Part shown: positions 1-47,221 of the stretch, piece after piece
How the letters are laid out: the number at the start of each line of letters is the position of its first letter
Numbering within the stretch: the stretch's first letter is position 1
Source of the DNA: Thermoplasmata archaeon
Lineage (GTDB): Archaea > Thermoplasmatota > Thermoplasmata > Thermoplasmatales > Thermoplasmataceae
DNA length: 47,221 bases
Assembly (NCBI GenBank): GCA_021821635.1
Contig: JAKACH010000004.1
Span: 1 to 47,221, forward strand
Direction of reading: 5' to 3'
Program-made: the position numbers and the translations under genes
Notes under the pieces: model-generated
What the model was told of the DNA's origin: nothing
What the model saw: the letters and a program-made list of their open reading frames with translations, nothing else
The model's database searches: none

Positions 1-154
1 TCGTGAATGCTGTGACAGGCGCTCCCCTTCGCTCAGTGCCAAAAAACGGGAATGAAATAACGTATTTACCTTCGTTGAACGCCGCCAGGGCAAGTATTTT
101 AGAAGCTGTGACCGCCCCCTGGCCACCCCTTCCATGAAAACGTATTTCAAACAA
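1..154 (-). CDS. porG: 2-oxoacid:ferredoxin oxidoreductase gamma subunit, N-terminal part (cut by window start)
   Basis: The first 51 residues can be read on the minus strand before the window edge cuts the gene. They contain [20 protein letters not shown] and then [17 protein letters not shown], which is the hallmark N-terminus of the gamma chain of pyruvate or branched-chain 2-oxoacid:ferredoxin oxidoreductases. The enzyme oxidatively decarboxylates a 2-oxoacid to acyl-CoA and reduces ferredoxin in the cytoplasm. A TGA stop lies in frame at 170-172, and no ATG or GTG occurs between it and the conserved sequence, so TTG at 154 is the likely start. AGTGAT lies just upstream as a weak ribosome site. 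The substrate (pyruvate or another oxoacid) cannot be decided from this fragment. Confidence 0.85.
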
Positions 155-200
155 GATATCACTAATAGATCAAGCCGCTGCGTTTAATTACCAATGATGC

Positions 201-208
201 TTATATAT
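201..208 (-). promoter_or_regulatory. TATA-like box for the oxidoreductase gamma gene
   Basis: An 8-nt A/T run (TTATATAT on the plus strand) lies about 50 nt before the TTG start. Transcription would begin near 180, leaving a short leader that carries the AGTGAT ribosome site. This is inferred from spacing only. Confidence 0.4.
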
Positions 209-290
209 TCGGAACTTTCACACATAATGGTCAATATAAATAAGACCTTGAATCAGTGGAATGAGCAGGAATTGATTGTTGCCTTCATCT

Positions 291-1904
291 CTACATATCG
301 TTATCTGCTTTGGATTTCTTATTCGCGCCACGATCAGGATTGGTCTTTCGTTTTTTGCCGTAACCCGATCCACCTGGAGTGAATATGATTACCTCATCGC
401 CTGGAGCCAGGTCTGCTGTAAACTTGCTTGGATATCTCCTCTTCTTGCCTTCATGTGTTATGTAAACCATACCGGTTTTCCCGCTCTTTCCTCCAGCAAG
501 TGCATATGGCGGGTTTACAAACCGGTCTGCAAGCACGGAGATGGTGCATGCTTCGTTCGCAATAAAGGAACGTATGATGCCGTCTCCGCCTTTCCATGCT
601 CCTGTACCGCCGCTGTTTTTCCTGATTTTATATGAAGTGAAGAAAATAGGGTATTCACGCTCCGCGACTTCAACTGGCGTATTCATCGTATTCGTCATAT
701 TGCTGTGCACGCCTGATTCACCATTCCTGCCCTTGCCTGCTCCGTTGCCTCCTCCAATCGTCTCATAATATGACCAGAATTTACCTTCACCTCTTGGCCC
801 TCCCATCATCACGTTGAACATTGTTCCTGAGGATGCGGATGGTATCTCAGTACCGGCACTTTCGCTGAGTGCATGGTGGACCACGTCGGCTATTCTCTGA
901 GTTGTCTCAACATTTCCTCCCGAGACAGGGAGGGGTCTTTCTGGATTCAGCAAGGATCCCTCGGGAGCATTAACTTTCAGTATTGAATAAAGCCCGTCGT
1001 TTGTGGGGATTTCACTATTCATAGCGCTCCTTACTGCATATGCTACTGCGGAGAATGTTACTCCCTTCACTGCATTGAGGGGTAGTTCCAAATCGGATGA
1101 GCTACCGGAAAAATCCGCAGTTATGCTATCATTTGAAATATCCAGACGAAGTTTCAAAAGGATTGATGAATTGCCTGCCTCAAGCGTATCGGTTGCATAA
1201 AATGATCCCTGTTTCCATCCTGATATACCGGAGAGGGCAAGTTTTCTTGAGTGCTTCATAGCCTCCTTCCATCCGTGTAAGACAGACTTTGTGCCGTATT
1301 CATCCATCATCTCCATGATCCTTCCAATTCCAGCCCTGTTTGCTGCAATCTGTGCATTAATGTCACCTAATGCTGTGGACGGTTCCTTGAAGTTGGAGAG
1401 AATTATAGAGAGGATCTCGGAATCTATTTTCCCATTCTTTACAAGTTTTACTGGTGGTATAATCATGCCCTCCTGGAAGAGATTCTTTGCGTTTGGATTG
1501 AGGCTGCCGAATACGGGTCCGCCAACATCAACAATGTGTGCTTTATTCACCACATAAGCACATATCAACTCTTCATGATAGACAGGCGCCATCAGCATTA
1601 CATCATTCAGGTGTGTTCCTGTAATATAAGGATCATTTGTGAGCATCATATCTCCTTCTGACAACTCAGTGCGATTGGATCTGACCCACTTCAATAGGTT
1701 CATAGATCCGATCTTGAAAGAACCCAAATGCACAGGTATGTGTTCAGCCTGAGCAGCTATTCTTCCGGATCTATCGAGTATGGCGCAGCTGTGATCCATC
1801 CTTTCCCTGATGTTTGGTGAAATTGCAGATCGTTTCAACGAAATGCCCATCTCTTCCGCTATAAACTGTGAGGTCTTTCCGATCAGTTCCCAGTCTTTTA
1901 TCAT
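291..1904 (-). CDS. hyuB: Hydantoinase B / oxoprolinase beta-type subunit
   Basis: This 537-residue protein belongs to the HyuB family, the partner of HyuA in ATP-dependent N-methylhydantoinase, 5-oxoprolinase and acetone carboxylase systems. Seen directly: the N-terminal helix region followed by IRERMDHSCAILD, the glycine-rich QAEHIPVHLGS and TNDPYITGTHLNDVMLM stretches typical of the family, and a C-terminal GGSGYG. The ATG overlaps the hyuA stop as ATGA (1901-1904), so the two are translationally coupled and probably form one complex. The C-terminus is short and basic. The substrate is not evident. Opening of a cyclic amide such as a hydantoin or 5-oxoproline is the family role; which one applies here is unknown. 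Confidence 0.88.
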   Translation of the reverse strand: MIKDWELIGKTSQFIAEEMGISLKRSAISPNIRERMDHSCAILDRSGRIAAQAEHIPVHLGSFKIGSMNLLKWVRSNRTELSEGDMMLTNDPYITGTHLNDVMLMAPVYHEELICAYVVNKAHIVDVGGPVFGSLNPNAKNLFQEGMIIPPVKLVKNGKIDSEILSIILSNFKEPSTALGDINAQIAANRAGIGRIMEMMDEYGTKSVLHGWKEAMKHSRKLALSGISGWKQGSFYATDTLEAGNSSILLKLRLDISNDSITADFSGSSSDLELPLNAVKGVTFSAVAYAVRSAMNSEIPTNDGLYSILKVNAPEGSLLNPERPLPVSGGNVETTQRIADVVHHALSESAGTEIPSASSGTMFNVMMGGPRGEGKFWSYYETIGGGNGAGKGRNGESGVHSNMTNTMNTPVEVAEREYPIFFTSYKIRKNSGGTGAWKGGDGIIRSFIANEACTISVLADRFVNPPYALAGGKSGKTGMVYITHEGKKRRYPSKFTADLAPGDEVIIFTPGGSGYGKKRKTNPDRGANKKSKADNDM

Positions 1905-3886
1905 TTATGCAGCACCATTCTTATCTCTCCGTGAGAGCCAATCGTTGAGGACCAGCCTGTCGGGATAAGCGTTGTAGTTCCAGGCTCGTCGATCATTGCC
2001 GGACCCTTGACAGCCACTCCAGAAGGTAAAGAATCCCGGGAATAGACGGGTAAAGAATGCCATTTGCCTGACTCTCTCGCCTTCCTGGTGTGTGATTCCT
2101 TTTTTATCGCGCTCATTCTTTCAAATCCAGGTTTCTCTCTTGATCTGGTGCCGGTGACCCTTATTGCAGATATTTCGACCTCGCGTTGGAGTGTAAAGCC
2201 ATAAGTTGAACTGTGAAGGGTTTCAAAGTCTTCCTTTATTTTTGCCATTGAAACTGAAGAGACAGGAACTGAGAGATCGGTACCCTGGCCTTTATATCTG
2301 CAGTCTGCGCTTAAAGAGATTGCAATGTCATCTCCCAATTGACTTATCTTAACAGTAAGTCTCGCATAATCCGCTTCCAGATCTGACGGATATGCCATAG
2401 ATTCTTCATATTTCCAGTCCGCTTGGACTAATCCAATTGCACTGAATTCAGCAGGGGTTGTAGGAATAATTACCTCCGTTGAACCGAGCAATTCTGCTAC
2501 CCTTGCAGCGTGCTGTGGACCTGCTCCACCGAAAGCATATAGTACGAATCCCCTCGGATCAAGGCCACGCTCATAAGTTACCAGGCGGATTGCTCTTGCC
2601 ATTTCCAGGTCGGCAAGAGAAATAGCTTTCTCTGCGACCATGACCGGATCGCCAAGCAGCGAAAGCGATTTGATCGATTTTTCCTTATCCAACATGATTG
2701 TTCGGCCTGGACTTTCTCTGCTAATATAGCCAAGAACCAGGTTTGCGTCCGTAATTGTAGGTTGCTCTCCGCCGAGTCCATAACAGGCAGGACCTGGATC
2801 GGATCCAGCGCTTTGTGGGCCAATGTTTAGGATTCCAGCATCGTCTTTCCAGATAACTGTTCCTCCACCTGCCGACACCTCGGCAATATCGACAAACTGT
2901 GTCCTGACAGGGTAACCTGTTCCCTTTATCATCCTGCCATGATTGGATGATCCACCGACTTCGTACTCCCCTGTTGTTGCTATACTGTTTGCAACTATTG
3001 CGCTCGCCTTTGCAGTCGTACCTCCCATATCGAAACTTATTACATTCCTGTCCCCGATAGCTTTTGCAAATTCATTAGCTGCTATTACTCCGGCTGTGGG
3101 ACCAGATTCTATTATCTTTATTGGCCTGCTAATCACCTCATGTAGCTTCATGAGACCGCCTGAATTGGACATCATGTTTATCTGCCTGCAGCCAAGTTTG
3201 CTCAGGCTTGTGGAGAGTTTATTCAGGTAATCGGTCATGATCGGGGATAATGCAGCATTCACAACAGCAGTAGATGTACGTTCGAACTCCCTCGGTTCTG
3301 CCGATATCTCGGAAGAGAGGGACACGTGTTCAAACTTCTTTCTTAGAATTTTACCGGCAAGGACCTCGTTCCTTGGGTTCAGGTATGAATGCAGGAAGCT
3401 TATGGCAATTGCATCAATTTTCCGTAAGTTGAGATCCAAAACAATTTTTTCGAGCGCTTTAGGGTTCACTGCCCTGATTACTTTTCCATCCGGCCCAATG
3501 CGCTCATCAACCTCGTAGCGCAACTTCCTCATGACGATTGGCACCGGCTTCCTGAATCTCAGATCATAAATGGAGGGCCTGTTCTGCCTGCCAATCTCTA
3601 TAACGTCAGCAAATCCATTGGTTGTCAGGAGAGCCGTCCTCGGAAGTTCCAGGTTATGCTGTCCAAGAATTGAGTTTGTCGCGATAGTTGTTGCATGTAT
3701 AACTTCATCAATATGGTCAAGACCCGCCAATCTGATGCCTTCAATCACGGCGTCAGCAGGCGCCCTGACGGAAGTAGGAATTTTAAAAGCTTTCTTGATC
3801 CTGTTACCTTGCATAATCACTATATCTGTAAAGGTGCCCCCTATATCGACAGAAATTGTTTGTTTCTCCATATCGTTACTACGCAT
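1901..3886 (-). CDS. hyuA: Hydantoinase A / oxoprolinase alpha-type subunit
   Basis: A 661-residue HyuA-family protein with the actin-like ATPase fold. The N-terminal phosphate loop is VDIGGTFTDIV, the middle domain has SFDMGGTTAKAS, and the C-terminal part has YAFGGAGPQHAARVAELLG. With HyuB it would hydrolyse a cyclic amide using ATP. Two starts are possible: ATG at 3886, which gives five extra residues, and ATG at 3871, which begins MEKQTISVDIGG as most relatives do. Neither has a clear ribosome site at good spacing, so the shorter form is slightly preferred on family grounds. The peroxiredoxin gene lies 34 nt upstream on the same strand, so co-transcription is possible. Confidence 0.88.
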   Translation of the reverse strand: MRSNDMEKQTISVDIGGTFTDIVIMQGNRIKKAFKIPTSVRAPADAVIEGIRLAGLDHIDEVIHATTIATNSILGQHNLELPRTALLTTNGFADVIEIGRQNRPSIYDLRFRKPVPIVMRKLRYEVDERIGPDGKVIRAVNPKALEKIVLDLNLRKIDAIAISFLHSYLNPRNEVLAGKILRKKFEHVSLSSEISAEPREFERTSTAVVNAALSPIMTDYLNKLSTSLSKLGCRQINMMSNSGGLMKLHEVISRPIKIIESGPTAGVIAANEFAKAIGDRNVISFDMGGTTAKASAIVANSIATTGEYEVGGSSNHGRMIKGTGYPVRTQFVDIAEVSAGGGTVIWKDDAGILNIGPQSAGSDPGPACYGLGGEQPTITDANLVLGYISRESPGRTIMLDKEKSIKSLSLLGDPVMVAEKAISLADLEMARAIRLVTYERGLDPRGFVLYAFGGAGPQHAARVAELLGSTEVIIPTTPAEFSAIGLVQADWKYEESMAYPSDLEADYARLTVKISQLGDDIAISLSADCRYKGQGTDLSVPVSSVSMAKIKEDFETLHSSTYGFTLQREVEISAIRVTGTRSREKPGFERMSAIKKESHTRKARESGKWHSLPVYSRDSLPSGVAVKGPAMIDEPGTTTLIPTGWSSTIGSHGEIRMVLHK

Positions 3887-3920
3887 TCTTCCAGTGGTTC
3901 CTTGTCCAAGAGGAGTGCTT

Positions 3921-4397
3921 TCAGCCAGTAACTTTACCTGCCTCTGCTGGGGCCAAGGATTTCAGTTTTTCAATGGAGAAATCTATATGACTCTTAGGGT
4001 CCATCTGAGAATTATGGATACCCCGAATAACCCCATCCTTGTCTATGACGAAGGTCATTCTCGCTGGAATAAGGAATCCTTTAGCGCCGTACGCATCCCT
4101 GATCTTCCTGTCCCTGTCACTTAAGAGCGTGAACTGAAGCTTGTGATGATCCTTGAATGATTTCTGCTTCTCCTCAGTGTCGGAACTTACACCCAGCACC
4201 ACGGCACCTAGCTGCTTGATGGAGTCCCAGTTATCCCTGAAGCATTTTGCTTCTGCTGTGCAGCCAGGTGTTTCCGCCTTTGGGTAAAAATATAGGACAA
4301 CGGCAGAATTACCCTTGAAATCTGAAAGACTGATCTTTTTTCCAGTCTCATCTGTTCCGGTAAATTCCGGTGCTTTATCTCCTTCCTTGAGTACCAT
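3921..4397 (-). CDS. bcp: Peroxiredoxin of the Bcp/PrxQ type
   Basis: A 158-residue thioredoxin-fold peroxidase that reduces hydrogen peroxide and organic hydroperoxides with electrons from a thioredoxin-like donor. Visible marks are LYFYPKAETPGCTAEAKC, with the peroxidatic Cys in TPGCT, and a second Cys six residues later (CX5C, where many Bcp proteins have CX4C). The N-terminal GDKAPEFTGTDETGKKISLSDFKG segment and the ARMTFVIDKDGVIRG strand complete the AhpC/TSA fold. The length is normal for the family. It is the first gene of a possible run with hyuA and hyuB, but a functional link is not obvious; it may simply serve oxidative defence. Confidence 0.93.
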   Translation of the reverse strand: MVLKEGDKAPEFTGTDETGKKISLSDFKGNSAVVLYFYPKAETPGCTAEAKCFRDNWDSIKQLGAVVLGVSSDTEEKQKSFKDHHKLQFTLLSDRDRKIRDAYGAKGFLIPARMTFVIDKDGVIRGIHNSQMDPKSHIDFSIEKLKSLAPAEAGKVTG

Positions 4398-4457
4398 GGA
4401 ACAACATGTGAATTCGTTAAATAAAGACTTGCAGGCTACAATCAGGATCTTAGGATT

Positions 4458-5350
4458 TCACTGACCCGGTTTCATGGAAAGCACGGCAATTGCAGCACCG
4501 ATAGAAGCAACAGCTATCAAGCCCAGCGAAATTGCAGATACATAAGCAGACTCTGTAAAATGCGTAGTAATCAGTGTAAATGGTGGTATTAGAGCCTGAA
4601 GAACAGATGTTATGGCAAAACCACTAACTCTTGATGCCCGGAAGAAGAACAGGTAAGCCACACCCATTGATGTTACTCCTGTTACCAGGAGAGAAAGGAC
4701 CGGCAGGAAACCGATAGAGGAGGGAGCTTGGTGGAAAATTGCCAGCCCGACTGCAAGTGAGACGATCCCTGGCCAGAAAAATGTTCCTGCGAGTGCATGG
4801 AATGAACCTTTTACTGTGATCAGCATGTTCAGGGTTAGAAAGAGAAATGGGACAGCAAGCATCACACCAAACAGCAGAGCGGCACCTAGAATTCCCTGGA
4901 CAGTTATAGTCTTGCCATATGCAACCAGCAATACAGATGCAGGTATCATTATTGCCAGAGATAAAGAAAAAATCCTGTAATCCAGCTTCATTAAGTTTAT
5001 TCTCAATGCAATCGAGAGAGCAGGCGACAGGATAACATCGCCAAAAAGCACTGCGATCGTCGTAATGACTGAACCATTATGCTCTGTCGAAAGGATGATG
5101 AGGAACTGCTGCACGAAATAAAGTGCCCCCGTAAACATGACTCTTCTATCAGTGAGAAAAGAGAGCGATTTTGTCTTAAGGAATAGCGGAACTATAAAAA
5201 TAAAGGAACCGGCAAGCGATGGGATCGCAAAAATAATAATCTGGGAGTAGGAGTATGCGTAAAATATCAATGAATAATAAGTGGACCATATAAACGCGGC
5301 TGATATTGCAAAGGCCGACCCAACAGCCAGTTCTATCTTCGTATTGCCAT
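4458..5350 (-). CDS. DMT/EamA-like membrane permease, frame broken near the N-terminus
   Basis: A very hydrophobic protein with about 9-10 predicted membrane segments. It fits the drug/metabolite transporter (EamA-like) superfamily by size and pattern, but no substrate can be named. The clean reading frame from TTG at 5270 lacks the first membrane helix. The same frame continues open upstream to about 5363 and encodes ELAVGSAFAISAAFIWSTYY, a good first helix, but has no start codon there. A GGTGAT site at 5355-5360 is followed 4 nt later by ATG at 5350, in another frame, which hits TAG after five codons. One missing nucleotide, or a -1 shift, around 5336-5339 would join the ATG to the main frame. 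The interval given assumes that join; the undisturbed ORF alone is 4458-5270. Confidence 0.65.
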
Positions 5351-5354
5351 CGGA

Positions 5355-5360
5355 ATCACC
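5355..5360 (-). promoter_or_regulatory. Strong GGTGAT ribosome-binding site
   Basis: GGTGAT on the minus strand lies 4 nt before ATG 5350. It marks that ATG as the intended start of the permease even though its frame closes after five codons. Confidence 0.55.
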
Positions 5361-5430
5361 ATGAAGCTATAAATGCTTCATTCCTGATCCAAAAATGTCG
5401 TCGTCAGTTTCAAAGATCTGGGAAGTATTG

Positions 5431-5439
5431 TTTATTTTA
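5431..5439 (+). promoter_or_regulatory. TATA-like box for hisS
   Basis: TTTATTTTA is centred 25 nt before GTG 5460 but only about 7 nt before ATG 5442. Archaeal TATA boxes sit about 25-27 nt before transcription start, so this box points to a leaderless message beginning at GTG 5460. Confidence 0.45.
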
Positions 5440-5441
5440 GC

Positions 5442-6776
5442 ATGTTGCATTACTTACCCGTGGCTCTAGAGCGAGTGAGAGGTTTCAGGGATATTTACCC
5501 GGAGGACAGTGAACCCAGGAAGCGTATTTTTGAAGTTTCCGAGAAGGCAGCAGAAGTCTTTGGCTTCAGGAAGATAGAAATGCCTTCTGTGGAACACATG
5601 GATCTTTACAGGATCAAGTCCGGCGATGAGCTTGTGAGCCAGTGTTTCACGTTTCAGGACAAGGGAGGAAGACAGATCACGCTTACGCCAGAAGCAACAC
5701 CGACGGTAGTCAGGATGCTTACGTCAAGGAAGGATATCTCAAGGCCGGTAAGATGGTATAGCTTCCAGAAGTACTGGAGATATGAGGAACCCCAGGCGGG
5801 AAGACAGCGGGAATTTTATCAGTTCAACGGTGACATCTTTGGGCCAAGTTCCGCTGAAGTCGATGCAGAGGTCATTGGTCTTGCCGCATTTATTCTGAAC
5901 AATCTGGGACTAAATGGTCATTACAGGATACTCATAAACGATAGATCCATTATGGAGCGTGTCCTTCTTGAGAATGGCATAAAGGATGTTACAAAGGCTT
6001 TTGCCATCATAGACAAGTTCAAGAAAACAGACAGGGACCAGTTTTTCCTTGATCTTGAAGAACTTGGAATGCCAAAAGACCGTGTACGTGATTTCTGCAA
6101 AATGCTTGAGCAGGTGACACCAATTGAGCTATCGGAGACCGTTATTAAGAATGTAATCCATTATGGTGATAACGATTTACAGATACAGAGATTTCTCAGG
6201 TTATCCAAAATTCTTCCCGCGTATTCCGCTGACACTTTCTTCCTGGATCTCTCTACTGTCAGGGGACTTGCTTACTACACCGGTGTGGTATTTGAGGCAT
6301 TTGATGTGGAAGGAAAGTTCAGATCCATTCTCGGTGGAGGAAGATATGACAACCTTGCGGAACTCTATTCGGGCCAGAATATACCGGCAGTGGGGTTCGG
6401 GATGGGTGATGCAATCCTCGAGATGCTGTTAAAGCACACAGGCCTTTTTGGATACGATAAAAAAGAACAGAAATTCTACGTTGCAACACCAGATACGACA
6501 TACTATGCTCATGCTGTCACACTTGCAACGAAGATCAGATCTAGCGGGATCCCAGCCCACCTGAATATAAATGAGAGAAACATGGGATTGCAGATAAAGG
6601 AGGCGAACAAGGAAGGCGCAACTGATCTGATTGTGCTGGGGAAGCAGGAATTTGAATCGAATAATCTGACATGGAAAAAGCTTGACTCCGGAAAGCAGAT
6701 CAGCATTAGGCATGATTCCTTTCTTGATCTCCTCACTAAACGTGGAATCGGCGAGGTTGTCTTCCCGGATTCCTAG
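5442..6776 (+). CDS. hisS: Histidyl-tRNA synthetase
   Basis: A class II aminoacyl-tRNA synthetase that charges tRNA-His. The N-terminus RVRGFRDIYPED is the usual HisRS opening. Motif 2 is RYEEPQAGRQREFYQFNGD, the histidine-binding loop is GLAYYTGVVFE, motif 3 is GGGRYDNL with AVGFGMGDA, and an anticodon-binding alpha/beta domain fills the last 100 residues. Length (444 aa) is normal. The start is uncertain: ATG 5442 gives six extra residues, while GTG 5460 (VALERVRGFRD) fits the TATA spacing for a leaderless transcript and the family N-terminus. The gene is monocistronic and faces the mobA-like gene. Confidence 0.96.
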   Translation: MLHYLPVALERVRGFRDIYPEDSEPRKRIFEVSEKAAEVFGFRKIEMPSVEHMDLYRIKSGDELVSQCFTFQDKGGRQITLTPEATPTVVRMLTSRKDISRPVRWYSFQKYWRYEEPQAGRQREFYQFNGDIFGPSSAEVDAEVIGLAAFILNNLGLNGHYRILINDRSIMERVLLENGIKDVTKAFAIIDKFKKTDRDQFFLDLEELGMPKDRVRDFCKMLEQVTPIELSETVIKNVIHYGDNDLQIQRFLRLSKILPAYSADTFFLDLSTVRGLAYYTGVVFEAFDVEGKFRSILGGGRYDNLAELYSGQNIPAVGFGMGDAILEMLLKHTGLFGYDKKEQKFYVATPDTTYYAHAVTLATKIRSSGIPAHLNINERNMGLQIKEANKEGATDLIVLGKQEFESNNLTWKKLDSGKQISIRHDSFLDLLTKRGIGEVVFPDS

Positions 6777-6813
6777 TTTACCCGACCAGGAGATGAACAG
6801 AATGCGCCACATA

Positions 6814-7326
6814 TCATTGTAATAGGCTCTTGCAGATCTCGTTTGCCTTAGATAAATCCGATTGAGTATTCACGTTGAAAAATGCTCTCTTTGAGAACAA
6901 ACCAGAATCTATGGCGACAAAACCTGATTTACGTAGCATAATGCGAAGGTTACTTCCAGTTTCTAATGGACCGGAGTAAATGGCAAAGAGTGGTTCCATT
7001 TTTCCATCCTTGTGAACAGGCATAATGGATTCTCCGGAGAAATGGGATAAGAGGACATTCAGGTCCCCTACTGTGAAGAAAGGCATATCTCCAGCAATAA
7101 GCATGAATGAGTCATTTTTCAAGCTCAACTCATGAACAAGCTGCATGATGTTTTCTGAATTATCCTGCTTATAGGGAAAAGGAAGATCAATTTTTGATGA
7201 AATTACGACTTCCCCTATCTCGCTGAGCTTTTCTCTTACGATATCCAGCATTGGTCTGCCGCAAATTTTCATCAGGTGCTTACCTGGCAGTCTTTCAGAT
7301 GCCTTGACTGGAATATATGCGATCAT
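6814..7326 (-). CDS. mobA: MobA-like molybdenum cofactor nucleotidyltransferase
   Basis: A protein of about 170 residues of the nucleotide-diphospho-sugar transferase fold. Its C-terminal half is MobA-like: LIAGDMPFF (the metal-binding DMP), then MEPLFAIYSG and FFNVNTQSDLSKAN, as in enzymes that attach GMP or CMP to molybdopterin. The N-terminus is unusual. In place of the GGxSxRMGxxK loop it has PVKASERLPGKHL, which looks more like CMP-sugar synthetases (SpsF/KdsB type). Its position next to two moeA genes and a formate dehydrogenase operon supports a cofactor role. ATG 7326 is preferred; TTG 7341 would add five residues. Confidence 0.72.
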   Translation of the reverse strand: MIAYIPVKASERLPGKHLMKICGRPMLDIVREKLSEIGEVVISSKIDLPFPYKQDNSENIMQLVHELSLKNDSFMLIAGDMPFFTVGDLNVLLSHFSGESIMPVHKDGKMEPLFAIYSGPLETGSNLRIMLRKSGFVAIDSGLFSKRAFFNVNTQSDLSKANEICKSLLQ

Positions 7327-7506
7327 GCCTCTTGATCTCAAAACTCAATGTTAAACATGCTGCACTGGAGACAAAATCATAAACCAATATACATTATGCA
7401 TTTGTGATCCTCGAACATACTCGTGATGCGCAGAAGATTTGCATAACAGGGTCTATCATGAAATACAAGATTTCCCTGTTTAAAAAGCCTGCTTTAAAAC
7501 AATTTA

Positions 7507-8760
7507 GTGCAGGGTTGGGAGGTGGAATCCATTAGCGAGATACGACAGCAAATGAACCGTTTTGTAAACCTGATAGGATATCAGGAGGCAATAACCAGGA
7601 TCAGTAAATACAAATGGAATCCTGTTGGCGATGTAACAGCAAATGTTTCTGGCAGCCTTGGTATGATATCTACTGAAGATATATTTGCGAAGATGCCGCT
7701 TCCTACTCGTGTACGAAGCCTGGTTGACGGATACGCCATCAGATCTCTTGACTCTACCGGGGCAAGCGCAGAAAACCCGATTCATTTCAAGATAATAGGT
7801 AGAAAAGAGGCAGGGAGTGGAAAAAAATTAAACATTTCAAGTGGAGAATGCGTCGAAATATATACTGGAGCTTCGCTTCCTAAAGGCTGCGATGCAGTGA
7901 TAATGGCAGAATATGCTTCCACCGTTTCCGGCGGCATTACAATCACAGAGGAACTATCTCCGGGAACGAATGTATCGAAAGTCGGGGAAGACATTGAGAA
8001 GGATTTCCAGATCATTCATAAGGGAGATCAGATAGGAAGTTTTCATATCACAGCTATGCTTTCGACAGGAACATCAAAGATAAGGGTGAAGAGGACGATC
8101 AATGTTGGAGTCTTCTCTACTGGAAATGAATTATTCAGTTCTTCTGCCGACAGCATTAAGAATACAGCCGAAACTGCAGTCAAGACCTTCTTTGAATCCC
8201 CATTCCTGAAAGTTACCAAGCTCGGAAAGTGTCATGACAATGCTGAAGAAATCTCGAAGAAGGTAAAGCACTCTATCGATAGCATGGATGCAATGGTCAT
8301 AACGGGCGGAACCAGCCTTGGACGCTATGATCTTGTTCCAGAGGCTTTATCAGGAATTGCCGAGACCATCTTTGGCGGTGTCCGGATCAGGCCAGGAAGG
8401 ACTGCTGCTCTCTATTCGTTATCAGGCAAGCCAGTCTTTTCTGTGTCGGGGTTCCCTTCCTCTGCCATTATATCTCTCTGGCTATTTCTTCCGCACTACA
8501 TCAAGGCAGTCACGGGCATCAATGACAGTAGTAGAAGGAGGATGATGCAACTTGCAACCGGGTTACATTCAAAAGCTGGTTACACTACTGTCATACCTGT
8601 GAGAATTTCGGATAATAACAGGATGAAGATTTCGCCAGTTTCGTCTGGAGGGAGTGTGAGAATGGCCGACATGCTGAAGGCAGACGGGCTTGCAGTTGTT
8701 CCAGATAATGTCGAAGGATATCCAGAGAATGAAATCGTGGAAGTTCACGAGGTGCGTTAG
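7507..8760 (+). CDS. moeA: MoeA-family molybdopterin molybdenumtransferase, copy 1
   Basis: A MoeA homologue, the enzyme that inserts molybdate or tungstate into adenylylated molybdopterin. Visible landmarks are SLVDGYAIRSLD (family DGYA motif), IYTGASLPKGCDAVIM, VGVFSTGNEL, MVITGGTSLGRYDLV and FSVSGFPSSA, in the right order for domains I-IV. The start is unclear. GTG 7507 and GTG 7522 lie after an A/T-rich promoter region, while ATG 7552 begins MNRFVNLIGYQEAI, which is where relatives usually start. It is followed by the second moeA after only 2 nt. The GFPSS loop replaces the more common GNPVS, so this may be the tungsten- or storage-type paralogue; that is inference. Confidence 0.9.
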   Translation: MQGWEVESISEIRQQMNRFVNLIGYQEAITRISKYKWNPVGDVTANVSGSLGMISTEDIFAKMPLPTRVRSLVDGYAIRSLDSTGASAENPIHFKIIGRKEAGSGKKLNISSGECVEIYTGASLPKGCDAVIMAEYASTVSGGITITEELSPGTNVSKVGEDIEKDFQIIHKGDQIGSFHITAMLSTGTSKIRVKRTINVGVFSTGNELFSSSADSIKNTAETAVKTFFESPFLKVTKLGKCHDNAEEISKKVKHSIDSMDAMVITGGTSLGRYDLVPEALSGIAETIFGGVRIRPGRTAALYSLSGKPVFSVSGFPSSAIISLWLFLPHYIKAVTGINDSSRRRMMQLATGLHSKAGYTTVIPVRISDNNRMKISPVSSGGSVRMADMLKADGLAVVPDNVEGYPENEIVEVHEVR

Positions 8761-8762
8761 GC

Positions 8763-10568
8763 ATGAAAAGCGTATTCAGGAAGCTGGTTGACTTTGACAT
8801 GGCTCTTTCACTCATCAGACAGAATGTTCCAATTATTCATGAAAATGAAGCCGTTAGTATTGAGGAGGCGGTTGGCAGGATATCAGCAGCAGATATCACG
8901 TCCACGAGGGATAATCCTCCATTCAGCAGAGCGACCATGGATGGTTTCGCAGTGAGATCTGCAGAAATTTCAGGCGCTACAGAATCCTCACCTGTCAAAC
9001 TTTCAGTCGATGGTGATGCATTAATAGGAGAGCCCCAGAAAATTCTTCACTCGGGGAAAAGATGCATCCGAATAGCAACCGGATCCGTAATACCTCTGGG
9101 GGCAGATTGTGTCGTCCCTGTGGAGGATTGCATTGATGAGTCCGACAAGGTTCAGGTGAAGGTAAGCCTGGATAGGAGGAAAAATATAGCAGAGGCCGGA
9201 AGCGACCTGCCGGAAGGAGGGTTGGCAGTCTCTGCATTCAATGTGATTGGGCCGAGAGAGATTGCACTTCTTACCTCTCTAGGAGTATCTCAGGTTCCGG
9301 TCACCAGAAGGATAAGAGTGGCGATTTTTTCAACGGGAAACGAACTGGTATCGCCTGGAAAGACCTACAGCCAGGGAAAGATTTATGATTCCAATTCTTA
9401 CATGATACAGGCGGAGCTTGCAAACTATTCGATCTTCCGGGTTGAAAGGCTGGGTATTCTGAAGGACACGAGAGAGCTTCTTGACCAGAAGCTGCAAGAT
9501 ACAAGCAAATCGCATGATGTGATAATCCTCTCAGGTGGGAGCTCTGCAGGAAACTTTGACATGGTATATGGGGCAATAGCGGATCTCAAACCAGGAATAA
9601 TTTTCCATGGCGTAATGGTAAAGCCCGGTCTTCCAACGGTCTTCGGGAAGTCGGGTGATACTGTCATAATAGGGTTACCAGGATTCCCTGTTTCATCATA
9701 CATGGTATTCAAGACGCTCTTTCTGCATGCTCTTATAAGGATGTCGGGCTGCAATTCGTCTCATCTGTTGGAGAATGTAAAACTGGCGCGCCGCCTGGAT
9801 CTGGAGATAGGAAAACAGAATCTTATTCCTGTGAGGATAGACCGTGGAGAGGAGATGGCTTATCCCGTTCCAGGTCTCTCTGGATCTATTTCCAGACTGC
9901 CCAGCACTGACGGTTTTGTCTCTATTCCCGGTACAACGAAGTATATCGAAGCCCTGGAACAGATAGGAGTTCATAGCTGGAACAGCATGCCGGTCAGTGC
10001 ACGCACAACAGTTTCCGGAAATATAGATAAATGGAACCTTCCCCAGATCCGAAGCATTTCACCAAGCGGAACACTGCACCAGAAACCGGACGATGAAGCC
10101 ATTCATTCTGTCATTGAGGGGAGAATCGAAGCGGCTTCATTGCGTGTCCAGGAATCACTTGGCCTGAAACTTGCACTTGAATCTGTTTATGGAATTTCAT
10201 TAGGTTTTCTCGATACACATGTTGCATCAAGGTATTGTCTTTTTCCGCTATTGGAAGGGGTGGAGATCCCAATTACCCATACATTACCTATAATTGAGAA
10301 GGGCGCTATTATCAATGGCCCAAGCCTGGGGTTTCTAAGAAAGATCTCCCTCAGGGATGATGCACTGAACCTGTTTTATTCCAGCATGATCAAAAACGCC
10401 GCTCGTTATAATTCAAAGTTACGCGGAGTAAGGAAAATAGACCTCGTCCTTAGGGATGGAAAAGGGTGCCTTTCCGTGAAGCATGCCCACGTTCTTGACA
10501 TAATACTTTCAATACCTGGATCAGAGGTTGGAAATAGGATTGCCTCTCTGGGTTGGAGAAAGATCTGA
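8763..10568 (+). CDS. moeA: MoeA-family molybdenumtransferase, copy 2, with about 200-residue C-terminal extension
   Basis: Residues 1 to about 405 form a full MoeA: PPFSRATMDGFAVRS, IATGSVIPLGADCVVPVED, VAIFSTGNELVSPG, VIILSGGSSAGNFDMV, IGLPGFPVSS and a domain IV ending near SIPGTTKYIEALEQI. Residues from about 406 to 570 are a region I do not recognise. It does not show the usual PBP-like motifs that many archaeal MoeA proteins carry. The last 35 residues read GCLSVKHAHVLDI and IPGSEVGNRIASLG, which match the KH(T/A)H and PG(K)DS..R..GA parts of MobB. The P-loop expected before them is absent, and the frame ends at 10568. The rest of MobB continues in the next frame (10528-10869). A frameshifted or decaying MoeA-MobB fusion is the simplest reading. 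Confidence 0.85.
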   Translation: MKSVFRKLVDFDMALSLIRQNVPIIHENEAVSIEEAVGRISAADITSTRDNPPFSRATMDGFAVRSAEISGATESSPVKLSVDGDALIGEPQKILHSGKRCIRIATGSVIPLGADCVVPVEDCIDESDKVQVKVSLDRRKNIAEAGSDLPEGGLAVSAFNVIGPREIALLTSLGVSQVPVTRRIRVAIFSTGNELVSPGKTYSQGKIYDSNSYMIQAELANYSIFRVERLGILKDTRELLDQKLQDTSKSHDVIILSGGSSAGNFDMVYGAIADLKPGIIFHGVMVKPGLPTVFGKSGDTVIIGLPGFPVSSYMVFKTLFLHALIRMSGCNSSHLLENVKLARRLDLEIGKQNLIPVRIDRGEEMAYPVPGLSGSISRLPSTDGFVSIPGTTKYIEALEQIGVHSWNSMPVSARTTVSGNIDKWNLPQIRSISPSGTLHQKPDDEAIHSVIEGRIEAASLRVQESLGLKLALESVYGISLGFLDTHVASRYCLFPLLEGVEIPITHTLPIIEKGAIINGPSLGFLRKISLRDDALNLFYSSMIKNAARYNSKLRGVRKIDLVLRDGKGCLSVKHAHVLDIILSIPGSEVGNRIASLGWRKI

Positions 10569-10869
10569 TAGCCTGTCAATATCCACATTTATGACATTCG
10601 GATCAAAACTCAGCCTGAGAAATCTCCTGGAAACCGCAAAGGGTAAATTTGATTTTTGCCTGATCGAGGGTTTCCATGATGAGATCAAAAATATCAGAAC
10701 ATCCATTTCGATCACTCTGATACAGGGTTCCCCGCAGTCAGAAATAAGGATGATTTTTATAAAATCTGATGATGGCTCTTTTGCTGAATTCAATTCTCCC
10801 TTGTATATGGAGGAGGCAACCTCATATGCAATTGAAAAAATAGAATGCAGCCCTCATGGTAGATCTTAA
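10528..10869 (+). CDS. MobB-like C-terminal fragment, out of frame with upstream MoeA
   Basis: A 113-residue frame starting at a TTG inside the moeA 3' end. It contains KFDFCLIEGFHDEIKN, the conserved (D)L(I/V)EGF(K/H) segment of MobB, the small GTPase that helps deliver guanine nucleotide to molybdopterin. It lacks the P-loop and the KHxH segment. The KHAH part lies in the overlapping moeA frame, ending at 10568. Together the two frames make a contiguous but P-loop-less MobB. This is probably a pseudogene, or it is expressed only through a frameshift around 10550-10565. It ends 14 nt from the convergent fdhD stop. Confidence 0.5.
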   Translation: MEIGLPLWVGERSDSLSISTFMTFGSKLSLRNLLETAKGKFDFCLIEGFHDEIKNIRTSISITLIQGSPQSEIRMIFIKSDDGSFAEFNSPLYMEEATSYAIEKIECSPHGRS

Positions 10870-10883
10870 TTTCCACAGACATT

Positions 10884-11723
10884 TCATAGAATTCTTTGAC
10901 CATACGAATATACAGAGATCCTGTCTTCACGGACAAAGCAGGCAAGAGTGAGACCAAGTGTCTCACATGTTTCTATAGCCAGACTGGAAGGTGCCGATAT
11001 AGAAGATATGATAGGTATCCCAGCAAGAGCCGCTTTCTGAGCTATTTCAAAACCAACCCTACCACTAACCTGAAGAGCAAGATCATGATTGATCAAACCA
11101 TTTAGCAACATGTAACCCACAATCTTGTCTACAGCATTGTGACGCCCTATGTCCTCTGCCAAAGCCATCAGGTCACCTTGGAGCGAAAAGAGCGCTGCTG
11201 CATGAATCCCGCCGGTTTTGGAAAATATATTTTGATGTTCTCTCATAATTTTTGGAAGAAGCAAAATTGTTTCGGCGCGAATTGTACATTCTGATCTCTG
11301 CAAACCTGATGTGCGCATGAATATTTCATTGATACTTGCTTTTCCGCATATTCCGCAGCTTGAATTGACAAAAAATTGCCTCTGCATTTCTTTTTGATCT
11401 AAGGGAACATCATCTGCAACGAGAACAGTCAGGGAATTTTTTGCCGATACCCCATTGAAATCAATACCTTCGAATCCGAGTATATCGGATCTGGACCGGA
11501 TTATACCTTCGGAAAATAGAAAACCGGCTGAAAGGTAGTTATCCATGACCGGCGTACGCATTATATACGCAATATGAAAAGGTTCAGATGATCCTTTACG
11601 CACCATTATGTCAAGAGGCGCTTCCACCGCAACGCTATCGGTGGTACTGCTGTGCCCGGACATTCCTGTGTATTTTATCACTGATTTGGTTATAGATCCG
11701 CATTTAAAATCTCCAGGGATCAT
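10884..11723 (-). CDS. fdhD: FdhD, sulfur carrier protein for formate dehydrogenase
   Basis: FdhD passes sulfur to the molybdenum or tungsten bis-MGD cofactor so that formate dehydrogenase becomes active. This 279-residue copy shows EAPLDIMV near residue 35, the SSCGICGK motif with Cys123 and Cys126 that carry sulfur, GGIHAAALF, EDIGRHNAVDKI and VSGRVGFEIAQKAALAGIPI, all family signatures. Its start overlaps the DUF1641 stop as ATGA (11720-11723), so it is the last gene of the fdhA operon. Nothing essential seems to be missing. Confidence 0.95.
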   Translation of the reverse strand: MIPGDFKCGSITKSVIKYTGMSGHSSTTDSVAVEAPLDIMVRKGSSEPFHIAYIMRTPVMDNYLSAGFLFSEGIIRSRSDILGFEGIDFNGVSAKNSLTVLVADDVPLDQKEMQRQFFVNSSCGICGKASINEIFMRTSGLQRSECTIRAETILLLPKIMREHQNIFSKTGGIHAAALFSLQGDLMALAEDIGRHNAVDKIVGYMLLNGLINHDLALQVSGRVGFEIAQKAALAGIPIISSISAPSSLAIETCETLGLTLACFVREDRISVYSYGQRIL

Positions 11724-12190
11724 TGCTGTTTCCCGCTTGATGTCATCGCGCCGATTGCAGATAGTATGACACGAATACCTGCACTTAAGTCAGGGTCTTT
11801 GAGCATTGAATTAATCCGCAGGAGCCCGAGTGGTCGGTCCTTTTTAAAAACATCGGCATTCATCATGGCATCTGCCGCTGTTAGCACCATGCGGCTTATT
11901 TTTTCTGGATCCACTCTTGACAGCAGCGTATATATGCTCAATGCATTTTGGATGAACCTGGTATTTTCAGCATTCAGGAGATCTGATGACACTACTTCCA
12001 GCACGTCGTCCTTCTGTGACAGTATTGCATTCATCAGGCTCAGGATTCCTGACTTCTTAAACGCAGAGATGAGATCGAGGAGGGATTGAATCTCATCAAA
12101 ATGCCCCTGAAACACTCCTGCAGCATTAAGTTCCTTTCTCTCATCCTGTTCCTGGACTATTTTATTCGTCATTTTTGCCATATCAATCAA
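11720..12190 (-). CDS. DUF1641 protein associated with formate dehydrogenase
   Basis: A small helical protein of the DUF1641 type often found beside formate dehydrogenase alpha subunits. The C-terminal RPLGLLRINSMLKDPDLSAGIRVIL stretch gives the family pattern of G(L)L..(M/L)(L)KDPD followed by a hydrophobic helix. Its function is unknown; a role in assembly or membrane docking of the enzyme has been assumed only from context. The ORF begins at 12190 and overlaps the fdhA stop (12187). Later Met codons at 12181 and 12172 are also possible starts. The downstream overlap with fdhD shows tight coupling of all three genes. Confidence 0.75.
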   Translation of the reverse strand: MIDMAKMTNKIVQEQDERKELNAAGVFQGHFDEIQSLLDLISAFKKSGILSLMNAILSQKDDVLEVVSSDLLNAENTRFIQNALSIYTLLSRVDPEKISRMVLTAADAMMNADVFKKDRPLGLLRINSMLKDPDLSAGIRVILSAIGAMTSSGKQQ

Positions 12191-15144
12191 TTCTCCGTTG
12201 GATCAGAATAGTCGCCCCTTTTCCATTTTCCACCTATATTGATTCCCTTCTGCGGAACAGGGTTTTTGTATCTATGATTATTGCGGGGCAGAGGATTTCC
12301 TCTTGCTGCGTCTTCGATTTTCTCTATCCTTACGGAAACCTCCTTGTAGGATGGAGTGTGAGTATCTGGATCCATTGATCTGCTTGTGAGCCTGTTTACG
12401 GACTCTTCTCCCGCTCCGTTCATTGGAAGATACAACTCATGCCCTGATACCCTGCCAGTAACAAGAACGCTAGCCTTTGCACTCCCCCATTTCGAGATAA
12501 TCCTGACCATATCACCAGTTACAATGTTCCTTTCATCTGACAGTTCCTGGGAAATCTCGAGGAATGTGCCAGGGACCTGGGCCCTGATCCCAGTGGTCTT
12601 GTAAGTTTCATTCCCTCCATGAAAATGCTCCAGAAGCCTTCCGTTGTTGAGATGCAGATCGTATTTCTTGTCTGTCTTGAGGTTCCGACCCCATTTGACT
12701 GGAAAGAACCTTGCTCTCCCGTCCTCGAAGTTGAACCTATCGCCGTACAGGAAAGGTGAATCCTTTCCATCTTCTGAAACAGGCCATTGCAGGCTACAGT
12801 ATCCCTGCAGGCGATCGTAATTAACGCCGGCAAATATGGGAGCAAGAAGAGCAACCTCATCCATGATTTCCATAGGATGAGAATAGGACCAGCCAGCACC
12901 AAGACGATTTGCGATATCCTGGATTATCTCCCAGTCAGGTCTGGTTCCATCCAGTGGTCTCATTACCTGGTAAATACGCTGTATTCTTCTTTCCGTGTTG
13001 ACAAACGTGCCTTCCTTTTCTATGCTGGCAGATGAAGGAAGCACTACGTCAGCATATTTTGCAGTCTCTGATAGGAACATATCCTGAACAACAAGGAATT
13101 CAAGTTTCTCGAGCTGGTCTCGTATGTAGGCGGAATCGGAACCTGTTTCGGCCAGTTCTTCGCCGATTATGTACATTGCCATGATCTCACCATCCTGAAT
13201 TGCTTCTATGCAGGTGTTATTATCATGCCCGGGAGCATCAGGGATCTTGCAGTTCCAGGCTGCTTCAAATCTCTTCTTTATCTTCTCGTCATCCACGCTC
13301 TGGTAACCCGGCAGGAATCCAGGGAGGGAGCCGAAATCGCTTGCACCCTGCACATTGTTATGGCCTCTGAGGGGATATGCTCCCGTTCCCCTGCGCCCGT
13401 AATTTCCAGTGACGAGCAAAAGATTTGATATTGCTGTAGAAGTATCACTCCCACTCTGCTGCTGGGTGACTCCCATTGCCCACAATGCAACAACATTTTT
13501 TGCATTGTGAATGGATTCTGCAACCCTTATCAACTCATCTCTGCTGATTCCAGTGGTTTTTTCTGCAAATTCCAGCGTAAATGGAGCGAGGCTGCGCCGG
13601 TATTCATCAAACATGTTAGTTCGCGTGGAAATGAATTCTGAGTCCATCCAACCCATGTCTATGATGTATCTGGATATCGCGTTAATCCATACCAGGTCCG
13701 TACCGGGCTTAGGGTGAATGAAAATATCTGCCCTGCGTGCCATCTCATGTTCCCTGAGGTCCGCAACTATCAATTTCTGGCCTCTAAGTTTGTGCGCCCT
13801 CTTCACCCTTGAAGCAATAACAGGATGAGCCTCTGCCGTGTTAGTGCCTATCGCGAGCACCAGATCTGCGATATATATGTCATGAATCGAGCCAGCATCA
13901 CCGCCATAACCCACGGTTCGCAAAAGACCGGAAGTTGCAGGAGCCTGGCAGAAGCGTGAGCTGTTGTCAATATTGTTTGTTCCAAAAACCTGTCTGGCAA
14001 GTTTCTGCATCAGATAGGCTTCCTCGTTTGTTCCCTTCGATGAGGCGATGAATTCTATTGCTTTCCCGCCATAATTTTGACTGATTTCCTTTAGCCTTGA
14101 AGCAGCGTAATCCAGTGCTTCCTCCCAGGAAGCTTTCCTGAATCCCTCTTTTTCTCTAATAAGGGGCGCGGTAAGTCTTTCACTGCTATTGACAAAGTCC
14201 CAGCCAAATTTTCCCTTAATGCAGGTGGATATGCCGTTTGCAGGAGAGATCGTTTGAGGCTGGACCTTGAGTATATCCCTGCCAACGGTCCACATATCAA
14301 AGGAGCATCCAACGCCGCAGTAAGTGCACACCGTCTTTGTTTTCTTTATTCGACTTTTCCTGAGCTTTGCCTCGATATTGCTGATGGCCATTACTGGCTT
14401 CATCCCGATCTCCGGCTCAAGGCCCTTGACAACCTCAATCATTCTGCTCTTGGTCGCCGCAGGAAGCCCGGTAAGGTATCCAGCCTTTCCGATCATACCT
14501 TTCTCCATCAGTGCATTTACGGGACATACTGTTACACAATGCCCACATGATACACAGGAAGAGTCGTTGATGCTTACGCCGTTATCCCAGACAACCCTTG
14601 GGCGATCAAGAGTCCAGTCGATGTGTATGGTCTCGTTAACCTCTATATCCTGACAGGCTTCGACACAGCTTCCACAGAGAATGCACTGATCCGGGTCATA
14701 AATGTAGAAGGGATTAGTGATATCGACATTGTAACCTTTTCTTGAGAACGGGTATTTCTGAAAATCAATTCCAAGATCGTGTACAGTATTGTGTAAGGAG
14801 CAATCACCATTGTTGTTTTCACATACAGTGCAATACATGTCATGGTTGCGAAGTATTTTCTGGGTCGCTTCAAAACGGAGATCATTCAACCTGGTGGAAG
14901 ATGTCTGAATGATTGAACCTTCGGCAGGCTGTGTCGAGCATGCTCGCTTAATTTTGCCATCCACTTCAACGAGACAGGTATCGCAACTCTGAAGCGGACC
15001 TAGAGCCTCGTTATAACATATATGAGGTACCTGTATTCCAGCAGACAGAAGGACCTGCAAGATAGTCTGTCCATTCATAACATCAAGCTCTTTTCCGTCA
15101 ATTTTGGCGGTTACTCTCTTTTCAGACATCCTTACACAAACCAC
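12187..15144 (-). CDS. fdhA: Formate dehydrogenase-type molybdopterin oxidoreductase, alpha subunit with NuoG-like N-terminus
   Basis: A 985-residue cytoplasmic oxidoreductase. In order: a 2Fe-2S domain (Cys43, 54, 57, 69), a NuoG-type His-Cys3 cluster (His101, Cys105, 108, 115), two 4Fe-4S ferredoxin clusters (Cys154/157/160/164 and 197/200/203/207), then the catalytic chain with its own cluster (Cys273, 276, 280, 308) and bis-MGD domains. The metal ligand is Cys399 in SSRFCQAPATSG. It is cysteine, not selenocysteine, and is followed by Gln400 where E. coli FDH-H has the catalytic His. The PLRGHNNVQGASDFG segment keeps the substrate Arg. No NuoF/NuoE-like or FdhB partner lies nearby. No signal peptide is seen. 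Starts: GTG 15144 (fits a TATA-like CTTTATC about 25 nt upstream) or ATG 15129. Residue numbers assume GTG 15144. Confidence 0.92.
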   Translation of the reverse strand: MVCVRMSEKRVTAKIDGKELDVMNGQTILQVLLSAGIQVPHICYNEALGPLQSCDTCLVEVDGKIKRACSTQPAEGSIIQTSSTRLNDLRFEATQKILRNHDMYCTVCENNNGDCSLHNTVHDLGIDFQKYPFSRKGYNVDITNPFYIYDPDQCILCGSCVEACQDIEVNETIHIDWTLDRPRVVWDNGVSINDSSCVSCGHCVTVCPVNALMEKGMIGKAGYLTGLPAATKSRMIEVVKGLEPEIGMKPVMAISNIEAKLRKSRIKKTKTVCTYCGVGCSFDMWTVGRDILKVQPQTISPANGISTCIKGKFGWDFVNSSERLTAPLIREKEGFRKASWEEALDYAASRLKEISQNYGGKAIEFIASSKGTNEEAYLMQKLARQVFGTNNIDNSSRFCQAPATSGLLRTVGYGGDAGSIHDIYIADLVLAIGTNTAEAHPVIASRVKRAHKLRGQKLIVADLREHEMARRADIFIHPKPGTDLVWINAISRYIIDMGWMDSEFISTRTNMFDEYRRSLAPFTLEFAEKTTGISRDELIRVAESIHNAKNVVALWAMGVTQQQSGSDTSTAISNLLLVTGNYGRRGTGAYPLRGHNNVQGASDFGSLPGFLPGYQSVDDEKIKKRFEAAWNCKIPDAPGHDNNTCIEAIQDGEIMAMYIIGEELAETGSDSAYIRDQLEKLEFLVVQDMFLSETAKYADVVLPSSASIEKEGTFVNTERRIQRIYQVMRPLDGTRPDWEIIQDIANRLGAGWSYSHPMEIMDEVALLAPIFAGVNYDRLQGYCSLQWPVSEDGKDSPFLYGDRFNFEDGRARFFPVKWGRNLKTDKKYDLHLNNGRLLEHFHGGNETYKTTGIRAQVPGTFLEISQELSDERNIVTGDMVRIISKWGSAKASVLVTGRVSGHELYLPMNGAGEESVNRLTSRSMDPDTHTPSYKEVSVRIEKIEDAARGNPLPRNNHRYKNPVPQKGINIGGKWKRGDYSDPTEN

Positions 15145-15354
15145 AGGTCAGGTTGCAATACCGGGATAAAGGTAAAACCCCCCAAGGAAAAGTAACAGGT
15201 TTGTGTATTTAATTTTTAACGAATATATCATCCAAAAGAACTGACCAGCAAATGGATCTAGGTATTATGCATAACAGGCATCCTGCATATATCATGTCCT
15301 AAATATTGCACTACAAGTAGCCAGTTACTGTCGAACGCATATAATAGCCAAAAA

Positions 15355-15364
15355 TTTATTAATA
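15355..15364 (+). promoter_or_regulatory. TATA-like box for the RAM-domain gene
   Basis: TTTATTAATA is centred 26-27 nt before ATG 15387 and no ribosome site is present, so the message is probably leaderless. Confidence 0.5.
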
Positions 15365-15386
15365 TAACAACATTCGCTGAATAGAA

Positions 15387-15620
15387 ATGTCTATTGCGTT
15401 CGTCCTTGTAAGTACAGTACCTGGAAAAGAGATAGAAGTTTACAATAAGATTTCAGGCATCAAGTACGTCGTTGAGGTCCATCCACTTTTTGGTGAATAT
15501 GACCTGATTGTCAAGATAGACGCAAGCGATTTCAGCGAACTTGGCAAGATAATCATTGAGAAGATTAGAACAATAGAAGGCGTTATAGACACTAAAACAT
15601 TAACGGGAATCAAGCTATGA
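15387..15620 (+). CDS. Stand-alone RAM (Lrp/AsnC ligand-binding) domain protein
   Basis: A 77-residue protein that is only the C-terminal effector-binding domain of Lrp/AsnC regulators. The pattern AFVLVSTVPGKEIEVYNKIS, then VVEVHPLFGEYDLIVKIDA, then a helix and GVIDTKTL is the beta-alpha-beta-beta-alpha-beta RAM fold. There is no helix-turn-helix, so it cannot bind DNA alone. Such proteins form oligomers that bind amino acids or partner with full-length regulators. It precedes a small membrane protein by 13 nt and likely shares its transcript. Confidence 0.88.
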   Translation: MSIAFVLVSTVPGKEIEVYNKISGIKYVVEVHPLFGEYDLIVKIDASDFSELGKIIIEKIRTIEGVIDTKTLTGIKL

Positions 15621-15624
15621 GGTT
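15619..15624 (+). promoter_or_regulatory. Ribosome-binding site for the small membrane protein
   Basis: GAGGTT overlaps the stop codon of the RAM gene and lies 9 nt before ATG 15634. This supports co-transcription and internal initiation. Confidence 0.45.
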
Positions 15625-15633
15625 GGAATAAAT

Positions 15634-15942
15634 ATGACAGTTTTTATTTGGCAATGGGATGTATTTTTTGGAGTTGTACTTGCGCTTCTTGCTATAACCT
15701 TGGTAGTACTAGGAATTCTTACTGCTTACTTCGGCAGTGGCAAGAGCAGGGCAGTTGGAGTAGTACTTCTGGTAGTTGGGCTTGTGGTTGGTATTATAAC
15801 CATATTCACAAAGAACCTGATTGGATTGAACAGTGGAATACTGCAGACAATTGTTATTCCTACTTTCTTCTACGTCATAGCATCTGTTGTCGGCGTTGCA
15901 ATAGGGCTTCTCATATTCCTTGGCGCCATAATGAAAACCTGA
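15634..15942 (+). CDS. Small three-helix membrane protein of unknown function
   Basis: A 102-residue protein with three hydrophobic stretches, roughly residues 9-33, 40-58 and 72-98, separated by short polar loops (GSGKSRA and FTKNLIGLNSG). There is no signal peptidase site and no recognisable family motif. It is the second gene after the RAM-domain protein and has its own ribosome site, so the pair may form a sensor-membrane module, but that is only inference from position. Confidence 0.65.
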   Translation: MTVFIWQWDVFFGVVLALLAITLVVLGILTAYFGSGKSRAVGVVLLVVGLVVGIITIFTKNLIGLNSGILQTIVIPTFFYVIASVVGVAIGLLIFLGAIMKT

Positions 15943-16342
15943 TGCGCCCAGGTTTCGAGAATGCAAAAATAAATCAAATTATTTTATATTCCTAACACCT
16001 CAATTTTTTAGGGTATAATGCATAGTATTCTTTAGTAGTCCATATTTTACTGGCTGATATAACAGAATCCTTTATATCTGTGTACACGTCATTACTTTAT
16101 AAATTAATTTGACATCATATACGTGGAATTTGTTTATTTCTTGCAGGTTCCCATATCGAATCTAGAAAGTATACAATGATGAAGGTTTCTATTGACATTT
16201 TTTCCGGATTATCCCGAATTAGCTGGAATGATCAATCGGTTAGAACACTCTCAGTTGATTAAAATGGTGAGTAATGAATAAGTCTACGCTGCATAAAGCA
16301 TATAATAAAATTAAGCGAACATAGCCCAATTTCAATCCCTAT
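15943..16342. other. Intergenic region, no convincing gene
   Basis: 400 A/T-rich bases between convergent genes. The only coding-like trace is a short frame near 16178-16276 that could encode a 29-residue peptide from a TTG and includes FPDYPELAGMINRLEHSQL. It has no ribosome site and may be a gene relic. Confidence 0.35.
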
Positions 16343-18541
16343 TCACGGTTCTCTTGTCAGATCATAGACGACGTATCCCCAGGCGATGAAGTCGTAATCT
16401 GGTGGAATCTGGAAGTCATACATTGTGTAATTTCCATTTGAAAGTGTTATGCTTGTTACCTTTACATATCTGCCAGTAAAGGCATCATATATCCTGTCCT
16501 TGGTTGTGAGGTTCTGTGCCTGCACGTAACCCTGGCTTGTGAGTATTGGTTGGTATGCAGAAGTTTCGAGGATTCCATTTATAGTGTACATTCGGGAATG
16601 ATTGCTTACGTATGTGTCAAGAACCTCTTCCTTCTGGTATGCATGCGTTGTAACATTGTAAGCAAGAACATAGTCTCCTGGCAGTACGTACTGTGCCTGC
16701 ATGTATGTGTAGTTGGCCATGAGTATCTCGGTGGTTGCGTTGACGCAGCCTGATCCGCCACCACCTCCTCCACCCCCCGAGGGCGCACTAAACGATATTC
16801 CTTTAGTAAAAGAGTTACCGCTAACCGTAATGGATCCTGATGATGGGCTAGGATTGTAGCTATTGCTTGCCGAGACAGAGAAACCGAAAACCCCATTAGG
16901 TTCGGTAAAGGAAATAGAGGTTCCAGTAGACGATTTCAATTTGCCGGCCACATCCACCGTCCATTGAGTGTCTGAGGGAAGGCCGGACTCCGAGAAAGTA
17001 ACAGTGTAGCTAGCAGTTGAATAAAAAGAGATAGAAATGGTGGAGATTGAATTGGATGGCTCGAGTTCAACTGATCCTGAACCTGAAGATGAGGAGTACC
17101 CAGTCGACCATGATGAATAGCTGAAGGTAGTTCCGCCGCTGCTGAACTCCTCCTCAAATGATATTAGATCTGCTGACGATGCTTTCATGACGCCATTAAC
17201 GCTAACAGACCATGGATTACCATTTACGGAGCCACCATTGTTGAAGTTAAGTGTACCCACATTGAAGATTATGCAACTGGAGGAACCATGATCATTTGGC
17301 GCAGACGAAAGAAAGCATGTCTCCTGGCTGAAACCCTTCAGAGATACTGCATAAGTATCACCAGGTTGGGCATAGAACTTGAAATCTCCCTTTGAATTTG
17401 TTGGAACGCAGAACGACGAACAGATGTATTCAGGGTAAGGTACACTTGTTCTTTCGCAAGATTGTTCAATGTGGACTCTGGCGTTGCTGTCGGGACAACC
17501 ATCGTTTCTCACCACACCGGAAAGAGTGTAAGCAGGTACAATAGGTATCTTCAAGCTTGCGTTCATAACTGGAATTCCTGATGCCACACATTCCTGTGGA
17601 GAACAGTATGAGGTACCATTAATTGTGATATGCCCAGAATTAGAAAAATCGAAACAAGGAATACAAAGTACAATATCTTCTTGCGAACTATAATAGCTGG
17701 TAAAATTGCAATCAGGTATCTTTTGTCCGTTTATGCAGACCGCCCTTGCTGTCAGGCTTCCGTTATCGACGAAGAAGTTCTGCCATAACGTGGAATTAGA
17801 AGTTGTTGTTCCCAACAGGTCACTGGATGACGAGGCTGTAGTATATTCATAATTCAATATCGAGTCGCCTGTACTCATCATGGCGTATGCCATTCCTATG
17901 TCTGCAATATCTAAACCCGGAACAAAAGCCATGGCTGCCAGTGCGAGTCCCCCGATGCTTATATAGACTGGAATCAGGTTATTAGATTTATCATTAGTTG
18001 TACCACTTGTATTCATTCCCCCGTCTACATTTCTGCATACAGACATCAAATTCTTGACAGTAGGTCCAAGTCCCCAAACTGAAGAGGATATATGATTATA
18101 CCAGATAGAATCAAATCGTTTCTGAATTGCACAGTCTTGAGAAAGGTTCGTTGCCCTCGTGAAGCCAGATACGGCAATTGGTATGGAAACTTGTAATGCT
18201 GCAAAACTACTTCTATATCCTTCACAGAAAGAGCCCACATCACTAGCACTGTTATGTCTGCCTACTGCCATAGCCAACGCACTGTTAACATTACTAGTCT
18301 GAAAATCATTCCTAACACAGGTCTTGTTAAAAGTATCTCCAGAATCCGTCATGTTATTCAGAAACAGTTTACATGCCCCTGTTGTCATATACACTGTGTC
18401 ATTCCCAGAGTATCCCAGCCAGCAATAGGTTGGAGAACTCGCTTCTGCAATGCCACTGCCAGGTCCAAAAATTACATAAAATGTCACAATAACAAGCATT
18501 GCAGCAATGATTGATGACAGATATTTCCTAATCAGTATCAC
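16343..18541 (-). CDS. Large exported Cys-rich protein with a C-terminal Hint (intein/hedgehog-type) domain
   Basis: A 732-residue protein with an N-terminal signal or anchor helix (about residues 10-35) and many Asn-X-Ser/Thr sites, so it is probably on the cell surface. Residues 190-230 form another hydrophobic stretch. Near residue 510 is a YTVTFSESGLPSDTQW module, a repeat common in Thermoplasmata exported proteins, and a similar weaker unit precedes it. A Gly8-Ser-Gly tract then leads to Cys599 and a Hint-like domain: CVNATTEILM (block A), VLPGDYVLAYN, TSAYQPILTSQGYVQAQNL (block B) and a final YDFQIPPDYDFIAWGYVVYD. The block B His is Tyr, and the terminal His-Asn is Tyr-Asp, so splicing is unlikely; cleavage before Cys599 is uncertain. 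GTG 18541 is the start and overlaps the upstream gene by 14 nt. Confidence 0.78.
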   Translation of the reverse strand: MILIRKYLSSIIAAMLVIVTFYVIFGPGSGIAEASSPTYCWLGYSGNDTVYMTTGACKLFLNNMTDSGDTFNKTCVRNDFQTSNVNSALAMAVGRHNSASDVGSFCEGYRSSFAALQVSIPIAVSGFTRATNLSQDCAIQKRFDSIWYNHISSSVWGLGPTVKNLMSVCRNVDGGMNTSGTTNDKSNNLIPVYISIGGLALAAMAFVPGLDIADIGMAYAMMSTGDSILNYEYTTASSSSDLLGTTTSNSTLWQNFFVDNGSLTARAVCINGQKIPDCNFTSYYSSQEDIVLCIPCFDFSNSGHITINGTSYCSPQECVASGIPVMNASLKIPIVPAYTLSGVVRNDGCPDSNARVHIEQSCERTSVPYPEYICSSFCVPTNSKGDFKFYAQPGDTYAVSLKGFSQETCFLSSAPNDHGSSSCIIFNVGTLNFNNGGSVNGNPWSVSVNGVMKASSADLISFEEEFSSGGTTFSYSSWSTGYSSSSGSGSVELEPSNSISTISISFYSTASYTVTFSESGLPSDTQWTVDVAGKLKSSTGTSISFTEPNGVFGFSVSASNSYNPSPSSGSITVSGNSFTKGISFSAPSGGGGGGGGSGCVNATTEILMANYTYMQAQYVLPGDYVLAYNVTTHAYQKEEVLDTYVSNHSRMYTINGILETSAYQPILTSQGYVQAQNLTTKDRIYDAFTGRYVKVTSITLSNGNYTMYDFQIPPDYDFIAWGYVVYDLTREP

Positions 18542-19268
18542 CTACCAAATAGAAGCCTGCCACCACAGATATATCCTTTGAAAAGCCGAGAAGCGAGAAT
18601 GCAATCTGCGTGTATATCCACTTTCCTTTTGTAAGGTTCCAGATGTTCTCCTCATATCCAACCTTGAGTGAGAAGTGGAAAGTTCCTTTGCTGAATGATG
18701 GTACATTGACGAAGCCCATTTTACAGGAAGACGTGTAGTTTGCTTTGTAATAACTGTATGTGAACGGGTTGAGATTCGAATTTGTTTGGGAGCAGTAATT
18801 ATGATCTGATACACTCACGTTGACAGGATTGGGAGGACATCCCATTGCAACTTTTAGTGGTTCCTGGATACATATGTACGGTGCGTGGAGCAGGGAGTAG
18901 TTTACTGTCAGAATAGAAGCCAAAGGATGAAGGCCCGGTTGAAGAGTCCCGTTGATTATTAAAAGGGTCAAAATGTTGAAATCCTTTTTTCCATCCACAA
19001 CGCAGTTGATGAGTGACATATTGAGAATGGAATTTACCGTATGACTCTGATGAAATAGAGTTGAAACTGTAATATTGTTCCAATTTCTACCAGGGTTACT
19101 GCAACAAGTTCCGTTAAGATAGATAGAGTTGCTATACTCATACCCGTTCTGAACAACTGACACAGGAGGGTTGGAGTAACCTATAACTAACTCGTAGAAT
19201 GATACAGGAGCAGCAATCAGGATCACTACAACGATTGCGAACATGATTGTCTTGTTATTCTTCTGCAT
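18528..19268 (-). CDS. Exported Cys-rich membrane-anchored protein of unknown function
   Basis: A protein of about 246 residues with one N-terminal hydrophobic helix (IMFAIVVVILIAAPVSFYEL) and an outside domain holding many Cys residues, including a CC pair in LNGTCCSNPG, and numerous Asn-X-Ser/Thr sites. It has no recognised fold. It ends in GFYLVGDTD, and its last 14 nt overlap the start of the Hint-domain protein, so the two are co-expressed and may form one surface structure. ATG 19268 is preferred over TTG 19271 because a TATA box lies about 28 nt upstream. Confidence 0.72.
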   Translation of the reverse strand: MQKNNKTIMFAIVVVILIAAPVSFYELVIGYSNPPVSVVQNGYEYSNSIYLNGTCCSNPGRNWNNITVSTLFHQSHTVNSILNMSLINCVVDGKKDFNILTLLIINGTLQPGLHPLASILTVNYSLLHAPYICIQEPLKVAMGCPPNPVNVSVSDHNYCSQTNSNLNPFTYSYYKANYTSSCKMGFVNVPSFSKGTFHFSLKVGYEENIWNLTKGKWIYTQIAFSLLGFSKDISVVAGFYLVGDTD

Positions 19269-19290
19269 CAATTATCAAATCATAATCCAC

Positions 19291-19303
19291 ATATATATAA
19301 ATA
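19291..19303 (-). promoter_or_regulatory. TATA-like box for the exported-protein pair
   Basis: An alternating A/T run is centred about 28 nt before ATG 19268. No Shine-Dalgarno site lies between, which suggests a leaderless transcript. Confidence 0.45.
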
Positions 19304-19519
19304 TTTTAGCATATGTGAGCCAGATATCCTATAATCAAATCTAAGGACGGGTAGAATTCCATCACATACACGCATCGGGATTCAGGATAATGGACATTAG
19401 CCATATGCGGTAACCAAAGACCAGTGAATTGAGGATGTTCATGCACCGATCCGTCACGGGTGATGTCAAAACAATATCAATAAAGCAGGAGAAGCGGGGA
19501 CCATGCAGTATCCACAATT

Positions 19520-19774
19520 TCAACCTCTCAGGCCAATTGGCATAGATATGGTGTATCCGCCATTATATCCAAGCTTTCGAATCTCCTCGAGTATCCTGAC
19601 ACCTGAGAGGTTGTGTTCATCTATCAGTGCATGGATCTTTTCCCTGCGGGGATCCGGTTTTGATCCTCTCTTCTTTATCTTCTTGCCCTGTCTCCTGGTC
19701 TTCTTGAGCATCCTGCTAACTGTATTCCTGGATATACCGATCTCCCTTGTTATATCCCTCTTGCTCGTTCCCAT
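19520..19774 (-). pseudogene. IstA N-terminal fragment of an IS21-family transposase
   Basis: The 84-residue frame starts with a helix-turn-helix, KRDITREIGISRNTVSRMLKK, followed by SKPDPRREKIHALIDEHNL and RILEEIRKLGYNGGYTI, all typical of the first 80 residues of IS21 IstA. The integrase catalytic domain and IstB are missing. The last residues, MPIGLRG, are not IstA; they come from a rearranged junction that is an inverted copy of nearby sequence. The fragment cannot transpose. The element end with direct repeats lies just upstream of its start. Confidence 0.8.
19521..19613. repeat. 12-bp perfect inverted repeat at the istA break
   Basis: CAACCTCTCAGG at 19521-19532 is the exact reverse complement of CCTGAGAGGTTG at 19602-19613. 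The inner arm belongs to the istA codons for NLSG; the outer arm sits just where IstA similarity ends. Confidence 0.75.
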
Positions 19775-19845
19775 TTATTTAAGATTCCTTATTATGCTCC
19801 ACACCCCCAGCCCGTACAATGATTATCCCATTCCGCATGAGGAAA

Positions 19846-19918
19846 TGGATCAAAATTAAACCGGCGATCTGGATCACTTTTAATCCGGCGAAAGTGCACA
19901 ATATTCAACCGGCGATTA
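19846..19918. repeat. Three tandem about 24-bp direct repeats of the IS21 end
   Basis: Units begin at 19846, 19870 and 19895. Each has the form TGGATCA (TGCACAA in the third), then an A/T-rich stretch, then a CCGGCGA core. The spacing of 24-25 bp suits binding of several transposase subunits on one face of the DNA. Confidence 0.7.
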
Positions 19919-19932
19919 CAATATAAAGATGA

Positions 19933-20555
19933 AATCCCTCATCACAACGAGCGACAGGATGCAAATTGAGGCTCCTCATTTCCTCATGAAATCTGAGAAA
20001 AAACTAAAGAAAGCGCAGAGGAGTCTTTCCAAGAAGAAGAAAGGAACTGGAAAGCGAATGTAGGCAAGGAGAAGGTTTGCGATAATAGACATGGGGTTAG
20101 GTAGGCAGAGAAGTAATTTCGCACATAAGATTTCGAGACAGCTATTCAATGAACACGATCTGATTGCACTCGAGAATCCGAACATAGCAGGAATGGTAAG
20201 GAACCGCCATCTTGCAAAGTGCATAGTGGATGCATCATGGAACAAGATCATCCAGTACACAATGCACAAGGCTGAAAGTGCTGGTGCTGTTGTTGTACCG
20301 GTCAATCCGATGCACACGTTACAGAGATGCTCAAAATGAAGGAACATTAAACGCGATCCGAAACTATCTGACCGCATATATCATTGCAATGTCTGTAAGC
20401 ATACAATGGACAGGGATCTCAATGTGGCAATAAACATCCGCAACATGGGACTAATAAAGATAGGGAGGGGCACTCCCGAATTCACGTCCCTGGAGATTGA
20501 AGCTCTGCTTGAAATGGTAACTCGAGTCAATAAAACGAGAGGCTCCCTGCCTTAG
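19933..20555 (+). pseudogene. Decayed tnpB (IS605/IS1341-type RNA-guided nuclease gene)
   Basis: The reading frame matches TnpB from just after the RuvC-I motif: ITTSDRMQIEAPHFL, KSEKKLKKAQRSLSKKKKG, then a stop at about 20060, HDLIALENPNIAGMVRNRHL (the RuvC-II Glu region), another stop after QRCSK, then YHCNVCKHTMDRDLNVAINI (RuvC-III with the canonical DRD). The N-terminal third, including the first catalytic Asp, is gone and at least two stops interrupt it, so no nuclease is made. The final TAG overlaps a right-end sequence shared with the second tnpB at 46177. Confidence 0.82.
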
Positions 20556-20571
20556 TCTGGGGAGGATACCA
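20552..20571 (+). repeat. Right-end motif of the TnpB element, copy 1
   Basis: TTAGTCTGGGGAGGATACCA overlaps the tnpB stop. It matches 17 of 20 bases of the motif at 46161-46180 (minus strand). This is the expected 3' boundary of an omega-RNA scaffold. Confidence 0.65.
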
Positions 20572-20592
20572 CATTGTTTCCAGAATTGTCTA

Positions 20593-21150
20593 TTATTTTG
20601 ATGATCTGATCTTTGCAGTCGTCATCTTCTCGATTTCTTCTATAATGGTCCGATCGCTTGAATTTAACGTTGCAGATCTATCTATACCAAGTCTTTCCCA
20701 GTATTTGCTGAAAAAGTACTGCAGATTGAAGCTATCAGGGCTCATATAGTTCAGATTGGACTTGACCCACATTGCCATGTTTCTGGATTCCTCATCCGGG
20801 TTTTGCTTCATTCTGCTTAATACATCCATGTTACCGGAAAGCGGTTGTGTTACTCCCTGTTTAGCGGTATCTTTTGGTTCTGCGCTAGAATCAAAGACAT
20901 GAATAAAACCGTCCTTTAGGAAACCAAACTTTTCGGGCAAATTGTTATTCCCTGAAAGCTCGGAACCATGATCCTCAATGTAGATCACCATAACGCCAAG
21001 GCTGGAAGCGATTGAAAGAAAATCTGCTGCTGATCCGATGAACCTGATTGCCTGAGAACCTGTGAAGAGATCGAGATCTGTTGTGGGGTAAATCTTGAAT
21101 TTGCTTCTGATTTCCGCCAGCGTCACGCTATCGTTCTTTACTTCAGTCAT
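20593..21150 (-). CDS. Hypothetical protein, 185 aa
   Basis: I do not recognise this protein. It is soluble, acidic in the middle and helical at the C-terminus (NSSDRTIIEEIEKMTTAK). The first 70 residues look like an alpha/beta unit with hydrophobic strands (AIRFIGSAADFL, VMVIYIEDHGSEL), possibly a small Rossmann-like or PIN-unrelated fold. No metal or nucleotide motif is visible. It ends close to the TnpB relic and has an A/T-rich upstream region. Codon use looks like its neighbours, so it is probably a lineage-specific gene. Confidence 0.6.
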   Translation of the reverse strand: MTEVKNDSVTLAEIRSKFKIYPTTDLDLFTGSQAIRFIGSAADFLSIASSLGVMVIYIEDHGSELSGNNNLPEKFGFLKDGFIHVFDSSAEPKDTAKQGVTQPLSGNMDVLSRMKQNPDEESRNMAMWVKSNLNYMSPDSFNLQYFFSKYWERLGIDRSATLNSSDRTIIEEIEKMTTAKIRSSK

Positions 21151-21280
21151 GAAGTCAGATTATATTCTGCCTTAACTCTTTACCGATATCTCCTAAAAAT
21201 ACGAAGATCACCCATAATACAAACACGCATATGCTTGTTCATGAATTAGGCCTCTTTAAGTTTCTACGATTGATTGGCTC

Positions 21281-21958
21281 TCAACCTATAATTGTGCCTT
21301 TTGTTTTACCTGTACTGCAGATATTGAGGTACTCGTTGATGTCGTCGCCTCTGATCACATATATCCTGATCGATGATCTTTTAGCTATAACGAGTGACGT
21401 CAGATCCATGAAAACGCTCGGTCCAGCCCCAACCGATGAAACAATGCTCTTATTAATTGCATCCTCGTATGACAGTGACGAATATTTTTTTGCATCCCTG
21501 TTTTTTGCAGGGTCTGAATCGTATACTCCATCCACTGAAGTACCGTTTATCAATATGCCAGCGCCTATCCTTTCCGCAAGCAACGCAGCAACAGTGTCCG
21601 TTGTATGACCTGGTTCCGTTCCTCCCATTACAACACAACCATAGAGGCTAATCATTTCCGCTGCATCGTTTACGGTTGTCGGTATCTTGGTGTTAACGTT
21701 GTCGAGAAATGAAGTGAAAGAAAGGGCATTCATTCTGGTCGCATATATTCCTATTTCATCCAGTACATTGTCGTTTACCTTTTCTGGTCTAAGCGCAGAT
21801 ATGTAGGATCTGGCGAGGGTCCCTCCTCCAACTACTATTCCTATCTGAAATTTTTCCCTGAGATTCGTTACTGTTGCGGCCAGCTTTTGAATGAAGCCTA
21901 TCCTTAGAGGATTATCTGTGAAGACGGAACCGCCGAGTGAGATTACTAGCTTGTCCAT
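21281..21958 (-). CDS. pyrH: Uridylate kinase (archaeal type)
   Basis: UMP kinase makes UDP from UMP and ATP in pyrimidine nucleotide synthesis. The 225-residue protein has the amino-acid-kinase fold: [11 protein letters not shown] at the N-terminus, [39 protein letters not shown] and [17 protein letters not shown] for nucleotide binding. The short length is typical of the archaeal form, which forms hexamers and lacks the bacterial GTP site. It diverges from prf1 with only 48 bp between start codons. Confidence 0.95.
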
Positions 21959-21977
21959 TGATTTACTCTGGTTAAGA

Positions 21978-21996
21978 TTAAATATGATTATAAATT
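21978..21996. promoter_or_regulatory. Shared divergent promoter for pyrH and prf1
   Basis: The 48-bp gap contains two A/T boxes, TTAAATA at 21978-21984 and TTATAAAT at 21988-21995. The first is 26 nt before ATG 22007 and 23 nt from ATG 21958, so both genes are likely leaderless and share promoter DNA. Confidence 0.5.
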
Positions 21997-22006
21997 TTCC
22001 ACACGA

Positions 22007-23251
22007 ATGGCAGGCGATGATTCACAGATAAAAAGATACGAGTTCAAGAAAGCCCTTCATGAACTTGAGGAACTTAGGGGCAGAGGCACAGAGCTCATAT
22101 CACTTTACGTTCCTCCAGGCAGGCAGATATCTGACGTGGTACAGTATCTTCGGGAAGAGTACTCTACCTCTTCAAACATCAAATCCAAATCAACGAGGAA
22201 AAATGTTCTCGCCGCCATAGAGTCGATAATGTCGCGGCTGAAGTACTACAAAGCACCACCTGAATCCGGCCTTGTTTTCTTTGTTGGCCATATTGCAACA
22301 AGGGGCGATCAGACTGAGATGTATACAAAGATCATCGAACCTCCCGACCCGATACAGACGTTCATGTACAAATGTGACTCGGTATTCCACACAGAGCAGC
22401 TTAGAGTACAGCTGCAGGAAAAGGATATCTATGGCCTTATCGTAATCGACAGGAAGGAAGCTACTATCGGTTTTCTCAATGGAACAAACATTCAGATGGT
22501 GGCTAACGAGGAGTCTCTTGTTCCGAGCAAGCATCATCAGGGTGGCCAGTCTTCAAGGAGGTACGAGAGACTCATAGAGATAGCTGCACATGAATATTTC
22601 AAGAAAATTGGCGAAATCGTGAACAATGCATTCATGCCAGTCATCAAGGACATAAAAGCAGTATTCATCGGCGGTCCGGGATCGACGAAGAACTTCTTCT
22701 TCGAGAGGGATTACCTCAGGAATGAGATAAAACAGAAGGTGAAAGATCTGTTCGACCTTGGTTACACGGACGAAACTGGGCTCAGAGAACTTGTAGAGAA
22801 AGCAGCATCGTCCGTGAAGGACATGAAGATAACAAGGGAGAAAGACCTCATGAACCGGTTCATGATGGAGATAAAGAAGAGCGACGGTGGCCTTGGGGTA
22901 TACGGTCTTCAGTCAGTCCTGCAGTCACTTGAGAATAAGTCCCTTGACATTCTTTTGCTATCAGAAGGAATTAACCTGTACATGATTGAGTATACTTGCC
23001 CGAACTGCGGCTATCATGGCAAAGAATACAGGAAAAGCATTGATGGCTTGAAGTGCCCAAAATGCGGCTCGGATGTTAATGTTACAAGCAAGGAGGATCT
23101 TATAGAGATACTATACAAGATGGCAAGCGAGTCCTCGACGACTGTAGAACTTATCAGCGAGGAAAGCGATGAGGGAAAACTCTTGATAAGGGCATTCGGC
23201 GGTGTAGCTGGTATACTTAGATATGTAGCGGGCGCCACGGTTCCTCAGTAA
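22007..23251 (+). CDS. prf1: Peptide chain release factor aRF1
   Basis: aRF1 reads all three stop codons and triggers peptide release on the ribosome. The 414-residue protein has the NIKS stop-recognition motif at residues 57-60, the GGQ release motif at 179-181 inside [14 protein letters not shown], and a C-terminal zinc-ribbon insertion with CPNCGYHG and CPKCGSDV. Length and order match archaeal and eukaryotic eRF1. The ATG is followed directly by [15 protein letters not shown]. The gene ends without a gap against the convergent PRC-barrel gene. Confidence 0.97.
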
Positions 23252-23518
23252 TCAAGGTTTCTTCGTAGATACCGAGGATAGATCGACTACAACAACATCC
23301 TCTGTCGATCGGATTCGCTTGAGCGATACAACATATCGACCGGACCCATCCCTTTCAATCGCTTGGATAATAGAACCCTCAGCGGGCTCTATAAGCAGGT
23401 TAGTAACTTCCCCGGATTCCAGGTTGGCGACAAGGTTGTCCAGCTTCCCGATCAGCTGGCCAGTTGTGGTGACTACCGATTTCCCAATAATATCCGTGCT
23501 GAATTTCCTGTTTTCCAT
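23252..23518 (-). CDS. PRC-barrel domain protein
   Basis: A small protein of 88 residues beginning MENRKFSTDIIGKSVVTTTG. The pattern IGKSVVTTTGQLIGKLDN then GEVTNLLIEPAE is the PRC-barrel fold, often found in RNA-processing or photosynthetic regulators; many archaea have small stand-alone copies of unknown role. ATG 23518 is chosen over an upstream in-frame start at 23611, because that extension overlaps the VAT gene and has no family match. It follows VAT after 22 nt on the same strand. Confidence 0.8.
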   Translation of the reverse strand: MENRKFSTDIIGKSVVTTTGQLIGKLDNLVANLESGEVTNLLIEPAEGSIIQAIERDGSGRYVVSLKRIRSTEDVVVVDLSSVSTKKP

Positions 23519-23540
23519 AATATCTTCCCCTATACAGGGA

Positions 23541-25790
23541 CTATTGGTAAAGTCCCAGTTCCTCCACCTGTCTTCTCTTTTCCTGAACAGTTTTTCCCAT
23601 TTCCTGTGCAATGGTCCTGTAGAATTTCAGCACGTTCTCGTCTACAGACGGCTTGATCACGCGCATTGCTTCCATGAAGTTCTTTTGTGATACCTCAGAA
23701 GCATCCGGGTTCTCCCTGTAAGCCATCATACCCGCCTCACGGCACAGGTTTTCAAGATCGGCACCGACATATCCATCAGTCTTGTCTGCGAGCTCTTCCA
23801 GGTTCACATCCCTCGAAAGAGGCATGTTCTTCGTATGGACCTCGAATATCTTCAGCCTGCTTTCCCTGTCTGGTGGAGGGATGTAAATCATCTTGTCGAA
23901 CCTTCCTGATCTTACAAGAGCATTATCAACTATATCAGGCCTGTTTGTGGCCCCGATGACAACAACTCCCTGGAGAGTCTCTATTCCATCCAATGAAGTG
24001 AGAAGCTGGTTAACCATTCTCTCGGTAACTCCTGAATCTCCAAGGCTCCCGCGGCGAGGCGCGATCGAGTCAATCTCGTCCAGGAATACAATGCATGGCG
24101 CAACCTGCTTAGCTTTCTTGAATATTTCTCTGATAGCCTTTTCGCTCTCTCCAACCCATTTGCTCAGGACTTCCGGACCCTTCACGGAAATGAAGTTTGC
24201 CTTGCTTTCCGTCGCTACAGCTTTCGCAAGAAGGGTCTTGCCGACGCCAGGGGGCCCGTAAAGCATGAATCCCTTGGAAGGTCTAATACCGAGTTTCTTG
24301 AAGACATCTGGCTTAAGCAGCGGCAGTTCTACCGCTTCCCTGAGTTCACTCTTAACGTCGTTGAGGCCGCCTATGTCAGTCCACTTCACATTAGGAATCT
24401 CGGCAGTCACTTCTCTCAGGCTGCTCGGCTCAATTAGCTTGAGCGCCTCCATGAAATCTTCTTTCCTAACTGCCATCTTCTCAAGGATTTCCGCCGGTAT
24501 CGGTTTATCCAGGTCAATTTCAGGAAGATATCTTCTCAGTGCATTCATTGCAGATTCCCTGACCAGGGCAGCAAGATCAGCACCAACGAAACCGTAAGTG
24601 TATTCAGAAATTTCATCAAGAAACTCGTTCTTCTCCTGCTCTGATATTCCCATCGGCATTCCCCTTGTGTGAATCGCAAGGACTTCCTTCCTGCCATTTT
24701 TATCCGGAACGCCGATATTGATTTCCCTGTCGAATCTGCCCGGCCTCCTTAAAGCAGGATCAACTGCGTCAATCCTGTTGCTTGCGCCTATAACTACTAC
24801 ATGTCCGCGCTCTTTCAGTCCGTCCATCAGGGTAAGAAGCTGTGCAACGACTCTTCTTTCTACCTCTCCCTGTACCTCTTCCCTCTTTGGGGCAATTGAG
24901 TCTATTTCATCGATGAATATAATGGAAGGAGCTGATTCCTCCGCTTTTAGGAATATTTCCCTGAGCTTCTGCTCGCTCTGACCATAATACTTGCTCATTA
25001 TTTCCGGTCCATTTATAGAGAAGAAGTTTGCGCCGCTTTCGTTCGCGACCGCTCTTGCTATAAGCGTTTTACCTGTTCCCGGTGGACCATAAAGAAGGAC
25101 TCCTTTCGGCGGGTGAATACCAAGCCTTTCAAAGAGCTCCGGATGCTTGAGTGGAAGTTCAATTATCTCCCTGACTTTTCCAAGCTGATCCCTGAGGCCT
25201 CCTATATCCTCGTAACTAATCCTGGAAACGTCCTCGAGAACCTCGGAGGCGGGTTCTTCGCGTATCTCGACTTTTGTGGTTTCACCAACCTCGATCGGTG
25301 TTTTGGGTGGAATTGTTTTGATTACCTTGAAAAGCAGTCCAGAATGCCCTGCCAGGGTGAGACCGGGCACACTTATATTGTCCTGCTCAATCATAGGTCT
25401 CCTGATAAGCGCCTTCTGGACAAATTCCTCAATGCCTTCGCCGAACTTCAGCCTCTGGTCCTTGCGTATGATTGGTGCAAGCGTAACACGCTTTGCTTCC
25501 TCGGCAATGACTCTCTTAACCTTTACTTTGTCACCAATTGAAGCACCACAGTTGTTTCTCATTACGCTGTCTATACGTACGATGCCGCGGTTCTCGTCTT
25601 CTGGCCTCGCGCGATAAACACGCCCCACGGTCTTTTTTACTTTTTCAATCTCAACGACATCTCCGATCTCTGCTCCAAGTGACATCCTGGATTCCTCGTC
25701 CAGTCTGACCCTTGACATGCCAGGGTCAGTTGAGTTTGCTTCTGCTACTCTTAAAGTGATGCCGCTATCTGATGGCATAGTTGTAGACAT
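23541..25790 (-). CDS. vat: CDC48/VAT AAA+ ATPase
   Basis: A protein of about 749 residues almost co-linear with T. acidophilum VAT. It unfolds proteins with ATP and feeds the proteasome. It has a double-psi barrel N-domain ([32 protein letters not shown]), two AAA domains with Walker A GPPGTGKT and GPPGVGKT, Walker [10 protein letters not shown] and IVFLDEIDS, and arginine-finger segments RRPGRFDRE and RSGRFDK. The C-terminus ends LGLYQ, close to VAT's QGLYL. Starts: ATG 25790 ([10 protein letters not shown]) or ATG 25775 ([11 protein letters not shown]). The TATA-like run at about 25801-25811 favours a transcript start near 25780 and hence the shorter form. Confidence 0.97.
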
Positions 25791-25872
25791 TAAAAAAGAG
25801 TATTTTAAAATATTGTGCATTTCAATGCAGACTGCATCACATATATATTGGAATTTATATTGAAAAGATTGG

Positions 25873-27396
25873 TCAGTTAGAGGCTACCCAGTCCCTGTTT
25901 CTGGCGAGCATAAAGGCTAGACCGAAAGGAATGACAAGCCAGGCAATCCCGACGATCAGGATTTCTGTGAATGATACGCCGAGGCTGGAGAAGCTTATGC
26001 CAACTATATTGTCCTCAAGATAAGTAGTAACCAGATTTGCATACCCGATCGGCGAAAAAGAGTTGATGATGATGTAAGCATGAGAATAAGGTACTGTACC
26101 AGGTACAAGACCAAGTGCAAGTGGAAGCAGTAGAGATGAAAGCGTCGACCAGAATAAAACAAGAACGATGTAGAAAACTATTGATATCCCAAGCACCAAG
26201 CCTGTGGATTTTGTCAGCTGTGATATGAGATAAACAAGCCCGATGAATGCGGTTGCTATTACAAAATACGCCCATATTATGTCAAGTACCTGGTATTCTG
26301 GAAGGAATACCCCGGTATATCTTGAACTGAGAATATCTATAGCTGCAATGCCTGCCGCTAAGGCGATAAGGGAAACCACGACGTTTGAGAGAAAACGAGA
26401 TGTTATCAACCTGCCCCTGGTCACCGGCCTTGACAGAATTGATTCCATCGTGCCGTTTGTTTTATCCTTCGCGTAGTAAAGATAGGCGGAGAATATGGCA
26501 AGTAATGGTATCAGGAAAGCGAAAAGTTCAGAAATAACGGCTATGAAGGCGATAGTCACCACCGATGTGCTTACGTTCGTGTAAAGGCTTAGTGAAGTTG
26601 ATTGATAAACAGTGTCCGTTGAATTTACCAGGTACAACTGGAAAAATCCTGTTCCATTGTGAGCGCCTACTTTTGCAGGTATTACGATGTACGAAAAGTT
26701 CGAGTAAGTACCCAGATCGATCATTCCCTTCGTTGAAATGTTAGTTCCTGGAGAAGATGCATTTATCTGAAAATTATTTGTGACAGGTTTTGCGTATAAC
26801 GTCATCGAAGGTGCTTTTGATCCGTCTGGCCCGACATAGAAGATTGCAATAGACCTGTTTGTGCTGCTTGATTTCTGCGCAACGCTCCAGACATCTAACA
26901 TATCAGCATTGATAAAACTGATCTTCGAATTGGTTGAATTTAAATAATAAAACACTGTTCCGTATGTTGCAAATCCAGCGTTTACAGAGCTGCTGGAATA
27001 GTTGTATTGAAAATACTCAAATCCGTTCGCATCGAGAAGAGTCTGATTAAGTATTACGGGTATTGTAGCGTTGAAATAGCCATGAGAATCGGATGTGCCA
27101 TTGAAATATGATCCATTATAACCTACGCTGACTGGCAGGCCCGATATGGTATTTCCATATTGATCTGTTGCAAGCACAACGATATGCAACGAGCTGTTGT
27201 CATAGTATCCAATGGAGTTTAATGCGTTATTAGAGCTTGGGCCGGAGATTGTCCCAAACACCAGACCTACGACAACAGAAAACAGTATGATTACAATAAT
27301 CATGGCAATACTGAATTTCCCAGTTACCGTTTTACGGAAGTCGAAAAAGAATGCTCGGCCCAGTGACCTGGTTTTGCCTTCAGACACCGGAACCAC
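25873..27396 (-). CDS. ABC-2 type transporter permease with large outside domain
   Basis: A 507-residue membrane protein. One helix near residues 28-49 is followed by about 230 outside residues with many Asn-X-Ser/Thr sites and a [22 protein letters not shown] segment that looks like a carboxypeptidase-regulatory or Ig-like fold. About six further helices follow (from residue 278). The loop [20 protein letters not shown] is the typical coupling motif of ABC-2 permeases. The start overlaps the end of the ATPase gene by 17 nt, so they form one exporter. The cargo is unknown. Confidence 0.85.
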
Positions 27397-28321
27397 CTAC
27401 CAGTGATAGGAAATAATGTTCAAGCCCTTCTCCAGATATGTCAAACTTTGTTACTATGTATCCAGCTTTCGCAAGGTCACCGTTCAAGAGACCTGCCTTC
27501 TCGTATGAGACCTTAAGATCGCTTACAAGAAATTCATTTCCGGATTGTTCAACGCTTCCATACTGCTGAAGAATTTCAATCATCTTAGAATCGGGATTGG
27601 AAACAACGATCCTGACTGAACTTGCTCCCAGAGATGGAAGTTCAGACCTTTCAAGTATCTTGATTATTGATCCTTTCTTTATTATCATCACACGATCAGC
27701 GATGTTCTGGAGTTCCGATAGAATATGTGAAGATAGGAAAACCGCTTTTCCCTGTTTTTTCTGGTCGAGCATAAGCATCCTCATGCTCCTTACACCTTCT
27801 GGGTCTAGGCCGTTAAGCGTTTCGTCGTATAGGATGTTCTTCGGGTCGGAAAGAAGGGCAGAAACAATAGAGAATCGCTTTTTCATCCCCTGAGAATAGG
27901 TTCGCAGTTTCTTGTTTCTTGCGTCCCAGATATCAAAAGTCTTCAGCAGGGTCTCTATCCTACGGTCAGTATCCTCCTTATCCATTCCATAAAAACCGGC
28001 ATAATAATGTAAGAGAGGAATTGCCTTCTGCGTGATGTCAAAGTTTGGAAGTTCAGGAACTATTGCCAGATTCCTCGAAGCCGCTATTTTCTCCTTTACG
28101 ATGTCCTTGCCGTCTACCTTTACGCTGCCTGATGATGGAACTATTATTCCAGATATAAGCCTTAATGTCGTGGTCTTGCCAGCACCGTTCAGGCCTGCAA
28201 AGCCGACGATCTCTCCGTCGTTTATCTCAAAGCTAGCACTCTTCAATGCAGGCTCTAGATTCCTGCCGTAGACTTTGGTAAGGTTCTCTGCTGTTATCAT
28301 CGGGCGATCCTTATATTCCAT
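27380..28321 (-). CDS. ABC transporter ATP-binding protein
   Basis: A 313-residue ATPase partner of the ABC-2 permease. Walker A is GLNGAGKTT, the Q-loop lies in IVPELPNFDITQ, the signature is YSQGMKKRFSI (SQG rather than SGG), Walker B is NILYDETLNGLDPEG and the switch is SSHILSEL. The C-terminal 80 residues form a regulatory tail seen in many archaeal exporters. Start is ATG 28321; ATG 28300 is possible. It diverges from the FAD oxidoreductase with 68 bp between them. Confidence 0.92.
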   Translation of the reverse strand: MEYKDRPMITAENLTKVYGRNLEPALKSASFEINDGEIVGFAGLNGAGKTTTLRLISGIIVPSSGSVKVDGKDIVKEKIAASRNLAIVPELPNFDITQKAIPLLHYYAGFYGMDKEDTDRRIETLLKTFDIWDARNKKLRTYSQGMKKRFSIVSALLSDPKNILYDETLNGLDPEGVRSMRMLMLDQKKQGKAVFLSSHILSELQNIADRVMIIKKGSIIKILERSELPSLGASSVRIVVSNPDSKMIEILQQYGSVEQSGNEFLVSDLKVSYEKAGLLNGDLAKAGYIVTKFDISGEGLEHYFLSLVGGSGV

Positions 28322-28360
28322 AAGAATGCCGTTTTCTTTATAATAGTTTTAGGAAATCTA

Positions 28361-28369
28361 CTTTTATAC
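28361..28369 (+). promoter_or_regulatory. TATA-like box for the FAD oxidoreductase
   Basis: CTTTTATAC is centred 25 nt before ATG 28390, with no ribosome site, which fits a leaderless transcript. Confidence 0.45.
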
Positions 28370-28389
28370 ATTCTGGGAATCCTCAAGGC

Positions 28390-29655
28390 ATGGAAAAGCA
28401 TGATATTATTGTAGTTGGAGCCGGTATTTCCGGTCTTTCAACTGCTTATCACCTAAAACAGCATAATCGAGATCTCGATATGCTCATTGTTGATAAGGCA
28501 CAAGGTTATGGTCAAGGTAATACCGGAAGGAGCGCAGCTGGTTTCAGGGACATGTTTTCATCAAGGATAAACCACCTTCTTTCCTCTTCTTCCATATCCT
28601 TCTATAGATACATCCAGGAGGAGATGCACCATGACCTTGGCATGAAGTTTGTCGGCTATCTTTTTCTTGCTGCAAACAATGAAAGAGGCAGAACGCTTGA
28701 AACCAACATGAAGAATATTCCGGGAACGAGGAGAATAGAAAAGGATGAGCTCCGGAAATACCTTTCTATTGCCGATCTGGATCGAGAAAGTGCCGAACTG
28801 CTCTCCCTGGATCCTGCAGAGTTTGGCATTTTTGGAGGTAACTGCGGAATTGTTGAACCGGATCTGATCTGTGACTTTTACTATAATGCACTAAGGGAAA
28901 TGGACGTGAATTTCTCCTTTGGAACAGGCGTTCAGAAGCTTTCTCTTGACCCAGTAAAGAAACTGGACTTTCCAGGAGAGCCTTTCCTCTGGCAGGAAAA
29001 GTTCATAGGACCGCTCGAAACAACTAGTGGACAGATCTCGGCAGACAAGTACGTGATAGCCACCGATACCTGGGCAAACTACCTTCTGGATCCTGTTGGC
29101 GTTGACAGTCACCAGAGACCCAAGAAAAGGCAGATATTCCAGATTTCTGGTCCTTCTGTGGAAAAGCTGCTATTCACAGATTCATTCTCCAGATATGGCA
29201 TCTTGCCATTCACGATCCTGCCCTCGCATGGGATATATCTCAGACCAGCATTGAAAGAGCGATCCCTCTGGATAGGTGTATCAGATGACATTGGAAGGGA
29301 TTTCTCTTTTGTGGAGGATCCAGAGGCTGAACAGGATTTCTATGAATCTGGCGTATATCCGGTGCTTTCGGCATATTTTCCGCAACTGAAAGACTCGAAA
29401 GTAACATCAAAATGGGCGGGTTACTACTCCTACAATACGATTGACAAGAATCCATATATTTTCAGGACTATGAATGCTATTGTCGTTACCGGAACAAGCG
29501 GAAGCGGGATCCTGAAAGGTGATGCAATTGGAAGGGTAACCGCGGCTTTGACCGAAGGAAAGGATGTTGCGCTACTGTATTCAGGCGATAAGATCAACAT
29601 AAATGATCTGGGTGTAACCGGCAGAAACGTTGATCCTGAACATATTATCTTGTGA
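28390..29655 (+). CDS. FAD-dependent oxidoreductase of the DAO family
   Basis: A 421-residue flavoprotein of the D-amino-acid/sarcosine/glycerol-3-phosphate oxidase superfamily. The dinucleotide fold is DIIVVGAGISGLSTAYHL, followed by the FAD-contacting GQGNTGRSAAGFRDMF, a strand DKYVIATDTWANYLL and a C-terminal VVTGTSGSGILKGDAIGR that closes the FAD site. It probably oxidises an amine, amino acid or 2-hydroxy acid in the cytoplasm, but the exact substrate cannot be read from the sequence. There is no signal peptide. The gene stands alone and is probably leaderless. Confidence 0.88.
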   Translation: MEKHDIIVVGAGISGLSTAYHLKQHNRDLDMLIVDKAQGYGQGNTGRSAAGFRDMFSSRINHLLSSSSISFYRYIQEEMHHDLGMKFVGYLFLAANNERGRTLETNMKNIPGTRRIEKDELRKYLSIADLDRESAELLSLDPAEFGIFGGNCGIVEPDLICDFYYNALREMDVNFSFGTGVQKLSLDPVKKLDFPGEPFLWQEKFIGPLETTSGQISADKYVIATDTWANYLLDPVGVDSHQRPKKRQIFQISGPSVEKLLFTDSFSRYGILPFTILPSHGIYLRPALKERSLWIGVSDDIGRDFSFVEDPEAEQDFYESGVYPVLSAYFPQLKDSKVTSKWAGYYSYNTIDKNPYIFRTMNAIVVTGTSGSGILKGDAIGRVTAALTEGKDVALLYSGDKININDLGVTGRNVDPEHIIL

Positions 29656-29665
29656 GCAGACGATG

Positions 29666-30370
29666 TCAGAGGATCGGCTTGCCTTCAGAGTCAATGAATA
29701 TTCTCACTAAACCTGATCTTGTGCCCATGGCTTTGACCCTAATGTAAGAGTTGGCGCCGTAAACTTTTTCAAAATAACCGGCAAATTCAGATATCTTGCT
29801 CATTTCTATAGAAATGGATGGAATATCAAGCACGGAACCTTCCATCCCGATGATCTCGTATATGCCGGATTCCTGCTTGTAAGACCTAGCATAATCTATC
29901 AGCCTGCATCTTGTGCTCCTTTCGCTCTTGATTGCATATTCTTCGGGCACCCCAAAGCTCATTCTCGTGGAAAAGTCCTCAAGTGATCTCTCGCCCTTTG
30001 GCAGTCCTGCATATCCGTTCTTGAACGTTTTGTGATGGCATGATTCGCACAGAGTGATCAGGTTCAGGAAGCTGTCGGATCCGGATTCCTTCCTAGGCAC
30101 GATGTGATGGACCTGCACATCAAAGTGAACATTTCTGGTTTTCGAGGAGGTGGTAAAAGACTTTAGCGAGGATTTCCCGCATATCCTGCAGGAATAACCG
30201 TCTCTTGCAAGAACTGCGCGTGACATCCTCGCCCAAGGTAGCAGGGGTTTTCCCGAATCGCCTCCTGGAAGGAAGTCATAAACATGCTCAAGCGCAGCAA
30301 CCCTTTCTGCTGCATGCAGCTCAGAAAGTGTAAGTCGTGGTATCTCTGAATAAATATTTGGAATATTCAT
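29666..30370 (-). CDS. HNH endonuclease-domain protein
   Basis: A 234-residue protein with a zinc-bound HNH core: RDGYSCRICGKSSL, then VQVHHIVPRKESGSDSFLNL, then TLCESCHHKTFKNG. The two CxxC pairs hold zinc and the His-His and Asn are the usual catalytic residues. The N-terminal 65 and C-terminal 110 residues are not recognised; the latter may bind the target or a partner. Its start overlaps the previous gene as ATGA (30367-30370), so it is the last gene of the mevalonate-type operon. It has no intron- or intein-like surroundings, so a homing role is unlikely. Confidence 0.8.
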   Translation of the reverse strand: MNIPNIYSEIPRLTLSELHAAERVAALEHVYDFLPGGDSGKPLLPWARMSRAVLARDGYSCRICGKSSLKSFTTSSKTRNVHFDVQVHHIVPRKESGSDSFLNLITLCESCHHKTFKNGYAGLPKGERSLEDFSTRMSFGVPEEYAIKSERSTRCRLIDYARSYKQESGIYEIIGMEGSVLDIPSISIEMSKISEFAGYFEKVYGANSYIRVKAMGTRSGLVRIFIDSEGKPIL

Positions 30371-31467
30371 ATGCTCAGATTCATGAAATCAGAGAAGAAG
30401 CCTCTCGCCCGTTCCTTGAAAGGATCGGAATTGTGCTGGACATTCTTGTCCATTATCCTACCCCGGATGTAGTAATCGCTTTCACTATCCAGGAACTCAT
30501 CGAGCAATTTTCTGTCACGTGACATGACCAGGACGCTTGGTCCAGTGTCGGTTGTAAAATAGAGACCTGGATTTTTCTTCCTGAAGGAAACAATTCTCTC
30601 AATCAGAGCCAATGAATCCTCCGTCTGAAGTATTTTCCCTACGGACATAAGGATGGAGTTTAGGTTAAGCATTTCCTCCTCCGCTCTTGACATTAGGTCA
30701 TCAACAGGAAAATCATTGTCTATAAGCCTTTCAATGCTGGAGTATTTGTTCTCCAGCCATGCTGGATATTGCGGGGAATTTACGGACGCTTCATGCATCT
30801 GGTTGGTTGAAAAATTTGCGAATTTAGGGAATACGGCAATGCTAACCGCACTTGGATCAAACTTAAGTGGATGGGCATAACAGTCTTTTTCCTCTATCCC
30901 AGGGAAAGAGGTCCAGAGCGACAAACCGCTTATCGAGGATCTTGTACCGGAACCGGACACAAACTTTGCAAATCTGGAAGTCATGAGTTCTATACCTTTT
31001 AATTTTGATCCATAAATGTTTGACACAAGCGAACGAGCAACAGCCGCAGCAACAGATGATGATTCACTCATTCCTTTTGCCTTTATGTATTTCCTCTCTC
31101 TTTCCACATAGAAAACGAAGGATCCTCTTATACCTGTTATATGCCTGAAAATATCAAGTGCCTTTTTCGCTGTGGCAGTACGTTCTTCTGAATAATTACC
31201 ATCAAGATGAACAAGATCACGACCCTCTTTCTTATTATAAAGACAATATGATCGTGTAATAGAAAAATCTGTGCAGAAAGAAAGAGAAGGAGAATAAGCG
31301 ATCTTCATCTCTGGGTTGTAATACCCTATAAATTTCTCGATGGCCTTGACTGGATGGCCCGAGCCGAATGTTATTTTCCCGTCTTCTGGCTCAGGATCTG
31401 CCTGTGGAAGAGGCTGGATTAACCCCTTTTCGTTGAGCTTCGAATAAATTCTCTTTCCCTTGGTCAT
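30367..31467 (-). CDS. Mevalonate-diphosphate-decarboxylase family protein, probably mevalonate 3,5-bisphosphate decarboxylase
   Basis: A GHMP-fold protein of about 366 residues. Marks seen: GSGHPVKAIEKFIGY near the start, GMSESSSVAAAVARSL (phosphate-binding loop), FVSGSGTRSSISGLSLW (equivalent to SGSACRSLxGG) and TTDTGPSVLVM, which keeps the Asp of the decarboxylase FDAGPN motif. Thermoplasma makes isopentenyl phosphate through mevalonate 3-phosphate and 3,5-bisphosphate, and a divergent decarboxylase does the last step; this protein fits that role better than the 3-kinase because the Asp is kept. ATG 31467 starts 4 nt after the kinase stop; GTG 31503 would overlap it. Confidence 0.68.
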   Translation of the reverse strand: MTKGKRIYSKLNEKGLIQPLPQADPEPEDGKITFGSGHPVKAIEKFIGYYNPEMKIAYSPSLSFCTDFSITRSYCLYNKKEGRDLVHLDGNYSEERTATAKKALDIFRHITGIRGSFVFYVERERKYIKAKGMSESSSVAAAVARSLVSNIYGSKLKGIELMTSRFAKFVSGSGTRSSISGLSLWTSFPGIEEKDCYAHPLKFDPSAVSIAVFPKFANFSTNQMHEASVNSPQYPAWLENKYSSIERLIDNDFPVDDLMSRAEEEMLNLNSILMSVGKILQTEDSLALIERIVSFRKKNPGLYFTTDTGPSVLVMSRDRKLLDEFLDSESDYYIRGRIMDKNVQHNSDPFKERARGFFSDFMNLSI

Positions 31468-31471
31468 GAAT

Positions 31472-32095
31472 TCATTTATCAGGAATGCGTCCAGCAAAGT
31501 CACCTGCCTTTTTCAGTATTTCATCCCTGGTCTTATTGTAATCGAGATTATCATAGACCATGATGCCGGCATCATTAATGTTTCGCAATGTATACGTCAT
31601 TATTGTCCTGTATTCAAAAAGATGAGACACGAGCCTGCTGCCGGGCGAATTGTAATGAGTGAATTCCCCCCTTTCGTTGAGCCTCCTTGCATGAAGTTCT
31701 TCATCCGATATATAGAGGTAAAGAGGTAATAGATCCTGTTTCGAAAAATCCTGGAAGAATTGAGGCATGAAGTATAGTACCTCAATTATCATGCTTTCAC
31801 CATTCTCAATTGCCCTTGAGATAAGTCTGTGCAATCCTTTCCAGAGCAGGTTTCCCTGCTTCAAATACCCCTTGATGATATTATCCTCGTTCATGGGACC
31901 GAAATCCTTCCAGGAATCATACACGCTGTATTTCATTGAATCATTATCTTCAAAAGAATATGCCCTGAGAAACTCCCTGAGATAATCTCCCGACATAACA
32001 ATGTTTATTCCTAATCTGGATGCAATGTAACCTGAAATGGATGTCTTGCCTACTCCGGGAACCCCACCAATAAGTATAATCTTTGATTTCTTCAT
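31472..32095 (-). CDS. P-loop kinase, candidate mevalonate 3-phosphate 5-kinase
   Basis: A 207-residue P-loop kinase: Walker A is GGVPGVGKTS near residue 9-18, with NIVMSGDYLREFLRAYS next and IIEVLYFMPQFF as the Walker B region. The HARRLNERGEFTHYN segment serves as a lid with Arg residues. It resembles archaeal 2-phosphoglycerate kinase-like proteins. It sits directly before the decarboxylase-family gene, so phosphorylation of mevalonate 3-phosphate is a reasonable guess; other small-molecule kinase roles remain possible. Its ATG overlaps the upstream stop as TGATG. Confidence 0.72.
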   Translation of the reverse strand: MKKSKIILIGGVPGVGKTSISGYIASRLGINIVMSGDYLREFLRAYSFEDNDSMKYSVYDSWKDFGPMNEDNIIKGYLKQGNLLWKGLHRLISRAIENGESMIIEVLYFMPQFFQDFSKQDLLPLYLYISDEELHARRLNERGEFTHYNSPGSRLVSHLFEYRTIMTYTLRNINDAGIMVYDNLDYNKTRDEILKKAGDFAGRIPDK

Positions 32096-32652
32096 CAGAT
32101 ATCCCCCCAGGATTTCATCAGATCCCTGGAATCTATGATTGTTGCAACTCTTGACATTATATCGACAGACTCATAAAAGATTCTTTCTGAGATAGACGAT
32201 GACGCGTCTGAAATCAGGAATGGTTTCCATCCAAGGCGGATGGCGCCAAAGACCGACGCTATCACATCCATTTCTATAGGTATGCCAAAAATGCATATTG
32301 CCGATCTCAGAGATAGTTTTATCCTATTGACCAGATCACTCGATGTAAATGCATCAAGGCCGTCGTATGGAAGATACCCTTCTTTAGATACAGAGAGGAT
32401 TTTCAGGTACCTTTTGGAGAATTCATCGTCAAAGGACGTGACATGGGTGGAATTAACTCCTTTGTCCATGTTCAGAGGTTCCCTTCTCCTACAAAAGATA
32501 GCTGGAATCTGTCTTTTACGGGCTGCCTCAAAAATATATTCAAAAGCTGTTACCACTTCGAATTTGGTTGATATGTCCTTGAAATTTTCCACTCCGTGAT
32601 TGATTGCAATGAATATTGTATCAACGGGTCGAATCTTCAAGTCTTCATTCAT
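32095..32652 (-). CDS. Isochorismatase-fold protein lacking the catalytic triad
   Basis: A 185-residue protein with the isochorismatase layout: a first strand VDTIFIAINHGV, a YLPYDGLDAF segment after a Lys, and AICIFGIPIEMDVIASVFGAIRLGWKPFLISDASSS. The Asp of the usual IDxQ motif is not present. The nucleophile position in G-I-x-x-x-x-C-V holds Asp (IEMDV). Hydrolysis by the normal mechanism is therefore not expected. It may be a structural or regulatory subunit for the kinase and decarboxylase downstream. It is first in the operon, with ATG 32652. Confidence 0.6.
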   Translation of the reverse strand: MNEDLKIRPVDTIFIAINHGVENFKDISTKFEVVTAFEYIFEAARKRQIPAIFCRRREPLNMDKGVNSTHVTSFDDEFSKRYLKILSVSKEGYLPYDGLDAFTSSDLVNRIKLSLRSAICIFGIPIEMDVIASVFGAIRLGWKPFLISDASSSISERIFYESVDIMSRVATIIDSRDLMKSWGDI

Positions 32653-32818
32653 GCACGACTGTTATTGTATGGACTTAGTTTAATTCTGTGGAAGTGGAAT
32701 CAAAACACATCAATGAAATGCCATATTTGTACCATTCGATGAATAGTTCATGTTTCTATGATGGATCTATTATTGTTTAAAATGTGGCTGTTTTGAATCA
32801 GATAATGAAAGCAATGAC

Positions 32819-32828
32819 TTTTAAAATA
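32819..32828 (+). promoter_or_regulatory. TATA-like box for tRNA-Leu
   Basis: TTTTAAAATA lies about 31 nt before the tRNA 5' end, a normal distance for an archaeal tRNA promoter. Confidence 0.5.
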
Positions 32829-32854
32829 CCAAACTATCATACCCCTATTACAGA

Positions 32855-32939
32855 GCGGAGGTTGTCGAGCTTGGTCAAAGGCGATGGATTCAGAGTCCAT
32901 TTCTGTAGAGATTCGCCGGTTCAAATCCGGCCCTCCGCA
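32855..32939 (+). tRNA. tRNA-Leu (anticodon CAG)
   Basis: The 5' GCGGAGG pairs with CCTCCGC at 32932-32938, and A at 32939 is the discriminator base. The anticodon stem ATGGA/TCCAT holds the loop TTCAGAG, giving anticodon CAG. A long variable arm, as in class II tRNAs, follows, and the T arm is GCCGG-TTCAAAT-CCGGC. CCA is not encoded and no intron is present. Confidence 0.95.
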
Positions 32940-33269
32940 ATCCAAGTTGTGTGTTATTACGTCCCTTAATATTCATCAGGGATGTACAAAAAATAAATTT
33001 TTATAACGATACAGGAACATCAATGTTTATCTTTGTTAATCCAGTTCTATTAGATTTGAACTGTGTGGACTTTGTGATTATATCCGATATTTCTCAACTC
33101 CTTGAATTTGTATAAAACTGGCAGGGATACAGTAATTGAAGCCACGAACGGTCAACAATACTCTTGAAACGCACCTTTTTTTTAATTTCATCTATGAATT
33201 TTCATTCTTTTATAAGTTAACTTTCTAGAGCTATCCCGCCTCATATTAAAAACTCCAGAAAAGATTCGC
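32940..33269. other. Intergenic region, no gene seen
   Basis: 330 A/T-rich bases between tRNA-Leu and the convergent transporter gene. A run of nine T (about 33175-33183) could stop transcription from the tRNA side. No open frame of good quality was found. Confidence 0.4.
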
Positions 33270-34457
33270 TTATTGGTTTAAGTTGGGTCGTGTGAGCCTC
33301 GAATAATTCGTTGCAATTGAATGCCTTAGTCTCGGGGCATAAAAGAACAGTGCTCCGCTGGTGACAAGAATAACCGGTACAACGACAAAGAAAGGAAAAG
33401 AGAGACCATATGTCTGTCCAAGAAAGCCTGCAAGTATTGGAGCGATTGCAGCTCCCGCCCATCGGAGAAAGTTATACGCTGCCGAGGATACGGACCTTGA
33501 AAATGGTGATACCTCCATGGCAAGGGATGTGAATGATGCGTTGGAAATACCGCAGAAAATACCAGATACAACCACTGCCTCAAGCCTGTATTCAGGCAAT
33601 TCTCCCATAATTATGAAAAGAAGCGCGAATATGAAGAGGTTTACCTCCAGCAACTTTAGCCTTTCAATTACCCTGATGAGTCTGGGGACAAGAATAACTG
33701 AGGAAAATGCGACAAGTATTCCCCACAGAAAATAGGTAACACCAAGCTCAATAGTAGTAAGACCCGCGAGCGTTAAGGGTGTGTATGCAAGGATCGTGAA
33801 AAATCCGAAGTTGTATCCAAGAGCTATAAGGGAATTTGTCCTGACCCCACTGTCGCCTAAAGCCTCAATAATCTCGACTGGGGTCCTGGGCTTCTCCTTG
33901 TTCTGCGGTTCCCCGACAAATGCCATAGTAACTATAATGCCGATAGCCATCAATGTTGCAGTGCCAAAGAACGGGTAGCGCCAGTCAAATGTACCGAGGA
34001 AGCCACCAAGAAGAGGGCCGGAAGCAATCCCTAGGCCGAGAGCTGCTTCATAAATCGCTATGGATTTCTCAAGTCTTCCCGCAGAAATCCCTACTATTAT
34101 AGAAAGAGCGGTTGATGTGAAGAAGGCATTTCCAAGTCCCCATCCACCTCGGAATACAGCAAATATAGTAATGTTAGGCGAAAGCCCAGACAACGTAGCA
34201 AATATAACTACTACAAATAGGCCGATAATCAGGGTTTTCTTGCTGCCGAATCTCGTCGAAAAATATCCTGAAATGAACATTGATAAAGACATAACTGCGA
34301 TGTAGCTCGTGAAAAGCCACTCCACCTGAAATGGAGTTGCACCCATCTCCCTCCCTATCAAGGGAAGGAGCGGATCTACTACACCGATACCCATGAAGGC
34401 AATAAAAGTAGAAAAGGCAATTGCAATGGTGCCTCCAAATCTCCAGGATACGACCAT
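33270..34457 (-). CDS. MFS transporter, 12 helices
   Basis: A 395-residue major facilitator protein. The first half shows STRFGSKKTLIIG, a variant of the MFS motif A (GxLaDrxGrkxxl), and GLGIASGPLLGGFLG, motif C of antiporters that export drugs. A loop of about 30 residues (EPQNKEKPRTPVEI) divides the halves. Twelve hydrophobic stretches are visible. The likely role is proton-coupled efflux of a drug or metabolite. A TATA box about 27 nt before ATG 34457 suggests a leaderless transcript. Confidence 0.9.
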   Translation of the reverse strand: MVVSWRFGGTIAIAFSTFIAFMGIGVVDPLLPLIGREMGATPFQVEWLFTSYIAVMSLSMFISGYFSTRFGSKKTLIIGLFVVVIFATLSGLSPNITIFAVFRGGWGLGNAFFTSTALSIIVGISAGRLEKSIAIYEAALGLGIASGPLLGGFLGTFDWRYPFFGTATLMAIGIIVTMAFVGEPQNKEKPRTPVEIIEALGDSGVRTNSLIALGYNFGFFTILAYTPLTLAGLTTIELGVTYFLWGILVAFSSVILVPRLIRVIERLKLLEVNLFIFALLFIIMGELPEYRLEAVVVSGIFCGISNASFTSLAMEVSPFSRSVSSAAYNFLRWAGAAIAPILAGFLGQTYGLSFPFFVVVPVILVTSGALFFYAPRLRHSIATNYSRLTRPNLNQ

Positions 34458-34786
34458 TTTCAGGTGAATCCCTGCAGGATATATTAAGAGACATAGTTAT
34501 AAATATGGACTAAATTAAGTGGATCTCCCCCATAAAGCATAATCTGCATACAATGTCTGTTAAATGCTTTTAACTTCCATTGTGGGCTTGAACTAATCTA
34601 TCTTGTTGCCGATGAAGTTTACTTAACACTAATTAACTGCTTGATAACTTGAGCAGAACATTAATTATTTTTCAGACATCCTGGGTCCTCTTGCAATTCT
34701 ATGAATTACAATTTATTGAAGCGGTAATTTCGAAGGCCTCCCTGCTTGTCTACCCATGCTCTTTAAAGCTATAATTGAAGAAAATT
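34458..34786. other. Intergenic region with promoter only
   Basis: 329 bases. The part near 34478-34489 holds the MFS promoter; the rest is A/T-rich with many stops in all frames and no recognisable gene. Confidence 0.4.
34478..34489 (-). promoter_or_regulatory. TATA-like box for the MFS transporter
   Basis: CTTAATATATCC on the minus strand is centred about 27 nt before ATG 34457. Confidence 0.45.
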
Positions 34787-35074
34787 CTACTCTTTGGTTT
34801 CCCCGATCGAATTTTCTTCTTGCAAATTTGGCAGTGGCTGGGGATTCCCCATTTCATCAATAATCTCAGTCTTTGCGCCACAGTTCGGGCAATAGTTGAA
34901 CCTTACTGGAACCACACCACCCATTCCTCCACTTACTAGTATGAAGAAAAATCCTTCTTTCCTGTGCCACAAAATTTCTTTTATATGCTTATAATGATCA
35001 CAGCAGTTCTCCACAACCGCATAGTGATCATTTATTAGCCCGTGTTTGACAAATCTAACTTTCATCTTGTTCAT
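34787..35074 (-). CDS. Small zinc-ribbon protein of unknown function
   Basis: A protein of about 95 residues. The first half contains VENCCDHYKHI and the second YCPNCGAKTEI, so two Cys groups may bind one zinc. Between them lies a hydrophobic strand pair (FFFILVSGGMGGVVPV) that is not long enough to be a sure membrane segment. The acidic tail is Pro-rich. ATG 35074 (MNKMKVRFVKHG) is preferred over the upstream codon at 35107. I do not know its function. Confidence 0.5.
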   Translation of the reverse strand: MNKMKVRFVKHGLINDHYAVVENCCDHYKHIKEILWHRKEGFFFILVSGGMGGVVPVRFNYCPNCGAKTEIIDEMGNPQPLPNLQEENSIGETKE

Positions 35075-35107
35075 CTCGGTGTATTCGTAATTGCCCTTTC
35101 TATGCAC

Positions 35108-35456
35108 AGCTGCTAATATGGCTTAAATTTTCCTACTTCACGATTGAAATGGTCTATGGTGAAATAAATCATGAAATTATCTCAATTCATTAATCTCCCT
35201 TTAAACAAAGCAAGTTCATCATTTCTCTGATTGGATAGCTAACGATACATATTCACTGGATTTATTGGTATGCACACTTCGGGAGCATTTGAGAAATGAT
35301 CTACAGCACTCAAAGCAGATTTAAAGCAAAAGATTCAGTTTACTAGAATATGAATTTGCTTTGACAGAATCTTCTGTTCCTGGTTAGCTAATCCTGCATA
35401 TTGGCAAACCAATTTAAATAACGAAGTAACACAATCCTTTTCTTTCATATCATATT
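35108..35456. other. Intergenic region, no gene seen
   Basis: About 350 A/T-rich bases between divergent genes. A TATA-like TTTAAATA near 35413-35420 probably serves the DUF488 gene. The remainder shows only short frames. Confidence 0.4.
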
Positions 35457-35465
35457 GTGAGGCAG

Positions 35466-35819
35466 ATGATTAACCTGGCTCGAGTATATGACAAGAATAA
35501 AGCCGGTTCAGGTATCAGAATACTCGTTGATAAATTGTGGCCGAGGGGATTGTCAAAAGCTGATCTTAAAGTAGAAAATTGGGCAAAGGAGATTGCTCCT
35601 TCTGATGAGCTCAGGAAATGGTTTAGTCACGATCCTTCAAAATGGGACGAGTTCAGGCGCAGGTATTTTGCAGAATTGGATCGTAATCCAGGCACCGCTA
35701 ACTTTGTGGAACTCTGCAAAGGAAAAGAAGTTACTTTTCTATATTCTTCTAAAGAAGACAGGTTCAATAACGCAGTTGCACTCAAGGAATACGTAGAGAA
35801 AAAAATGTCAGGTCACTAA
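35466..35819 (+). CDS. DUF488 family protein
   Basis: A 117-residue protein that matches the short DUF488 family (YeaO type). Typical parts are [50 protein letters not shown] and [19 protein letters not shown]. The family is cytoplasmic and of unproven function; conserved Trp, Arg and Asp residues suggest an enzyme or binding protein. ATG 35466 is preferred over GTG 35457. It is a single-gene unit. Confidence 0.85.
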
Positions 35820-36134
35820 TAAATTGACCTGCATATAAGAAAACAATTCCATATGGGGATTACCAGCAAATGCCTCTGGACAAGCTAATTTCTTAAGATT
35901 CTTTTAAGATGTATTCTCAAATCTGATCCAGTTTAGTGCAGCAGAAAATAATAAAACCTTCCTATTTGTGTCGCCAGATAATTTCGAGGAAACAATGCCT
36001 GCATCCAGCGTCTGAAGTCCTGACAAACAGCGAGAAGTAAGCTTCTAGATCTATAAAGATCATTTTACAATCTACAGAATCTGATAGCAATAAACAATCT
36101 CCTATTGGTGGGAAGATGGAATTACATATTCACA
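35820..36134. other. Intergenic region, no gene seen
   Basis: 315 bases between convergent genes, A/T-rich, with no open frame of interest and no repeat that I can see. Confidence 0.4.
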
Positions 36135-37544
36135 TCAGTCGCCTTTATTCTTCAAGAGAGATGTTAAGGCACCGATAAGGCTTAGAATAGCCGATACGAT
36201 CATCACAATTCGGAACCCTTGCGAGAAGCTGCTAAAATATTGAGGCGTTATGGTCACAACTGTTCCTGAGAACATTCCTACTGTGAGCGATCTTGGAATG
36301 TATGCAGAAATTATCATTGTTGCAAATACAATGCTGAATAACTGCCCGGTAAATCTCATCGTTCCAAGGAATCCAGAAGCCGTCCCCGAGTTATCCCGGG
36401 AGACAGATCCCATTACTGAGTTTGTATTTGGCGCCGAGAAAAGACCAAATCCAATGCCTATTGTTCCAAGAAGAAGCAATATGATAGCCCTGTAAAGCGG
36501 GTGTATAATGTAAAATCCAAGAAATGATATGCCAATTACCACCATACCTGCAGATGCAATTGCTCTAGACCCAAACCTGTCGGAAAGTTTTCCTGCAACT
36601 GGTGACAGGGCAACCATGAAAACTGGCTCCGGAAGTATCAGAATTCCTGAAATGAACGGGCTGACGTGGAGTATTACCTGAAGATAGATCGAAAAGATGA
36701 AGACTATTGAGAATGTGCTGAGATAATTGAGAAGTGCGGCGAGGTTTGAAGCTGCGAAAGTCCTGTTCCCCTTCAGTATCTCGGATGGTATTGCCTCATC
36801 CCTACCATGTGATCCATACCTGATGAATAAGATAATGAATACCGCTGCGACCGGCAATATGTATGCGGATCTGATAAAGCCAGTAACATCTCCAAGGGCT
36901 AAGTAGGCTGTCAATGACAAAATAGTGCCGGCAAGAAATCCCGAGCCCAGCAGTCCAGACCTGCTTGTATTTCCATGTATCTCTATATATCTCAAGCTTG
37001 CGGCCGACAGAGCAAGTGCCGCAAAAGCAACCGGGCCGGACAATAGGAAAACAGACCTCCAACCAATGAACTCAATGAGAATGCCCCCAAGGAATGGTGC
37101 AAATGTGAGACCAAGATACACGGACATGGCATTTATGCCGAGTGCAAAACCACGTCCTCCACTCGAATACACGTAACTTACGATGGCTGTAGAATTCGTG
37201 CTGAGTACCGCAGAACCTAATCCAGCGAGAAATACCATGGCTATCAGAAATATATACGAGGTGGAGAATGATGCAGCAATCGTGGAAATTCCAAAAATTG
37301 CAAGACCAAGCCTGAAGATCTTCACTCTCCCTAAGTTATCGGATATCCTGCCAAAGAAAATCATGAAGGAGGCTAGGGGTATCAGAAAAACCATGGGTAT
37401 GAGTGCCACCTCAATGAAATCAAGATGGAATGAGACACCGATGCGCGGAACGGCAAATGCTATCGCGCTAGAAAGAAACGGCGTAATGAATGCAGCTATG
37501 GAGGTTGTTGTTAAAACAAGCCCCCTTGAACCTGAATGAACCAA
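36135..37544 (-). CDS. MFS transporter of the DHA2 (EmrB/QacA) type, about 14 helices
   Basis: A 469-residue transporter. FFGRISDNLGRVKIFRLG is motif A, and GLTFAPFLGGILIEFIGWRSVFLL is motif C and the following helix end typical of EmrB/QacA drug exporters. The second half has SPVAGKLSDRFGSRAIASAG, the matching motif A. The length and about 14 hydrophobic stretches agree with DHA2. It likely exports toxic organic compounds in exchange for protons. TTG 37544 directly follows an in-frame TGA and is the only start that keeps the first helix complete. Confidence 0.9.
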   Translation of the reverse strand: MVHSGSRGLVLTTTSIAAFITPFLSSAIAFAVPRIGVSFHLDFIEVALIPMVFLIPLASFMIFFGRISDNLGRVKIFRLGLAIFGISTIAASFSTSYIFLIAMVFLAGLGSAVLSTNSTAIVSYVYSSGGRGFALGINAMSVYLGLTFAPFLGGILIEFIGWRSVFLLSGPVAFAALALSAASLRYIEIHGNTSRSGLLGSGFLAGTILSLTAYLALGDVTGFIRSAYILPVAAVFIILFIRYGSHGRDEAIPSEILKGNRTFAASNLAALLNYLSTFSIVFIFSIYLQVILHVSPFISGILILPEPVFMVALSPVAGKLSDRFGSRAIASAGMVVIGISFLGFYIIHPLYRAIILLLLGTIGIGFGLFSAPNTNSVMGSVSRDNSGTASGFLGTMRFTGQLFSIVFATMIISAYIPRSLTVGMFSGTVVTITPQYFSSFSQGFRIVMIVSAILSLIGALTSLLKNKGD

Positions 37545-37748
37545 TCAGATCGCCTTGTCACGGATTAATCGGACCCTGATTAACAATTCCAATCGAAGAA
37601 AATAATCATTCTGCTCAAATTGGATAGAGACGCCGATGAAATCACAGATAAACAGCATCATTGGTATAAATAGTTAAGAATTTAAGCGAAGATGGGCGCT
37701 GGCAGAAAATATGATAATATCTATTAACGGCCTGACAATATTTGTGTT

Positions 37749-38378
37749 ATGTTTATTCCAGTAGCTAAGAATGTCTTCAAATGGAAATCCAATGATCCTG
37801 AGCTTGGGATTGAGCAGGTAGGTCATGTCATGATATCTTCTGGAAACCTTGCCGCCATAGATCCTCCAATGATTCCGGGACTTGCGGATGCATTGAAGAT
37901 TTTAGGTAAGCCGGTAGCTGTCATCATGACCAACTTTTCGCACATCAGGGGAAGTTCAGTGCTTGCAAGAGTGCTGGGCGTTGATCTCTACATACCGGAT
38001 TTAAGAGGGACTGAAAGAAGAAAACCGGAAGAGGAAATAAGGTTGCACCATCTTGAGAAGGCAGTGAAATATGGTCCAGGTTCTAAGCTGCCTCTCGGCT
38101 TGAAGCAATACAACATTAGACCCGAGGACGAAAAGAATTTACCTTTTCTGGATGAGATGGTTTTGCAGTTTGAAGATATGCTTATAGTTGGGGACTCTGC
38201 GTGGAGTTCAGATGGAAGATTAATATTGTTCCCAGGGCACTTAATGCCTGATCCAGATGGAAGCAAGAAGGAAGCCGTAAAAAAGATCCTGTCTAAGATT
38301 GTAAGGGAAACTGGTGCAAAGTCTCTCCTTAGCGGCCATCAGGATGATCTTATGGGTAGCCTTCAGGATCAACTCTGA
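37749..38378 (+). CDS. Metallo-beta-lactamase-fold protein without metal ligands
   Basis: A 209-residue protein with the layout of a small MBL hydrolase: GNLAAIDPPMIPGLADALK, then VAVIMTNFSHIRGSSVLARVL where enzymes have THxHxDH, then MLIVGDSAWSSDGRLILFPGHL, and SLLSGHQDD near the end. The HxHxDH metal motif is reduced to a single His (TNFSHIRGS), so metal hydrolysis is doubtful. It may bind a ligand instead. It is a lone gene after a T-rich upstream region. Confidence 0.65.
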   Translation: MFIPVAKNVFKWKSNDPELGIEQVGHVMISSGNLAAIDPPMIPGLADALKILGKPVAVIMTNFSHIRGSSVLARVLGVDLYIPDLRGTERRKPEEEIRLHHLEKAVKYGPGSKLPLGLKQYNIRPEDEKNLPFLDEMVLQFEDMLIVGDSAWSSDGRLILFPGHLMPDPDGSKKEAVKKILSKIVRETGAKSLLSGHQDDLMGSLQDQL

Positions 38379-38566
38379 TTGGTTATTTTTTAAAAAGCAT
38401 TGCATTTTTCATTGCATGAATGATCCACGGGGCATACATATATGCGTGATGTGAGATGATGATTCTCATTCATGAACTGGGACCTTATTGCTTCAGTTGA
38501 CCTGTACCATGAATAATAGTAAAAATACTTTAACCGAGAAATGATATTTTGATTCGCTGCATAGAT

Positions 38567-38878
38567 ATGCCAGTTACCGAGACACAACTGATCCTGATTA
38601 TCCTGCTTGATACAATTACATCATTCTTTGTAGGTGCAATAATAGGTGGAAATCTGGTAAGATTTCCATTCAGGACGCATAGTTTTGTCGGACTCGAAAG
38701 CATTATTGGAAGAAGATGCAGGGTAAAACGTGTTTCCGGGAATAGAATAGAGGTTGTTGCAAATTCCCAGATATGGGCTGCGGCTCCAGCTCACGAAGGA
38801 GAACAGTTTGTCCCCGGGGAAGTAGCCTTAATCAAGGGAATTGACGGGCTCAGGTTGCAGATAGAAAAATTGAGGTAA
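38567..38878 (+). CDS. NfeD-like short membrane protein
   Basis: A 103-residue protein with one N-terminal membrane helix (ILIILLDTITSFFVGAIIGG) and a C-terminal OB-fold of the NfeD type: LESIIGRRCRVKRVSGNRIEVVANSQIWAAAPAHEGEQFVPGEVALIKGI. NfeD proteins usually work with a membrane protease or stomatin (SPFH) partner, but no such gene is next to it here. ATG 38567 is preferred over TTG 38549. Confidence 0.68.
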   Translation: MPVTETQLILIILLDTITSFFVGAIIGGNLVRFPFRTHSFVGLESIIGRRCRVKRVSGNRIEVVANSQIWAAAPAHEGEQFVPGEVALIKGIDGLRLQIEKLR

Positions 38879-38934
38879 CCAATGCTTATTGGGCCATTAC
38901 ATTAAGCATATTAGGCGATCAGTTATCATAGGTC

Positions 38935-39486
38935 ATGGTAAGCGTTTCTGCTGTGGCTGCTCTTGTCATCATTGATGTTCAGAAAGGATTCGATGACCCT
39001 GTTTGGGGTAAAAGGAACAATCCAGAAGCGGAGAAAGTCATGGAAGATGTTCTCAGAAAGTTCCGTTCGAACGGAAGAAGGATAATACATGTGAGACATG
39101 ATTCCCTAAACCCGGCTTCGCTCCTTAAAAGCGGGAAGCCTGGCTTCGAATTCAAGCCAGAAGTCGCACCGCTCGAACATGAGCCAGTTATAACCAAGCA
39201 TGTGAACAGTGCTTTCATAGGTACGAGGCTGGAAAGTATTCTTCGCGCAATGGGGGATCCAGAAGTATATATCATGGGGCTGACGACTGATCACTGTGTG
39301 AGCGTAACAGCAAGGATGTCTGGAAACCTTGGATTCAAGACTTTCGTGATAAGAGATGCTTGTGCTGCCCATCAGAGGTTTCTGGATGGGAAAAAGATCA
39401 GCGCCGACGTGGTTCACGATATAAACCTTGCATCTATCAGCGGCGAATTTGCCCAGATTCCATGGTCTTCGGAGCTTGAATTCTAA
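38935..39486 (+). CDS. Isochorismatase-family cysteine hydrolase (nicotinamidase-like)
   Basis: A 183-residue hydrolase with the full triad: Asp14 in ALVIIDVQKGFDDP, Lys88 in VITKHVNSAF and nucleophile Cys121 in GLTTDHCVSVTARM. The typical cis-peptide region precedes the Cys. The substrate is unclear: nicotinamide, an N-carbamoyl compound or isochorismate are all used by this family. A TATA-like box near 38905-38912 (about 26 nt before ATG) suggests a leaderless transcript. Confidence 0.9.
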   Translation: MVSVSAVAALVIIDVQKGFDDPVWGKRNNPEAEKVMEDVLRKFRSNGRRIIHVRHDSLNPASLLKSGKPGFEFKPEVAPLEHEPVITKHVNSAFIGTRLESILRAMGDPEVYIMGLTTDHCVSVTARMSGNLGFKTFVIRDACAAHQRFLDGKKISADVVHDINLASISGEFAQIPWSSELEF

Positions 39487-39531
39487 ATAAGAAGCTACGA
39501 AGTTTTAAGTTATTATTTCAAAGAGTATGGA

Positions 39532-40080
39532 TCAGTTCTTCACTTTTATCCTGTCGCTGAATTTCTTTCTCAGCTTTGACACTTTAGGTGATATTACCAT
39601 CATACAGTAACCTGCCAGCGGATTCTTTGCATAGTAGTCATGATGATAATCCTCGGCCGGATAGAATTCTCCAAGGGGCTCAACCGTCGTAACTATCGGG
39701 TTCTTGAAGACCCTGTTTCTTGTCAAGTCGTCGATGATTTCTTCAGCTATTTTTTTCTGGCTTTCGTCTTTGTACAGGATTGTGGATCTATACTGTGTAC
39801 CAAAATCTGCGCCCTGCCGGTTCAGCGTTGTGGGATCATGTGTGCCAAAGAAAATCTCCAGGATTTCTTTAAGGCTTATCTCTTCTGGATCGAACTTGAC
39901 CATGACAACCTCGGCGTGTCCAGTATTACCTGTGCATACCATCCTGTAATCCGGATTGGGAACATTTCCACCCGCATAGCCTGGTTCAACCTCGACAACG
40001 CCTGTTATCTCCTTGAAGACCGCTTCAGTGCACCAGAAGCAGCCGCCTCCGAGAACTATTGATTCTGTTGTTGAAGGCAT
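39532..40080 (-). CDS. msrA: Peptide methionine sulfoxide reductase MsrA
   Basis: MsrA reduces the S-form of methionine sulfoxide in proteins. The 182-residue chain shows VLGGGCFWCTEAVF, with catalytic Cys14, then EPGYAGG, TGHAEVVMVKFDP, and EIFFGTHDPTTLNRQGADFGTQYRS, all invariant regions. A further Cys near the C-terminus (GYCMMV) could be the resolving residue. The start codon abuts the msrB stop with no spacing, so the two form an operon for repair of oxidised proteins. Confidence 0.96.
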   Translation of the reverse strand: MPSTTESIVLGGGCFWCTEAVFKEITGVVEVEPGYAGGNVPNPDYRMVCTGNTGHAEVVMVKFDPEEISLKEILEIFFGTHDPTTLNRQGADFGTQYRSTILYKDESQKKIAEEIIDDLTRNRVFKNPIVTTVEPLGEFYPAEDYHHDYYAKNPLAGYCMMVISPKVSKLRKKFSDRIKVKN

Positions 40081-40443
40081 CTACTTTTCACGTCCAGGTA
40101 TGAACCGGAGCGAGATCGAGTTCACGCAGTGCCGTGTATTCTTTGCAGTTAAGCGTTCACCAAGAAATACATGACCCAGATGCGCACCGCAGTTGGAGCA
40201 TTCTATTTCGGTTCTCATTCCATCCGGATCAGGCAGGCGCTTAACGGCTCCAGGGATCTCGTCATCAAAACTGGGCCATCCACAGTGGGAATTAAACTTG
40301 CTGTCAGACCTGTATAAGGGAGCGTTGCATCTTCTGCAGACATATGTGCCCTTTTCAAAGAAATCATCGTATTCGCCAGTGAATGGTCTCTCCGTACCCT
40401 TGTGGACAATAACCCGTTCCTCTTCTTTAGTGAGCTTGTTCAT
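40081..40443 (-). CDS. msrB: Peptide methionine sulfoxide reductase MsrB
   Basis: MsrB reduces the R-form of methionine sulfoxide. The 120-residue chain has zinc ligands in CRRCNAPL and CSNCGAHLG, the substrate motif [14 protein letters not shown] and the catalytic Cys in [14 protein letters not shown] 40443 ([12 protein letters not shown]) is preferred; an upstream TTG at 40452 is possible. It is the first gene of the msrB-msrA pair. Confidence 0.95.
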
Positions 40444-40553
40444 TGATATCAATTCAAATATGCCTTCAAATTATATAACGAGTTCTCAAAATTGTTTGTA
40501 AAAAAAATAATTGATTGGCTTAGTTCCAGCAAGCATCCCTGCTCGTAGAATTA

Positions 40554-41285
40554 TTATTCCGTTCTAGGGGCCAGCAGGAAGAGACCTTTCATCAAACCCG
40601 AACCGCCAAAGTTAAACTCTATCGTTAGGGGATAATCGTCCTTGAAGCTGAGCTTGAGTGATTCGGAGGATGGAATCGACTTGACGAATTTCAGAAGGTA
40701 TTCAAGCGGGTAAAGGCTCTTTATCGTGCCGCTGCACTTGATCTCCTTGAGCATGTCCTTTGGGATTGTCATTTCAGAATCCTCGGATTCTGATGCAGAT
40801 CTCGCCGTGAACTCTTCAGGAGAAAGGGTGAATTTTATTGCATCCGATACGTCCTCTGCTGCCTTCAGGCCTCGCTCGAAATCACCCCTGCTGATGACCA
40901 GGAAGGATTCTGATGATATCTGCGGTATCTTTGGAACTGTTACAATACTGTTGTCGAGAAGCGTTATGCTCTTGCTAACCGTGCCAAGCTCAAATTTCAA
41001 CTTGTCATTTGTCTTGCGCACAAAAACGTTGTCGTTTGATCCGGCAAGTTTCAGCACATTTCTGAGCTTTTCTAGATCCAGCGCGATCTCTTCGTCTGAA
41101 TCTATCTGATACTCTACGAATGCCTCCCTTGGAACTTCTGCGTTAATCATCGCTACATGTGCTGGATCTACAACCCTTACGAGCATTCCCGCCTTATCGA
41201 ATTTGAATTTAGCCTCGCCAACAACCGTATTGAGTAGATCTGCAAGTTCCCGCAGGTTTTTAACTGAAATATTGAGTGCTGTCAT
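40554..41285 (-). CDS. pcn: PCNA sliding clamp
   Basis: PCNA forms a trimeric ring that tethers DNA polymerase and repair factors. The 243-residue protein has two clamp repeats: the first includes MLVRVVDPAHVAMINAEVP and the basic inner-helix residues, and the second ends LTIEFNFGGSGLMKGLFLLAPRTE, the conserved C-terminus around the interdomain pocket. The linker is ITLLDNSIVTVPKIPQI. Length is normal. It sits just downstream of a SplB-like radical SAM gene and Nre, both on the same strand, 87 nt apart. Confidence 0.96.
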   Translation of the reverse strand: MTALNISVKNLRELADLLNTVVGEAKFKFDKAGMLVRVVDPAHVAMINAEVPREAFVEYQIDSDEEIALDLEKLRNVLKLAGSNDNVFVRKTNDKLKFELGTVSKSITLLDNSIVTVPKIPQISSESFLVISRGDFERGLKAAEDVSDAIKFTLSPEEFTARSASESEDSEMTIPKDMLKEIKCSGTIKSLYPLEYLLKFVKSIPSSESLKLSFKDDYPLTIEFNFGGSGLMKGLFLLAPRTE

Positions 41286-41371
41286 TTGATTTACACCTAT
41301 CCGGATTGGAGAGAATCAACATGATTATTAATAATTCTTTTCATAGAAGGAACGGCAAAGCGGCTATGTCG

Positions 41372-42214
41372 TCAGTAAAGAGGCTTATAAAGAATTCCTG
41401 TCTCGGCAGTGAGTTCAGAGGCTTCGCTGTTGCATTCTACATTATACTGCCCCGCAAGTCTTTTTATTGTTGATTCCCTGTTTTCCCACCACTTCCGCCT
41501 GTCGAGTGTCTTCATGGAGGATCCCCATTCGGAACCCAGAGTTTCGCCCAGCATAGACCTCGCACCGCTGTATGGATTAAGAAGATCGTAAATAACCCTG
41601 ATCTTAAGATCTGATGCTATCGAAATAAGAGCTTCGATCGATTCGTCGGAATCATTGATTCCAGGAATTATGGGCCCAAGAAACATCCAGGTCTTGATAC
41701 CGTTCCTGCTGAGTCCGCGGAGAGTCCTTATCCTTGCATCCGGGAGCGGGGACTTCCTGTCTATGAGCCTTGATATCTCCTTATCAGGCGTTGCAAGGCT
41801 TACACCCGCGTCAAGCCCTTTCTTGCCTCGCAGAATGTCCAGATCCCTGAGCACGAGGGGAGACTTTGTCTGGATTGAGACTCTGAAACCGTTTGCGAGA
41901 AGCAGCCCAATAGCCTGGCGTGAAAGCCTGTATCTTGCCTCTATTGGCTGATAAGGGTCAGTAATGGTCGATATCCCCACGAGTCCTCTTCTTTTGCTCT
42001 TGATCTCCTTCTGCAGAACCCCAATGATGTTGGTCCTGACCCTTACGGTGTCGCCCCAGGTCTCAGCGGATTGGCCTGGCGTGATGTCAGCAGCGTAGCA
42101 GTACCTGCAGCCATGTGCACATCCAAGATATGCGTTGAAAGCATAATCCAGTTCCACCATTCCCGACCTGTTGAGAGCCGACTTGGCCTTCATTTCCAGT
42201 ACACGCATTTCCAT
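41372..42214 (-). CDS. Radical SAM protein of the SplB/Rv2578c-like type
   Basis: A 280-residue radical SAM enzyme. The cluster motif is GCAHGCRYCYAADI (CX3CX2C), preceded by ELDYAFNAYLGC, and the typical STITDPYQPIEARYRLSRQAI and SIQTKSPLVLRDLDIL follow. This group is close to the spore photoproduct lyase-like proteins, whose members act on DNA or nucleotides, but its reaction is unproven. ATG 42214 overlaps the Nre stop as TGATG, so it is translationally coupled to Nre. Two internal GTG/ATG codons nearby could also start it. Confidence 0.85.
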   Translation of the reverse strand: MEMRVLEMKAKSALNRSGMVELDYAFNAYLGCAHGCRYCYAADITPGQSAETWGDTVRVRTNIIGVLQKEIKSKRRGLVGISTITDPYQPIEARYRLSRQAIGLLLANGFRVSIQTKSPLVLRDLDILRGKKGLDAGVSLATPDKEISRLIDRKSPLPDARIRTLRGLSRNGIKTWMFLGPIIPGINDSDESIEALISIASDLKIRVIYDLLNPYSGARSMLGETLGSEWGSSMKTLDRRKWWENRESTIKRLAGQYNVECNSEASELTAETGILYKPLY

Positions 42215-43464
42215 CACGCAGCAATATATCGATCCAGAGAACCGGCTTTAAGGTACCTGTATATGGTGGATTGTGAGAGCCACTTTTCGACAGGTATCTT
42301 CATCTGCGTCTTCAGGTACAGAATGCAACTCTCTATGTCGTCTAACTGCAAGGGTTTACTGTTGAACATTTCCCTGAGGTTTTCCCTCACGTACCAGACA
42401 CCAACAGGGAGGTTGAATCCAGGGTATATCTCTCTCCACAAGAGAGGGATTGCCATCCTCTTCCTCTTCAGCATATATTCCGTTGCAGCAAGTCTTGAAG
42501 CATAATAACAGCCGCCAATCCCGGGGTAGTCCTTCCTCCCGTTGTAACCCTCATAATCGATCTCCACCTCAGCATCAGATCCCCAGGTGTTCCATGTGCT
42601 GCCAGGAAACCATGCTTCTCCCCATTCAAACTGCCAGTTTCCTGGAGCCATTATTCCCATGAAGAGATTTCCACTTGTTTTTCGCACGAAAACCTCAAAC
42701 TTGTCGACTGACTCCATTCCCTTCAGTGTTTTCAGATTGAGATCTGAAACATTCTTGTCAACCGCGGTTATTGACCATCTGGTAGGGACTGCCCTGCGAT
42801 CTTCCTTTACACCGAATGCGCCTGTGCTCAGTATTTTCGATAGTCTGGAAACGTCAATTCCCCTGGTGTAAAGATCGTAGATGGCATTGACTGCCCTCAG
42901 ATCTGTGTCATTGAATGCGCGCTCAACGTATGGTTCTATTTTCACATTCCCATAAGATATGTTCTTAAGCGGAGCGGAGGGTCCCATTGGAGGAGTGTAT
43001 TCAGAAAGCACTATTTTCGATGAAAGCATGCTCTTGCTGAAAATCATCTCCATGTCAACAGGCTTGCTTGCCATAGATAGAAGTTGGGTGTCCAGAAGCT
43101 TGCTGTCGGGGGAGGATGCATTTTTCACAGAAACTTCCATTCCGCCCCTAAGCATTGAGAGACGCATTGAAAGGAATTTTTCCATGTCCATTTTCATCCA
43201 ATCCTTGGGTGTCTCATAACTTTCGGTTTCCCCGAATTCCGGTGGGGTGGAAGGATAAACTTTGATCTTTGGGTAACCAAACCTACCAACAAACACAGAT
43301 GGCGGAGATGATCCTGATACCTCATTCTTAATCTGCCTCTCGAATTTGGGTGTTACCATTGTGCTGACCAGTATTGGGCAGTATGAGAGGCCGCAAAGAT
43401 TCTTCGCAGACCTGCACTTAATGCAGAGCGATGCGGGTATATTGAACGAGGTCTTGAATTGCAT
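42214..43464 (-). CDS. nre: Archaeal DNA repair protein Nre
   Basis: A 416-residue protein of the archaeal Nre family. The N-terminal zinc motif is CIKCRSAKNLCGLSYCPIL, followed by SGSSPPSVFVGRFGYPKIKVYP, which is the family core, and WYVRENLREMF near the end. In haloarchaea NreA binds PCNA through a C-terminal PIP-like peptide; here the chain ends YRYLKAGSLDRYIAA, which could play that role although it lacks the usual aromatic pair. The gene is followed directly by the radical SAM gene and then PCNA, suggesting a DNA damage unit. Confidence 0.87.
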   Translation of the reverse strand: MQFKTSFNIPASLCIKCRSAKNLCGLSYCPILVSTMVTPKFERQIKNEVSGSSPPSVFVGRFGYPKIKVYPSTPPEFGETESYETPKDWMKMDMEKFLSMRLSMLRGGMEVSVKNASSPDSKLLDTQLLSMASKPVDMEMIFSKSMLSSKIVLSEYTPPMGPSAPLKNISYGNVKIEPYVERAFNDTDLRAVNAIYDLYTRGIDVSRLSKILSTGAFGVKEDRRAVPTRWSITAVDKNVSDLNLKTLKGMESVDKFEVFVRKTSGNLFMGIMAPGNWQFEWGEAWFPGSTWNTWGSDAEVEIDYEGYNGRKDYPGIGGCYYASRLAATEYMLKRKRMAIPLLWREIYPGFNLPVGVWYVRENLREMFNSKPLQLDDIESCILYLKTQMKIPVEKWLSQSTIYRYLKAGSLDRYIAA

Positions 43465-43536
43465 CCACTTACTCAGTCAGATTCTTGTAATAAAGGTTTC
43501 TTTGCAAGTTGCATTTTGCCTTCTCCCTTGGGAAAG

Positions 43537-44463
43537 CTAAGTTTGGTTGAATATATTCCTTGGAAGCGTCATAGATACAACAAAATTAGGCTCATCCACG
43601 ATCTCGGAGACCTTTAGGTTTCCGGCTACGCTGCACAGCACGTATGCTTCCTCGCCGCTCAGGCCATGCATTCTTACCAGATCATCAATCATCTCTTCCA
43701 CCGCAGTGATGGCAGCCTGTTTCAAGCTTCTGGATACTCCTGACGTCATGATAGATTCTGGTTCTGCCACCGAAGGTACCCTTGCCCTTGGAAAAGCGAT
43801 TCTCTCTCCCTTGAGGACCCTGAACCTTACCATTGCTTCAGCAGGAGTTTCTATGGCCGTACCGCACACTTCGCCATCACCCTGAGCCGCATGCGGATCC
43901 CCGAAAGAAACCATTCCCCCATCAATGTTGCATGGCAGGTACAGCCTGGATCCCGACCTGAGAAGCCTGTTGTCCATGTTTCCGCCAAAGTGCCGAGGCG
44001 GTATCATGCCGTATTTACCGGAAGCGGGTTGCGTGCCGATCACGCCAAGAAATGGATCTGTCCTGATTCTTATTCCATTCAAAAAACCGTCCCTTGGAGT
44101 CGCATAACCACCAAATATGCTCCAGTGAAAAAGTCGTTCACTGAACCTGTTTTTGAGTAGGCCGAAGTCCGACGATACGGAGGTCCATCCCCAGTCTGCC
44201 GTCTTGATCTGTATAATCTCGATCTCAAGCGAATCACCGGTTGTGGCGCCTTCAACCCGTATGGGACCAACTGCAGCATCGTACTTGCTTGCATCCAATT
44301 TGCTTAACATATCAGAAGTTGAGTCTTTCGTTATCTGCATTGTTGAAGAGTCAGGGATGATGATCTGGACAATCTCGTTCTGTGGAACTGTGCATATCTC
44401 AGTATTTTCTCGCGACCATGTGGAGTGGAGGTTCGATTCCTTCCTTCCGTCGACAATCAGCAT
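43537..44463 (-). CDS. Acetamidase/formamidase family protein
   Basis: A 308-residue cytoplasmic amidase of the FmdA/AmdA family that hydrolyses formamide or acetamide to ammonia and the acid. Visible marks are STWSREN near the N-terminus, GPIRVEGATTGDSLEIEI, PRHFGGNMDNRLL, and GGMVSFGDPHAAQGDGEVCGTAIE, which is the metal and substrate region. A TATA box 25 nt before ATG 44463 fits a leaderless transcript. It may feed nitrogen or, through formate, the formate dehydrogenase, but that link is speculative. Confidence 0.93.
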   Translation of the reverse strand: MLIVDGRKESNLHSTWSRENTEICTVPQNEIVQIIIPDSSTMQITKDSTSDMLSKLDASKYDAAVGPIRVEGATTGDSLEIEIIQIKTADWGWTSVSSDFGLLKNRFSERLFHWSIFGGYATPRDGFLNGIRIRTDPFLGVIGTQPASGKYGMIPPRHFGGNMDNRLLRSGSRLYLPCNIDGGMVSFGDPHAAQGDGEVCGTAIETPAEAMVRFRVLKGERIAFPRARVPSVAEPESIMTSGVSRSLKQAAITAVEEMIDDLVRMHGLSGEEAYVLCSVAGNLKVSEIVDEPNFVVSMTLPRNIFNQT

Positions 44464-44482
44464 ATAAGTACAATAGTAAGCA

Positions 44483-44494
44483 ATTTAATAAAAT
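44483..44494 (-). promoter_or_regulatory. TATA-like box for the acetamidase gene
   Basis: ATTTTATTAAAT on the minus strand is centred 25 nt before ATG 44463, with no ribosome site between. Confidence 0.5.
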
Positions 44495-44555
44495 AGCGCC
44501 TAACAGATACCAAAGATAAAAAATAGAGGTAGAGAATGATCTTCATCCTGTAGAA

Positions 44556-46163
44556 ATGAAATATATAAACAAGATTTTGGCCCTACTCTTCGTCCTTCTT
44601 TTCTTAGCAGTAGTTCCAGTGCAATTTCTTTACAGATCCTGGGCATATGTTGAGGTTTCGCTCCACCTTGCATCAATTTTCAGCGCATACGAGACTTTTC
44701 ACATTATAGTTGTTGCTGCCCTTCTGTTCATAATTTTTGCCGCAATGAGACTCAGGAGGCTGATAGGCTGGGAATCGGGAAGCTATTCCCTTCTGGCAAT
44801 AGTTATACTTCTCACCATGTCACTTCTGCAGAACCCGCTGAGTTTAGTTGAAACCCTGGTTCTCCTTGTTATAGTGCTTGCCATATCTTCTGCAATATTC
44901 TTATATGAATTCAGATCCAAGAGGCGACGCTTTCTTTTTCTTGCCCCAGTCCTTGCATCCCTGATCATAGCATATTTGCTTCCCCTTTATGATATAGTGT
45001 TCTACGCCTTCTTCCTGTTTGTTGCTGCTACCGTCGTCAGGCCGCCTGTCAAGGAGTTGCAGCCCAAGGATGCAAAGGGCAAAGAGGGTGCGAAGACAGC
45101 AGAGAAGACAGAACCAGATGTGCCCGAGAAACAGGCGCAACCGCCCAGTCCGGTAGAAGCCGTTCCAGCTCAACCCGATCCGAGAACAATTATAGATGAA
45201 GTCCCTCCCGATCTAGACTCAGTACCGCAAAGCGTCTCATGGCCCAGCCAGAGCGATTATTCGAGGGCCATGCAGAATCTTGAGTTCAGCATTTCCAAGG
45301 AGAGGGGAGAAATACTTTCTTCAAAGATTGTTCCTAATCCGTATGTAAACATGCCTGGAAACGTTGTTTATTCCTCGGGAAATTACGGAACAGTATTCAA
45401 GCTGCAGAATGGACAGTCTGCCCATGCTCTGAAATGCTTTACCCGCAGCAAACCTGATCTTAGTAAACGCTATTACCTCATTTCAAAAGCAATTTCACGC
45501 TTCAATGATGGGTCCACTTTTGCGTCTTTCAGTTATCTGCCAAAGACTGTGAGGACACTTAAGAATCCTGCAGTCTATTTTCCTGCATTGTTAATGGAGT
45601 GGATAGACGGGGTCAATCTGAATTCATACATTTCCAATAATCTCGAAACGCCCCGAAAGATTTCAGACGTTGCGAAAAAATTCCTGTCTGTGGCTGTCAG
45701 GTTGCAGTCCTACGGAATGTCACACGGCGACATATCAGGAGATAATGTCATGGTAAACTCATCGGATGGAATTACGCTTGTTGACTATGATGGCATGTAT
45801 GTACCCAGCCTCAAGGGAATGAAGGCTCCAGAGAATGGACATGATCATTTCCAGCATCCGCAGAGAACTACATCGACGTATAGTGAGCGGCTGGACAATT
45901 TCTCCGTTCTTGTGACATATCTTTCCCTACTCGCAGTGGCATCTGATCCTTCCATGTGGGGCAGATATAATAGAGGTGACCAGGATTGCCTGCTTTTCAG
46001 GAAAAGTGATTTCCTTATCCCTGACAGATCTCCGCTAATAAAAGATCTTCTTGACAAAAAAGGCAGGATAAGAAAGCTGACAAAGCTTCTTGTTGAGGCA
46101 CTTGAACATGACCCTCTCTGGGACGGCATAGATCCAGACAAGCTGGCTAAGATACAGAGGTGA
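44556..46163 (+). CDS. Membrane-anchored protein kinase of the YegI/TerY-P type
   Basis: A 535-residue protein. Residues 1-160 hold about five membrane helices; 165-225 are a charged, Pro-rich linker; 255-520 are a kinase domain. Motifs: glycine loop SSGNYGTVF (273-281), Lys293 in HALKCF, catalytic loop HGDISGDNV with Asp392 and Asn397, DYDG (410-413) in place of DFG, then MYVPSLKG and FQHPQR. The DYDGM(Y/F/W)VP...QHPxR signature marks the YegI and Ter-linked kinases of bacteria. All catalytic residues are present, so it should be active, facing the cytoplasm. No vWA or PP2C gene, the usual partners, is in view. The stop codon lies inside the right end of the adjacent TnpB element, so the native C-terminus may have been longer. 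Confidence 0.85.
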   Translation: MKYINKILALLFVLLFLAVVPVQFLYRSWAYVEVSLHLASIFSAYETFHIIVVAALLFIIFAAMRLRRLIGWESGSYSLLAIVILLTMSLLQNPLSLVETLVLLVIVLAISSAIFLYEFRSKRRRFLFLAPVLASLIIAYLLPLYDIVFYAFFLFVAATVVRPPVKELQPKDAKGKEGAKTAEKTEPDVPEKQAQPPSPVEAVPAQPDPRTIIDEVPPDLDSVPQSVSWPSQSDYSRAMQNLEFSISKERGEILSSKIVPNPYVNMPGNVVYSSGNYGTVFKLQNGQSAHALKCFTRSKPDLSKRYYLISKAISRFNDGSTFASFSYLPKTVRTLKNPAVYFPALLMEWIDGVNLNSYISNNLETPRKISDVAKKFLSVAVRLQSYGMSHGDISGDNVMVNSSDGITLVDYDGMYVPSLKGMKAPENGHDHFQHPQRTTSTYSERLDNFSVLVTYLSLLAVASDPSMWGRYNRGDQDCLLFRKSDFLIPDRSPLIKDLLDKKGRIRKLTKLLVEALEHDPLWDGIDPDKLAKIQR

Positions 46164-46180
46164 CATCCTCCCAAGACTAA
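46161..46180 (-). repeat. Right-end motif of the TnpB element, copy 2
   Basis: TTAGTCTTGGGAGGATGTCA on the minus strand includes the tnpB stop codon (46177-46179) at one side and the kinase stop codon (46161-46163, TGA on plus) at the other. It matches the decayed element at 20552-20571 in 17 of 20 bases. Confidence 0.65.
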
Positions 46181-47221
46181 AGAGCGTGGGCTTCCTGTTT
46201 CAGCCAGTGTACCTGCCCTATTCCCTCCCTTGCGAGAAGGCTCAGGGTATCTATACTCCTGTCCACAGGCGTTAATTCCCCACTGTCCGTGGGTATTCCG
46301 GTCTTTATGAGACCGAACTGCTTTATGTTTTTTGCGGCATTCCATTCCCTTTCATGTGCGGTATTGCATTGCGGGCAGATCCATGTTCTTTCACCGAGTT
46401 TCAGGTTGTGGATATATCCACAGTGTGAGCACATCCTTGATGAAGGATCGAACCTTCCTATATCTATTATGCTCTTCCCTCTCTGCAATGCCTTGGTTTT
46501 CAGCATTGCCATGAAAGACGACCATCCTGCATCTGCTATGCTCCTTGCGAGATGGTGGTTCTTCATCATTCCCAAAACGTTCAGGTCTTCCGTTATTACT
46601 GTGTCATATGCCTTGAGCATTGCATCTGATACCTTGTTATGGAGATCCAGTCTCTGGTTTGCTATGTGTTCGTGCGCTTTAGCCACTTTTACTCTTGCCT
46701 TGTTCCTGTTTCTTGATCCCTTCTGCTTTCGGGAGAGCCTCTTCTGCAATAACGCCAGTTTCTTTTCCGATTTCTTGAGATTTTTGGGATTGTCAATTTG
46801 CAATCCATCCGATGTCGTGAGGAATACCTTTATGCCGACATCGATACCAATGGATGTACATGCTTCAATCCTTACAGGTCCAGGTACTTTCTTTCCGGTC
46901 TCGGCGAGTATTGAGGCATAATATTTCCCAGATGATGTTTTTGATATGGTGAGGCTTCTCATTTCACCTTCAATGTTCCTGTGCATGAAGAGACGCAATG
47001 GGGTCTTGAACTTCGGAATTGTAAGATGATTGTCCTTAATGGCGAAATGCTGTGGAACCGTGAATGAACCACCGTTTCTTTTTTTCCTGAAGGAGGGATA
47101 TCCTGAAACCTTCCTGAAGAATCCATGAAATGCACTGTCAAGATGCATCAATTCCTGTTGCAGGCTTTGTGAATTGACCTCGTTCAACCACTCCCTTTCT
47201 TCCTTCAATGCGGGAAGGAGA
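46177..47221 (-). CDS. tnpB: TnpB (IS605/IS1341-type RNA-guided nuclease), N-terminus beyond window
   Basis: The open frame runs off the window edge; the visible part is 348 residues. It has the N-terminal helical region with LNEVNSQSLQQELMHLD and FFRKVSGYPSFRKKR, RuvC-I in SIGIDVGIK, RuvC-II in VITEDLNVLG, a zinc ribbon with CSHCGYIH and CPQCNTAH, and RuvC-III in HEREWNAAKNI. In the last motif Glu stands where Asp is usual (DRDxNAA), whereas the decayed copy at 19.9 kb keeps Asp. Whether the enzyme still cuts DNA is uncertain. No tnpA gene is seen. An upstream TTG at 47208 is not a likely start because homology extends past it. Confidence 0.88.
   Translation of the reverse strand, partial: LLPALKEEREWLNEVNSQSLQQELMHLDSAFHGFFRKVSGYPSFRKKRNGGSFTVPQHFAIKDNHLTIPKFKTPLRLFMHRNIEGEMRSLTISKTSSGKYYASILAETGKKVPGPVRIEACTSIGIDVGIKVFLTTSDGLQIDNPKNLKKSEKKLALLQKRLSRKQKGSRNRNKARVKVAKAHEHIANQRLDLHNKVSDAMLKAYDTVITEDLNVLGMMKNHHLARSIADAGWSSFMAMLKTKALQRGKSIIDIGRFDPSSRMCSHCGYIHNLKLGERTWICPQCNTAHEREWNAAKNIKQFGLIKTGIPTDSGELTPVDRSIDTLSLLAREGIGQVHWLKQEAHAL

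Follow-up and report, generated by a model that had tools for sequence, protein, structure and literature searches.

A C-terminal Hint domain with glutamine at the block B histidine position in exported proteins of Thermoplasmata

Genes at the locus and fold of the C-terminal domain

The window, meaning the whole stretch of 47,221 nucleotides that was analysed, carries a gene at 16343-18541 on the minus strand that starts with GTG and encodes a protein of 732 aa ending in a Hint domain. The features of this gene and of its upstream neighbour are as follows.

16343..18541, minus strand: whole gene including the stop, for the exported 732-aa protein that ends in the Hint domain
18440..18541, minus strand: N-terminal hydrophobic segment, aa 1-34, a putative signal peptide or membrane anchor judged from sequence
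16781..17014, minus strand: region of beta-type repeats, aa ~510-587 (GLPSDTQWTV...)
16748..16777, minus strand: Gly tract, aa 589-598 (GGGGGGGGSG), directly before Cys1
16745..16747, minus strand: Cys599, Hint position 1 (the nucleophile position)
16355..16747, minus strand: Hint domain, aa 599-729
16550..16552, minus strand: Gln664, at the block B His position
16361..16366, minus strand: Tyr726-Asp727, where block G would have His-Asn; five residues and the stop follow
18528..19271, minus strand: 247-aa partner with an N-terminal TM helix and a beta-sandwich (predicted), just upstream, overlapping the Hint gene by 14 bases

From its N-terminus, the protein presents the hydrophobic segment, a Cys-bearing region, the beta-type repeats, Gly8-Ser-Gly, Cys599 and the Hint domain, with 18 cysteines besides Cys599. 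The repeats recur in further open frames elsewhere in the genome. The motifs quoted in a preliminary description of this DNA (Gly8-Ser-Gly, Cys599, CVNATTEILM, GDYVLAYN, TSAYQPILTSQGYV and WGYVVYDL) were all found as written in the minus-strand open reading frame, including the intact Cys1 that it had placed behind the Gly tract.

We observed homologues of the 247-aa partner, window included, in 15 of 41 loci scanned (18 proteins). All except one lie upstream of a Hint gene on the same strand (17/18), nine of them within 110 bases of its called start. The genome holds three further places homologous to the partner gene, and two paralogues at L137 (7049-7855 and 8064-8834) lie near a contig end without a Hint gene. 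The structural model of the partner is weak (pLDDT 72.8) and contains one TM helix and a beta-sandwich. VIA-align placed beta sandwiches of the leukocidin/alpha-hemolysin type first (Z 11.0, 3.6 Å, 163 aligned residues), Foldseek TM-scores were at most 0.35 among the matches listed, and the search with the partner sequence found no link, its single match being a chance-level one to a pilin (E 0.57). Given the weak model, the low Foldseek scores and the missing sequence link, we do not claim kinship with these toxins. Elsewhere in the window, positions 12187-15144 encode a formate-dehydrogenase-like molybdopterin oxidoreductase with Fe-S domains, beside a DUF1641 protein.

The C-terminal domain matched the Pfam family PT-HINT at E 5.8e-5 with 23.8 bits, under Pfam's curated cut-off of 27.7 bits. 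Its best PDB sequence match was the bacterial intein-like (BIL) domain of C. thermocellum, at E 1e-3 for the single sequence and E 3.7e-11 with a 22-row family profile; the Spl DnaX mini-intein was also matched. An AF2 model of aa 595-732, built from the alignment of the same profile, reached a mean pLDDT of 92.3 and a pTM of 0.85. VIA-align superposed this model on BIL2 (6y75; Z 20.7, 1.7 Å over 137 aa), the Ssp DnaB intein (1mi8; Z 20.2), the C. thermocellum BIL domain (2lwy; Z 19.9) and Hedgehog (1at0; Z 17.5), and Foldseek concurred, with query TM-scores of 0.81-0.86 in its top three rows. Structure prediction agrees with the Hint-like fold announced in the preliminary description, and the likeness is not due to chance: the C-terminus has the fold of the self-cutting domains found in inteins and Hedgehog proteins. 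By its fold and its position-1 nucleophile, the domain is a member of the Hint superfamily.

The active-site residues depart from those of a splicing domain. The block B His had been read as replaced by Tyr; this was wrong by one residue, as Gln664 occupies the His column in three alignments and Tyr663 directly precedes it. The terminal His-Asn had been read as Tyr-Asp, correctly, the penultimate His being replaced by Tyr726 and the terminal Asn by Asp727. The loss of the splicing residues is therefore confirmed at both blocks, and splicing by the window Hint is ruled out by its residues. A class 1 intein is ruled out likewise, the block B His, the C-terminal His-Asn and a C-extein all being absent.

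The Gln-type clade of Thermoplasmata

The window Hint belongs to a distinct clade of exported Thermoplasmata proteins, which we call Gln-type. Our first alignment set 28 Gln-type domains, all complete, against 24 canonical Hints from the phylum; L029 was left out of the counts for its broken N-terminus. Position 1 was Cys in 25, Ser in two and Tyr in one of the Gln-type domains; block B was Gln in 26, Glu in two and His in none, and block G held neither His (0/28) nor Asn (0/28). The canonical Hints had Cys at position 1 in 22/24, the block B His in 24/24, and the block G His and Asn in 18/24 and 20/24. The residue before position 1 was Gly in 20 of the 28 Gln-type domains, the window protein among them, and L, R, S, Y or N in the other eight. 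In the tree of the 28 and the 24, the split between the two groups had a branch support of 0.972.

With L104 and 18 later complete members from a class-wide search, the clade comprises 47 complete members, all from the class Thermoplasmata, and their branch taken alone had a support of 0.657 in a later tree. Position 1 is Cys in 42, Ser in four and Tyr in one (L046), that is, Cys or Ser in 46/47, and block B is Gln in 45, Glu in two (L003 and L022) and His in none; as pairs, these make Cys+Gln 40, Ser+Gln 4, Cys+Glu 2 and Tyr+Gln 1. The 18 later members, none of which was used to build the profile, have Cys (16) or Ser (2) at position 1 and Gln at block B throughout (18/18). Copies that were partial or interrupted, among them L006, L009/L025, L011, L013, L019, L024, L047, L049, L052, L056, L057, L062 and L156-L158, were left uncounted. 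One locus, L161 (genome G530), has a C-terminal Hint, a Gly tract, Ser1, no His-Asn and ...NPHQ... at block B. It joins the Gln clade with a support of 0.968, its block B letter being ambiguous between adjacent His and Gln, and was grouped with the "others", apart from the 47, in the later tree; it is a possible intermediate.

The profile matched 29/117 genomes at order level (E 1e-3), in one of which, G037, the match (L058) is canonical and intein-like. It matched 46/389 sampled genomes at phylum level (E 1e-3) and 59/400 at class level (E 1e-4), canonical Hints and inteins included in both figures. A contig scan gave six loci labelled Thermoplasmata archaeon. Collections of phages, plasmids and viruses held no close relative, their weak phage and plasmid matches covering less than 70% of the query, and searches of open-access papers listed none that deals with Thermoplasmata Hint domains. 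The domain is C-terminal in its proteins with few exceptions: 0-4 residues follow the profile match in 29/29 Gln-type open reading frames of one set, and among the later members 322 residues follow it in L147 and 35 in L154.

The genome holds a second protein with a Gly tract and a Hint domain, on contig C49, its Hint being 94% identical to that of the window. At the DNA level (window 16343-17200 against L079 8570-9430), the two copies share 68.0% identity over the 150 aligned bases that precede the Gly tract, 98.1% over 160 bases starting inside the tract, and 90.6% from there to the end. A recent conversion or exchange with an edge at the Gly tract explains this jump, and the Hint behaves as a cassette. 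The modules upstream of Gln-type Hints vary (CarboxypepD_reg, DUF2341, repeats of the GLPxGTxW type), and in L092 a pro-kumamolisin activation domain and a Peptidase_S8 match precede the Hint. A DUF929 protein adjoins Gln-type Hint genes at L088 (7453-8268), L096 (9249-9665) and L097 (2367-3173), as assigned by Pfam match for L088 and L097 and by BLAST cluster for L096.

The Hint domain is under purifying selection. Its dN/dS (Nei-Gojobori) was 0.11 between the window and C49 copies, 0.026 for the G032 pair and 0.13-0.14 for two other close pairs; in the G032 pair, the N-terminal 523 codons gave 0.35, against 0.026 in the Hint. On the tree of the 47, the slowest four of 136 columns were Val2, Gln, a Gly and Cys1, with 1, 1, 2 and 3 changes, where the median column has 15. 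The four Ser1 members do not form one clade, as the clade of their most recent common ancestor holds 15 of the 47, and the exchange of Cys for Ser at position 1 keeps a nucleophile there. Among 25 called open reading frames of at least 350 aa with Cys1, some with uncertain 5' ends, 11 contain no other cysteine, which excludes an internal disulfide as the role of Cys1 in these; such a role is possible in the window protein, with its 18 other cysteines. In-frame stops occur in the match rows of 8/29 matching genomes (G005:C85, G010:C42, G019:C21, G002:C61, G103:C37, G060:C23, G008:C89 and G109:C74), where assembly error is not excluded. These stops, and the several copies that are fragments, could indicate a decaying relic of a formerly active Hint, a very improbable reading that is contradicted by the low dN/dS in all four close pairs, the long open frames and the conserved active-site columns.

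Proposed chemistry and its alternatives

We propose that the Gln-type Hint probably performs an altered cysteine chemistry, being neither dead nor splicing. The more specific form of this proposal, an acid-adapted Hint without His that performs only the chemistry of the N-terminal junction, has in our judgement about the same chance of being right as of being wrong. Once exported, the chain would fold in the acid of the cell exterior. Cys599, which some relatives replace by Ser, would attack the carbonyl at residue 598, where the Gly tract ends, and form a thioester (or an ester). The environment together with Gln would do the work of a His, which acid would hold in its protonated form throughout, and this protonation would itself be a reason to lose the His. 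Because block G is gone, the reaction would halt at the (thio)ester. Water could then resolve it, and the upstream domains would be released from the Hint cap; alternatively, another nucleophile could do so, and the upstream domains would become attached to that nucleophile.

Acyl shifts to Cys or Ser are favoured by acid and heat, and Gly-Cys is a favourable site. D, E, K and R together average 13.4% in Gln-type Hints versus 22.2% in the canonical Hints of the phylum, and so low a charge fits exported proteins of acidophiles. The assignment to the surface of an acid-loving archaeon in the preliminary description is supported to the extent that the sequence is of the export type and has the low charge of the acid type. 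Inteins that lack the block B His or the penultimate His and still splice are described in a passage of PMC7664689, and the account of Tko CDC21-1 in PMC7765530 presents an intein without the block B His that also still splices.

Other evidence counts against junction chemistry. In the experiments on Ssp DnaB with Gly(-1) that the cited section of Friedel et al. (PMC6333167) reports, the block B His is essential, the form without His is inert and only bulky residues at -1 rescue the His mutant. With Gly at -1 in 20/28 Gln-type domains, this result speaks against the proposal, and the idea that Gly at -1 helps a Hint without His was rejected, since the same section shows the opposite. Tyr at position 1 in L046 and Glu for Gln in L003 and L022 also stand against it. 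The preliminary description had left the choice between a dead scaffold and a cleavage-only domain of altered chemistry; the scaffold is weakened by the purifying selection and by Cys or Ser at position 1 in 46/47, and the cleavage-only alternative fits better, yet the inert Gly(-1) intein of that section argues against it. Attachment of the upstream domains to a lipid or another protein, also raised in that description, is a speculative possibility.

A non-catalytic scaffold is still the strongest competitor, although we consider it rather unlikely. The Hint fold would here have persisted as a compact beta domain at the C-terminus, stable in acid, that binds or anchors the protein, perhaps to the co-encoded membrane-anchored partner, with Cys1 and Gln664 in structural roles. 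The loss of all three splicing His/Asn positions in 28/28 domains, the inertness of Ssp DnaB with Gly at -1 and without His as reported in that section of PMC6333167, the partner gene directly upstream at many loci and the Tyr at position 1 of one member are consistent with it. However, the active-site Cys/Ser and Gln are among the slowest-evolving columns, Cys swaps with Ser and not with Ala or Val, and Cys1 is the sole cysteine in 11/25 open reading frames.

It is less probable again, and in our view doubtful, that Cys1 (or Ser1) is cross-linked to the block B Gln, its neighbour in the Hint active site, with loss of ammonia. The resulting internal (thio)ester would be a reactive surface group through which the protein binds amines or hydroxyls covalently, as Gram-positive thioester domains do, here on a Hint fold. 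The pairs Cys+Gln (40/47) and Ser+Gln (4/47) favour this reading. The block B side chain of inteins is hydrogen-bonded to the scissile amide at Cys1 in the description given by PMC7765530, and the relevant part of PMC4450167 describes surface adhesins that carry Cys-Gln thioesters and whose motifs, C-hydrophobic and Q-x-hydrophobic-hydrophobic, are weak. The CV and QP[IVL][LYF] of the clade resemble these motifs, but the likeness is loose and could be a plain beta-strand pattern. Cys+Glu in two members and Tyr+Gln in one also weigh against the (thio)ester, and the fold of the thioester domain (TED), a beta barrel with a helical subdomain, is unlike that of the AF2 model, which is a Hint; Cys and Gln are both conserved in the clade. 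The picture of a surface "chemical harpoon", in which the intein/Hedgehog fold would sit at the tip of an N-terminally anchored stalk of beta-repeats with a flexible Gly hinge and carry a Cys1/Ser1-Gln (thio)ester that forms in acid and couples the protein covalently to neighbours or surfaces, independently of the TED adhesins of Gram-positive bacteria and of complement, is equally doubtful.

A pre-toxin Hint of a polymorphic toxin, or a selfish intein, is very hard to sustain and was rejected: PT-HINT is the best Pfam name, and Hints in exported proteins are typical of such toxins in the portion of PMC3482391 concerned, but the domain is C-terminal in all 29 Gln-type open reading frames of the set described above, the window gene has no block G, toxin domain, homing endonuclease or C-extein, and PADLOC gave no match among four proteins.

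Well-studied Hints use His, which would be fully protonated in strong acid; this clade lost the catalytic His but not the nucleophile, and acquired a Gln that is nearly invariant. Being probably acid-exposed, it is a natural experiment on what a Hint active site needs, and it would yield either a cleavage or transfer tag that works in acid or a new covalent surface chemistry.

Comparison with known Hint systems

The Gln-type Hint lacks a defining feature of each of the following and so is none of them: class 1 intein, A-type BIL domain, B-type BIL domain, Hog domain and PT-HINT toxin processor. Its activity may still resemble the first step of any of these. With the BIL domains (C. thermocellum 2lwy and T. 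thermophila BIL2 6y75), it shares the fold, a match over its full length, non-conserved host proteins and Cys1; it differs in being archaeal, in having Gln at block B and in having neither a His-Asn end nor anything after the domain. The A-type is excluded by the absence of the conserved C-terminal His-Asn in all 28 aligned domains. B-type BIL domains are defined, in the wording of PMC7765530 that bears on them, by all intein motifs except the C-terminal one, and this type is excluded by the replaced block B His.

The Hog domain of Hedgehog (1at0) is likewise a C-terminal Hint of the same fold behind exported N-terminal domains. The Gln-type differs from it in lacking the block B His and the sterol-recognition extension, only 0-4 residues following the match in the 29 open reading frames, and the missing sterol-recognition region excludes a Hog domain. 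The nearest relatives in sequence are PT-HINT (PF07591) and the canonical Hints of other Thermoplasmatota (L063-L078, L101, L102, L159 and L160); those have the block B His and mostly His-Asn ends, and run on into further domains. The PT-HINT toxin processor is excluded by a score below the Pfam gathering score and by the missing downstream domain.

Tko CDC21-1 is comparable as a Hint without His, in which a compensating residue activates the N-terminal junction, as stated in the pertinent passage of PMC7765530. That intein splices and uses Lys, and its group has, in the section of PMC6333167 that treats it, a bulky Leu at -1, whereas the Gln-type has Gln, mostly Gly at -1 and no block G.

Two loci, L101 and L102 (G400 and G429), carry a canonical Hint with the block B His and a His-Asn end mid-way in long proteins. 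A Gly tract precedes the canonical Hint in L101 and is also reported for L102 and L075, and L102 has a Peptidase_S8 match. L101 and L102 are likely to give a picture of the ancestral arrangement. Tandem canonical Hints were observed in other Thermoplasmatota, at L064 (G207:C62) and L073 (G337:C19) and also on G207:C15 and C122, with up to four matched in one open frame of 2,927 aa and ten matches in one genome. Finally, intein-like inserts at L162-L165 and L167 occupy the same site in five class members, after PGSKIFS[IV]ATTGCNWL, at Cys, in a host protein that we take to be a radical-SAM protein.

Follow-up and report, generated by a model that had tools for sequence, protein, structure and literature searches.

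The systems closest to the locus studied here have been described in bacteria. In Escherichia coli, the kinase YegI is membrane-bound and autophosphorylates, and PphC dephosphorylates it, according to PMC13232886, in which a paper describing YegI in its title as lacking conserved motifs is cited. The second system is TerY-P. A form of it with an OB-fold kinase is shown to be active against phages, and the role hypothesised for TerY-P is that of a metal-sensing switch (PMC11090510, citing Anantharaman et al. 2012 for the latter).

Here we report the analysis of a kinase gene at the end of a 47,221-nt stretch of DNA from an acid-loving thermoplasmatal archaeon (the window). The window makes up contig C3 of an 80% complete genome (1.36 Mb, 75 contigs). 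On the whole, we consider it likely that this gene provides the kinase in a complete triad of TerY-P type (vWA, PP2C and Ser/Thr kinase), which would work at the membrane as a switch of reversible phosphorylation. As in the TerY-P triads, including the antiphage one of Gao et al. 2020, the genes are adjacent and the three proteins match three PADLOC models. Unlike in those triads, the archaeal kinase gene is convergent with the PP2C gene, with overlapping 3' ends, while the genes of the bacterial relatives lie on one strand; the archaeal kinases carry a TM, PH-like or beta module at the N-terminus and lack a C-terminal OB fold or zinc ribbon; and the triad belongs to an archaeal family, outside visible defence islands. 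The likeness to YegI-PphC-YegL consists of a Hanks-type kinase, here predicted to be membrane-bound, with adjacent PP2C and vWA genes and, by prediction on the archaeal side, the same set of activities; in E. coli, however, the genes are on one strand and the membrane part follows the kinase domain. In BLASTP against E. coli, the kinase matches YegI marginally (E=2e-5), the vWA protein matches YegL with E=5e-8 and the PP2C has no significant match to PphC, and YegI itself fails the STK_OB model of TerY-P kinases at E<=0.01. A close kinship to YegI is therefore weak, and the two kinases are distant cousins.

Kinase family, catalytic residues and membrane part

The features of the locus are collected in Table 1. 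The open reading frame and its motifs HGDISGDN, DYDGMYVP (aa 410-417) and FQHPQR are present as the preliminary description gave them, and relatives at 94% down to about 38-40% identity keep the frame, showing that it is a real gene.

Table 1. Features of the triad locus (window coordinates unless contig C18 is named)
Feature	Location	Strand	Basis and remarks
Kinase gene, TerY-P (STK_OB) group, stop included	44556..46163	+	535 aa, ATG start; PADLOC PDLC02223 over aa 228-507
N-terminal membrane part, aa 1-165	44556..45050	+	Hydropathy: 5-6 hydrophobic segments; AlphaFold helices
Pro/Glu/Lys-rich disordered linker, aa 166-225	45051..45230	+	pLDDT <50 at 162-207
Hanks-type kinase domain, aa 226-535	45231..46160	+	PADLOC match, alignment, AlphaFold, Foldseek
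Glycine-rich loop SGNYGT, aa 274-279	45375..45392	+	Alignment
Catalytic loop HGDISGDN, aa 390-397	45723..45746	+	Alignments
DYDG at DFG position, aa 410-413	45783..45794	+	Alignments
FQHPQR replacing APE motif, aa 432-437	45849..45866	+	Aligned with FTPPEL of E. coli YegI
IS element with TnpB/OrfB gene	46160..47221	-	Pfam OrfB_IS605 and Cas12f1-like_TNB; C18 side (L033) 1-315
74-base end of window, identical to C18 bases 1-74	47148..47221		C18 continues the locus
PP2C gene, outside window	C18:318-1049	-	PADLOC PP2C PDLC02222, E=1.5e-26
vWA gene, outside window	C18:1053-1910	-	PADLOC TerY PDLC02224, E=1.2e-90

The assignment to the TerY-P-linked kinases, in an archaeon and apart from RIO and Bud32, is borne out by the profile scores: STK_OB (PDLC02223), matched along its kinase half, reaches 178 bits (E=1.2e-52), against 23.9 bits for the best Bud32 model (cut-off 188) and 18.5 bits for RIO1 (cut-off 22). 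Pfam gives the 535-aa protein a weak protein kinase match below its own cut-off (E=2.9e-5). The best Foldseek matches of the kinase model are PknB, GCN2, PKR and RAF kinases, and RIO and Bud32 are absent among the 50 matches listed. With profile scores far under that of STK_OB and a fold nearest to PknB and GCN2, membership in RIO or Bud32 is ruled out. The STK_OB match stops at about position 272 of 562, and the OB fold part is absent.

It had been stated that all catalytic residues are present, which holds for the glycine loop (SSGNYG, conserved in the alignments) and for Lys293, Asp392, Asn397 and Asp410, invariant or nearly so among 19 archaeal and two cyanobacterial sequences. It does not hold for the alpha-C Glu, as the predicted alpha-C helix has no invariant Glu in the alignment, nor for the APE position, which is occupied by FQHPxR. 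Judged from these residues, the natural reading is that the kinase would be active but atypical.

The N-terminal membrane part is likewise confirmed, while its count of five helices stands for the AlphaFold model (3-66, 72-88, 97-118, 126-141 and 145-160) and not for hydropathy, which gives six segments (aa 7-25, 48-66, 79-97, 98-116, 126-144 and 147-165). The modelled helix 3-66 is long enough for two membrane passes and has low confidence at 29-44; with a mean pLDDT of 70.6 for the whole protein, the membrane part is readable for helix count only. An N-in/C-in topology with six passes would agree with the placing of basic residues, which occur at both ends of the membrane part (N-terminus and after segment 6) and in the loops joining segments 2 to 3 and 4 to 5. 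By hydropathy, same-type relatives have 4-6 hydrophobic segments.

Partner genes across a contig break

The vWA and PP2C genes lie side by side at the end of contig C18 of the same genome, and with the kinase they match three consecutive PADLOC models (PDLC02222, PDLC02223 and PDLC02224). Both contig ends fall inside one TnpB/OrfB gene (46177-47220), which runs off the window and has its 5' part at C18:2-238; no TnpA is seen in the IS element (window 46160-47221, C18 1-315). A second copy of the element (95%) is located on contig C4, and the assembly broke because the contig ends sit in this repeat. For the same reason the 74-base overlap alone is insufficient to prove the join of C3 and C18. 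The join is supported by the relative G005, in which the flanks of the IS site meet without the element (GATACAGAG followed by ATAAAAATTGC), and the gene order past the vWA gene is the same as on C18. The insertion point is the 17-bp overlap of the convergent kinase and PP2C ORF ends: the kinase stop codon is supplied by the IS (AGG TGA), and the PP2C ends in FISCE where its G005 relative (L085) has FISVS, so both frames are essentially whole. The partners are thus invisible in the window because it ends inside a repeated IS element, an example of how an assembly interrupted at a transposon can reduce a triad to an apparently lone gene.

Distribution, inverted layout and N-terminal modules

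Overall, kinase, PP2C and vWA genes are found together in 21 of 41 genomes, including that of the window, and the remaining 20 genomes are without all three; in the 20 kinase-bearing relatives, PP2C and vWA always stand directly behind the kinase. All 21 triad-bearing genomes belong to the family of the window, with named bearers such as Thermogymnomonas acidicola, E-plasma, Cuniculiplasma sp. and Thermoplasma sp. MAGs. When 390 genomes from the phylum were surveyed with STK_OB, 25 were positive, 23 of them in the family; the others are G349, in another family of the class, and the more distant G395 with two copies. Three well-sequenced genera of the same family (g9, g18 and g19) have no triad in this survey, showing that the triad is dispensable. 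A search of plasmids yields two cyanobacterial relatives only, and no paper on such triads in Thermoplasmatales is found in the open-access literature, the scope of the search leaving out most subscription journals. As to single genomes, an in-frame stop or a frameshift interrupts the kinase frames of T. acidicola (L125) and L096, from draft error or decay, and the vWA frame of T. acidicola is broken too. G012 has one further PP2C of this kind (C1:1808391-1808996) about 8 kb from the triad.

We then compared the layout in 80 loci (45 archaeal, 35 bacterial). These were the best 80 among at least 563 stretches confirmed in a single scan of a collection, and the bacterial set samples the nearest relatives and not all TerY-P. 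Among the archaeal loci of these best 80, the PP2C is convergent with the kinase in all 45, their ORF ends overlap in 33, and the vWA adjoins the PP2C in all 42 whose sequence includes it. The metal motifs are intact, with the MIDAS DxSxS of the vWA in 42/42 and the GD and C-terminal DD of the PP2C in 45/45. The archaeal kinases have a median N-terminal extension of 170 aa and end 0-6 aa past the kinase domain in 45/45, leaving no C-terminal OB fold or zinc ribbon. The bacterial sequences of the best 80 (L129-L164; Myxococcota, Planctomycetota, Armatimonadota, Chloroflexota and others) are TerY-P kinases with PP2C and vWA partners, and the closest non-archaeal ones, with 34-40% identity over the kinase domain. 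They differ in the order vWA>PP2C>kinase on one strand, with the PP2C near the kinase in 26 of 35 loci (25 co-directional, one divergent), and in a C-terminal accessory part (median 389 aa, against 7 aa at the N-terminus), where 29 of 35 have predicted TM segments beyond the kinase domain. Since these 29 have predicted TM segments and YegI is membrane-bound (PMC13232886), membrane attachment is not new for the group. The unusual feature, missed by the preliminary description, is the inverted gene order together with the exchangeable N-terminal module.

The nine bacterial loci of the best 80 without a nearby PP2C are mostly from Obscuribacterales (L138, L141, L145, L147, L153, L155, L159 and L160, with no PP2C or vWA nearby), and one MAG of this group, D1_Bin_4, has several such kinases. 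True single-gene versions therefore exist, but in bacteria. G395, a distant archaeon from within the class, encodes two highly divergent kinases belonging to the group (L080 and L081), one in the one-strand vWA-PP2C-kinase order, showing that the inversion marks the thermoplasmatal clade and not archaea generally; these kinases were probably acquired separately from the thermoplasmatal triad.

In a quick kinase-domain tree, with SH-aLRT support and no bootstrap, the 43 thermoplasmatal kinases form one clade (99), and each N-terminal class, assigned by inspection and hydropathy, is again one clade: six-TM (96), PH-like (99), beta-type (95) and two-TM (100). The AlphaFold model of the PH class (pLDDT 83) has seven strands and a C-terminal helix and matches the PH domains of GRK2, TFIIH, DENND3 and others. 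A single family for the PH-like and the beta modules was rejected, with no profile similarity and an hhalign probability of 0.3%, and the two are kept apart. The kinases of L126 and G017 (L076) seem to bear two tandem PH-like repeats at the N-terminus. With one genome per genus, the pairwise distances of kinase, vWA and PP2C correlate with r 0.56-0.70 (kinase against vWA 0.70, against PP2C 0.64), compared with 0.27-0.42 for each against RpoB (0.42 for the kinase); as the mutual correlations are the better ones, the triad appears to move as a unit. The RpoB domain tree, poorly resolved, needs 9 module-class changes where the minimum is 5, and the bearer G349 falls outside the family of the window. 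Strict vertical inheritance is thus unsupported, and some transfer is possible.

These layouts suggest how the accessory domain may have come to lie at the N-terminus. A bacterial kinase gene begins right at the PP2C stop, which leaves the C-terminus of the kinase free; after an inversion of the kinase gene, its 3' end would meet that of the PP2C gene, so that the C-terminus of the kinase adjoins the PP2C end or overlaps with it and only the N-terminus is free. The accessory domain at the N-terminus would then be exchanged for other modules, as the gene anatomy suggests. We tentatively propose, at somewhat less than even confidence, that an ancestral inversion fixed the C-terminus against the PP2C and made the N-terminus a plug-in site for at least four unrelated modules (6-TM, 2-TM, PH-like and beta-type) on one signalling core, giving a modular archaeal phospho-signalling system with exchangeable sensors, in which the conserved overlap of convergent transcripts is perhaps regulatory. 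The four modules on one core form a natural experiment on signal input.

Possible functions of the triad

To our knowledge, RIO, Bud32 and a few Hanks-type kinases aside, little is understood of how archaea phosphorylate Ser and Thr reversibly, and this conserved, compact set of kinase, phosphatase and adaptor in thermoplasmatal archaea makes a testable phospho-switch. In such a switch, the N-terminal membrane module would place the kinase and perhaps tune it, and the kinase would autophosphorylate and then phosphorylate one or more partners. The neighbouring PP2C would strip the phosphates, and the vWA protein, with its intact MIDAS metal site, may be a metal-dependent adaptor or the first substrate. 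YegI and PphC are a direct precedent for two parts of the switch, kinase and PP2C (PMC13232886). As counterpoints, catalysis could be weak, given the alpha-C Glu that is not invariant and the changed APE, and the PP2C and vWA proteins appear very distant from PphC and YegL. Nor is a membrane role shared throughout the clade, as the PH and beta versions of the kinase are without membrane helices.

One more specific reading of the switch is a response to metal or tellurite, with the vWA MIDAS sensing metal and the kinase and PP2C signalling, which we regard as possible but rather doubtful. Thermoplasmatal archaea inhabit acidic, often metal-rich places, the MIDAS is intact in every vWA of the compared loci, and a metal-sensing switch is what has been hypothesised for TerY-P itself; against this, the gene families shared between the triad neighbourhoods include no recognised ter genes. 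An antiphage role, with the triad sensing infection and acting via phosphorylation like the system of Gao et al., is unlikely. The PADLOC matches of all three genes, the patchy loss of the triad in the family and a solitary type II-like methyltransferase two genes past the vWA would suit it, but the triad is a single-copy unit of the same three genes in most genera, the OB fold of the defence-tested kinase (PMC11090510) is absent, and the other neighbours tested against PADLOC give no match, those on the window side being NreA, PCNA, MsrA/B and an acetamidase-like gene. We grade this role low because of the missing OB part and the mostly non-defence neighbours, and a switch for general stress, metal or envelope signalling is more likely than phage defence. 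Still less probable is a pseudokinase scaffold that binds ATP or a partner without phosphate transfer: the altered glycine loop and APE and the lack of an invariant alpha-C Glu would agree with it, but the four catalytic residues are conserved across archaea and bacteria, a PP2C always adjoins the kinase, and YegI autophosphorylates though described as lacking conserved motifs (PMC13232886). Finally, the single-gene sensor kinase of the preliminary description, suggested by a window that holds no partner and having parallels in the bacterial kinases without PP2C, is rejected as extremely improbable, with both partners on C18, the 74-base join, the empty site in G005 and the adjacency in every kinase-bearing relative.

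For testing the phospho-switch, the cultured bearer T. acidicola, its frame broken in the draft, and the Cuniculiplasma and Thermoplasma relatives may be of help. As to the surroundings of the triad, nreA and a radical SAM gene (window 41375-43464) recur near it in several genera whose neighbourhoods differ in other respects (L063-L065, L073, L074 and L076), and the site beside these two genes is perhaps the ancestral one.
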